This document shows positions 1 to 38,192 of a stretch of 38,192 nt of DNA, piece after piece; positions within the stretch are counted from its first letter, which is position 1, and every line of letters starts with the position of its first letter. The position numbers and the translations under genes are program-made. The stretch comes from Thermodesulforhabdaceae bacterium (lineage in GTDB: Bacteria > Desulfobacterota > Syntrophobacteria > Syntrophobacterales > Thermodesulforhabdaceae): positions 1-38,192 of the forward strand of contig JBBFKT010000014.1 of the NCBI GenBank assembly GCA_037482015.1. Direction: 5' to 3'. The notes under the pieces were generated by a model that did not search any database, was not told the origin of the DNA, and worked only from the letters and a program-made list of their open reading frames with translations.

Positions 1-144
1 ACGGTACGCAATTTTCTGCGTCCATTCCGTGGCGTGCACAAAAAGTACCTGGCCGGTTATGTGGCGATGTGTGAGTTTCGGATCAACTTGAAACGAATCT
101 CCCCTCCTTTTATCTCTCAGTTAGCTAGGTTGCACTACTTTTGA
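1..144 (+). pseudogene. C-terminal end of an IS1595/ISXO2-type transposase (cut by the window edge)
   Basis: Reading from base 1 gives 47 codons to a TGA at 142-144. The peptide contains FLRPFRGVHKKYL and GYVAMCEFRINLKR, which I recognise as the end of the DDE domain of IS1595/ISXO2-family transposases. There the conserved FRGVHKKYL stretch follows the last acidic catalytic residue. Only the tail is visible, so I cannot say whether the gene is intact upstream or whether the element is active. The stop is only 37 bases before the next gene's start, so the end of the element must lie in that short space; I could not identify its terminal inverted repeat. Family assignment is from memory of the motif. 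Confidence 0.6.
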
Positions 145-181
145 ACATGAGCCAAAACTTTTTAGGGAGGTGCGTGAGAGG

Positions 182-1474
182 TTGGACAAAACAGCTGTTG
201 TTTTCCTCGTGGATCGAAATAACCGGTGGAGCCTTGTGGCTCTGGTAGCTGCCTTTCAACGGAGTCAACCATCAGGAAGTAAATTAATCTGGGTTGATCT
301 CTTACCTTCGTATAACAATTTGCTCCAAATTATAAAGTCATTGCTTGGCGAATATAAACAAATTGTCCTGGCTTATTCCTTTATGACCCCCCAATGGGCT
401 GAAATAAAAAAGGAATGGAAAAACATTAAAGATAGCGTCGATTCTGAAAGAGTATTTATTATAGCCGGAGGAGCTCACCCCACCGGCGCAGTAAAGGCAG
501 TCATTGATGCCGGATGCTGGGGCGTTTTGGCTGGCGAAGGTGAAGAAAGTTTCCCACAGGTTATAGATTACATACAGCAAGGTGCTATAGGAAATGCTCC
601 ACCGGGACTCTACAGATCTATTGAAGGAAAAATTCAAGGGAAAAAAGCTCTACCAGTCTTAGGCTGGGAAGAAAGCTTTCCCTTTCCTACGAATCCTCCC
701 CTTTTTAGTCCAATAGAAATAACAAGGGGTTGCCCCTTCAAATGCACCTACTGCTCTACTCCGATCATAAAAGGAACAAAGGTCAGACATAGAACCGTCA
801 GTGTAATTGTGGAAGCAGTCAAATTTATGATTAAACAGGGCAAAAAAGACGTGCGATTTATAACCCCTAACGCGCTCTCTTACGGATCCACAAGCGGTAA
901 AGAGCCCAATCTCGAAGCCCTAGATCTGCTCCTTGGATCGATTCGACAAGTGCTTCCGCCGGATGGACGTATATTTTTCGGAAGTTTTCCTTCAGAAGTC
1001 CGACCCGAATTCGTCAATGAAGAAACAGCAAGAATTCTAAAAACTTATTGCGCTAACAAACAGATTGTCGTTGGCGCTCAGAGCGGTTCCGATCGCATGC
1101 TTCGGCTTATGAGGCGAGGGCATACGGTGGAAGACGTTCTAAAAGCCTGTGAAATTCTGCCTCAGTTTGGGTTTACACCAGCGGTGGACATAATTTTCGG
1201 GCTCCCCGGTGAAGACGAAGAAGACATGCGAGCATCTCTCAACGTCATAGATAAACTTTCTCAAATAGGCGCTCGAATACACGCTCATTACTTTATGCCC
1301 CTTCCCGGTTCTCGCTGGGCAAATCTTTCCCCCACCCCCCTTCCCCAATCCCTAAGGCGACAAATAGAACGTCTAATTGCTCAAGGGAAGCTTTTCGGGC
1401 AATGGATGCATCAAGAGCGATTTGCCATTCAAACAACTATTTCTCTTGCCTTACCAAAGCAAAGTATGGTTTAA
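182..1474 (+). CDS. B12-binding domain / radical SAM protein (MJ_1487-like, function unknown)
   Basis: A 430-residue cytoplasmic protein. The first ~140 residues look like a cobalamin-binding Rossmann domain (hydrophobic strand VFIIAGGAHPTG, then DAGCWGVLAGEGEESF). A radical SAM core follows, with its CxxxCxxC in RGCPFKCTYCS at about residues 184-191. Downstream are GAQSGSDRMLRLMRRGH and VDIIFGLPGE, typical of B12-binding radical SAM enzymes that act on unactivated carbon or phosphorus. Order and length resemble the MJ_1487-like family, whose substrate is unknown. I chose TTG at 182 because GGAGGTG (166-172) sits nine bases upstream; a GTG at 170 is also in frame but overlaps that ribosome site. 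The upstream neighbour is a transposase tail, the downstream one a flavodoxin 66 bases away, possibly cotranscribed and a possible electron donor (inference). Confidence 0.8.
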   Translation: MDKTAVVFLVDRNNRWSLVALVAAFQRSQPSGSKLIWVDLLPSYNNLLQIIKSLLGEYKQIVLAYSFMTPQWAEIKKEWKNIKDSVDSERVFIIAGGAHPTGAVKAVIDAGCWGVLAGEGEESFPQVIDYIQQGAIGNAPPGLYRSIEGKIQGKKALPVLGWEESFPFPTNPPLFSPIEITRGCPFKCTYCSTPIIKGTKVRHRTVSVIVEAVKFMIKQGKKDVRFITPNALSYGSTSGKEPNLEALDLLLGSIRQVLPPDGRIFFGSFPSEVRPEFVNEETARILKTYCANKQIVVGAQSGSDRMLRLMRRGHTVEDVLKACEILPQFGFTPAVDIIFGLPGEDEEDMRASLNVIDKLSQIGARIHAHYFMPLPGSRWANLSPTPLPQSLRRQIERLIAQGKLFGQWMHQERFAIQTTISLALPKQSMV

Positions 1475-1540
1475 AGAGCAAGTTGATAGAGATAAAAAAC
1501 ACAAAGATTAACTGACACGAAACAAGGAGGTGTCATAAGA

Positions 1541-2026
1541 ATGAAAGTTCTTGTGCTTTACTACTCAAAAGGGGGTAATACAAGAAAGCTTGCGGAATAT
1601 GTGGCTGAAGGCGTTAACCAAGTTAGCGGAGTAACGGCAGTTTTGAAAACGCCATCAGACGTTACAAAGGAAGATTTTGTTGAAGCGGCTGGAGTCATTG
1701 CAGGCTCCCCTGTCTATTTCGGTTCGATGGCGGCAGAGCTCAAAAAAGTATTCGATGATTTCGTAGGAGTTCGAAAAAAGATGGAAAATAAGGTTGGTGC
1801 TGCCTTTGCAACTTCAGGCGATCCAACGGGTGGTAAAGAAACAACCATGCTTTCAATTATTCAGTGCATGCTTATTTACGGGATGATTATAGTGGGAGAT
1901 CCCATGAGCGCTACAGGTCATTACGGAGTTGCCTGCGTGGGCGCTCCTGACGAACAAGCTGCTGAAAACGCTAGAAAGCTCGGAAAAAGAGTTGCAGAAT
2001 TATGCCTTAAGCTACACGGGAAATAA
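1541..2026 (+). CDS. Flavodoxin-fold protein, WrbA-like NAD(P)H:quinone oxidoreductase family
   Basis: 161 residues with an FMN phosphate-binding loop at the N terminus (YYSKGGNTRKLAEYV, about residues 8-22), the WrbA-type SPVYFGSMAAELKKVFDDF segment, and a later loop with SGDPTGGKETT and GDPMSATGHYG. WrbA proteins are usually near 200 residues, so this is a shortened version that keeps the flavin-binding elements. A strong AAGGAGGTG ribosome site lies just upstream of the ATG. Expected role: FMN-dependent electron transfer or quinone/oxidative-stress reduction in the cytoplasm. The substrate cannot be read from the sequence. It follows the radical SAM gene, which would need a low-potential flavodoxin-like donor, but that link is inference. 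It ends at a strong bidirectional terminator. Confidence 0.8.
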   Translation: MKVLVLYYSKGGNTRKLAEYVAEGVNQVSGVTAVLKTPSDVTKEDFVEAAGVIAGSPVYFGSMAAELKKVFDDFVGVRKKMENKVGAAFATSGDPTGGKETTMLSIIQCMLIYGMIIVGDPMSATGHYGVACVGAPDEQAAENARKLGKRVAELCLKLHGK

Positions 2027-2047
2027 CCCTATTATAAAAACCAAAAA

Positions 2048-2084
2048 GCGAGCCCGGGAAAAACCAAACCTTCCCATGGCTCGC
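2048..2084. terminator. Bidirectional terminator between the flavodoxin and sigma-factor genes
   Basis: GCGAGCC (2048-2054) pairs with GGCTCGC (2078-2084), extended by GGGAA/TTCCC inside after a small bulge. The hairpin lies between two convergent genes, with an A-run before it (2043-2047) that becomes a U-run for leftward transcription. It most likely ends both transcripts. Confidence 0.75.
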
Positions 2085-2107
2085 TATCCATAAAATTTCC
2101 AAAATGG

Positions 2108-3367
2108 TTACAAAAACGCCTCTATCAGAACTTTTCGTTTAGGATGCTGAAGCTTTTTCAAAGCTTTCTTTTCAATCTGACGTATTCTTTCCTTAGAAAC
2201 ATTAAAACTTTTACCAATTTTTTCTAAAGTTTCCTCAGAATGTCCACCTATACCAAATCTAAGTCGCAATATCTTTTCTTCTCTGGGTTGGAGTGTGGCA
2301 AGAAGTCTCACCAACAATCTCCTGAGTTCCTGGTGACTTAGATCTTTCAGAGGATGATCTGCCATGGAATCTTCAATAAAGTCTCCCAACCGCTGTTCGT
2401 CGTCTCCTACAGGAGTTTCAAGAGAAATAGGCTGATTCGCCAAAGCCATCATAGCCTCAATGCGCTCTCGAGCAACTTCAGCACGTTCAGAAATTTCATC
2501 CACCGTAGGTTCCCGACCAAGTTCAGCAACCAATTCGTTGTAAATTCTATGAGAAAGGTTCTTCAGTTCAATACAATGAACCGGTAACCTGATAGTTCTC
2601 GTTTTGTCGTAAATTCCCCTAATAATGCTCTGTCTCACCCACCAGGTAGCATAGGTGCTGAAACGATTACCTTTCGTATGATCGTAGCGCACAACGGCTT
2701 TAAGAAGACCTAAATTGCCTTCCTGAATCAAATCGTCAAAGCTCATGCCCCGACCTCGGTATTTCTTCGCAATACTCAATACAAGCCTGAGATTCGCTTC
2801 AACCATCTCTTCCTTGGCTTTATGAATTCTTCCCATAATCTCATCGCACCGTCGTTTCAGATCCTGTATAGCTTCATTGTTTCGGTGCTTTTGAGCAAGA
2901 TTGGATACCGTCCTGACAATCATTCGAACGGCTTTATCTCTTAGACCAGGAAAGCTCTTCTCCTTTGCCTGAAGCTTACAAATGCGTTCGCTAAGCTTAT
3001 TCAGAGTTTCGTGAAACTCAACATAAGCATTTATAATAGCTAGCAACTCATCCTGTCCCCGCCGAATAATTTCGGCAAGTTCCATTTCCCGTTCTGGTGT
3101 AATAAGAGGATGATGGGCCACCTCACGAAGATAGGCCGAGATATGATCTTCGTATGTGGTTTCTTCATCATCAACCGCCGACATGTAATCTAAAGATTCC
3201 GAATCTAATTCGGCAACAAACTCTTCAAGGACTCCATCTGGCTCATCTTCTTTAGGAATTCGAAAAGGTAAAAATCTTAGAGTTTCAAAATCTGTTACAT
3301 CAGCAGAACAATTCAGAGGGGATAGACCTTGCCTTTCTTCGTTAATTTTTTTAATTTCGGTTTTCAT
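2108..3367 (-). CDS. RNA polymerase sigma-70 family factor (RpoD/RpoS-like)
   Basis: 419 residues. Region 1.2 is at ~73-105 (DHISAYLREVAHHPLITPE), region 2 at ~191-262 (ANLRLVLSIAKKYRGRGMSF, DDLIQEGNLGLLKAV, then FSTYATWWVRQSI and RTIRLPVH), region 3 at ~267-345 (LGREPTVDEI), and region 4 at ~350-412 (SEETLEKIGKSFNVSKERIR). It lacks the long region 1.1 and large insert of a housekeeping RpoD, and RTIRLPVH is RpoS-like. I favour a group 2 (stationary/stress type) sigma factor, though a compact primary sigma factor is not excluded. I moved the start from an in-frame TTG at 3400 to ATG at 3367, which has AGGGGGG immediately upstream. It diverges from ppx/gppA and has its own candidate promoter. 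Confidence 0.9.
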   Translation of the reverse strand: MKTEIKKINEERQGLSPLNCSADVTDFETLRFLPFRIPKEDEPDGVLEEFVAELDSESLDYMSAVDDEETTYEDHISAYLREVAHHPLITPEREMELAEIIRRGQDELLAIINAYVEFHETLNKLSERICKLQAKEKSFPGLRDKAVRMIVRTVSNLAQKHRNNEAIQDLKRRCDEIMGRIHKAKEEMVEANLRLVLSIAKKYRGRGMSFDDLIQEGNLGLLKAVVRYDHTKGNRFSTYATWWVRQSIIRGIYDKTRTIRLPVHCIELKNLSHRIYNELVAELGREPTVDEISERAEVARERIEAMMALANQPISLETPVGDDEQRLGDFIEDSMADHPLKDLSHQELRRLLVRLLATLQPREEKILRLRFGIGGHSEETLEKIGKSFNVSKERIRQIEKKALKKLQHPKRKVLIEAFL

Positions 3368-3423
3368 CGCATCCCCCCTTTTTAGCCCACAGGCCAGCAA
3401 AAAATACTCTTTTTACTTTTTTA

Positions 3424-3452
3424 AAATTAAGAACCGCCTTTCTTATCGTCAA
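3424..3452 (-). promoter_or_regulatory. Candidate sigma-70 promoter of the sigma-factor gene
   Basis: On the minus strand TTGACG (3452-3447) is followed after exactly 17 bases by TAATTT (3429-3424). The -35 is one base off consensus and the -10 is weaker. Transcription would start near 3417, about 50 bases before the ATG at 3367. This is the only well-spaced pair I found in the 294-base divergent gap 3368-3661; I saw no clear pair for the rightward gene there. Confidence 0.5.
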
Positions 3453-3661
3453 TTCCAGAACATTCCGTCATTCCGAAAGAAGCATTAATTTTTGGAAGTT
3501 ACTTAAGAACAACAGAACTTTGAAATTTTTACAGTAAACGGAAATCTTTCAGTCAGAACCAATCATGCATTTATGAACGTTATGTGATAATTAATAAATG
3601 TGCTGTCGAAACGATCACAGGAACACTGTCATAAATAAATATCGTCAATCTGGAGGCAAAG

Positions 3662-4732
3662 GTGAAAAATTTTTTCGTAGCAATAGACTTAGGATCTCAC
3701 ACCGTTAGGGCCTTGACTGCCGAAGTAGATGAAGAAACAGGCACTGTAGAACCCATCAACCACTGTAGAGACTTTACACGCTTCGCTCTCACTGCCAATT
3801 CTAAAACATCAGATCACTCCGAATTTTCTCCACAGATCAGTAATACATCTCTAGAACAGGTGCGAAATGTTCTCTTAAATTACTACAACTATTTCAAAAA
3901 AATCAGCGCCAAAAAAATTCTCTGCGGCGCTACCGGAATTTTAAGGAAAGCCCAAAACGGACGGGCATTTCTCGCAGATATTGAAAAAGAACTGGGATTT
4001 TCGTATTTTATTGCTTCTGAAAAAGAAGAAGCTTTCTGGTCAACAGCGGGGGCTCTGCAAATTTTGGACGCCGTAAGAAGAACGAATAATCTTCCGGATT
4101 TACTTTCCAAAAGATTGGTATTTTTCGATCTCGGCGGAAGTTCTACTGAAGTGGTTTGTATTGATCGAGGCAGTATTGTCTGGTGGGAAAGTTACTCTAT
4201 TGGAGCGGCAAGTCTTACAAAAAATTATATCCCATCTGCCCCTTCAAAGCCCGAATGGATCAAAGATGCCAGGAAATATTCAGAAAAGATTTTTCGTGAT
4301 CTTCGATCCCGCTTTTATTCTTTCTCGCCAGACATTATTGTGGGAGGTGGGGGAACTGTAGCGACTCTTGGAGCAATCCAAACAGGAATGACAGAATATG
4401 TTCCTTATCAAGTCTGCGGGGTTGAACTAAAACACGACTGGGTTGATGAACTTCTGTGGCACCTGGCATCGCTTTCCTTAGAAGAACGCCAATCTATCCC
4501 GGGGCTGGAAAAAGGACGCGAGGATGTGATCATAGGTGGTATCATTATTACGATGACTCTTATGGATTTCTCGCTTAAACCTTCTATTATTGTTACCGAT
4601 GCCGGGTTTCTTGAAGGAGTAATGGCAAAGTCTGTAATAGAAGAAATTATTCCAGGAGAATTTGATCTAATCAAAACCCTTCGTGCCTTGACATGGAAAG
4701 TCGAAAAAGTTAAAGGGCATGGCAAGATCTAA
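3662..4732 (+). CDS. Ppx/GppA family phosphatase (exopolyphosphatase / pppGpp phosphatase)
   Basis: 356 residues of the ASKHA (actin-like ATPase) fold. Phosphate-binding loops are visible: VAIDLGSHTVRALTAEV near the N terminus, FFDLGGSSTEVVCI in the middle, and IIVGGGGTVATLGAIQTGM. The C terminus stops near the end of the Ppx/GppA domain, so there is no C-terminal HD-like extension as in long E. coli Ppx or GppA. These enzymes remove terminal phosphate from inorganic polyphosphate or from pppGpp; which one cannot be told here. GTG start, with CTGGAGG just upstream. It lies between a divergent stress-type sigma factor and guaB/guaA, which make GMP, suggesting a link to guanine-nucleotide and stringent control (inference). 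A hairpin begins at its stop codon. Confidence 0.85.
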   Translation: MKNFFVAIDLGSHTVRALTAEVDEETGTVEPINHCRDFTRFALTANSKTSDHSEFSPQISNTSLEQVRNVLLNYYNYFKKISAKKILCGATGILRKAQNGRAFLADIEKELGFSYFIASEKEEAFWSTAGALQILDAVRRTNNLPDLLSKRLVFFDLGGSSTEVVCIDRGSIVWWESYSIGAASLTKNYIPSAPSKPEWIKDARKYSEKIFRDLRSRFYSFSPDIIVGGGGTVATLGAIQTGMTEYVPYQVCGVELKHDWVDELLWHLASLSLEERQSIPGLEKGREDVIIGGIIITMTLMDFSLKPSIIVTDAGFLEGVMAKSVIEEIIPGEFDLIKTLRALTWKVEKVKGHGKI

Positions 4733-4758
4733 AGGAGCACGGCACTATGTGCTCCTTT
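4731..4758 (+). terminator. Hairpin at the end of ppx/gppA
   Basis: AAAGGAGCAC (4731-4740) and GTGCTCCTTT (4749-4758) form a 10-base stem around an 8-base loop, starting inside the stop codon. There is no long T-tract after it, so termination may be partial and guaB could receive some readthrough. Confidence 0.55.
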
Positions 4759-4761
4759 AAC

Positions 4762-4828
4762 GTCATTCTGAACAATAGGGGTAAAAGAGCATGTCACAAC
4801 GTGACTTTACCGAAATTGTCTGAATGAC
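4762..4828. repeat. 67-base imperfect palindrome in the guaB leader region (MITE/REP-like)
   Basis: The left arm has GTCATTC, ACAAT, GGTAAA and GTCAC; the right arm has GTGAC, TTTACC, ATTGT and GAATGAC, in mirror order around AAC at 4798-4800. Short bulges separate the blocks, the largest being AGAGCAT on the left arm. The outer GTCATTCTGAA ends resemble a motif I associate with dispersed palindromic repeats in many bacterial genomes. As RNA it would form a long stem-loop about 30 bases before the guaB start. Confidence 0.6.
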
Positions 4829-4860
4829 AACAAAAAAAACTTAGAGAAAAAGGAGAGAGT

Positions 4861-6354
4861 ATGGCGAGTCTTTACGATGAGCATCCAGGATACAAATCCA
4901 TCCCGGAGGCTCTAACTTTTGACGACATTCTTCTTGTTCCAGCTTATTCCGAAGTGCTTCCCACGACGGTGAACACAGAAACATGGCTTACGAGAGAAAT
5001 CAGGCTTAACATTCCGCTGGTAAGTGCCGCCATGGATACAGTTACAGAAGCAGACACAGCAATTAGTATAGCTCGAGAAGGCGGCATAGGCATCATCCAT
5101 AGAAACATGAGTATTAGAGCTCAAGCGCTAGAAGTAAGCAAAGTAAAAAAATCAGAAAGCGGCATGATCCTTGATCCAATCACTGTGGAGCCTGAAACCA
5201 GAATTGCCGATGTGCTGGAGTTGATGCGACATTATCGAATCTCTGGAGTCCCTGTTGTTAAAGATGGAAAGCTTATTGGCATTGTAACCAACCGCGATTT
5301 ACGCTTCGAAGAAAACCTTGATACTCCCGTATCAGCCGTCATGACCAGAGAAAATCTCATCACAGCTCCGGTTGGCATCACGCTGGAAGAATCAAAACGT
5401 TTGCTCCATGAAAAACGAATTGAAAAGCTCCTTGTGGTGGATAATGAAGGAAACCTGAAGGGACTTATAACCATCAAGGACATAATGAAAATCAAAAAAT
5501 ACCCGAATTCCTGTAAAGATCAGTATGGACGTCTAAGAGTTGGAGCAGCCGTGGGGGTGGGTCCGGACATGATGGAACGAACTGAAGCTCTTGTGGAAGC
5601 CAATGTCGATGTCATTGCAATAGATAGCGCTCACGGTCATTCAAAAAACATTATAGACGCCATAAAACTCATAAAGTCCAAGTTTCCGGATCTTCAGCTT
5701 ATAGCTGGAAACATTGCAACAGCGGAGGGAGCTGAAGCTCTTATTAAAGCCGGAGCCGATGCCGTTAAGGTTGGGGTCGGACCTGGGTCTATCTGCACTA
5801 CTCGCATTGTTGCTGGCGTGGGAGTGCCCCAAGCTACAGCCATAATGGAATGCGCAAAGGTGGCGTCCAAATACGGTATTCCTATTATTGCCGATGGAGG
5901 CATTAAATACAGCGGCGACATTACAAAAGCCATCGCCTGTGGAGCTCATTCCGTAATGATCGGAAGTCTTTTTGCTGGAACAGATGAAAGCCCTGGGGAA
6001 ACGATACTTTACCAGGGGCGAAGCTATAAATCCTATCGCGGCATGGGTTCTTTAGGTGCAATGAGAGATGGTAGTCGAGATAGATATGGTCAGCAGGAAC
6101 TTCAGGAACTCTCCAAGCTAGTTCCTGAAGGAATCGAAGGCATGGTGCCCTATCGAGGACCATTATCCGCTGTGATACATCAACTTGTGGGTGGGCTCAA
6201 ATCAGGTATGGGATACGTTGGATGTCGGACTATTGAGGAACTCAGAACCAAAGCTCGTTTTGTAAAAATAACATCTGCTGGATTGAGAGAAAGCCATGTC
6301 CACGATGTAATCATCACGAAAGAGGCACCCAATTATCAAGTTGATCTGAAGTAA
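4861..6354 (+). CDS. guaB: Inosine-5'-monophosphate dehydrogenase
   Basis: 497 residues, full length for bacterial IMPDH. It oxidises IMP to XMP with NAD+, the committed step to GMP. The TIM-barrel start ([18 protein letters not shown]), a two-CBS Bateman module at ~95-215 and the catalytic loop GPGSICTTR (Cys about 312) are all visible, followed by [18 protein letters not shown] and the [13 protein letters not shown] phosphate-binding loop. The flap has [10 protein letters not shown]. The ATG is preceded by AAAAAGGAGAG. guaA follows 72 bases downstream, making a GMP-synthesis pair. The leader holds the 67-base palindrome, which could affect expression (inference). No feature of the enzyme looks unusual. 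Confidence 0.97.
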
Positions 6355-6374
6355 AGACTCACTATGATTCTATC

Positions 6375-6397
6375 AGGGCACTCCCTTTGAGTGCCCT
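6375..6397 (+). terminator. Intercistronic hairpin between guaB and guaA
   Basis: AGGGCACTC (6375-6383) pairs with GAGTGCCCT (6389-6397) around a 5-base loop. No T-run follows, so it is more likely an mRNA-stabilising or partial-termination hairpin than a full stop before guaA. Confidence 0.5.
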
Positions 6398-6426
6398 AAT
6401 TACAAAGGCAGAATAGAGGAAAAAAG

Positions 6427-7986
6427 ATGAAACTTCAGCAAATGCCCAAAGATCGCATTCTTATACTTGACTTCGGCTCCCAATACACTCAGCTAATTGC
6501 TCGCCGCATAAGAGAAAGTCACGTTTACTGTGAGATTCATCCATTTAACATGGAGCTTTCATACATCCTTGAGTTTGCCCCAAAGGGAATAGTTTTTTCG
6601 GGAGGACCGGCAAGTGTTTATGCCTCTGGAGCTCCTTTAGTATCCCCTGAAATTTATCAACTGGGCATCCCCATTTTAGGCATATGCTACGGCTTACAGC
6701 TAATGTGTGTTCAACTCGGGGGTAAGGTAGAACCTGCCGAAGAACGGGAGTATGGACATGCGTCCATTACTGTAAAGAATCCTGATGAACTTTTTTACGG
6801 TATTGAAGATACTTCCGATCTAAAAGTCTGGATGAGTCACGGGGATAGAGTTAAGGAACTACCACCTGGCTTTGAAGTTCTCGCCTATTCGGGAAACTCC
6901 CCCGCTGCAGCCGTAGCCAATCCAGCAAAACGATTCTACGGAGTTCAGTTTCATCCGGAGGTTGCTCACACTCCCTGTGGAAGAATCATCATAGAAAATT
7001 TTCTTTTCCGTATCTGCCACTGCAATCCAACATGGACAATGCAGTCCTTCATAGACGAAGTAATAAAATCAGTCCGTGAAGAAGTCGGCGACAGCCATGT
7101 GATTTGCGCTTTAAGTGGGGGTGTGGATTCATCTGTAGTTGCTGTTCTTCTTCACAAAGCAATTGGAGATCAACTGCATTGCGTGTTTGTCAATAATGGG
7201 CTTTTGCGAGCAGGCGAAGCAGAAAGTGTAAGGCGCCTTTTCGAAACATATTTTGATATTCCACTGATATATGTGGATGCTTCAAAGGAATTTTTGAAGA
7301 AGTTGCAGGGTGTAACCGATCCCGAAAAGAAAAGAAAAATCATCGGAAATCTATTTGTAGAAATATTTGAACGAGAAGCAAAAAAACTTCCTCAGGTAAC
7401 CTATTTAGCTCAGGGAACTCTTTACCCTGACGTTATCGAATCGGTATCTTTCAAGGGTCCTTCGGCAACGATCAAAACTCACCACAACGTGGGGGGATTA
7501 CCCGAACGGATGAACCTTAAGCTGATTGAGCCACTTCGGGAACTTTTCAAAGACGAAGTGAGGCTGCTCGGGCGAGAACTGGGGCTTCCAGAACGTATTG
7601 TAATGCGTCATCCTTTTCCGGGTCCAGGGCTTGCCATAAGAATCATCGGGGAAGTAACGGAGGAAAAGCTTCGAATTGTTAGAGAAGCCGATGCCATCGT
7701 GCTTGAAGAAATGGAAGCTTCCGGATGGTATGATCGAGTATGGCAGGCATTTGCGGTGCTTCTTCCGGTGAGGTCTGTGGGGGTTATGGGTGATGAGAGA
7801 ACCTATGAGCAGGTAATAGCCGTAAGAATTGTAGAAAGTGTTGATGCCATGACGGCTGATTGGGCTCGAGTTCCATATGAAATCCTTGCAAGGATTTCAA
7901 ACCGAATTATCAACGAAGTAAGAGGAGTAAATCGAGTGGTTTACGATATCTCTTCCAAGCCTCCCAGCACTATCGAGTGGGAATAA
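6427..7986 (+). CDS. guaA: GMP synthase (glutamine-hydrolysing)
   Basis: 519 residues, the normal length. It converts XMP to GMP using ATP and glutamine. The N-terminal class I amidotransferase has its nucleophile in GICYGLQLM (Cys about 87) and its His/Glu in [10 protein letters not shown]. The ATP pyrophosphatase domain has the PP-loop [12 protein letters not shown]. The C-terminal dimerisation domain includes [17 protein letters not shown] and ends [11 protein letters not shown], the conserved end of the family. An AGAGG ribosome site lies about nine bases before the ATG. It is paired with guaB upstream. No terminator is obvious after it. Confidence 0.97.
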
Positions 7987-8079
7987 AGAACCAAAACTTT
8001 TGACTTCCTTGAGCGATGTAAATAGCGAAGCTGGTTAAGGAGTAAGGATAAAGGGCTAGCTTTATAACTAATTAAACGA

Positions 8080-8109
8080 TTGACTTATAGGGATGGTAGA
8101 AGCTATGAT
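8080..8109 (+). promoter_or_regulatory. Candidate promoter of the exporter operon
   Basis: TTGACT (8080-8085) and TATGAT (8104-8109) are separated by 18 bases, giving a start near 8116, some 38 bases before the permease ATG. Assigned by eye from consensus similarity only. Confidence 0.4.
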
Positions 8110-8153
8110 CTCCTCTCGAGAAACCCCTGTAACAAATAGACGAGAAAGCCATC

Positions 8154-9293
8154 ATGAATTCAGGTCTTGCTAAAATAGCAATAAAGCTCCTCATAAGCGA
8201 TCGAGCCAAGTTTTTTACTCTTGTTCTGGGTGTTACCTTCGCCGTCTTTCTTATTCTCCAGATGACTTCTCTTTTTATCGGTATCCTTACCAGAAGCACA
8301 TCTAACGTGCTAAATGTAGGAGCTCAGGTTTGGGTGATGGATCCTACGGTTGAATCCGACAGAACAATTGTGCCCCTGCCTGATTACGTGCTCAGCGCAG
8401 TAAGAAGCATGCCCGGAGTGGCTTACGCCTTTCCAATCTATCAGGGAAGTGGACTCGTTAAACTTCCAAATGGAGCTTATCAAAACGTAAACATCGTGGG
8501 GCTTGACGATCAAAGCCTTTTTGGACGCCCTTTGCTTATCGAAGGAAATATATACGATATTTACAGTGAAGATGCTTTCATAGTGGTAAAAGACGCTGAA
8601 TACAGGAAGCTTGGCTATCCAAAAATAGGAGCAACCTTTGAAATTAACGATCATCGGGGAGTAATTGTTGGCATAGCACGCTCCATTATCCCTGGACTCT
8701 TTGGAAGCCCTACTCTTTACACTACCTACACCAGAGCAACCCAATATCTTCCAACCACCAGGTTTACTATCTCCTACGTCCTTGTCACTCTTAAAGATCC
8801 ATCACTTCTTGATTCAATAAAACAAGAAGTTGCTAAAATCGGCTATCGAGCGCTCTCTCAAGCCGAATTCGTCGAAATGATCAAAAAATACTACATGTTC
8901 AAAACCGGCATGGGAATAAACATCCTGATGATGACCCTTATAAGTTTCATCGTTGGAACATCCATTGCGGGACAAACCTTCTATGCGTTTGTGCTTGAGA
9001 ATTTAGAAAAATTTGGGGCACTCAAAGCAATCGGAGCCACCAACGGCGATCTTGTAAAAACCATTATTCTTCAGTCAAGCTTTGTTAGCTTTCTGGGTTT
9101 TGGTTTTGGAAATCTCATCTGTTCTTCTTACATAGCCTTCGCCAAACTCAGGATCCCGAATTACGCTGCTATAATCACGCATAAAAATATTTTGATGACG
9201 TTTTTGGTGGTCATACTGATCACAGCTTTCTCTAGCTACATTGGAATAAGGCGGGTCATCAAGATAGAACCCTTTGATGTCTTCCGAGGCTGA
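8154..9293 (+). CDS. ABC transporter permease, FtsX/MacB (DevC-like) family
   Basis: 379 residues with the MacB/FtsX arrangement. The first membrane helix is at ~20-45 (FTLVLGVTFAVFLILQMTSL). A large periplasmic domain follows to ~250, and then three helices: ~262-285 (MMTLISFIVGTSIAGQTFYA), ~310-335 and ~345-368. The stretch ENLEKFGALKAIGATNGDLV is the cytoplasmic coupling motif of this family. It is the inner-membrane part of a tripartite exporter with the next three genes; gene content resembles cyanobacterial DevBCA, which exports glycolipids with TolC. The substrate here is unknown. The ribosome site before the ATG is weak (GAGAAAG). Confidence 0.85.
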   Translation: MNSGLAKIAIKLLISDRAKFFTLVLGVTFAVFLILQMTSLFIGILTRSTSNVLNVGAQVWVMDPTVESDRTIVPLPDYVLSAVRSMPGVAYAFPIYQGSGLVKLPNGAYQNVNIVGLDDQSLFGRPLLIEGNIYDIYSEDAFIVVKDAEYRKLGYPKIGATFEINDHRGVIVGIARSIIPGLFGSPTLYTTYTRATQYLPTTRFTISYVLVTLKDPSLLDSIKQEVAKIGYRALSQAEFVEMIKKYYMFKTGMGINILMMTLISFIVGTSIAGQTFYAFVLENLEKFGALKAIGATNGDLVKTIILQSSFVSFLGFGFGNLICSSYIAFAKLRIPNYAAIITHKNILMTFLVVILITAFSSYIGIRRVIKIEPFDVFRG

Positions 9294-9301
9294 AAAAGTA
9301 G

Positions 9302-9994
9302 ATGAGCTGGATTCTGGAAGCGGAGGGACTGGTTAAGTGGTTCGGCGAGGGCACTGCCAAAACTTTCGCTCTGCGGGGAGTAAATCTAAAGGTGGCCTAC
9401 GGTGAGATGTTATTCATCGTTGGTCCATCGGGGTCAGGCAAAACAACCCTCCTTAGCGTAATTTCCGGCATTCTCCGACCAAATGAAGGGTGGGTTAAAG
9501 TAAAGGACATGGAAATATGGAAACTTAAATCCAGCGATCTCGCAAAATTTAGGCTTCACAATATAGGCTTTGTTTTCCAGGATTATCATCTATTCCCCAA
9601 GTTAACCGCTCTGGAAAATGTCAGCGTTCCGCTTATCCTGAAAGCCATTCCATGGGAAACCGCTCAAAGAAGAGCCTTCGAATGTCTTGAAATAGTTGGG
9701 CTTAAAGATAAAGTCAACCTGCCACCTTATAAACTCAGTGGAGGAGAACAGCAACGAGTCGCCATTGCCAGAGCCATCGTCTCAGAGCCGGACATTTTGA
9801 TATTCGATGAACCCACAGCATCCCTTGACGGAGAAACAGGAAAAAACATCATTTCCTTCGTTCGGCACAACATCCTGAATGAAAAGAAAGCAATTATCGT
9901 GGTAACTCACGATGCGAGAATTTTCGGATTCGCAGACCGTATCCTTCACATGGAGGATGGACTCATAAAAAACGAGGTCAATCATGCGTCCTAA
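9302..9994 (+). CDS. ABC transporter ATP-binding protein, MacB/LolD/DevA-like
   Basis: 230 residues, a stand-alone nucleotide-binding domain. Walker A is GPSGSGKT (41-48), the Q-loop is FVFQDYHLF (Gln 93), the signature is LSGGEQQR (145-152), Walker B is ILIFDE (165-170), followed by PTASLD, and the switch histidine lies in VVTHDAR. It powers the permease eight bases upstream and so probably drives export from the inner membrane or periplasm. I see no good ribosome site, so it is likely translated by coupling to the permease. Its 3' end overlaps the adaptor gene start by 11 bases. Confidence 0.93.
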   Translation: MSWILEAEGLVKWFGEGTAKTFALRGVNLKVAYGEMLFIVGPSGSGKTTLLSVISGILRPNEGWVKVKDMEIWKLKSSDLAKFRLHNIGFVFQDYHLFPKLTALENVSVPLILKAIPWETAQRRAFECLEIVGLKDKVNLPPYKLSGGEQQRVAIARAIVSEPDILIFDEPTASLDGETGKNIISFVRHNILNEKKAIIVVTHDARIFGFADRILHMEDGLIKNEVNHAS

Positions 9995-11072
9995 GATTAT
10001 GATCGGAATTGCCATTCTGGGAATTTTGGGGAGTATCGTAAGTGCTGTGGTTTACAGCAAAAAGGTTATTCCTCAACCTCCACTTTCAACAGCATCAAAT
10101 CCTTACGAAAAAGGGGTTTATTCAACAGGTATTGTGGAAAGTTATCAATCACACGGAATAAATATTACCATCATGCCGGAAGTATCTGGAAGAGTTACCC
10201 AGATTTTCGTTCAAGAAGGGCAGAAAGTGTCTCAAGGGGATCCGCTCATAGTAATTGACGATTCGGTTCAGCGCCAGACTGTGGAACAACTCAAAGCTCA
10301 AGCCGAAGCGGCTCTTCGAACCTTTCAGCGCGCAAAAGCCGCCCCCAGAAAGGAAGAACTTGATGTTGCTCAGGCTCAGGTGGATCAAGCAAAGGCAAAC
10401 CTGGATGATAAACGAGCTCAATTCGAAAAGATCCAGAAGGCTTATCAGCTAAACCCAAAATCTATAAGCCGAGATGACTTCGATCGAGCAAAAAACGCCT
10501 ACGAAATCGCTCAAAAAGCCTACGAACTGTCTCTTAAGCAATACAGGCTCGTCAAAGCCGGAACCTGGGAATACGACCTTCGCACTCTTGAAGCTCAATA
10601 TCTAGCTGCTACCAAAGCTTACGAGGCGGCGGCAAAGCTTCTTGAAAAATATACCCTCCGCGCTCCCTCTGATGGAATCGTAGTGCGTATTCAAGCCTCC
10701 ATAGGATCTTACGTCTCTCCTCAGGGATCACTGGATCCTTACACCGGTTCTTATGGACCCGTTGTGGTTATGATGGGCAATTCTGACTATCAGTTACAGG
10801 TAAGATGTTATGTGGATGAACTCCTGGTTCCCAGGCTTCCAGCTCCGGAACATATCACGGCAACCATGTTTGTTCGTGGTTCAGACATAAAAATCCCCCT
10901 GGAATATGTGCGCATTGAACCATACATTATGCCAAAGATACAGCTTTCAAATGGGCGAAGAGAAAGAGTTGATGTGCGAGTGCTTCCGGTAATATTCAAG
11001 TTTGACAAACCGAAAGATTTCAATGTCTTTCCAGGGCAACTTGTTGATGTCTATATCGGGGAGAAGAAATGA
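9984..11072 (+). CDS. HlyD-family periplasmic adaptor (membrane fusion protein, DevB-like)
   Basis: 362 residues. One N-terminal membrane helix (~4-22) is followed by the first half of a lipoyl-like domain with SGRVTQIFVQEGQKVSQGDPL. A long Ala/Gln/Lys-rich coiled-coil hairpin spans ~95-215. The returning lipoyl half reads TLRAPSDGIVVRIQASIGSYV, and beta-barrel segments run to the end. This is the adaptor that joins the inner-membrane ABC pump to the outer-membrane channel. The start is ATG at 9984 with GAGG upstream, overlapping the ATPase gene, and its stop overlaps the next start as ATGA. The tight overlaps argue for one operon and one complex. Confidence 0.9.
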   Translation: MRPKIMIGIAILGILGSIVSAVVYSKKVIPQPPLSTASNPYEKGVYSTGIVESYQSHGINITIMPEVSGRVTQIFVQEGQKVSQGDPLIVIDDSVQRQTVEQLKAQAEAALRTFQRAKAAPRKEELDVAQAQVDQAKANLDDKRAQFEKIQKAYQLNPKSISRDDFDRAKNAYEIAQKAYELSLKQYRLVKAGTWEYDLRTLEAQYLAATKAYEAAAKLLEKYTLRAPSDGIVVRIQASIGSYVSPQGSLDPYTGSYGPVVVMMGNSDYQLQVRCYVDELLVPRLPAPEHITATMFVRGSDIKIPLEYVRIEPYIMPKIQLSNGRRERVDVRVLPVIFKFDKPKDFNVFPGQLVDVYIGEKK

Positions 11073-12493
11073 AACCAGAAAGGCTCCTCGTTTTACTGGT
11101 GAGTCTTGGAACGCTAGCATGGTATCTTGCGATTTCAGGCTGTAGTGCCGTTGGACCAGATTATTCTCCCCCCAGAGTCGCTATACCACAGAAATGGGCA
11201 ACCCCATCTGAGGGCATATTTGATACTCAAAGGGAACCTGTAAATAACTGGTGGCAACTCTTCAACGATCCTGTATTGTCAAAGCTCATTGGAGATACCA
11301 TCGCAGGAAATCGAGATCTTAGAAAAGCCGTTGCCAGGATAGAAGAAGCTAGAGCTCAATTCAGTTACGCCATGGGTGGGATGTATCCATCAGTGGACGC
11401 CACAGGATCAGTTACCAGAGGAAAGCAAAGTGAGTCGATAAACCGTTTATCTAATGCTCGAACGGATTACCAGACAGCATTAGAATCCTCCTGGGAGATC
11501 GATCTTTTTGGAAGGATAAGGCGATCTGTTGAAGCGGCTAAAGCAAGCTTTGAAGCAACTCAAGAAGACTATTACTACGTTCTCATAAGCACCTGTGCAG
11601 AAACAGCGAAAAACTATTTTCTTCTGAGAGCAACTCAGGCTCAACTGAAGGCAGTCCAGAAAAATATCGAATCCCAGCGAGAAATACTGGAGATCACCAA
11701 AGCTCGATTTCAAGCCGGTCTTGCTTCGGAGCTCGATGTGGCTCAAGCAGAAGAAGTCCTCGCCCTTTCTGAAGCTCGCATTCCTCCAATCAGAAATACC
11801 ATTGATTCATTGATTCACGCCATTGCTCTGCTTACGGGTAACTACCCTGGTGAACTTGACAGCTTGCTCAGGGAAGAACGCATCATAGAATTGCCATCAC
11901 AAGTCATTCCGGTTGGAATCCCGGCTGATCTCCTGAGGCGGCGTCCTGATATTAAAGCGGCGGAACGCAACCTTGCAGCGGCAACTGCCAGAGTCGGAAT
12001 TGCTACAGCAGATCTTTACCCTACTTTTTCACTCACTGGCACAATTGGAATTGAAGCTATCGGCACCGGGGATTTTATGAAGGCATCGAGCAGTTTCTAC
12101 GGGCTTGGTCCTTCTCTTAGATGGAACATCTTCGATGCGGGAAGAATCAGAAGCAATATTAAAGCCGCAGATGCGCGAGTCGAACAGGCTTTACAGGCTT
12201 ATGAGGGAACAATTCTTACGGCGATTAAAGAAGTTGAGGATGGGCTTGTGGGTTATAGAGAAGCAATGGCTCAGGTTGAGCTTCTCGAACGATCTGTGGA
12301 AGCATCAAAAAAGGTGCTTGATCTGGCAGTAAGTCGCTACATTAGCGGGCTTGTAGGCTTTCAAACAGTGCTTGATGCTCAGCGAACTCTTCTTGATCAG
12401 GAGACTCAACTCGCTCAGACAAAAGGCAACCTCGCCACAGCCATCGTCAATCTTTATCGAGCCTTAGGGGGCGGTTGGGTAAAATTCGGTTGA
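11069..12493 (+). CDS. Outer-membrane efflux lipoprotein, NodT/OprM-like (TolC superfamily)
   Basis: 474 residues. The signal peptide ends in a lipobox (LAISGC, Cys about 25), then SAVGPDYSPP, the usual start of mature NodT-type factors (GPDY-P). Two repeated TolC halves follow, each with long helices: WWQLFNDPVLSKLI with EEARAQFSYAMGGMYPSVDA in the first, and DLLRRRPDIKAAERNLAAAT with ATADLYPTFSLTG in the second. It forms the outer-membrane/periplasmic channel of the exporter encoded upstream. The ATGA overlap with the adaptor gene supports cotranslation. Having a dedicated outer-membrane factor inside the operon makes this a self-contained tripartite export system. Confidence 0.93.
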   Translation: MKPERLLVLLVSLGTLAWYLAISGCSAVGPDYSPPRVAIPQKWATPSEGIFDTQREPVNNWWQLFNDPVLSKLIGDTIAGNRDLRKAVARIEEARAQFSYAMGGMYPSVDATGSVTRGKQSESINRLSNARTDYQTALESSWEIDLFGRIRRSVEAAKASFEATQEDYYYVLISTCAETAKNYFLLRATQAQLKAVQKNIESQREILEITKARFQAGLASELDVAQAEEVLALSEARIPPIRNTIDSLIHAIALLTGNYPGELDSLLREERIIELPSQVIPVGIPADLLRRRPDIKAAERNLAAATARVGIATADLYPTFSLTGTIGIEAIGTGDFMKASSSFYGLGPSLRWNIFDAGRIRSNIKAADARVEQALQAYEGTILTAIKEVEDGLVGYREAMAQVELLERSVEASKKVLDLAVSRYISGLVGFQTVLDAQRTLLDQETQLAQTKGNLATAIVNLYRALGGGWVKFG

Positions 12494-12557
12494 AATACCC
12501 TTACCAAAATGCTACCTCTCAACGACAATCTTAAAATACTGGAGGATCTAGCAGGCT

Positions 12558-13166
12558 ATGCATTCGCCCAACACGTTCCGGCATAAAGCTCTTGTGTCTA
12601 GAGAAGATCGCGCGAAACGATATGGTCATCCTAGTTTCGTTTTGTGGCTTACCGGGCTGTCAGCCTCAGGGAAATCTACCATTGCGCATCTATTAGAAAA
12701 ACGACTTTTCGATAAGGGCTATCACACCTATACTTTTGATGGTGATAATGTAAGACATGGGCTTTGTGGAGATCTTGGATTTTCGGAAGCTGACCGGGCT
12801 GAGAATTTAAGGCGTATCGCCGAAATGATAAAGCTTTTTCTTGACGCAGGCATTATTTGTCTTGCGGCTTTCATATCCCCTTTGAAGGCTCACCGCGAAA
12901 GAGTAAGGCAAATCGTGGGTCCAGAAAATTTTATTGAAGTCTATGTGAAATGCCCCCTGGAGGTTTGCGAATCAAGGGATGTCAAAGGACTTTATAAAAA
13001 AGCCCGTGCAGGGCTCATTCCCAACTACACGGGCATATCCGCACCTTATGAAGAACCGGAAAACCCCGATATTGTGATAGAAACAGATAAACTCTCTCCA
13101 GCAGAATGCGTAGAATTAATCTTTAACCACATCAAAGAAAAACTAAACCAAAACAAACTAAAGTAA
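12558..13166 (+). CDS. cysC: Adenylylsulfate (APS) kinase
   Basis: 202 residues, typical length. It phosphorylates APS at the 3' position to make PAPS. The P-loop GLSASGKS lies at 33-40, followed by the family's FDGDNVRHGLCGDLGFS, AENLRRIAEM, and the KGLYKKARAG and GISAPYEEPENPD segments. It sits 64 bases after the exporter operon on the same strand, with GGAGG twelve bases before the ATG. In dissimilatory sulfate reducers APS is normally reduced directly, so PAPS may be used here for sulfate assimilation or for sulfating an exported product. That is inference from position only. No sulfotransferase or CysH/CysD/CysN is present in this window. Confidence 0.93.
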   Translation: MHSPNTFRHKALVSREDRAKRYGHPSFVLWLTGLSASGKSTIAHLLEKRLFDKGYHTYTFDGDNVRHGLCGDLGFSEADRAENLRRIAEMIKLFLDAGIICLAAFISPLKAHRERVRQIVGPENFIEVYVKCPLEVCESRDVKGLYKKARAGLIPNYTGISAPYEEPENPDIVIETDKLSPAECVELIFNHIKEKLNQNKLK

Positions 13167-13204
13167 AAATTTGAACTCTACTCATTTCCTTGATTAAGTC
13201 TAAA

Positions 13205-13228
13205 GTGGGCGCATAACTACGCGCCCAC
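13205..13228. terminator. Hairpin between convergent cysC and universal stress protein genes
   Basis: GTGGGCGC (13205-13212) and GCGCCCAC (13221-13228) form a perfect 8-base, GC-rich stem with an 8-base loop. No strong T-tract lies on either side, so terminator function is likely from position but not certain. Confidence 0.5.
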
Positions 13229-13291
13229 GGAATTTCTCTAAAATTATCAAAACTGTTTTTGAGTAATAGGCTATTTTACTGACTATTCGAT

Positions 13292-13753
13292 TTAATCCCT
13301 TTCAGACGGAATCACGAGAATTGGGCAAGGAGCGTGATTCAACACATACTGGGCTACACTTCCAAGAAGGAAACTTCCCAGAGCTGACCGTCCCTGATGA
13401 CCTATAACAATAAGATCGGGTTTAATTTCTTTGACAGTTTCCATAATCTCACTTCCTGGTTTGCCTTCTTTGAGAATAAACTCAATTTCCAGCCCATCTG
13501 CCATAGAAGAAGCTACAAGACTACGCATATCCTTTTCCCTGTCCTGTCTCACGCTCTTCATAATTTCAACAAAATCTCCCTTGTAACCTTTGACGCTCAG
13601 TTCGTGAATAGCATCCACAATGCGCTGACTTATAACATGCATCATATAAACCTTAGCTCCATTAACCTTAGCCATAAACAGTCCATATTCAACGGCTCGT
13701 TGAGAGTTTTCTGAAAAATCTACGGGAATTAAAATGTTACGAATCTGAATCAT
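13292..13753 (-). CDS. Universal stress protein, UspA family
   Basis: 153 residues of the single-domain Usp fold. The N terminus IRNILIPVDFSENSQRAVEY and the C-terminal ATP-binding signature GHQGRSALGSFLLGSVAQYV (G-x2-G-x9-G-S) indicate an ATP-binding member. I placed the start at ATG 13753, not the longer in-frame extension to 13816, because AAAGGAG lies just upstream, the family begins MxxxNILIPVD, and the codon overlaps the previous gene's TGA as ATGA. It is the last gene of the leftward ilvD operon. The precise role (stress resistance, signalling) cannot be deduced. Confidence 0.9.
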   Translation of the reverse strand: MIQIRNILIPVDFSENSQRAVEYGLFMAKVNGAKVYMMHVISQRIVDAIHELSVKGYKGDFVEIMKSVRQDREKDMRSLVASSMADGLEIEFILKEGKPGSEIMETVKEIKPDLIVIGHQGRSALGSFLLGSVAQYVLNHAPCPILVIPSERD

Positions 13754-14478
13754 AGGCTTGCTCCTTTCTGTATAATGGTTCGATAAGCCCATTTTTCTAA
13801 AGGACACCCTTCGCATGTAGGATTTGAACCACAGTATTCTTTACCAAGACGCACAAAAAGAGCGTGATATTCTTGAAACATATAAACATCGTGGGGAAGT
13901 GCGCCCATAAAAAACTGCCTCAGGCTTTCGTAGTGATAACGTTCAGGAACATAACCATGTCTAAACATTATTCTGTGAGTGTATCGGTCAACCACGAATG
14001 AAGGCTTTTTGGCGGCGTAAAGTATAATACTATCAGCCGTTTCAGGACCAATACCGTTTAGTTCGAGAAGCTGAGATCTAAGCAGATCCACAGGCTGATT
14101 CAGGAAAGCATCCAGTGATCCTCCCCATTCTTCCATGATATAATGCACAAAATGCTTAATTCGCCTGGCTTTCTGTCGGAAGAATCCACTTGGCTTAATA
14201 AGCTCTGCAAGATTTTCTTCATCGCACTGATAAATGCCGTCTATGGAAAGAACCTGTGCCTTCTTGAGAGCATCAATGGCTCGTTCTACATTGCTCCACG
14301 CCGTATTCTGAGTAAGAATCGCCCCAATTACCACTTCAAATTCCGTTTCGGCTGGCCACCATCCCTGCGGACCAAAACGATCAAGAAGGCGGAAAAAGAT
14401 CAATTCAAGTTCGCTTCTAAAATCATCTCTCACCGGCATTGCTTCTTGCTGCGATTTGTCAATCGACTTTACTAACAT
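13750..14478 (-). CDS. Endonuclease III-like DNA glycosylase (HhH-GPD, MagIII-like subfamily)
   Basis: 242 residues. EFEVVIGAILTQNTAWSNVERAI is the N-terminal signature of this subfamily. The helix-hairpin-helix reads LNGIGPETADSI, and the catalytic Asp lies in FVVDRYTHRIMF. The tail has three cysteines in CGSNPTCEGC (C-x5-C-x2-C), where classical endonuclease III has four (C-x6-C-x2-C-x5-C), so the Fe-S cluster may be absent or differently ligated. Expected role is base-excision repair, perhaps of alkylated bases as for MagIII; the exact lesion is uncertain. I chose ATG 14478, which overlaps the AmrS stop by seven bases, over an extension to 14517. Confidence 0.82.
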   Translation of the reverse strand: MLVKSIDKSQQEAMPVRDDFRSELELIFFRLLDRFGPQGWWPAETEFEVVIGAILTQNTAWSNVERAIDALKKAQVLSIDGIYQCDEENLAELIKPSGFFRQKARRIKHFVHYIMEEWGGSLDAFLNQPVDLLRSQLLELNGIGPETADSIILYAAKKPSFVVDRYTHRIMFRHGYVPERYHYESLRQFFMGALPHDVYMFQEYHALFVRLGKEYCGSNPTCEGCPLEKWAYRTIIQKGASL

Positions 14479-15485
14479 TTCCACACACCGGCTATTGGTC
14501 TTCCACAGTTGCCGCAATGGCCGTTGTCAATCCGCACTAATCTACTCATAAAACCAAACCTTTCTATAACAACAGTCTGACAGGAAGGACAGTAAGTGTT
14601 TTCCCACTTTTCTCCTGGAACATTTCCCGTATAGACAAACTCAAGTCCTTCCTCCAATCCGATCTCTCTAGCTCTGACAAGCGTAGAAATAGGCGTTATA
14701 GAAGCGTTTAACAATCGATATGCTGGATGAAAGCGCGTAACATGCCAGGGAGTTTCCTTCCCCAGAGAAGCGACAAAGCGGGCTATATCTCTAAGTTCTG
14801 CCGGATCATCATTATGCCCCGGTATAATCAGAGTTGTAACTTCAATCCACACGCCGGCTTTTTTAAGCCTGGTAAGGGTATCGAGAACAGGAGAAAGCCT
14901 TGCACCGCACATTTTTTTGTAAAACTCATCTCTGAAGGATTTCAGGTCAATATTAGCTGCGTCCAGCACAGGCGCAAGTTCCTTGCACGTTTCCGGGCTC
15001 ATAAATCCATTGGATACGAAAACATTTGCTATTCTGTGGGGTCGAGCAAGCTTCATAATGTCCAGAGCAAACTCAAGAAATATGGTTGGCTCAGTATAAG
15101 TATAGGAGATAGAAGCGCACTGGTTGTTAATGGTTGCCTTCAAAATGTCATCTGGAGTTCGATCTCTCCCGTAAATAATTCCAGTTTCGTGAGGCATTTG
15201 AGAAATATCGGCATTCTGACAGAAAAGGCATCTGAAGTTACAGCCTACCGTAGCAATAGAATAACTTCTGGATCCCGGTAGAAAGTGAAAAAGTGGCTTT
15301 TTTTCTATTGGATCTATATGCTCCGCCACCACTTTTCCGTAGTTCAGAGCGTAAAGCCTGCCGTTACGGTTTTCTCTGACACCACAAATCCCACGCTTCC
15401 CAACTCCTATGACACAATTGTGAGCACAGGTTTTGCATCTTGTTTTTTCGTCATCCAGCCTTTCGTAAAGGAGCACTTCTTTCAT
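14472..15485 (-). CDS. amrS: AmmeMemoRadiSam system radical SAM enzyme (PFL-activating-enzyme-like)
   Basis: 337 residues. An N-terminal cysteine-rich segment (CKTCAHNCVIG, RGICGVRENRNGRL) is followed by GKVVAEHIDPIEKKPLFHF and the radical SAM CxxxCxxC in VGCNFRCLFCQN. The C-terminal ~35 residues form a zinc-ribbon-like module with CPSC and CGNCGRPIAGVW. This arrangement matches AmrS, which in many genomes is encoded with AmrA (AMMECR1) and AmrB (Memo). Neither partner is in this window. The chemical role is not settled. It overlaps the methyltransferase stop by ATGA and the glycosylase gene by seven bases, so it belongs to the ilvD-led operon. Confidence 0.85.
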   Translation of the reverse strand: MKEVLLYERLDDEKTRCKTCAHNCVIGVGKRGICGVRENRNGRLYALNYGKVVAEHIDPIEKKPLFHFLPGSRSYSIATVGCNFRCLFCQNADISQMPHETGIIYGRDRTPDDILKATINNQCASISYTYTEPTIFLEFALDIMKLARPHRIANVFVSNGFMSPETCKELAPVLDAANIDLKSFRDEFYKKMCGARLSPVLDTLTRLKKAGVWIEVTTLIIPGHNDDPAELRDIARFVASLGKETPWHVTRFHPAYRLLNASITPISTLVRAREIGLEEGLEFVYTGNVPGEKWENTYCPSCQTVVIERFGFMSRLVRIDNGHCGNCGRPIAGVWKC

Positions 15486-16252
15486 GGCTCTGCTCCTCTT
15501 TCTGAAATGTTTGTATTTTGAATTGAAACCTGCCCATAAGACGAAGGAGACGGGACAAATCTACCCGAAGGGCTGATATGAGCGGGAGAAATGCCATAAA
15601 TTTGCTGAGCGAAGTCAAAGCGGCTAACAATAATGGGTGAAAGGATAAGTGCCCCTATCCCGATGTTCTTCCATTTAGCTGGTTCCTGCGAAATACGCAG
15701 GGGAACACCTGCCGCAAGTTCGGTCATTGCTACCAGAGTGCCCTGGCGTATAGTCCGGCAACGAGCCATCGGGTTATTCACAACCCACGCTGAAAGCTTA
15801 GTAAACCAGTAATATGGGGAATAGGCATTAAAAGACACAACAACGACTGTTCCTCTAGCAACTCTGAAAGCTTCCCGAAGAGCTCTTACAGGATCAACGG
15901 CATATTCAAGGCTTAACACAAAAAAAACCGTATCAAAGCTCTTATCTTCAAAGGGCAAAGCTTCGATTGGAGCCTGCCTCAAACCAACCAGATCAGGTAG
16001 GCTCTTGCGAGCCTTTTCCAAAAGCTCTTTAGATGGATCAACACCGTAGGGGGTATGATTTTCCTTATAAAGCCAGAGCAAAAAACGCCCGGAACCGCAT
16101 CCCACTTCGAGAACCTTTTGAGGCATGGGGGGAGACCAGATGCGGCTTATTGCATAAACTACCGCATCCCAGAGTCCACCCGCCCTGAGATAATGCTCCT
16201 CAAACCACTTATCCTCTTTAATGCTCAAGCCGATCCTGCCGTAGGGACTCAT
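15482..16252 (-). CDS. Class I SAM-dependent methyltransferase
   Basis: 256 residues. Motif I is VLEVGCGSGRFL, the acidic end of strand 2 is in YGVDPSKELLEKAR, and the post-motif LPFEDKSFDTVFFVLSLEYAVDP matches Methyltransf_11/UbiE-type domains. The N terminus (SIKEDKWFEEHY) and C-terminal half carry no substrate signature I recognise. The target could be a small molecule, lipid or protein. The ATG has AAGGA upstream and starts 21 bases after ilvD; the stop overlaps amrS. Operon position gives no direct clue to substrate. Confidence 0.85.
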   Translation of the reverse strand: MSPYGRIGLSIKEDKWFEEHYLRAGGLWDAVVYAISRIWSPPMPQKVLEVGCGSGRFLLWLYKENHTPYGVDPSKELLEKARKSLPDLVGLRQAPIEALPFEDKSFDTVFFVLSLEYAVDPVRALREAFRVARGTVVVVSFNAYSPYYWFTKLSAWVVNNPMARCRTIRQGTLVAMTELAAGVPLRISQEPAKWKNIGIGALILSPIIVSRFDFAQQIYGISPAHISPSGRFVPSPSSYGQVSIQNTNISERGAEP

Positions 16253-16273
16253 GAAAAATCCTTGAGAGCATGT

Positions 16274-17938
16274 TTAAACGTTTCTCAATACGGCGCCTTT
16301 ACTCCCGGATGTTACCATGGCGGCGTAACGGGCAAGATAACCAGTTTTTATTTTCGGTTCAGGCAGCACCCAGTGAGCTCGACGCTTAGCAAGAGTTTCC
16401 TCATCAACCAGTAGTTCCAGCTTCTTAGCCGGAATATCTATAAGGATTTCATCCCCATCTTCAACGAAAGCAATAGGACCTCCTGCTGCAGCTTCAGGCG
16501 ACACATGACCTATGGCGGCACCTCTTGTGCCTCCGCTAAATCTACCGTCGGTGATGAGAGCGACGTCTTTATCCAGCCCTCGTCCCACAATAGCCGCCGT
16601 AGGAGTAAGCATTTCCTGCATACCTGGACCACCCTTTGGGCCTTCGTAGCGGATTACAACGATTTCACCTGGATTGATAAGTCCTTCCAGAATTGCCGAA
16701 GCCGCCTCGGGTTCACTGTTGAAGACTCGAGCTCGCCCCACTCGCCTGAGCATTTCTGGAGCAACTGCCGACTGCTTCACAACAGCACCTTCGGGAGCAA
16801 GACTCCCGTAAAGGATGGCAATACCGCCTTCGGTATGGTAGGGATTATCAAGTGGTCTGATAACGGAATGATCAACTTCTTTCACAGAAGCGATTATCTC
16901 CGAAACTGTCATTCCGCTCACCGTTTTTAGATGCTCGTGTATGAGCCGCCCTTTTGCCAGTTCCTTCATAACTGCAGGAATTCCACCCGCTCGATTAAGA
17001 TCTTCAAGAAAGTGGGGACCTCCCGGACGTAAAGAACACAGATGAGGTGTGCGCTTGCTGATAGCATTAAAGAGCTCAAGATCAAGTTCTATACCGGCTT
17101 CATGAGCAATAGCAGGGACATGAAGAACAGTATTGGTTGAACATCCCAGAGCCATATCAACAGCAATGGCGTTTTCGAAAGCTTCAAGAGTTGCTATGTC
17201 TCTTGGGAGAAGATTTTCTCTAACCATTTCGACTATTCTCCTGCCAGCCCATTTAGCCAGTCTGATGCGAGCAGCATGAACTGCAGGGATAGTGCCGTTT
17301 CCCGGAAGTCCCAGCCCAAGAGCTTCCGTAAGGCAATTCATGGAATTTGCCGTAAACATACCGGCACAGGAACCACACCCCGGACAGGCTTCATCTTCAA
17401 GAAGTTTCAATTCTTCTTCGGTAATCTTGCCAGCCTTAAAACTTCCAACCGCCTCGAAAACGGAAATTAAATCTACAGGAGTATTGTGAACTCGCCCTGC
17501 CAGCATTGGTCCTCCACTGACAACAATGGAGGGTATGTTAAGGCGAAGAGCTGCCATTAGCATACCAGGGATAATTTTATCGCAGTTAGGAATAAGAGCT
17601 AGCCCGTCGAAGGGATGAGCAGTGGCCATGATTTCAATGGAATCAGCGATCAGTTCACGACTGGCAAGGGAATATTTCATGCCCGTATGATTCATGGCGA
17701 TGCCGTCACAAACTCCGATTACAGGAAATTCTACAGGTGTTCCTCCAGCCATGCGAATGCCGGCTTTAACTGCTTCTGCTATTATATCAAGATGAATATG
17801 CCCCGGGATAATTTCGTTTGCTGCGTTAACTACACCGATAATGGGTCGATTAAGTTCATCGTCAGTGTAACCCATAGCCTTAAAGAGAGAACGATGAGGC
17901 GCCTTCTCAACCCCTTTTTTCATAAGATCACTTCTCAT
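16274..17938 (-). CDS. ilvD: Dihydroxy-acid dehydratase
   Basis: 554 residues, full length. It dehydrates 2,3-dihydroxy-isovalerate and 2,3-dihydroxy-3-methylvalerate in valine/isoleucine synthesis. Fe-S and active-site motifs are visible: [24 protein letters not shown] (Cys 119), [17 protein letters not shown] (Cys 185-191), and [15 protein letters not shown] near the C terminus. The first loop reads IPGHIHLD where many [2Fe-2S] homologues have TPCN, a variant I associate with anaerobe-type enzymes carrying an oxygen-labile cluster (moderate confidence). AAAGGAG lies nine bases before the ATG. It heads a leftward operon and diverges from the cytochrome genes. Confidence 0.96.
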
Positions 17939-18145
17939 GATTCTGGCTCCTTTTCGGTAAGTGAGTTAAGTTCTTAATATCATTAAAGCCTGTTGTAAAT
18001 TCCGCAAAAAATTCTCTATAAAAAACCCTAAAATCTTGAATTCTCGAAATCTTTATAACAGTTTTTCATCAGAACACAACATCAAGGCTGGAACAACTGT
18101 AGAATGTTTGCCTATAAAATCTATTTCGAACATTTTTACTTTTTG

Positions 18146-18172
18146 TTGACCCTCATCTCATCCATGTATTAT
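18146..18172 (+). promoter_or_regulatory. Candidate promoter of the cytochrome operon
   Basis: TTGACC (18146-18151) and TATTAT (18167-18172) are separated by 15 bases; an alternative -35, TTGTTG at 18143-18148, gives 18. The start would be near 18179, leaving a ~39-base leader to the ATG at 18218. That also argues against an in-frame ATG at 18104, which lies upstream of this promoter. I found no FNR-type palindrome in this 279-base divergent region. Confidence 0.45.
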
Positions 18173-18217
18173 TTTGCAAGTTGGTTTCTCTGTTTAACCT
18201 GCAGGGGAGTCCTGATA

Positions 18218-18745
18218 ATGTCTCGCCATGCTAAAAACATTTTTTTGATACTTTTGGGTATAATCATAGCATTCCCGCTCTTTTCAATGACCTATTACAC
18301 AATGGTTCGCACGTCCACCCCTTCCTTTTGCGCTTCATGCCACGAAATTCACTTCGCCTATAACACCTGGAGAACATCCTCCCACGTTAATAACGATTCA
18401 GGGGTTGTTGCTGACTGTATGGACTGCCATCTTTCTGCTCCACAAGATACAATTAATTTCTTCTATTCAAAAACTCTCCATGGTGCAAAAGACATCTTCG
18501 TCCATGTAGTTCAGGGATCGGAACGCTACGACCATAAAAAAGCTAGACAGAAAGCTTATAAATCAATCAAAAATGAGCAGTGTTTGAAATGTCATCGTAA
18601 CATTCTATATCTTCCTGATAAAAGAGGAGCCATGCTTGCTCATAGAACGACTCTGTTTCCCCTAAAAGGTTATGAAAAGAAATGCACCGACTGTCATAAC
18701 AATCTGGTTCATAATGAAAAGAGCATTTACTCCTATCGGCGGTAG
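18218..18745 (+). CDS. Tetraheme cytochrome c, NapC/NrfH (HaoC-like) family quinol dehydrogenase
   Basis: 175 residues. One N-terminal membrane helix (~7-29, IFLILLGIIIAFPLFSMTYY) anchors a periplasmic domain with four CxxCH sites: CASCH (38-42), CMDCH (67-71), CLKCH (122-126) and CTDCH (156-160). Family members oxidise menaquinol and pass electrons to a periplasmic reductase. The partner is almost certainly the octaheme protein encoded 92 bases downstream, as in the HaoC/HaoA pairs of Epsilonproteobacteria. NrfH is the alternative name, but no pentaheme NrfA is present here. I chose ATG 18218 because AGGGGAG lies upstream and the helix then sits at the N terminus; a longer frame from 18104 would add an unlikely extra segment. 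Confidence 0.88.
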   Translation: MSRHAKNIFLILLGIIIAFPLFSMTYYTMVRTSTPSFCASCHEIHFAYNTWRTSSHVNNDSGVVADCMDCHLSAPQDTINFFYSKTLHGAKDIFVHVVQGSERYDHKKARQKAYKSIKNEQCLKCHRNILYLPDKRGAMLAHRTTLFPLKGYEKKCTDCHNNLVHNEKSIYSYRR

Positions 18746-18837
18746 ATCGTAATTTGAAGCTATAAATAAAACGGTAGTTCTTACCAAGCACATCATTGTT
18801 AGTCTTTGAGGGACAAAGGTTTATTTAGGGGGGAATT

Positions 18838-20265
18838 ATGAAAAAAGTTGGTATAGGAATCGTGATTCTATTTGCTATAGCTCTTTCCATAAAGATGGGC
18901 ATGAGCCAGGAAAAGGAGTCCAATCCACCGTCAGAAATTAAAAACTATCCCAAAGTTAAGGAATTTCGCATTGAACGAAGCATGCCAAAGGAAGCCATCG
19001 CCTGTATTGAATGCCATAAACAGGAAAGCCCCGGTATTTTTGCTGATTGGGCTCAGAGTCGGCATGCAAGCGCCAACATCACCTGCTTCGATTGTCACAA
19101 AGCCGAAGAAACCGATCCCGATGTTAGCGTGGATCACTTTAAGCAGTATGAGAGGAGCGACAGGCAGTATGGATCAAAAGAATATAAAGTGCCTGTCTCG
19201 GCTGTGGTAACTCCTAAGGACTGTTCACGATGTCATCCCGACGAAGTTACTCAATACAATCGAAGCAAACATGCAAACACCATAGAAATCATGTGGAAGG
19301 TCGATCCGTGGCTGAAATTCGGTATGAACAGCGAAACGGAGAGAGAATCAGGCTGTTACCACTGCCATGGAACCGTTTTGCGCATAAAGGACGGAAAACT
19401 GGACCCCAAAACATGGCCTAATGTGGGTGTAGGACGCATAAATCTCGATGGAAGTAAAGGAAGCTGCACCAGTTGCCATACAAGACATAGATTCTCCCTG
19501 ATGGAAGCCAGAAAGCCGGAAGCCTGCGGGCAGTGTCACCTTGGTCCCGATCATCCCCAGATTGAGATCTACATGGAATCCAAACATGGAAGCCTTTATA
19601 CCGCCTTCAAAAACGAATACAACTGGAATGCTGCCCCTGGCACATGGACTCCTGGGATTGATTACCGTTCTCCCACCTGCGCATCATGCCATATGTCGGG
19701 AGCTGCCACTGTGCTCACGACTCATGATGTGACCGAACGCCTATCCTGGGAAACTCAGGCAGCCCTCACCGTAAGACCTTCTGATTTTGAACCCTTCCCG
19801 GCGAAGACAAACTGGGAAGTAGAACGAGTCAAAATGAAGACAATATGCATGCAGTGCCATGGAAAAACCTGGGTTGATGACCATTATTCCAAGCTAGATC
19901 GAGTTATCGCTGAATACAATGATGTTTATTACCTTCCCGCAAAGAAAACTCTGGACGAACTTTACTCCCAGGGCATCTTAGACAAAACTCGGTTCTTTGA
20001 TGAACAGCTGGAGGTAGAATTCTACGAACTCTGGCATCATGAAGGGCGGAGAGCAAGAATGGGAGCCGCCATGATGGCACCCGATTATGCATGGTGGCAT
20101 GGTTTTTACGAATGCAAAAAGCGATACAATAACTTCATGGAAGAAGCTCGCCATCTGCTGGAAGCAGGGCAAAAGGCTTACAAAGCCAAAGACTTTCCAA
20201 ATGCTACTGGAAGCACTCAGCCACCTCCAGAAGTTTCGTCTCCCTCAACCAGTGTTCCAAAATAG
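18838..20265 (+). CDS. Octaheme cytochrome c, hydroxylamine oxidoreductase-like (HAO family)
   Basis: 475 residues with an N-terminal signal/anchor (~4-22) and eight CxxCH motifs at Cys 56, 83, 129, 173, 210, 230, 281 and 337; none is CxxCK. SRHASANITCFDCH, ESKHGSLYTAF, TTHDVTERLSW and ELWHHEGRRARMGAAMMAPD resemble HAO-family proteins. By order, heme four (173-177) would be the catalytic one. In HAO of ammonia oxidisers this heme is crosslinked to a tyrosine of the neighbouring subunit; without that crosslink, relatives mainly reduce nitrite or hydroxylamine. The tyrosines near DYAWWHGFYECKKRY (417-430) need alignment to decide. AGGGGGG precedes the ATG. The C terminus is Pro/Ser/Thr-rich. 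It likely works in the periplasm with the upstream quinol cytochrome. Confidence 0.87.
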   Translation: MKKVGIGIVILFAIALSIKMGMSQEKESNPPSEIKNYPKVKEFRIERSMPKEAIACIECHKQESPGIFADWAQSRHASANITCFDCHKAEETDPDVSVDHFKQYERSDRQYGSKEYKVPVSAVVTPKDCSRCHPDEVTQYNRSKHANTIEIMWKVDPWLKFGMNSETERESGCYHCHGTVLRIKDGKLDPKTWPNVGVGRINLDGSKGSCTSCHTRHRFSLMEARKPEACGQCHLGPDHPQIEIYMESKHGSLYTAFKNEYNWNAAPGTWTPGIDYRSPTCASCHMSGAATVLTTHDVTERLSWETQAALTVRPSDFEPFPAKTNWEVERVKMKTICMQCHGKTWVDDHYSKLDRVIAEYNDVYYLPAKKTLDELYSQGILDKTRFFDEQLEVEFYELWHHEGRRARMGAAMMAPDYAWWHGFYECKKRYNNFMEEARHLLEAGQKAYKAKDFPNATGSTQPPPEVSSPSTSVPK

Positions 20266-20286
20266 TTACAAAGAAGCATAGAGACT

Positions 20287-20316
20287 TGTAGGGGTGACGC
20301 ATGCGTCGCCCCTACA
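20287..20316. repeat. 30-base near-perfect palindrome (dispersed REP-like element)
   Basis: TGTAGGGGTGACGC (20287-20300) faces GCGTCGCCCCTACA (20303-20316) around AT, with a single T/G position that would wobble-pair in RNA. I associate the GTAGGGGYGACGC palindrome with multi-copy intergenic repeats in many bacterial genomes. It lies 21 bases after the octaheme gene and may also stabilise or end its mRNA. Confidence 0.65.
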
Positions 20317-20389
20317 TTTATCTTACCTCTGGAAAGGTCTTCCAGGTTGAGTTCCATACTTACGTTTTCTGGGATCTATTTTATTTTGC

Positions 20390-20405
20390 CATCCCGTAAG
20401 GGATG
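20390..20405. terminator. Terminator hairpin between the octaheme gene and malQ
   Basis: CATCCC (20390-20395) and GGGATG (20400-20405) form a short stem with a GTAA loop, followed rightwards by TTTTC and preceded by a T-rich stretch. It lies between convergent genes and sits four bases from the malQ stop. Confidence 0.55.
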
Positions 20406-20408
20406 TTT

Positions 20409-22580
20409 TCAAACACCTTCGACAAAAAATTCTCTTAATTCGCCCACTTTCTGACGAATCTCTTCAAGGCTTTTCCGCAGTCTGATGCGCCAGCAGGGAT
20501 ATTGTATTGTTGTGCCAGGAAGATTTGGTTGATCTTCTTGCCCAATAAGATCATCAAGCTGGAAGGCAACAAACTGAGCATTAGAACGCAAAAGGTAGCG
20601 ATGCACGGCGATCACCAATTCTCTGGATGGCGGCTTAACACTGGAATGAAATTCTTCTTGATGTTCCGGACATTCAAGCCCTTCGGCGAAAAGAGCATCC
20701 AGAATCCTGTGGCGATCATTCATCCGTTCTTCCCGGAGTTTATTTTCAAAAGTTTGATCAATCATCCCCAGATTTGCTCTGGCATCAATATCTCGCTCGG
20801 TCCAGTAACCGACGAATGTGGGTAGATCATGAGTTGTAACCACTGCGATGGCTTTTTCTGGATATTCTTCCGGGCTTTTGAAAGATCCATCATGGCGCCT
20901 TTCAAAATAAAAAACTCTGTAAGACAAAAAGCCTCGCCGGCGCATTTCTTCTCTAACCTCATCCGGCACAGTGCCAAGATCTTCCCCAATCACAGTGCAA
21001 TCATTACGGGCACTTTCAAGCGCAACCAATCTTGCAATATCCTCCATAGGGTAACGCACATAAGCTCCTTGAGATGCCAAAAACCCATCCGGAATCCAGA
21101 AAAGTCTGAAAAATCCCATAACGTGATCTATTCTCAGAATGTCAGCATAGCGCATAACGCTTCGCAGAGTTTCTATAAGCGGTTTATAGCGAGCTTCCTT
21201 AAGCTTATGAGGCACCATCGGGACAACGCCCCATTCCTGCCCTCGGGGATTAAAATCATCGGGAGGCGCACCAATTCTAGCACCAAGAGTATAAACATCG
21301 CGATCGAACCATACATCAAATCCCCCGGCATCAACACTTACCGAAAGATCCAAATAAAGTCGCACAGGGGGATAACCGGCGTAAGCTTTATTTCTAATCG
21401 AGATTAGCTGTTCATGGGCAATAAACTGAAGGTAGCGAAAGAAATCGGCTCGCTCTTCGACATTAGAAATGATCTCATCAGAAATATGCCACTCCCACCA
21501 GGGACTCTGGAATCTCTCTCGAAGAGATTCAAAAATCCCGTATTGCTTTAATGCATCTCCCTGTTCAGCACAAAAAGCTTCAAAAGCCATCGCTCTTGAA
21601 GTTTTGCAAGCGAGATGACGGTTCCTGAAAACATCATAAAGTGCCTGAAATGCCCGATATAAAGATGGAACGACAGTATTATAGTCAATTCTTAGAAGTT
21701 CACGACAGCGGGATACTTGATCCCATACATCAGCGGGAATAGAAGCGCGTGCTTCTTTAAATTCTTCAACATCCTCCACAGAAACATACCAGGGATTCAG
21801 AAACCGCCGGCTAGATGGACTATAAGGGCTTATGTGATGGGAATTTTCGGGAAATAAAAGGTGAAAAGGATTCAAACCGACAAAGCCTGCTCCAAGAGAC
21901 TGCGCAATATCCACAATCTCTTGAAGGTCTCTAAAATTACCAATGCCCCAGTTTTTACCGGATCGTACGGCATACAACTGCACAGCCAAGCCAGCTCGGG
22001 AAAAGGAAGAACCATGAGCATTACACACCGATGCTTGCGAAGGGGCTACAATTACAAGCACTTCTTGTGGGAACTTTTGATTAGACGCCTGAAGAAAGAG
22101 TTTGTAATAACCGGGTGAAAGGACAAGGGGAAGGGTGAATGAACACTCTTTAAGTGCATCCCAGCCAAACGAAGAACTATTACCTGCCAAATCCTGCCAA
22201 ACTTTCAACAATGGATGAACTGAAATTTTAAGATCATCGAGACGAAATCGTCCTTCTCCGACAAAAGTCCCGTCTTCCTTGAAAAGGCTCCATTCCAACT
22301 GGTAGGGAATAAGTTTTTCAAAACAGTTAAAGTGAATAACTAAAGGATCACCTTCATCGAGTGAAACTACTGGTGGAATTTCCCACTGGAGCTTACTGAA
22401 AACCTCCTCAATTTCAGTTCGAACTTTCAACTCATCCGAAGCATCAACTCCCATAGCATTAAGGATTGCAGCCTTGGTCTCTATGGAGGTTTCGTGATGA
22501 GTTCCCCAGATATCCCAGTATCCAGGAAGGATGCCGTAGTAATGTGCAAGAAAGGAAATCATAGTTTGTAGCTGAGCCAT
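20409..22580 (-). CDS. malQ: 4-alpha-glucanotransferase (amylomaltase, GH77)
   Basis: 723 residues, longer than the ~500-residue amylomaltases and like the E. coli-type MalQ with an N-terminal extension (~1-160). The GH77 core starts near GLAVQLYAVRSGKNWGIGNF. Catalytic elements are DILRIDHVMGFFRLFW (nucleophile Asp), VIGEDLGTVPDEV (acid/base Glu) and VVTTHDLPTFVGYW (third Asp). It disproportionates alpha-1,4-glucans, consistent with glycogen or maltodextrin turnover; no other glycogen gene is visible here. The start is uncertain: ATG 22580 or the in-frame ATG six codons later, neither with a good ribosome site. Only 13 bases separate it from the gene upstream, so cotranscription is likely. 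Confidence 0.93.
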   Translation of the reverse strand: MAQLQTMISFLAHYYGILPGYWDIWGTHHETSIETKAAILNAMGVDASDELKVRTEIEEVFSKLQWEIPPVVSLDEGDPLVIHFNCFEKLIPYQLEWSLFKEDGTFVGEGRFRLDDLKISVHPLLKVWQDLAGNSSSFGWDALKECSFTLPLVLSPGYYKLFLQASNQKFPQEVLVIVAPSQASVCNAHGSSFSRAGLAVQLYAVRSGKNWGIGNFRDLQEIVDIAQSLGAGFVGLNPFHLLFPENSHHISPYSPSSRRFLNPWYVSVEDVEEFKEARASIPADVWDQVSRCRELLRIDYNTVVPSLYRAFQALYDVFRNRHLACKTSRAMAFEAFCAEQGDALKQYGIFESLRERFQSPWWEWHISDEIISNVEERADFFRYLQFIAHEQLISIRNKAYAGYPPVRLYLDLSVSVDAGGFDVWFDRDVYTLGARIGAPPDDFNPRGQEWGVVPMVPHKLKEARYKPLIETLRSVMRYADILRIDHVMGFFRLFWIPDGFLASQGAYVRYPMEDIARLVALESARNDCTVIGEDLGTVPDEVREEMRRRGFLSYRVFYFERRHDGSFKSPEEYPEKAIAVVTTHDLPTFVGYWTERDIDARANLGMIDQTFENKLREERMNDRHRILDALFAEGLECPEHQEEFHSSVKPPSRELVIAVHRYLLRSNAQFVAFQLDDLIGQEDQPNLPGTTIQYPCWRIRLRKSLEEIRQKVGELREFFVEGV

Positions 22581-22593
22581 AGCGTATCGCTTA

Positions 22594-23409
22594 TTAGCAA
22601 GCTGTAAGAGAACTATTAGCTGGATAATAACCGTTTGGAACCACGACGCCGGGCCAAACCAGACTCCCGGGTCCTATGAGCACTCCCGGGTTGGTTACGC
22701 TATTACAACCCGTTTCAACGCCGTCACCGAGCACAGCGCCGAACTTATGGAGGTTCGTTGGAATTTCTTCTCCTTCTATGCGAATGGTTACCATGCGGCG
22801 ATTCATTTTCAGATTGGCAAGCTTTGTGCCTGCGCCAAGATTTACACCTTTACCAAGGATGCTATCCCCAACATAGGCAAAGTGGCCAGCCTTTGCGTCA
22901 TCTAAAAATATGGCATTTTTTACTTCCGTCGTGTGACCAACAACGCATCGTTCACCTATTAGCACTCGACCACGTATATAGGCACCCTGCCTGATTTCTG
23001 AGCCATTTCCAATAATCGTTGGACCTTTGATTAAGGCTCCCGGTTCTACAACAACACCATCTCCAAGCCAGATTCTATCATCCCAAAGCACTGCTCCTGC
23101 ATAAATGACTGAAGCCTCGGTTGTTTTTTCGCCATCAATTACAACGCTAAAGGTGTTCTTTGTCGGATCGCCTCCTTTAATTTCAAATCCCTTACGGTAA
23201 ATCCTGCCCTTCCAGAGAACGATAGTTTCAGGCAGAGGTTTCTGAAAACAGCCTATATCTTTAATCGAGCTTTCCCTGCCGTTTACGACTTCAACACATA
23301 TGTCTCTAATGTCCCGGACTATTTCCCATACCAGGCTGTATCGCCTTAGGATATGTCCGCACTTGACGGACGACAAATCGAAAAAAGCCCCTGGCTTAAA
23401 AATATCCAT
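22594..23409 (-). CDS. Left-handed beta-helix (hexapeptide repeat) protein, GlmU acetyltransferase-like
   Basis: 271 residues. After ~90 N-terminal residues without an obvious nucleotidyltransferase motif, hexapeptide repeats run from ~105 to ~265 (GDGVVVEPGALIKGPTIIG, RGRVLIGERCVVGHTTEVKN, LGKGVNLGAGTKLANLKMN, GAVLGDGVETGCNSVTNPGV). The end of this helix resembles the acetyltransferase half of GlmU and archaeal sugar-phosphate nucleotidyltransferases (GAGTKLANLK). It is therefore probably a sugar-phosphate or nucleotide-sugar N-acyltransferase, or a binding relative without the uridylyltransferase domain. GGGAGAG lies upstream of the ATG. It is placed before malQ in the same orientation. Confidence 0.75.
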   Translation of the reverse strand: MDIFKPGAFFDLSSVKCGHILRRYSLVWEIVRDIRDICVEVVNGRESSIKDIGCFQKPLPETIVLWKGRIYRKGFEIKGGDPTKNTFSVVIDGEKTTEASVIYAGAVLWDDRIWLGDGVVVEPGALIKGPTIIGNGSEIRQGAYIRGRVLIGERCVVGHTTEVKNAIFLDDAKAGHFAYVGDSILGKGVNLGAGTKLANLKMNRRMVTIRIEGEEIPTNLHKFGAVLGDGVETGCNSVTNPGVLIGPGSLVWPGVVVPNGYYPANSSLTAC

Positions 23410-23445
23410 GAAAGTCTCTCCCCCACTTTATGAGGCATCCTAAAA

Positions 23446-23892
23446 CTAAGACTTTGCAGACGCCAAAAGCCGACTGTGCTCTATCTTCATACACTTGTTC
23501 ATAACCACCTTGAGCCCAGCCTGGCGCGCCTTTTCCGCCGATTCATTATGAGCAAGCCCGAGCTGCATCCACACAGCACCAGCTCCAACAGAAATAGCTT
23601 CATCAACTATTCCAGGGATGGCTTCAATATTTCTGAAAATATCCACAACATCTATTTTCTCAGGAACCGATTTCAAATCAGGATAACAGGGTTCGCCAAG
23701 AACTTCCTTATACTTCGGATTCACAGGGATAATTTTGTAGCCATGCTCCTTAAGATACTTTGCCACTTTATGACTATCTCGATCTTCATTATGCGAGATA
23801 CCCACAACAGCAACAGTTTTTGCCGACTTCAGAAGTTCTGCCACTTCTTCATCGGGAGGATTGTAATCCGGAATTTCGCATCCCTTCGTCAT
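23446..23892 (-). CDS. CoA-binding domain protein (YccU-like)
   Basis: 148 residues with a Rossmann fold of the CoA-binding family: KTVAVVGISHNEDRDSHKVA near residue 30, YKIIPVNPKYKEVLGEPCYP, and GAGAVWMQLGLAHNESAEKA. Proteins of this size are stand-alone versions of the CoA-binding domain of succinyl-CoA synthetase; their function is unknown. Strong ribosome site AAAGGAGG seven bases before the ATG. It lies between the U32 peptidase gene and the beta-helix protein, all leftward, with short gaps. I see no catalytic His such as in CoA ligases. Confidence 0.85.
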   Translation of the reverse strand: MTKGCEIPDYNPPDEEVAELLKSAKTVAVVGISHNEDRDSHKVAKYLKEHGYKIIPVNPKYKEVLGEPCYPDLKSVPEKIDVVDIFRNIEAIPGIVDEAISVGAGAVWMQLGLAHNESAEKARQAGLKVVMNKCMKIEHSRLLASAKS

Positions 23893-23953
23893 AGCGTGCC
23901 TCCTTTCATGGTTGATCCATGGTTAAAGTCCGGAACCTGTTTCCGCTAACTTT

Positions 23954-26080
23954 TTATGTGGGCGCGTTTAAAACCTTCCTGTCCCAGTTAAAAACCGAAA
24001 AAGGCTCGTCATCACGCTCGTGCTTGAATCCGCTTAAAAGCCTTGGTAGCTCCTTATTCAAATCCCAGGGACCCTGGCTTATATCCAGAGCGAAATAATA
24101 ATATCCCATCCTCATTAATTCTCCAAGTTTTCCAAACAAGCTAACGGGTCTGTCTGCATATATAAAAGTAAGCCTTCTAGATCTTTGATAATAATACTGA
24201 TCGCCTCTTTCTGTAATAAAAGGTTTTCCTTCCATAAGTTTTGGCTCCAAGACGGATGTCATTAACGGAAGCCACGAAAAAACCGTAACCACGGGAACCG
24301 CCGGCAGAGGATATTTCATAAGTTCTCGCAGTTCATCTCTGGTCATCTCGGGAGAAAGCGTTACAGCAAAGCAACCTTCTTCAGCCCAGTGAGCAAGAGA
24401 GGCGGCATTTCTAACATTGAGCCCCATTCCCCCAAATAACCCGATGCGGACATTAACATCTCGAAAAAGTTCCAGATGTCCCGGATTGTTGATCTCCCAC
24501 AGGAGGAAACCTCTAGATACCAGCCATTCTGCGGCACGTTTATAAACTTTCAACCTTTCAGTCCAGCCCAATTCAGGGGTTGGAAGAGACAGCACAAGGC
24601 GTTCCTTCTGAGACGGCAGAATTTTCATGCGAGAAAGTGATTCCAAATTGGAAAGAGTGGCTTTAAGCACAACCCATTTGGCAGGTGAATGGAAGGCAGC
24701 CGGAAGATCCGACGGAGACGAGATTTTCAACAAAAGCTGGATCCCGCTTTTCTGGATAGCTTTACGTCGATCGGGAAGTTCCTCCCACACATTTTCAACA
24801 GGAAGATGCTTTGACCTTGAAGGAATCAAGGGAATTTTCGCTGCTATTTCAGATCTAATTCGTTTCCAAATAGCTTGAGACTGTTCAGTTTTATGACCGA
24901 TCAGGAAAAGTTTTGTCCCTACCGGCAAATCGGAAAGCCCTTCAACCTCAACCAGATCGCCCTTTTGAGCATTTTCAGGATGAGTTCTACCAATGTGCCT
25001 GATAGGCTCTTCCCTGCCCCTCCAGGACTCAGGTCGAACAATGTCCCCTGAACGCAGATCTCCTCTCAGGCGTAACAGAGCACTATTTTCTCTCCTGCTC
25101 TCAACTGTTGCTATCCAAATCCCGCTTGATCCTGAACGACCTGGATCCAGGACACGCTCCGAGGGATTTGCTTCCCAAAATCCGGCACTGGTGTGTCTGG
25201 ACGGAGCCGCTCGAAGCAATTCCTTAGCCAGCCCAATCGCTTCCGTCTCTTCCCCCGGACTGGCACTGAGAACCATCCGATAAGCCTTAACAACGTTTGC
25301 CACATAGTCGGGAGATTTCATCCGTCCTTCGATTTTCAACGCCGCAATTCGGGATTTTTTCAATCTGGGGATGAAGTCTATAGCTGAAAAGTCACTACAG
25401 GACAGGAAAAATCCTTCTCGCTTTCCCTGACGAAAACGAAGGCGACAGGGTTGAGCGCATTCGCCTCTAAGCCCACTCCGACCACCTCTAAAACTACTTG
25501 CAAGACAGAATCCAGAAAAGGAAAAACATAACGCTCCATGGACAAACACTTCTATTTCTACTGGAGCCTGTTCTGATATGGCTATGGCTTCTTCAACCGG
25601 CACCTCCCGCGCTAATACCACTCGACGAATTCCCCACTTAGCGGCTCTTTCTACTCCCTGAAGATTGTGGATGCCAGAAAGAGTGCTTAAATGGAGGGGA
25701 ATTTCAGGAAAGAGGCGTCTCGCCATAAACACTGCACCCATGTCCTGGACAATGAGCCCACCAAAGCTCTTTGCTTCGGCAAGATCTGCAACGCGTTCCA
25801 ACAAAACCCGAAATTGATCCAGTTCTCGAGAAAGCAAAAGGCTGTTTACTGCAAGATGGATTTTTATGTTTTTAGTCTCTGCCCAGCTGATTAGATCAGC
25901 ACATTCCTCCAGGCTAAAGTTTCCGGCAAAAGCCCGGGCATTCCAGCCTTTAACACCAATGTAAACAGCGTCAGCTCCCGATTCAACGGCTGCCCAGAAG
26001 GATTCAATAGATCCGGCTGGAGCAAGAAGTTCAGGCAGTTTAAGAGAGTTATTACGATTCGAGCGATCTAATAATGTCAA
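23954..26080 (-). CDS. Peptidase U32 family protein (RlhA/TrhP/YhbU-like)
   Basis: 708 residues. The U32 core is at the N terminus (ELLAPAGSIESFWAAVESGADAVYIG), and the family signature region has EVFVHGALCFSFSGFCLASS then RGGRSGLRGECAQPCR, whose cysteines match the cluster-type Cys of RNA-hydroxylating U32 proteins. A long C-terminal part (~330-708) follows, as in larger family members. Relatives RlhA and TrhP hydroxylate rRNA or tRNA, so an RNA-modifying role is more likely than proteolysis; the target is unknown. The start is TTG 26080 with GGAGG six bases upstream, inside the end of the creatininase gene (29-base overlap). No later codon gives a better start. Confidence 0.85.
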   Translation of the reverse strand: MTLLDRSNRNNSLKLPELLAPAGSIESFWAAVESGADAVYIGVKGWNARAFAGNFSLEECADLISWAETKNIKIHLAVNSLLLSRELDQFRVLLERVADLAEAKSFGGLIVQDMGAVFMARRLFPEIPLHLSTLSGIHNLQGVERAAKWGIRRVVLAREVPVEEAIAISEQAPVEIEVFVHGALCFSFSGFCLASSFRGGRSGLRGECAQPCRLRFRQGKREGFFLSCSDFSAIDFIPRLKKSRIAALKIEGRMKSPDYVANVVKAYRMVLSASPGEETEAIGLAKELLRAAPSRHTSAGFWEANPSERVLDPGRSGSSGIWIATVESRRENSALLRLRGDLRSGDIVRPESWRGREEPIRHIGRTHPENAQKGDLVEVEGLSDLPVGTKLFLIGHKTEQSQAIWKRIRSEIAAKIPLIPSRSKHLPVENVWEELPDRRKAIQKSGIQLLLKISSPSDLPAAFHSPAKWVVLKATLSNLESLSRMKILPSQKERLVLSLPTPELGWTERLKVYKRAAEWLVSRGFLLWEINNPGHLELFRDVNVRIGLFGGMGLNVRNAASLAHWAEEGCFAVTLSPEMTRDELRELMKYPLPAVPVVTVFSWLPLMTSVLEPKLMEGKPFITERGDQYYYQRSRRLTFIYADRPVSLFGKLGELMRMGYYYFALDISQGPWDLNKELPRLLSGFKHERDDEPFSVFNWDRKVLNAPT

Positions 26081-26765
26081 TCAGCGCCTCCACAGATTTT
26101 TCCAGTAATTTTTTGCCTTTTTCCGGGGATGCCTTGGCAGGATTTCCCCATACGCCTCCACGCCAGAAATCACGTTTATTTCGAACGAGTAAAAATCGAG
26201 GGAAAGAGGGATATTCTTCCTGAGATCGCCCTTTTACTTTGTCGGGAAAAAGATATTCTATAATGGACGTTTCGACCTCGCCGGCATGAGAATCTTCAGG
26301 AGTTTCCACAATGCCCTTCCATGCAATACGTCCCAGGTCGTTAATAGAGACAACAGCAAATCGAGCATCCTCAAGTTCATCCAGGAGTTCTTCGCAGGCA
26401 TCAATTATCATGGCGATGTGAGTTCCACCGGCATGACCGCTAAGGACAAGAATATTTCTTAGCCCATTGAAATACAAGCCCCGGACAATGTCCTGAATGA
26501 GAAGCCTCAAGGTTGTCCCTCTTATGCTCACCGTTCCCGGGTGTTGAGAAGAGCTTCTGCAAAGCCCGTAAGTTACAGGCGGTGCCACCCAGACAAATAT
26601 TTTCTGGGCAACGAGTCTGGCAAGTTCAACGGCGTGCCAGGTGTCGGTTCCTAAAGGTAGATGGCTTCCATGTTCTTCAAGGGAGCCACAGGGCAGGATA
26701 ACAGTTCGGCTTTCTTTCAACCCCGAAGAGAATTCATCCATTGTAACTTCATCCAGCATGGGCAT
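26052..26765 (-). CDS. Creatininase-family amidohydrolase
   Basis: 237 residues. Metal-binding motifs of the creatininase/MftE/ArfB family are present: GSLEEHGSHLPLGTDT (Glu, His and Asp ligands), LSGHAGGTH, and EDSHAGEVETS. The family hydrolyses cyclic amides or formamides in several pathways, including flavin and purine-related chemistry; the substrate is unknown here. I place the start at ATG 26765 behind AAGGAG. An in-frame extension to 26921 contains a lipobox-like PGCSG but overlaps the purB end by 77 bases and lacks family similarity. It follows purB on the same strand, so a nucleotide-derived substrate is possible but unproven. Confidence 0.85.
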   Translation of the reverse strand: MPMLDEVTMDEFSSGLKESRTVILPCGSLEEHGSHLPLGTDTWHAVELARLVAQKIFVWVAPPVTYGLCRSSSQHPGTVSIRGTTLRLLIQDIVRGLYFNGLRNILVLSGHAGGTHIAMIIDACEELLDELEDARFAVVSINDLGRIAWKGIVETPEDSHAGEVETSIIEYLFPDKVKGRSQEEYPSFPRFLLVRNKRDFWRGGVWGNPAKASPEKGKKLLEKSVEALIDIIRSLES

Positions 26766-26844
26766 TTGTGTTTTTCTCCTTTTGCTCAGTGTGCACTTAT
26801 AGATGTCTGCTTCTACAAATAGACCAGTGGTGGACATGTGTCTC

Positions 26845-28137
26845 CTACCCGAACACCCTGGCGAAAATGGTATCCACATGACGAGTATAAAAGCGAAGGT
26901 CAAAGAGTTCTTCAAGTTCATCTTCTGTCAAATGGCGCATAACTTCCGGATCTTCCTTAAGGCGGTTTTTGAGATGTCCACCCTGCTCCCAAACTTTCAT
27001 AGCATTTCTCTGGACAAGTTCATAAGCTTCGTTACGAGAAAGCCCTTTTTGAGTAAGTGCAAGCATTACTCGCTGGGAATTGAAAAGTCCTCCCGTAAGG
27101 GCAAGATTTCTTGCGATGTTTTCTGGATAGACCGTAAGGTTTTCAATGATGCCGGTCAGACGATTCAGCATATAATCCAGAAGTATGGTGCTATCGGGAG
27201 CAATTATTCGTTCGACGGAAGAATGGCTGATGTCTCGCTCATGCCACAGAGCGACGTTTTCCATAGCGGCAAGAGCGTTAGCTCTAAGCACTCGAGCAAG
27301 CCCTGATAGATTTTCGCATCCGATGGGATTTCTCTTGTGAGGCATAGCGGAAGAGCCTTTCTGCCCTGGAGCAAAATACTCCTCCGCTTCACGGACCTCG
27401 GTTCTCTGAAGATGGCGAATTTCAACGGCTATTTTCTCCACTGTGCAGCCAATTATAGCCAGGGTAGTGAAAAATTCGGCATGGCGATCTCTCTGGACAA
27501 TCTGGGTGCTGATAGGATCTGGTTTCAGTCCCAGCTTTTCGCAAGTAGCTTTTTCTATTTCGGGATCGATGTTAGCGTAAGTTCCGACGGCTCCAGAGAT
27601 CTTTCCTACTCGTATGGTTTCCCTGGCGTTCAGAAGTCGTTCTCTGTTTCGTTTCATTTCTTCATACCAGAGGGCAAATTTGAGCCCAAGGGTTATGGGT
27701 TCGGCGTGGACACCGTGAGATCGTCCTATCATGATGAGATCTTTCCAGCGGAAAGCTTGATTTTTTAATGCGTTCATGAGTCTATCAATATCCTTCAGGA
27801 GAATGTCCGAAGCTTCAACCAGGAGTAGCGCCAGGGACGTGTCCAGCACATCTGAAGAAGTAAGCCCCTCGTGGATAAATCTTGAAGGTGGACCCACATA
27901 TTCTGCCACGTTGGTAATAAAGGCTATTACATCGTGCTTTGTTGTTTCTTCTATTTCTTCTATACGCTTTGAATCAAAGTTAGCTCGTTCTTTAATAACA
28001 AGCCAGTCCTCCCAGGGAATTTCCCCACGTTCGGCTCTGACTTCACACACCGCAAGCTCCACTTCAAGCCATTTCCTGTAGCGATTTTCCTGGGTCCAGA
28101 GTTTCCCCATTTCTGGTCTTGTGTATCGAGGAATCAC
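26845..28137 (-). CDS. purB: Adenylosuccinate lyase
   Basis: 430 residues, the normal length for bacterial PurB. It cleaves SAICAR and adenylosuccinate, releasing fumarate, in purine synthesis. Visible are the N-terminal SYW-like entry (RYTRPEMGKLW), the substrate-binding TSSDVLDTSLALLL with GRSHGVHAEPITLG, and the fumarase/ASL signature GSSAMPHKRNP. The start is GTG 28137 with AAAGGAGGG upstream. It is followed after 79 bases by the creatininase-family gene. Together with guaB and guaA elsewhere in the window it shows an AMP and GMP synthesis capability. Confidence 0.97.
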   Translation of the reverse strand: MIPRYTRPEMGKLWTQENRYRKWLEVELAVCEVRAERGEIPWEDWLVIKERANFDSKRIEEIEETTKHDVIAFITNVAEYVGPPSRFIHEGLTSSDVLDTSLALLLVEASDILLKDIDRLMNALKNQAFRWKDLIMIGRSHGVHAEPITLGLKFALWYEEMKRNRERLLNARETIRVGKISGAVGTYANIDPEIEKATCEKLGLKPDPISTQIVQRDRHAEFFTTLAIIGCTVEKIAVEIRHLQRTEVREAEEYFAPGQKGSSAMPHKRNPIGCENLSGLARVLRANALAAMENVALWHERDISHSSVERIIAPDSTILLDYMLNRLTGIIENLTVYPENIARNLALTGGLFNSQRVMLALTQKGLSRNEAYELVQRNAMKVWEQGGHLKNRLKEDPEVMRHLTEDELEELFDLRFYTRHVDTIFARVFG

Positions 28138-28197
28138 GAATTAGCCCTCCTTTCTTTTCTGACCTTAGTGCACATTCCGGATTACTTACCCCATCTT

Positions 28198-28866
28198 TTA
28201 GTGTTGTTCTGAAAGCTTTTCCATACCTCTATGAGATCCCAGGATAATCAAAATATCTCCTTTCTCGATCGAATATTGACCTCGAGGTATGAATACAACC
28301 CGATCTTTACCTGCCACGGAATCATGTTTTCTCACAGCAATAATCTGTAAGGCGTATTTATTGATAAGATCCAGTTGTTGCAGTGTTTTTCCGATGAAAG
28401 AGTCAGGGGACGGAAGTTCAAAAATAGCGTAATCTTCGTGAAGAGGGAGGTAATCTATCATGTTGGGGTTGTGGATTCGACGAGCCACTATGAGAGCCAT
28501 ATCTTTCTCAGGAAAGATAACATGATGAGCTCCAACGTGCTTTAATATTTGCGCATGTTCTTCACTCAAAGCTTTTGCGTATATGAGTTTTGCGCCGATC
28601 TGTCGCAGATTAAAGGTTGTTAGAATACTAGCCAGCATATTGGTTCCTATAGCTACAACAGTCGCATCCAAATCCTGTAATCCCAGGGCTCGTAGCGTTT
28701 CTATATTGGTTCCATCCGCCACCACAGCTTCAGTCACTTCTTGACGGATCTTCTGGATTGATTCTTTTTTTATGTCTATAGCAAGAACCTCATGTCCTTT
28801 GCTGTAAAGCTCCCGAGCAAGGTAATGTCCAAAATTTCCAAGCCCTATTACGGCAATTTGAGCCAT
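28198..28866 (-). CDS. Potassium uptake regulatory subunit, KtrA/TrkA family
   Basis: 222 residues with an N-terminal RCK/TrkA-N Rossmann domain (IAVIGLGNFGHYLARELYSKG, glycine motif at ~5-14; VLAIDIKKESI with the Asp that binds nucleotide ribose) and a C-terminal TrkA-C domain (~140-220). Ring-forming proteins of this type bind ATP/ADP or NAD(H) and gate a KtrB/TrkH channel. AAGGAG precedes the ATG. It starts 12 bases after the channel gene's stop, so the two form an operon. One RCK unit rather than the two of TrkA points to the Ktr type. Confidence 0.92.
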   Translation of the reverse strand: MAQIAVIGLGNFGHYLARELYSKGHEVLAIDIKKESIQKIRQEVTEAVVADGTNIETLRALGLQDLDATVVAIGTNMLASILTTFNLRQIGAKLIYAKALSEEHAQILKHVGAHHVIFPEKDMALIVARRIHNPNMIDYLPLHEDYAIFELPSPDSFIGKTLQQLDLINKYALQIIAVRKHDSVAGKDRVVFIPRGQYSIEKGDILIILGSHRGMEKLSEQH

Positions 28867-28878
28867 ATAAATTACTCC

Positions 28879-30261
28879 TTAGCCTATCATTATGCGTTCC
28901 TCAGCATAGGTAAATTCTCCACCGGTGCGAATTCGAGGGCTCAGGGCTGCAGCAACCACCAGAGGCCCTAATCTTCCAACAAACATGGTAAATACAAGGA
29001 TAAGTTTTGCTGCCTTGCTCAGTTCTGGAGTTACACCCATGCTGAGACCAACAGTTCCAAAAGCTGAGATTACTTCAAAAAGATATTTCAAGAAAAGCCC
29101 ATTAGTTTCGCTATAAGGTTTTGCTCCCAGTTCCGTTATGAGAACGCCGGCGGTCACCGATATGACTATAACCATACCCAATGTCAGCACACCGAAGGCT
29201 TTATTAACGGATTCGTCATCGAGGCTTCTCTTAAAGATGAAAGCCTTTTCTCTTCCCATAAATCTTGAGATACCAACGGCTGCTAGAGCAGCAATCGTGG
29301 AAGTTTTAACTCCACCGGCAGTAGAGCCTGGGGACCCACCGATAAACATCAAGATTAAAGTTCCTAAAAGAGTAATGGGAGCCATGGATGCGAAATCTAG
29401 CGTGTTAAAGCCAGCAGTGCGAGGCGTAACGGATTGAAAAATAGCGGCGAGGATACGCTCATGGATACTGAAATTCTTCATTGTAACGTTCCATTCTGCA
29501 ATCAAGAAAAGAAGGAAACCGAATATGATGAGCCAGCAAGTTGTGGATAGGACGATTTTGGAATGAAGTGACAGTCGATGCCAGAACTTTCGAGGAGACA
29601 ATCTGGATTTAGATAGCCAGTAAAGCTCGTTAAGCACGAGAAACCCAAGACCACCAAGAATGATGAGTGTAGAAACAGTTAAAACGATAACCGCATCAGA
29701 TCTATAGGACATAATAGAATCACGAAACAGACTAAATCCAGCGTTGCAAAAAGCACTTACAGCATGAAAGATAGCAATCCATAAACTCTGGGAAACATCA
29801 CCATTTAGATTGATGAAGCGCAAAAAAAGTAATGTCGCTCCCAAAAATTCCAAAACAAATGTAAAAAGAATTATTCTTTTAATAAGGCTTATGATGTCCG
29901 GCTGGGGAATATGAGTAAAGGTATCCTGAAGGATGAAACGAGATCTTATCGAGATGCTCCGCCCAACAATGGTAAAAAGACCCGTTGATATAGTCATTAT
30001 ACCCAGCCCACCAACCTGGATTAAAACAAGGATAATTATCTGTCCAGCCAGAGGAAAAAAGGTGCCAATGTCCACTACCGAAAGACCCGTTACACAAGCC
30101 GCTGAAGTTGACATAAAGAGCGCATCCACAAAGGAAAGGTGGAACTTGCCTTCCACAGGGATTCTCAGCGGAACCAGCATAAGAGCTACAGTTCCAATAA
30201 GGATAAATACGGCAAAGCTAAAAACGGGTAAAAACCAGTGTGACATAATTTGCTTAGGCAT
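28879..30261 (-). CDS. TrkH/KtrB family potassium transporter
   Basis: About 460 residues, highly hydrophobic, with ~10 membrane helices arranged as repeated M1-P-M2 units. Selectivity-filter-like segments are seen: SAACVTGLSVVD (~60-70), SAFCNAGFSLF, SPGSTAGGVK, and SAFGTVGLSMGV near the C terminus, each with a central Gly. It would import K+ driven by an ion gradient, gated by the downstream KtrA-like subunit. The start is ambiguous: ATG 30261, a TTG four codons earlier at 30273, or ATG 30245; no candidate has a strong ribosome site. It diverges from the EAL-HDOD gene. Confidence 0.92.
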   Translation of the reverse strand: MPKQIMSHWFLPVFSFAVFILIGTVALMLVPLRIPVEGKFHLSFVDALFMSTSAACVTGLSVVDIGTFFPLAGQIIILVLIQVGGLGIMTISTGLFTIVGRSISIRSRFILQDTFTHIPQPDIISLIKRIILFTFVLEFLGATLLFLRFINLNGDVSQSLWIAIFHAVSAFCNAGFSLFRDSIMSYRSDAVIVLTVSTLIILGGLGFLVLNELYWLSKSRLSPRKFWHRLSLHSKIVLSTTCWLIIFGFLLFLIAEWNVTMKNFSIHERILAAIFQSVTPRTAGFNTLDFASMAPITLLGTLILMFIGGSPGSTAGGVKTSTIAALAAVGISRFMGREKAFIFKRSLDDESVNKAFGVLTLGMVIVISVTAGVLITELGAKPYSETNGLFLKYLFEVISAFGTVGLSMGVTPELSKAAKLILVFTMFVGRLGPLVVAAALSPRIRTGGEFTYAEERIMIG

Positions 30262-30435
30262 AATCTCGCTCAACTTTCTTGATTTTAGCAGTCTCAGGCA
30301 CGTTAACCTTCAACGAGTTGCCCAAAATCACATACCAAATACAACTCAGGTAAATAGACAAATCGGAAATTCTTTACTGGTAAAAAAATGCCAACTCAAG
30401 GTATAAAATCAAATACGAAACGGAGGTAGCCTTTT

Positions 30436-31644
30436 ATGGAAGCTCTGGTAGCAAGGCAACCTATTTTTGATAGGAACAAGAACCTTTGGGGATACGAAAT
30501 CCTCTATCGATCCACGCCAGATGCAACTAAAGCCTGCATAAATGATCCCGACGAAGCTTCTTTCACCGTTCTTCACAACCTGCTCATGGTTATGGACTTT
30601 AAGGAATTAATTGAAGGAACTAAAGGTTTCATTAATTTCACAAAACGTTTGTTAACTGAAGATATTGCAACAATTCTTCCACCTGATCTTACCGTTATTG
30701 AAATACTGGAATGCACCACCCCTGATGACACAATCTTAGAATCAATAAAAAAGCTCAAAAAAAGCGGCTATCTTCTGGCTGTTGATGATTTTGCTCTGGA
30801 AGAAACGCATTTGCTGCCCTTTGTAGAAATGGTGGATATTGTCAAAGTCGATCTCATGAAAACCCCCAAATCCAGATGGAATCACATAGTAAAGTTATGC
30901 AACAACAAGAAAAAACTTTTACTGGCTGAAAAAGTAGAAACTTATGAAGATTTGAAATATGCAACAGAGCTAGGATTCGACCTTTTTCAAGGGTTTTTCT
31001 TCAGCAGGCCTGTGACAGTTCTCAGAAAAGAAATTCCTCCCGCAGCTACCAGCATGCTCAGAATTATGTCAGAACTGTTCAAAAAAGAAGAAATGGATCT
31101 TAAGGACTTTGAAAACATTCTAAAAAAAGATCCCGCTCTAACATACAAACTTCTCAGATACGTAAATTCACCGGCGGTAGGATTAAGACATCCGGTATCG
31201 GACATACGTCGAGCAATAATGCTGCTGGGAGAACGAGAACTGAGGCGCTGGTTGTTACTCGTAATCTACGGAAGCGTTTCAAAAGAATCACCCTATAAAC
31301 TTTTCGGGAAAGCACTGCACAGAGGGCGCTATATGGAACTCCTGGCATACGAAACTAAAACAGCAAAACCTGACGAAGCCTTTCTGGTGGGTGTTCTTTC
31401 CCCCCTGGATGCTATGCTTCAATGCCCTATGGAAAATGTCCTGGAACAACTCTATCTTGCACCCCCAATTCAGAAGGCTCTACTTTCCCATGAAGGAACC
31501 CTAGGACTCATGTATCGTATGATAATGGCGCATGAGGCTGGAGATAGCGAAAAAGTCGTAGAAATCGCAAAGAATTTTTCCTTAGATATAGCTAAAATTA
31601 ATCAACTATATATCGAAGCTATCCGGTGGGCTCAAATGCTCTAA
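30436..31644 (+). CDS. EAL-HDOD domain signalling protein (YuxH/CdgJ-type)
   Basis: 402 residues. An N-terminal EAL-like domain (~1-195) begins VARQPIFDRNKNLWGYEILY and includes LAVDDFALEETHL and VDIVKVDLMK. The canonical EAL triad is replaced by YEI, so the domain is probably inactive for c-di-GMP cleavage. A C-terminal HDOD domain (~200-400) contains ILKKDPALTYKLLRYVNSPA and RRAIMLLGERELRRWLLL. Proteins of this architecture (e.g. CdgJ) affect motility and c-di-GMP signalling without being enzymes. CGGAGG lies just before the ATG. It diverges from the potassium transporter and is convergent with the DUF2304 gene. Confidence 0.9.
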   Translation: MEALVARQPIFDRNKNLWGYEILYRSTPDATKACINDPDEASFTVLHNLLMVMDFKELIEGTKGFINFTKRLLTEDIATILPPDLTVIEILECTTPDDTILESIKKLKKSGYLLAVDDFALEETHLLPFVEMVDIVKVDLMKTPKSRWNHIVKLCNNKKKLLLAEKVETYEDLKYATELGFDLFQGFFFSRPVTVLRKEIPPAATSMLRIMSELFKKEEMDLKDFENILKKDPALTYKLLRYVNSPAVGLRHPVSDIRRAIMLLGERELRRWLLLVIYGSVSKESPYKLFGKALHRGRYMELLAYETKTAKPDEAFLVGVLSPLDAMLQCPMENVLEQLYLAPPIQKALLSHEGTLGLMYRMIMAHEAGDSEKVVEIAKNFSLDIAKINQLYIEAIRWAQML

Positions 31645-31671
31645 CAGAAAACTCCCATTAAACCACAATTT

Positions 31672-32016
31672 CTAATCTTCTTGCTCTCTATCCCTCTTTT
31701 CAAGTATCGCCAGCCGCTGAGTAAGCCTTTTAATTTCCCGCTCCTGCCTTGAAAATTCTATATCCATCCGGAGAATCTTTATAAGCATCGCAGCAAATCC
31801 AAGCGAAAAGAAAAAGGTCGGAGGGTAGTTTACACCAAACCATCGCGCAACCACATCTACCGTCTCCGGGAAAAAACCAACAAGCACGGAACATACCGCT
31901 AAGCCAAGCCACCAGATTGTATGGCGAACATGAATGTAATCCTTTCTCACAAGAAAAATGATAGCAATAGCAATAAAAAGTCCTATAACCGTTGAAGTAA
32001 TACGATAGGAGATCAT
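31672..32016 (-). CDS. DUF2304 family small membrane protein
   Basis: 114 residues with three hydrophobic segments (~5-23, ~35-52, ~64-82) and a charged, coiled-coil-like C terminus (~85-112, IEFSRQEREIKRLTQRLAIL). The arrangement and the HTIWWLG segment match DUF2304, which is commonly encoded beside dolichol-phosphate-mannose-synthase-like glycosyltransferases and may anchor them. Here its ATG overlaps the glycosyltransferase stop as ATGA, which supports that partnership. The function is otherwise unknown. Confidence 0.8.
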   Translation of the reverse strand: MISYRITSTVIGLFIAIAIIFLVRKDYIHVRHTIWWLGLAVCSVLVGFFPETVDVVARWFGVNYPPTFFFSLGFAAMLIKILRMDIEFSRQEREIKRLTQRLAILEKRDREQED

Positions 32017-32711
32017 GAAACAACTTCCTTTTTAGAATTTGCTTTGAAACATCGCTTAGAAACACCGTATACACTTGAATGCATCATGTATCTAATAACA
32101 GCTCCCCAACTGTAAAAAACCCTTGAATGACCAGCTTGCTTAGGACGTTCATACATCCTCACCGGAACCTCCACAATAGAAAGTCCCCTGTGAGCCAGCA
32201 TGAGAAGAACGCCAACATCTTGATAATCAAGAAGTAGAGCGTCTTTACTCGTAAGAATGTTTATAGCTTGTGGACCATAAAGCCTGAATCCGGAGGTCAA
32301 ATCCTTAACCGAAAGCCCTGTTAGAGTTCTCAGGAAACTCCACGCTATTCTTCTCAACTTGCTCACCCGTTCAGGACATGATCCGATCACAACATCTGCT
32401 CCCGTTTTGCGATAAGCATCATAAAGAAGAGAAATATCATTTATTTCGTGCTGACCATCTCCATCAAGAGTCACCACAGGAGCAATTTTATGGTATCTGG
32501 CGAAAAGAAGCCCTGTCTGTATAGCCGTCCATGCACCAAGTCGCTTTCCATGAGAAACCACAATGGCTCCACCTTCAAAAGCTTCCTCCGCTGTTCGATC
32601 GGTGCTTCCGTCATCCACCACAACAACGGGGCAACCCATCACATCCCAGATGTTTTTCACAACCCGTCTTATAGTTGCTTCTTCGTTATAGGCAGGAACC
32701 ACAACAATCAA
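32013..32711 (-). CDS. Family 2 glycosyltransferase, dolichyl/polyprenyl-phosphate sugar synthase-like
   Basis: 232 residues of GT-A fold. The nucleotide-sugar binding strand is IVVVPAYNEEATI, then VVVDDGSTDRT (Asp 33-34) and the metal-binding TLDGDGQHEI (DGDGQH at 83-88). LTSGFRLYGP resembles the family motif (D)xxSGFR. No membrane helices are obvious, so it probably acts at the inner leaflet with the DUF2304 partner to load a sugar on a polyprenyl phosphate. The start is TTG 32711 with AAGGA upstream, and the protein begins directly with the first strand as family members do. The sugar and acceptor are unknown. Confidence 0.88.
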   Translation of the reverse strand: MIVVVPAYNEEATIRRVVKNIWDVMGCPVVVVDDGSTDRTAEEAFEGGAIVVSHGKRLGAWTAIQTGLLFARYHKIAPVVTLDGDGQHEINDISLLYDAYRKTGADVVIGSCPERVSKLRRIAWSFLRTLTGLSVKDLTSGFRLYGPQAINILTSKDALLLDYQDVGVLLMLAHRGLSIVEVPVRMYERPKQAGHSRVFYSWGAVIRYMMHSSVYGVSKRCFKANSKKEVVS

Positions 32712-32800
32712 GTTTTATCCTTCTCTACTAGCAACTCCATTTTTGTAAGCACCGGTTTTGTAACTTAAGAAGAGTAAAAGGTAAAGCTTTTACAAAAACA

Positions 32801-32829
32801 ATAGGGACACAGCATCGCCATGTCCCTAT
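32801..32829 (-). terminator. Second (distal) terminator of hcp
   Basis: ATAGGGACA (32801-32809) and TGTCCCTAT (32821-32829) form a 9-base stem. Read leftward it is followed by TGTTTTTG. It also resembles dispersed AGGGACA palindromes, so it could have been recruited from such a repeat. Confidence 0.6.
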
Positions 32830-32851
32830 AGAAGAACCCGAAAAAAGTTAG

Positions 32852-32879
32852 GCAGGGACGAAACATTTATCGTCCCTGC
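32852..32879 (-). terminator. Rho-independent terminator of hcp
   Basis: GCAGGGACGA (32852-32861) pairs perfectly with TCGTCCCTGC (32870-32879) across an 8-base loop. On the minus strand it is followed by CTAACTTTTTTC. It begins about 12 bases after the hcp stop codon. Confidence 0.8.
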
Positions 32880-32891
32880 GCAAAAGTTCTT

Positions 32892-34523
32892 TTAACTTCC
32901 AAGAATTTCTTCAAGATCTTTCTCAGGTGTTGAAATAGGTTTAATGTTGTAATTCTGAACCAGAAAGTTCAACACATTAGGAGTAAGAAAAGCTGGAAGG
33001 GAAGGACCAAGGCGCATATTTTTTATACCAAGAGAAAGAAGCGTAAGGAGAATCGCCACGGCTTTCTGTTCATACCAGGATAGAATAAGGGAAAGTGGCA
33101 GAGAATTCACATCAGTCTGAAAAGCCTCGGCAAGAGCCAGTGCCACCTGGATGGCGGAATAGGCATCATTGCACTGTCCCATATCGAGCAGTCTGGGAAG
33201 ATCTCCTATAGTTCCCAGATCTTTGTCGAAGAATCGGAATTTGCCGCAGGCGAGAGTAAGCACCACACAGTCCTCTGGAACAAGTTCCACAAAGCGAGTG
33301 TAATAATTTCGTCCGGGTTTTGCTCCATCACAACCAGCAACCAGGAAGAAATGTCTGATCCTCCCTGCTTTAACTGCTTCAACTATTTTGCCAGCCACAC
33401 TCAGCACAGCGTTCCTTGCAAATCCAACCATGACATACTTACCATTGCTATCATCGGCATAACCAGGAAGTTCAAGAGCTCGCTTGATAACCGGCTCAAA
33501 GTTTCTGTCCTTTATGTGCTCAACTCCGGGCCACCCCACAAGACCACAGGTAAAAATGTTCTTTTCGTAAACATCCCTTGGCTTCTGGATGCAGTTTGTG
33601 GTCATCAAAATAGCACCGGGAAATTCAGCAAACTCCTTCTGCTGGTTCTGCCAGGCAGTGCCGTAGTGTCCGTAGAAATGGGGATATTTTTTGAGTTCGG
33701 GATAACCATGAGCCGGAAGCATTTCGCCGTGAGTGTAAACGTAAATGCCTTTACCTTCCGTCTGCTTCAGAAGTTCTTCTAGATCCTTAAGATCATGCCC
33801 CGAAATCAGAATGGCTTTGCCCTTTTTGTGTCCTAAAGGCACCTTTGTGGGCACGGGATGGCCGTATGTGCTCGTGTGAGCGTTATCAAGAAGTTCCATA
33901 GTTCTGAGATTCACCTTGCCACAGCGCAATACCCAGTCCACCGCTTCCTGAAGGGAAAGATCCTTTCTGAGCGTTGTAGCAAGCGCTTCATGCAGGAAGC
34001 GATAGATTTCGTCATCACTTTTACCGAGAATTTGAGCATGATCGGCATAGGCTGCAATGCCTCTACAGCCGAAAATCAGAGTGTGTTTAAGGGATCTTAT
34101 GTCAGGATCTTCGTCTTTATCAGCCAGAAATCCTACATTCTCACCCTGAGCCACCATTTCGTCCTTAGTAGAAGCAGGAACAAAGTTTGCCGGACCATCT
34201 CCGAAATCGGTTTTACCCCCAGCAGCCCTAACCTTTTCCTTTAGCCTTTCTCTAAGTTCAACTGTTTTTCTTATTAGCGGCGGGAAGCGATCGGGATCGA
34301 AGTTTACATTTGTTAGCGTGGAAAAGAGTGCTTCGCAGGTGAAAGCATTGGCTTCTTCATCTTTGATTCCAAGTTTCCAGGCTTCCTGAGCCACCTGGCT
34401 GAGTCCTTTAACAGCATAGAGCAAAAGATCCTGTAAGCTTGCCACATCCGGTTGTTTCCCACAAACACCTATCTTTGTGCAACCTTCGCCCTTTGCCGTC
34501 TGTTCGCACTGGTAGCAAAACAT
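32892..34523 (-). CDS. hcp: Hybrid cluster protein (hydroxylamine reductase)
   Basis: 543 residues, full length. The N-terminal cluster motif is Cys 3, 6, 15, 21 (C-x2-C-x8-C-x5-C), as in class I proteins of anaerobes such as Desulfovibrio, where it holds a [4Fe-4S] cluster. Hybrid-cluster ligands lie in ISGHDLKDLEELL, MTTNCIQKP, FTCGLVGWPG, LACGKFRF and DMGQCNDAYSAIQVA. It reduces hydroxylamine to ammonia in vitro and NO to N2O in some bacteria, so it detoxifies reactive nitrogen. GGGGAGGG precedes the ATG. The promoter region carries a consensus FNR/HcpR-type box at -41.5 and a leader hairpin; two terminators follow the gene, so it is monocistronic. No Hcr reductase is adjacent. Confidence 0.97.
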   Translation of the reverse strand: MFCYQCEQTAKGEGCTKIGVCGKQPDVASLQDLLLYAVKGLSQVAQEAWKLGIKDEEANAFTCEALFSTLTNVNFDPDRFPPLIRKTVELRERLKEKVRAAGGKTDFGDGPANFVPASTKDEMVAQGENVGFLADKDEDPDIRSLKHTLIFGCRGIAAYADHAQILGKSDDEIYRFLHEALATTLRKDLSLQEAVDWVLRCGKVNLRTMELLDNAHTSTYGHPVPTKVPLGHKKGKAILISGHDLKDLEELLKQTEGKGIYVYTHGEMLPAHGYPELKKYPHFYGHYGTAWQNQQKEFAEFPGAILMTTNCIQKPRDVYEKNIFTCGLVGWPGVEHIKDRNFEPVIKRALELPGYADDSNGKYVMVGFARNAVLSVAGKIVEAVKAGRIRHFFLVAGCDGAKPGRNYYTRFVELVPEDCVVLTLACGKFRFFDKDLGTIGDLPRLLDMGQCNDAYSAIQVALALAEAFQTDVNSLPLSLILSWYEQKAVAILLTLLSLGIKNMRLGPSLPAFLTPNVLNFLVQNYNIKPISTPEKDLEEILGS

Positions 34524-34563
34524 AGCCTGTTCCCTCCCCTTGATTGTTTAAGGTTTACCCCAA

Positions 34564-34608
34564 AGGATGAGGAAACATCACAGCAACTGAAGAAATTCTC
34601 CTCATCCT
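34564..34608 (-). promoter_or_regulatory. Hairpin in the hcp 5' leader
   Basis: AGGATGAGGA (34564-34573) pairs with TCCTCATCCT (34599-34608): a perfect 10-base stem with a 25-base loop. Relative to the inferred start at 34616 the stem begins at about +9 and ends 40 bases before the ATG. There is no U-tract after it, so it is more likely an mRNA-stability or regulatory leader structure than a terminator. Confidence 0.55.
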
Positions 34609-34622
34609 GATTTTCACAACTG

Positions 34623-34628
34623 TTTATG
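34623..34628 (-). promoter_or_regulatory. Inferred -10 element of the hcp promoter
   Basis: Read on the minus strand the hexamer is CATAAA. With the usual seven-base offset transcription would start at 34616. That puts the FNR-like box centre (34657.5) exactly at -41.5, the classic class II activator position. The agreement supports both assignments. Confidence 0.5.
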
Positions 34629-34650
34629 CCACTCTTATGGAGAAGAAACC

Positions 34651-34664
34651 TTGATCTGGATCAA
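34651..34664. promoter_or_regulatory. FNR/HcpR-type operator upstream of hcp
   Basis: TTGATCTGGATCAA is a perfect dyad that matches the E. coli FNR consensus TTGAT-N4-ATCAA and resembles HcpR (CRP/FNR family) sites known to control hcp in Deltaproteobacteria. It lies between the tgt stop and hcp, 128 bases before the hcp start codon. It predicts activation by an anaerobic or nitrosative-stress regulator. Confidence 0.75.
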
Positions 34665-34680
34665 TCAGGTAAAAATTTGA

Positions 34681-35835
<1,155 letters not shown>

Positions 35836-36972
35836 TTAAAGGATGAGCATAGCATCACCATAGCTGTAAAACCTGTATCGTCTGGCGATAGCTTCTCGAT
35901 ATGCTGTAAGTATCAAGCTTCTTCCAGCAAATGCGGACACAAGCAAAATAAGACTGGACTTTGGAAGATGAAAATTTGTTATCATGGCATCCACAATTCT
36001 AAACTGAAACCCTGGCACAATGTAGCAATCGCAAAACCCACGGTAAGGAAAAGCATCCATATTGTCAAAATGAGCAGCCACTATACCTTCAAGTGTCCTA
36101 ACGACGGTTGTTCCCACGGCTGTCACTCGTCTTCCCCCCAGCTTCGCTTCTTTAATCAATTCAGCCGTCTTTTTGCTTACTTCGCACCATTCTTTATGCA
36201 TCCTGTGATGACGCACATCTTCGGTCTTTACCGGCTCGAAGGTTCCATATCCCACATGTAGAGTCACAAAATCAACAGTCACACCACGAGAGCGAAGCGC
36301 TTCAAGGATTTCCCCCGTAAAGTGAAAACCTGCTGTGGGGGCAGCAATCGCACCGGGGTATCGAGCATACACGGTTTGATAACGCTCTAAATCTTCGGGA
36401 CCCGGAGTTTTGCTACGACGTATGTAAGGCGGAAGAGGCACCTCACCATAACGGTAAAGAAGATCCACAATGTTCCAATCTTCGGGAAGAAGCACTCGCA
36501 CTTTTCCTTCCCCAGATACATCCATAACGGTAAGCACCGGTTTCTTATGGATGACGGACGATGATTCATGATCGATGGAATCAGAAGACGTGCCCTTTAC
36601 TAGCTCAATTTTCATGCCCGGCTTAAAGGGTTTTGATGCTTTCACCAGGCATTCGTAGCCTTTTTCTTTTGCTGTTTCAGGATCAGCAAAAGGTTCTAAC
36701 ACGAGAAGTTCTACTCGCCCTCCTGTTTCTTTCCGCCCATACAGTCGAGCCGGCACCACTTTAGTGTCGTTCATAATCAGGACGTCACCTTCACGAAGGA
36801 AATTAACAACATGACGAAATACAGTATGCTCCATGGTTCCAGTGGATCTGTGAAGTACCAGAAGGCGAGATTCGTCGCGTCGAGGCGATGGTTCGAGGGC
36901 TATTAACTCTTCCGGGAGTTCATAATCGTAGTCTTCAAGGCGGTAAGAAAGCCTTTCGTCTTTTTGAATCAT
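35836..36972 (-). CDS. queA: S-adenosylmethionine:tRNA ribosyltransferase-isomerase
   Basis: 378 residues. It transfers and isomerises the ribosyl group of SAM onto preQ1-tRNA to give epoxyqueuosine. Visible are the N-terminal YDYELPEELIALEPSPRRDESRLLVL, the LPPYIRRSKTPGPEDLERYQTVYA segment with AAPTAGFHFT, and the C-terminal YGTFEPVKTEDVRHHRMHKEW and TNFHLPKSSLI, all family hallmarks. It starts within the stop of the upstream thiolase-like gene as ATGA and ends 12 bases before tgt, so ttuA-queA-tgt is one operon. No queG/queH was seen in the window. Confidence 0.97.
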   Translation of the reverse strand: MIQKDERLSYRLEDYDYELPEELIALEPSPRRDESRLLVLHRSTGTMEHTVFRHVVNFLREGDVLIMNDTKVVPARLYGRKETGGRVELLVLEPFADPETAKEKGYECLVKASKPFKPGMKIELVKGTSSDSIDHESSSVIHKKPVLTVMDVSGEGKVRVLLPEDWNIVDLLYRYGEVPLPPYIRRSKTPGPEDLERYQTVYARYPGAIAAPTAGFHFTGEILEALRSRGVTVDFVTLHVGYGTFEPVKTEDVRHHRMHKEWCEVSKKTAELIKEAKLGGRRVTAVGTTVVRTLEGIVAAHFDNMDAFPYRGFCDCYIVPGFQFRIVDAMITNFHLPKSSLILLVSAFAGRSLILTAYREAIARRYRFYSYGDAMLIL

Positions 36973-37949
36973 TTTACAGTTCCCAGCTTTTCCAGGCTAT
37001 CCTGAACCGGAGTGTAACGGTCGCCCGAAATTTCTTGCTTTATACGACACACGGTGCAAACATCCTGATAAGAAATGGCTCCACAAAGGGTGCAGTTTTT
37101 CATGGGGAGTTCTTCAGGTTGAGGCGGCTTTTTATCGGCAAGATAGCCGAAGAGAAAGTCTCGCTTTGTGCCAGGCATTTTATCTTCAAGAAGCTGTAAA
37201 GCTTCAAGAAACATATGATTTGTTGCGCCCCTGGAAAAAGGGCATTTTTCTGCAAAGTAAGATATGCCCTTGATGTGGCAGTAAATGCGAATTTCTTCAG
37301 ATTCCAGCCTGAACAAAGGCTTGATGCGAGCCGGCATCACTCCTTCAAGGTCAGGAAGAAAAGGATAGGTTTTTTCTAGGTAAATTTCCTTATGTCTGAG
37401 GATATTTCCAAGGAGGCGACTTGCTTCGTCATCAAGATTATGACCTGTAGCTATTACGGAAAAGCCTTCCATTAAAGCCAGACGATTAAGAAACTGCCGC
37501 TTTAAGATACCACAAACTGAACAAATAATTCTTCGAGTGCGCTTTTTTATTTCAGGAAGGCTATATCCCATAAGCTTTTTAAGTTCGAACACCGAAAGAG
37601 GTAATCCGCGGGATTGAGCGAATTGCTCGCTGGCTGTTCTGGATGCTTCGGAAAAACCGGGAATTCCCAGATCGATATGAATGCCATGAGTGGAATAACC
37701 GAGTTCTGTAAGTATTGACCATAGAGCCAGAGAATCCTTACCTCCAGATACAGCGACAAGAATAATTTTTCGAGGAGTTAAAGGGAATATCTTCATGGCT
37801 CTCTTCACAGCATTGCGGAAAAACACAATAAAGCAATCCTGACAGAAATTTGCATGGTGACCTGGAAGATGGACCACGGCTTTTTCGCGACAACGAGTGC
37901 ACCTGGCGTGAGCTGGCAAACGCCCATAAGAAGCACGATCGAGTTTCAT
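36969..37949 (-). CDS. tRNA 2-thiolation ATPase, TtuA/TtcA family
   Basis: 326 residues. An N-terminal zinc finger (Cys 17, 20, 36, 39) precedes the PP-loop SGGKDS (68-73). The catalytic cluster cysteines fit Cys 143 and 146 (IICSVCG) with Cys 236 (EKCPFSRG), the three-Cys pattern that binds [4Fe-4S] in TtuA. A second zinc finger sits near the C terminus (NCTLCG, DVCTVCR). This double-finger layout favours TtuA (thiolation of T54) over TtcA (s2C32), although TtuA is best known from thermophiles. GGGAGAGG precedes the ATG. It leads the queA-tgt operon, so all three genes modify tRNA. Confidence 0.88.
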   Translation of the reverse strand: MKLDRASYGRLPAHARCTRCREKAVVHLPGHHANFCQDCFIVFFRNAVKRAMKIFPLTPRKIILVAVSGGKDSLALWSILTELGYSTHGIHIDLGIPGFSEASRTASEQFAQSRGLPLSVFELKKLMGYSLPEIKKRTRRIICSVCGILKRQFLNRLALMEGFSVIATGHNLDDEASRLLGNILRHKEIYLEKTYPFLPDLEGVMPARIKPLFRLESEEIRIYCHIKGISYFAEKCPFSRGATNHMFLEALQLLEDKMPGTKRDFLFGYLADKKPPQPEELPMKNCTLCGAISYQDVCTVCRIKQEISGDRYTPVQDSLEKLGTVK

Positions 37950-37983
37950 AACCGCCTCTCCCTGTAAGAATTTCGAAAGACTT

Positions 37984-38192
37984 TTATTTTACGTATATTC
38001 TCAGGATTGTCACTGCAATCGTTATCAGGGTAAACCCCGCTCCGATAAACCATTGAGTAAATGTAAGCCGCCTTTCAAGAGATTCGAACCTTTTATCCAT
38101 AGCTTCAAAACGCGCGTTCATTTCCCTCTGGAGAGACTCAAAGCGCTTTTCTATAGCTTCAAACCTGGCAGCTTCTATCTCCCTCAGCGCCT
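37984..38192 (-). CDS. C-terminal part of a small coiled-coil membrane protein (5' end beyond the window)
   Basis: The minus strand reads open from the window edge to a TAA at 37986-37984, giving 68 visible residues. Two near-identical 18-residue units, ARFEAIEKRFESLQREMN and ARFEAMDKRFESLERRLT, form a charged coiled coil. A single membrane helix follows (QWFIGAGFTLITIAVTILRIY) and the protein ends YVK. The layout (coiled coil plus C-terminal tail anchor) resembles small proteins of unknown function found in many bacteria, for example Bdr-like ones; I cannot name a family. It ends 34 bases upstream of the ttuA-like start and has the same strand, so cotranscription is possible. Confidence 0.75.
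   Translation of the reverse strand, partial: ALREIEAARFEAIEKRFESLQREMNARFEAMDKRFESLERRLTFTQWFIGAGFTLITIAVTILRIYVK

Follow-up and report, generated by a model that had tools for sequence, protein, structure and literature searches.

The window, i.e., the whole stretch of 38,192 nt that was analysed (Thermodesulforhabdaceae bacterium, contig JBBFKT010000014.1), carries on its forward strand two consecutive genes for multiheme c-type cytochromes, the first for a tetraheme protein of the NapC/NrfH type, the second for a protein of the HAO family with eight CxxCH motifs. A sequence-only reading of the window had placed this pair at positions 18218–20265, which is correct, and both family assignments agree with Pfam (PF03264 and PF13447, respectively). 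The features of the locus are as follows.

18218–18745, + strand: NapC/NrfH-family membrane tetraheme c-type cytochrome, proposed quinol dehydrogenase (four CxxCH, transmembrane stretch, PF03264)
18838–20265, + strand: octaheme HAO-family cytochrome c, proposed quinol-linked nitrite reductase (eight CxxCH, PF13447, profile matches to HAO-family structures)
19354–19368, + strand: heme 4 motif CYHCH, residues 173–177, at the position of the catalytic P460-type heme in HAO (alignment to HAO-family proteins)
19549–19554, + strand: distal Asp238-His239, equivalent of NeHAO Asp267-His268 (same alignment columns)
20092–20097, + strand: Trp419-Trp420, at and beside the position of the NeHAO cross-link Tyr467 (alignment columns)
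20287–20316, + strand: terminator-like hairpin 3′ of the octaheme gene (13-pair stem, 4-nt loop, T-rich tail; in the terminator scan, such sites were no commoner than in shuffles)

Judging by its genes, the host is a sulfate reducer: its genome (2.7 Mb, 95% complete) carries dsrA. The nearest named homologues of the octaheme protein, at 82–83% identity, are from Desulfacinum, and the earlier description of the host as a probable deltaproteobacterium was thus apt. The absence of NrfA, likewise proposed from the window, extends to the whole of the 95% complete genome, in which a profile search for PF02335 found no match. The genome has a single HAO-family match and three Prismane-family genes. 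A full-length hydroxylamine reductase/Hcp gene, scoring above the NCBIfam equivalog cut-off, lies in the window on the minus strand (32892–34523), 12.6 kb from the pair.

The tetraheme protein combines four CxxCH motifs with an N-terminal transmembrane stretch and matches PF03264 with an E value of 6e-35 in the Pfam search. Its start codon at 18218 is preceded by AGGGGAG. An alternative in-frame ATG occurs further 5′, at 18104; the 18218 start is preferred because, with that start, the Pfam match sets in at residue 3. The only relative with a solved structure is D. vulgaris NrfH (2j7a). Identity with true NrfH is only 25–27%, and the score against the NrfH equivalog model (71 bits) is below the cut-off of 134.

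The octaheme gene specifies a protein of 475 amino acids with a signal peptide and a predicted periplasmic location, in which all eight heme motifs are CxxCH and none is CxxCK; PF13447 is matched with an E value of 1e-28. A family profile run against solved structures retrieved IhOCC (4qo5; E 2e-79), Kuenenia HAOr (6h5l; E 5e-59) and Nitrosomonas HAO (1fgj; E 7e-48), with similarity to the solved HAOs over the whole chain, and MccA was absent among these sequence matches. Heme domains of the MtrC and DmsE types match the sequences at low scores. An AlphaFold model of middling confidence (pLDDT 69), used for fold assignment only, suggests the same kinship: alignments to HAO-family structures yield Z values of 18–21 across 314–374 residues (20.9 for 4qo5, 19.1 for 6h5l, about 18 for the HAOs), whereas ONR and NrfA reach about 8.5 and MccA about 6. 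Octaheme tetrathionate reductase was not among the structure matches of the model, which by itself excludes nothing. By sequence matches and by model Z values, the protein groups with the HAOs rather than with ONR or MccA, and the family membership read from the window is upheld. An identity as ONR/TvNiR was ruled out, the catalytic CxxCK heme being missing from the sequence. So was an identity of the pair as NrfHA, given a genome without PF02335, hemes that are all CxxCH and a partner under the NrfH cut-off.

Close relatives of the octaheme protein (about 65% identity or more) occur in Syntrophobacteria, Desulfobacterales and Desulfovibrionales. They constitute a clade whose members are about 65–83% identical and which forms one group in our tree (support 100/99), to which neither the IhOCC-like paralogs nor the Nitrosomonas and Kuenenia enzymes belong. 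In this tree, drawn without the campylobacterotal Hao, long branches underlie the placement of NeHAO, KsHAOr and IhOCC. A NapC-type gene is found directly upstream of the octaheme gene in 87 of the 88 loci that have at least 1 kb of upstream DNA (81 counted directly on the same strand, and six more where the two overlap through a too-early HAO start set by the ORF caller). Conservation on this scale excludes chance, and the pair is therefore a unit. The quinol linkage that had been proposed on account of the NapC/NrfH-type partner is upheld as well. The pair is no oddity of a single deltaproteobacterium: as a module, it is widespread among sulfate reducers. An extended form of the HAO gene, sister to the clade, has open frames of ~710–750 amino acids (L082:4967–7177, L143 and L142), with nine CxxCH motifs in L082 and L143; in L082, a normal copy follows immediately downstream. 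G084, a genome of the phylum, stands out with an unusually expanded set of 12 segments that match HAO-family proteins.

The presumed catalytic site is strictly conserved within the clade. C173, C176 and H177 of the heme 4 motif are invariant among the 94 clade sequences, and D238-H239 is kept in all 94. The cross-link Tyr of NeHAO lies within GGWTYTEG, and counting along the chain gives residue 467, in agreement with the accepted number. An HMM profile alignment and an independent MAFFT alignment both put W419 of the octaheme protein in its column, and both W419 and W420 are Trp in 94/94 clade members. Kuenenia KsHAOr (6h5l) likewise has Trp at the Tyr467 position. Tyr417 was rejected as a cross-link residue, lying two residues off the column that both alignments give to W419. 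An oxidative HAO/HDH of the P460 type, as recognised by the cross-link Tyr, was similarly rejected, with Trp419 at the position of NeHAO Y467. This settles a point on which the sequence-only reading had made the direction of catalysis depend, in favour of a reductive-type site.

In the literature on campylobacterotal Hao, a missing cross-link Tyr is taken to favour reduction, and a Met/Trp signature is quoted for these proteins (PMC8940962). M412 and W420, the Met eight residues before the Trp, are invariant in our clade and match the spacing of that signature in a comparison by text, not by direct alignment. The replacement of Tyr by Trp, together with the retention of the distal Asp-His, fits reduction by the octaheme protein. 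IhOCC and the Desulfobacterota IhOCC-like paralogs (L126–L133) have Asp-Val in place of the distal Asp-His, and therefore the paralogs probably perform a different chemistry. A second octaheme HAO relative in Desulfobacterota (L034:5956–7284, L069:7094–8479 and L135) carries a Tyr precisely where NeHAO has Tyr467 in the alignment; in L034 and L069, it is found near the clade gene. Perhaps it is the Desulfobacterota HAO with a Tyr to which PMC12758564 refers.

The distribution of the clade was determined in a phylum-wide sample of 394 genomes with a minimum completeness of 90. It occurs in 36 genomes, and all 36 have dsrA, compared to 204 of the 394 genomes overall (p 1e-11). With NrfA called present only upon a strong match (E below 1e-65), the 204 dsrA genomes include 36 with the HAO clade and 62 with NrfA, but just one with both, where 10.9 are expected (Fisher p 1e-5). 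When the shuffling was confined to families, so that most of the influence of shared ancestry drops out, the mean overlap was 7.9, and none of 20,000 shuffles gave an overlap of 1 or fewer. Thus, the clade HAO module and NrfA are almost perfectly mutually exclusive in the sulfate reducers of this phylum; 107 of the 204 dsrA genomes have neither. Both states are found inside single genera (g1, g9, g161, g170 and g200). In g1, the genome under study has the HAO, and in its congener G001 a true NrfHA is spread across two contigs. Gaps in the assemblies may account for some absences: in G001, for example, the end of ilvD is at a contig edge and a contig starts inside ilvD.

The IhOCC-like paralogs, without the distal His, served as a negative control: they occur together with NrfA in 12 genomes, against 9.0 expected, and, hence, show no exclusion. 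The exclusion extends to other HAO clades with Asp-His, which are present in 30 dsrA genomes, one of which has NrfA (9.1 expected; this count is without the within-family control). The only genome positive for both the clade and NrfA, G162, has a divergent HAO (61–63% identical). In this genome, NrfA, a monoheme cytochrome c and the divergent HAO occur in one cluster (L118:514–4054), in which a NapC-type gene was not seen beside them.

Genes for Hcp lie within 8 kb of 17 out of 80 loci, about a fifth, where 0.4–1 would be expected; in 11 of these 17, Hcp is on the downstream side at a distance of under 400 nt. Other recurring neighbours are hemerythrin (five loci) and flavodiiron-type genes (five loci). 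In one locus (L124:907–6118), genes for qNOR, hemerythrin, the NapC-type tetraheme protein and the HAO follow each other in that order on one strand. Among the neighbour clusters of the clade loci, there was no recurring porin or outer-membrane partner, and the search for canonical NapA (TIGR01706, E ≤ 1e-150; its scope was canonical NapA, as distinct from divergent Nap or Nar) found none in any clade genome.

The HcpR operator TGTGA-N6-TCACA was sought in 82 regions upstream of the pair and was not enriched. An exact palindrome, TTGAC-N4-GTCAA, occurs in four of these 82 regions (L068, L088, L094 and one more) against 0.1 expected in shuffles, and is absent from the window. It is possibly a Crp/Fnr-type site in a minority of loci and, in view of its frequency, serves a small subset at best.

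From these data, we infer the substrate, product, direction and role of the pair: it is probably a quinol-dependent reductase of nitrite (N-oxides) that substitutes for NrfHA and protects DsrAB. The NapC/NrfH-type tetraheme protein would take electrons from the quinol pool and pass them to the periplasmic octaheme protein, whose heme 4 would bind nitrite beside Asp238-His239 and reduce it. In the absence of a cross-link Tyr, the expectation is that this heme remains a normal c heme, which would favour reduction. The product would most likely be ammonium, with some hydroxylamine or NO released that Hcp and, in some genomes, qNOR or a flavodiiron protein would clear. In sulfate reducers without NrfHA, the module would thus do NrfHA's job, mainly by shielding dissimilatory sulfite reductase from the nitrite of neighbours. 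Neighbours are assumed to be the source because no canonical NapA was found in the clade genomes, and for the same reason defence against nitrite fits better than nitrate respiration. An activity as nitrite or hydroxylamine reductase had already been suggested earlier from family resemblance; we still infer it, now with additional support from the NrfA exclusion and the Hcp/qNOR neighbourhood.

NrfA reduces NO and hydroxylamine besides nitrite, and its exclusion does not single out nitrite because it acts on these other substrates too. The main substrate of the pair could, therefore, be hydroxylamine or NO, with the pair as a quinol-linked detoxifier of reactive nitrogen intermediates and nitrite reduction secondary, and the neighbouring genes for Hcp, qNOR, hemerythrin and flavodiiron proteins, which handle NO or hydroxylamine, speak for such a role. 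Hcp itself acts on both NO and hydroxylamine. We nevertheless consider it rather unlikely: many loci have none of these neighbours, and the partner in the exclusion is a nitrite reductase, albeit one with the side activities just mentioned.

A reductase of sulfur compounds, e.g., sulfite, the function put forward for the HAO-family members of a different clade related to Desulfobacterota (PMC9213671), would explain why the present clade is restricted to dsrA genomes (36/36), and the wider fold family does include sulfite and tetrathionate reductases (PMC9213671). The exclusion with NrfA and the linkage to Hcp argue against it, as do the Z value of about 6 for MccA compared to 18–21 for the HAOs and the absence of MccA from the sequence matches, so that we hold it to be improbable. 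It is still harder to see the octaheme protein as a non-catalytic multiheme wire for extracellular or interspecies electron transfer. A multiheme cytochrome does adjoin a quinol dehydrogenase here, and there are the low-scoring matches of MtrC- and DmsE-type heme domains, but the full-length HAO fold, the invariant distal Asp-His and the heme 4 pocket point to catalysis, a porin or outer-membrane partner does not recur among the neighbours, and a wire would leave the exclusion with NrfA unaccounted for. Least credible is an oxidase that takes electrons from hydroxylamine to quinone (forward HURM), perhaps with Y417 or Y424 as an unusual cross-link: both are invariant in the clade and near the aligned Tyr467 position, but W419 occupies that column in two independent alignments, D416-Y417 is common to nearly all Desulfobacterota HAO relatives, whatever their group, and we know of no ammonia monooxygenase that would provide these strict anaerobes with hydroxylamine. 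An annotation paper reads Desulfobacterota HAO-family proteins as hydroxylamine oxidases (PMC10116758).

Desulfobacterota have many HAO-family proteins, whose role has so far been unsettled. That the pair replaces NrfHA almost perfectly, even inside single genera, and is linked to Hcp leads to a concrete claim, namely, that the quinol-linked nitrite reductase proposed here is a second nitrite-defence system in sulfate reducers. More tentatively, NrfHA and NapC-HAO might be interchangeable nitrite-defence modules in many sulfate reducers, repeatedly swapped within genera, with the HAO route running over two compartments: hydroxylamine/NO would arise in the periplasm and cytoplasmic Hcp would finish the reduction, and no nitrate reductase would be involved. 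On this more tentative reading, a large HAO clade would gain a function and its presence would predict nitrite resistance, of relevance to souring control by nitrate or nitrite. A second nitrite-defence system would help to foresee which sulfate reducers withstand nitrite treatment in oil fields. It would also matter for DNRA gene surveys in which nrfA and onr are the only genes counted, and for the evolution of HAO from reductases to the oxidases of nitrifiers and anammox bacteria; a 2025 phylogeny places the anammox HAOs within large Desulfobacterota clades (PMC12758564). The HAO family and the general idea are already known. As far as we can tell, the clade-wide NrfA exclusion, with its controls within families and by paralogs, and the Hcp linkage are all new, and our literature search, outside which most subscription journals fell, returned no statement that an HAO replaces NrfA in sulfate reducers.

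Of the solved relatives, IhOCC of Ignicoccus (4qo5) scores best, both by sequence and by model, but it and its Desulfobacterota paralogs differ from the octaheme clade in having Asp-Val and forming a separate clade, and the paralogs co-occur with NrfA. Kuenenia HAOr (kustc0457/0458; 6h5l), a nitrite-reducing enzyme without a Tyr cross-link, shares with the octaheme protein the HAO fold (Z 19.1), the Trp and the Asp-His, though a long distance separates the two in the tree. KsHAOr is not paired with NapC but functions together with a different cytochrome in one complex.

The closest parallel is the reverse-HURM pathway, by which Nautilia profundicola ammonifies nitrate with HaoA, the NapC/NrfH-type CycB and Hcp (PMC3701875). 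Common to both this system (and campylobacterotal Hao) and the one described here are an HAO-family octaheme protein without the cross-link Tyr, a quinol dehydrogenase of the NapC/NrfH type, no NrfA, and Hcp in the genome, often adjacent. Near mutual exclusion with NrfAH is a further common trait: according to its authors, the reverse-HURM module occurs together with NrfAH in only one genome (PMC3701875). The clade genomes differ in that canonical NapA is absent at our search threshold, and in that the pair consists of adjacent genes, found in sulfate reducers and belonging to what appears to be a separate Desulfobacterota clade.

NrfHA protects sulfate reducers against nitrite, and D. alaskensis G20, which is devoid of nrfHA, is extremely nitrite-sensitive (PMC5701242). 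The NapC-HAO pair differs from the pentaheme NrfHA system in its octaheme HAO-family subunit, in the absence of a CxxCK heme and in a partner only distantly related to NrfH. It has the same two-gene layout, a quinol dehydrogenase with a periplasmic multiheme reductase, and the role that we propose for it is the same.

Follow-up and report, generated by a model that had tools for sequence, protein, structure and literature searches.

A conserved FNR-like dyad upstream of hcp in a Thermodesulforhabdaceae bacterium, probably an HcpR operator with class II geometry

Several described systems bear on the control of hcp, the gene for the hybrid cluster protein, to which nitric oxide (NO) reductase activity has been linked (excerpt of PMC10210160). 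For the regulator HcpR, Rodionov and colleagues tied Ser or Pro at position 180 to FNR-like motifs (excerpts of PMC1274295 and PMC545781), and the deltaproteobacterial motif was published as wyTTGACnnnnGTCAArw together with a helix of the Pro180-Glu181-Arg185 type (excerpt of PMC1274295). According to excerpts of the work on D. desulfuricans, HcpR1 binds haem and HcpR2, with Fe-S clusters, figures in the model as a repressor of hcp (PMC5701242); the HcpR of P. gingivalis is described as sensing NO by haem (excerpt of PMC12750200). Furthermore, FNR usually acts at class II promoters from a site at -41.5, and in the excerpted survey the sites of 19 of 23 activated E. coli promoters with a known start fall within 4 bases of this position (PMC3688515).

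The window, the whole stretch of 38,192 nucleotides analysed here (contig JBBFKT010000014.1, assembly GCA_037482015.1), encodes on its minus strand a hybrid cluster protein of 543 aa (hcp, 32892-34523; scoring above cut-off against NF003658 at 827.7 bits and against TIGR01703 at 764.3 bits). Upstream of hcp and in the same direction lies tgt (34681-35823, minus strand; TIGR00430, 539.4 bits), which ends in a TGA stop 17 bases from the dyad TTGATCCAGATCAA (34651-34664, minus strand; TTGATCTGGATCAA on the plus strand). Read directly from the letters, both half-sites of this TTGAT-N4-ATCAA dyad are perfect, and it is the sole perfect copy in the window, in which copies with up to two mismatches are as numerous as expected by chance (32 against 31.6). 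The -10-like hexamer CATAAA (34623-34628, minus strand) follows 22 bases after the dyad; setting its last base at -7 places the predicted transcription start at 34616 (minus strand; the nearest purine is 34615), relative to which the centre of the dyad (34657.5) falls at -41.5. The preliminary description had claimed exactly this arrangement, and its letters and arithmetic proved correct on re-reading. CATAAA is a poor -10 hexamer that lacks the TA, the bases at -1 to +2 are GTG, and the -35 region reads TCAAGG (TCAARG in the box alignment), with TTGACA absent from it. As a separate observation, AAAATTTGATC (34672-34682), a single half-site that lies upstream of the box and overlaps the end of tgt, repeats AAACCTTGATC (34646-34656) at a distance of 26 bases.

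From the predicted start, hcp would have a 5' leader of about 92 nt (34524-34615, minus strand), and the distance from box start to hcp start codon is 141 bases here and 95 in a same-genus genome. This leader contains a perfect 10-base inverted repeat (AGGATGAGGA/TCCTCATCCT, 34564-34573 and 34599-34608). Leader structure was set aside because the RNA folds only slightly better than its shuffles (z -1.41) and the repeat was not seen in the same-genus leader.

Conservation was assessed in two overlapping sets of relatives. The genome set comprises 59 genomes, 49 of them with hcp, and yields 59 readable promoters in 47 genomes, the present one included; left out of this count are G033 and G046, in which the N-terminus of hcp is missing, and partial extra hcp copies in G014, G022 and G044. 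The locus set comprises 80 relatives (L014-L093), of which at least L017, L020, L037 and L044 also belong to the genome set. In the genome set, a perfect TTGAY-N4-RTCAA precedes hcp at 50 of 59 promoters and in 42 of 47 genomes, with 0.1 promoters expected from shuffles; it was not found in the other five genomes (G006, G007, G008, G055 and G018, the last with no more than 96 bases of readable upstream sequence). The locus set has a perfect box within 300 bases of hcp in 50 of 80 members, compared with 0.1 of 81 letter-shuffled upstream regions when the present locus is included. Moreover, TA stands exactly 22 bases downstream of 51 of the 55 boxes in the genome set (43 as TANNNT), the CATAAA of the window being among the four exceptions, and of 37 of the 50 boxes in the locus set, where the next most frequent offset, 24, accounts for 12. 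The relatives in the locus set, aligned on the box, favour CAA at -1 to +2 (frequencies 0.54, 0.52 and 0.70, with +1 corresponding to 34616 in the window). This layout is that expected of a class II activator, and the geometry proposed earlier is supported by the distance from box to hexamer kept in relatives, with the start itself a prediction from sequence. Four loci titled as Nitrospirae or Thermodesulfovibrio (L052, L056, L077 and L089) have ATGAY-N4-RTCAT near-dyads at about -76 to -99 upstream of hcp in place of TTGAY boxes, which perhaps reflects a different specificity.

We consider it very probable that the dyad is an HcpR operator through which hcp is activated in class II fashion in response to NO, the binding, the activation, the signal and the exact start all being predicted. 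HcpR, a dimeric regulator of the CRP/FNR fold encoded elsewhere in the genome, would bind the dyad and, from -41.5, touch the sigma and alpha subunits of RNA polymerase, and hcp transcription would then start from a promoter whose -10 is poor and in which a -35 cannot be recognised. By analogy with the studied HcpR and DNR proteins, the signal would be NO, perceived probably through haem, and Hcp would then remove the NO. Observed here are the box, its spacing, its conservation, a sole regulator whose best matches in relatives are linked to hcp, and another box, which precedes an operon of an HD-domain and a ferredoxin gene. Counted against the HcpR operator are the absence of TA from the local CATAAA and of CAA from the local +1 context, a regulator unlinked from hcp in all five genomes of its own family, the five boxless genomes, the poorly resolved deep backbone of the regulator tree, the missing NCBIfam HcpR match and the published model of HcpR2 as a repressor. 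It is unlikely, in our estimation, that HcpR instead represses hcp from the same box until relieved by NO: a site at -41.5 does cover the -35 region, and HcpR2 has been proposed to repress hcp in D. desulfuricans (excerpt of PMC5701242), but an exact distance of 22 bases from box to -10 in 51 of 55 cases is demanded by polymerase contact and not by repression, and a -35 region reading TCAAGG, without TTGACA, also argues against repression.

The preliminary description had presupposed a CRP/FNR-family regulator in this genome, and one is indeed present, a protein of 231 aa (G000:C7:40401-41096, equivalent to L010:4402-5097; PF00027, 89.9 bits, and PF13545, 58.4 bits). It is the one complete CRP/FNR regulator among three cNMP-binding proteins, the others being a lone domain and a DUF294/CBS protein; an extra HTH_Crp_2 match belongs to a protein that by eye is GntR-like, and a second CRP/FNR-type DNA-binding regulator was not found in the assembly, which is 95.45% complete. 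Profile matches and a structural model (pLDDT 91) give it a cNMP-binding-like domain followed by a Crp-type HTH. In a structure search with this model, the best VIA-align rows are CRP/FNR-fold regulators (Z scores between 25.4 and 20 and rmsd values between 1.9 and 3.1, over alignments of about 200-225 residues), a result that speaks to the fold and does not tell haem apart from other ligands. By sequence, its best match of solved structure is DNR of Pseudomonas aeruginosa (3dkw), and the HcpR of P. gingivalis (entries 6NP6 and 9DAY) is not among the matches listed in the sequence or structure searches. Of 12 NCBIfam models matched by the regulator, none is for HcpR and none scored above cut-off. 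In a regulator tree that included no characterised HcpR, the family clade is fully supported (100/100), the named relatives are mostly Thermodesulfobacteriota, the deep backbone lacks resolution, and EcCRP, EcFNR, L089, L091 and PaDNR have long branches.

The recognition helix, TTPESISR, presents Pro180, Glu181 and Arg185 in CRP numbering and thus has the combination of Ser/Pro180 and Glu181 that distinguishes the HcpR1 branch; the Arg180 and TGTGA half-site of CRP are replaced by Pro180 and a TTGAT box. Of the two candidates named earlier, HcpR and a true FNR, HcpR is favoured from sequence as the user of the box because the protein is the sole regulator found, has best matches that lie divergent from hcp in 23 of 46 genomes with both genes, has a Pro-Glu helix and has no FNR-type cysteine cluster at its N-terminus. 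A true oxygen-sensing 4Fe-4S FNR acting here is very improbable: each half-site is an exact match to the FNR consensus of E. coli, but the cysteines of the sole regulator found are confined to 28 and 201, whereas FNR of E. coli has them at 16, 20, 23, 29 and 122, the remaining domain matches in the genome belong to the three proteins of other types named above, and at this level of assembly completeness an overlooked FNR is improbable as well.

Around the regulator gene, a box with one mismatch, TTGACCCAGTTCAA, lies upstream (L010:3932), with an ORF of 58 aa (L010:4038-4214) between the two, and an FMN_red/flavodoxin-like gene (L010:5076-5711) overlaps the end of the regulator by 22 bases; hcpR1 of D. 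desulfuricans, according to an excerpt of PMC5701242, also adjoins a flavodoxin gene.

A match to the regulator of this genome is present in 52 of the 59 genomes of the genome set, and among the 46 that have both genes the best match lies within 3 kb of hcp in 23, always divergently; such linkage occurs in 21 of 25 genomes of one family, in none of five of the family to which this bacterium belongs and in none of eight of another. Among members of the locus set with more than 1 kb of upstream sequence, a regulator divergent from hcp accompanies 16 of 45 boxed and none of 24 unboxed loci. In many relatives, hcp is followed by genes for an HD-domain-like protein, an assignment that is our own reading and for which Pfam and NCBIfam models gave no match, and for a 4Fe-4S protein (Fer4); with at least 2.5 kb of downstream sequence, this holds for 17 of 40 boxed and one of 25 unboxed loci of the locus set. 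The usual hcp-HD-ferredoxin operon is split in the present family, in which hcp stands apart. Here the HD-domain-like and 4Fe-4S genes (L006:1275-1973 and 517-1251, on G000:C9) form a separate operon with a box of its own. In this genome and in G001, hcp, the HD-ferredoxin pair and the regulator are each on a different contig, and in G002-G004 the regulator gene and the HD-ferredoxin pair diverge from each other. All five genomes of the family have a box at hcp and a box at the HD-ferredoxin pair, the latter with TA-hexamers, read by eye, at 22, 22, 22, 21 and 21 bases.

A scan of this genome, as proposed in the preliminary description, gives seven perfect TTGAT-N4-ATCAA copies against two in a reversed control. 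Two of the seven are intergenic, at hcp and before the HD-ferredoxin operon, and five lie within ORFs; the dyad alone is thus weak evidence, whereas its place taken together with its conservation in relatives makes a strong case. The looser TTGAY-N4-RTCAA has 12 perfect copies, nine of them in ORFs, against nine in the reversed control; the third intergenic one (G000:C15:22682) fits a composite of box and -10 only with one mismatch. Without mismatch, this composite picks out exactly hcp and the HD-ferredoxin operon, matches that do not count as independent evidence because the -10 part was widened to YANNNW so as to admit the CATAAA of the window and about two matches are expected by chance, on our own estimate, among 24 oriented dyads. 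That the dyad is a chance palindrome merits almost no credence, since a box recurring at fixed spacing in 42 of 47 genomes, where shuffles give 0.1 in 59 promoters, outweighs the occurrence of several such dyads inside genes.

What is unusual at this locus is limited to the TTGAT variant, with its possible coupling to the helix, and to the splitting of an operon with its boxes kept. As a tentative suggestion, which we hold to be rather unlikely, HcpR and its operators in this family may have drifted jointly from TTGAC to TTGAT with an Ile-to-Thr change immediately before position 180 of the recognition helix while the operon was split, each piece keeping its class II box. T-type half-sites accompany Thr at this place in 10 of 12 cases and Ile in 20 of 62, counted in a table corrected by moving to Ile by hand three rows mis-parsed by the helix pattern (G013, G031 and G035); the Thr rows are not independent, because five of six come from one family.

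Judged from the sequence comparisons, the deltaproteobacterial HcpR regulon, a form of control already known, appears to gain another member, an ordinary but solid result. A promoter without annotation is thereby linked to one regulator, whose minimal predicted regulon would be hcp and the HD-domain/ferredoxin operon, and the 22-base spacing fixed across dozens of genomes sharpens the probable activation of hcp by HcpR to a precise prediction of class II geometry.

With the class II promoters of E. coli FNR, as excerpted, the locus shares the dyad sequence and, by its predicted start, the -41.5 position, but not a regulator with the cysteine cluster. The Desulfovibrio HcpR with site TTGTGAnnnnnnTCACAA is likewise a named regulator of hcp in sulfate reducers, but the excerpt of PMC545781 gives it a CRP-like site and Arg180, in contrast to the Pro180 and TTGAT found here. 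DNR of Pseudomonas aeruginosa (3dkw) has the same PETxSR helix (IQPETFSR) and a published site similar to TTGATnnnnATCAA, whereas its Pseudomonas targets, in the excerpts, are nir, nor and nos genes, and its place in the tree is among other paralogues, apart from the present regulator. Finally, the deltaproteobacterial HcpR regulon, in the excerpts of PMC545781 and PMC1274295, differs by having TTGAC/GTCAA where TTGAT/ATCAA is found here, a change of C to T in both halves, and the present hcp, HD-ferredoxin pair and regulator are distributed over three contigs, yet the two have in common hcp as a target and a ferredoxin as a co-target, both of them predicted here, a recognition helix with Pro or Ser at 180 and an FNR-like dyad.
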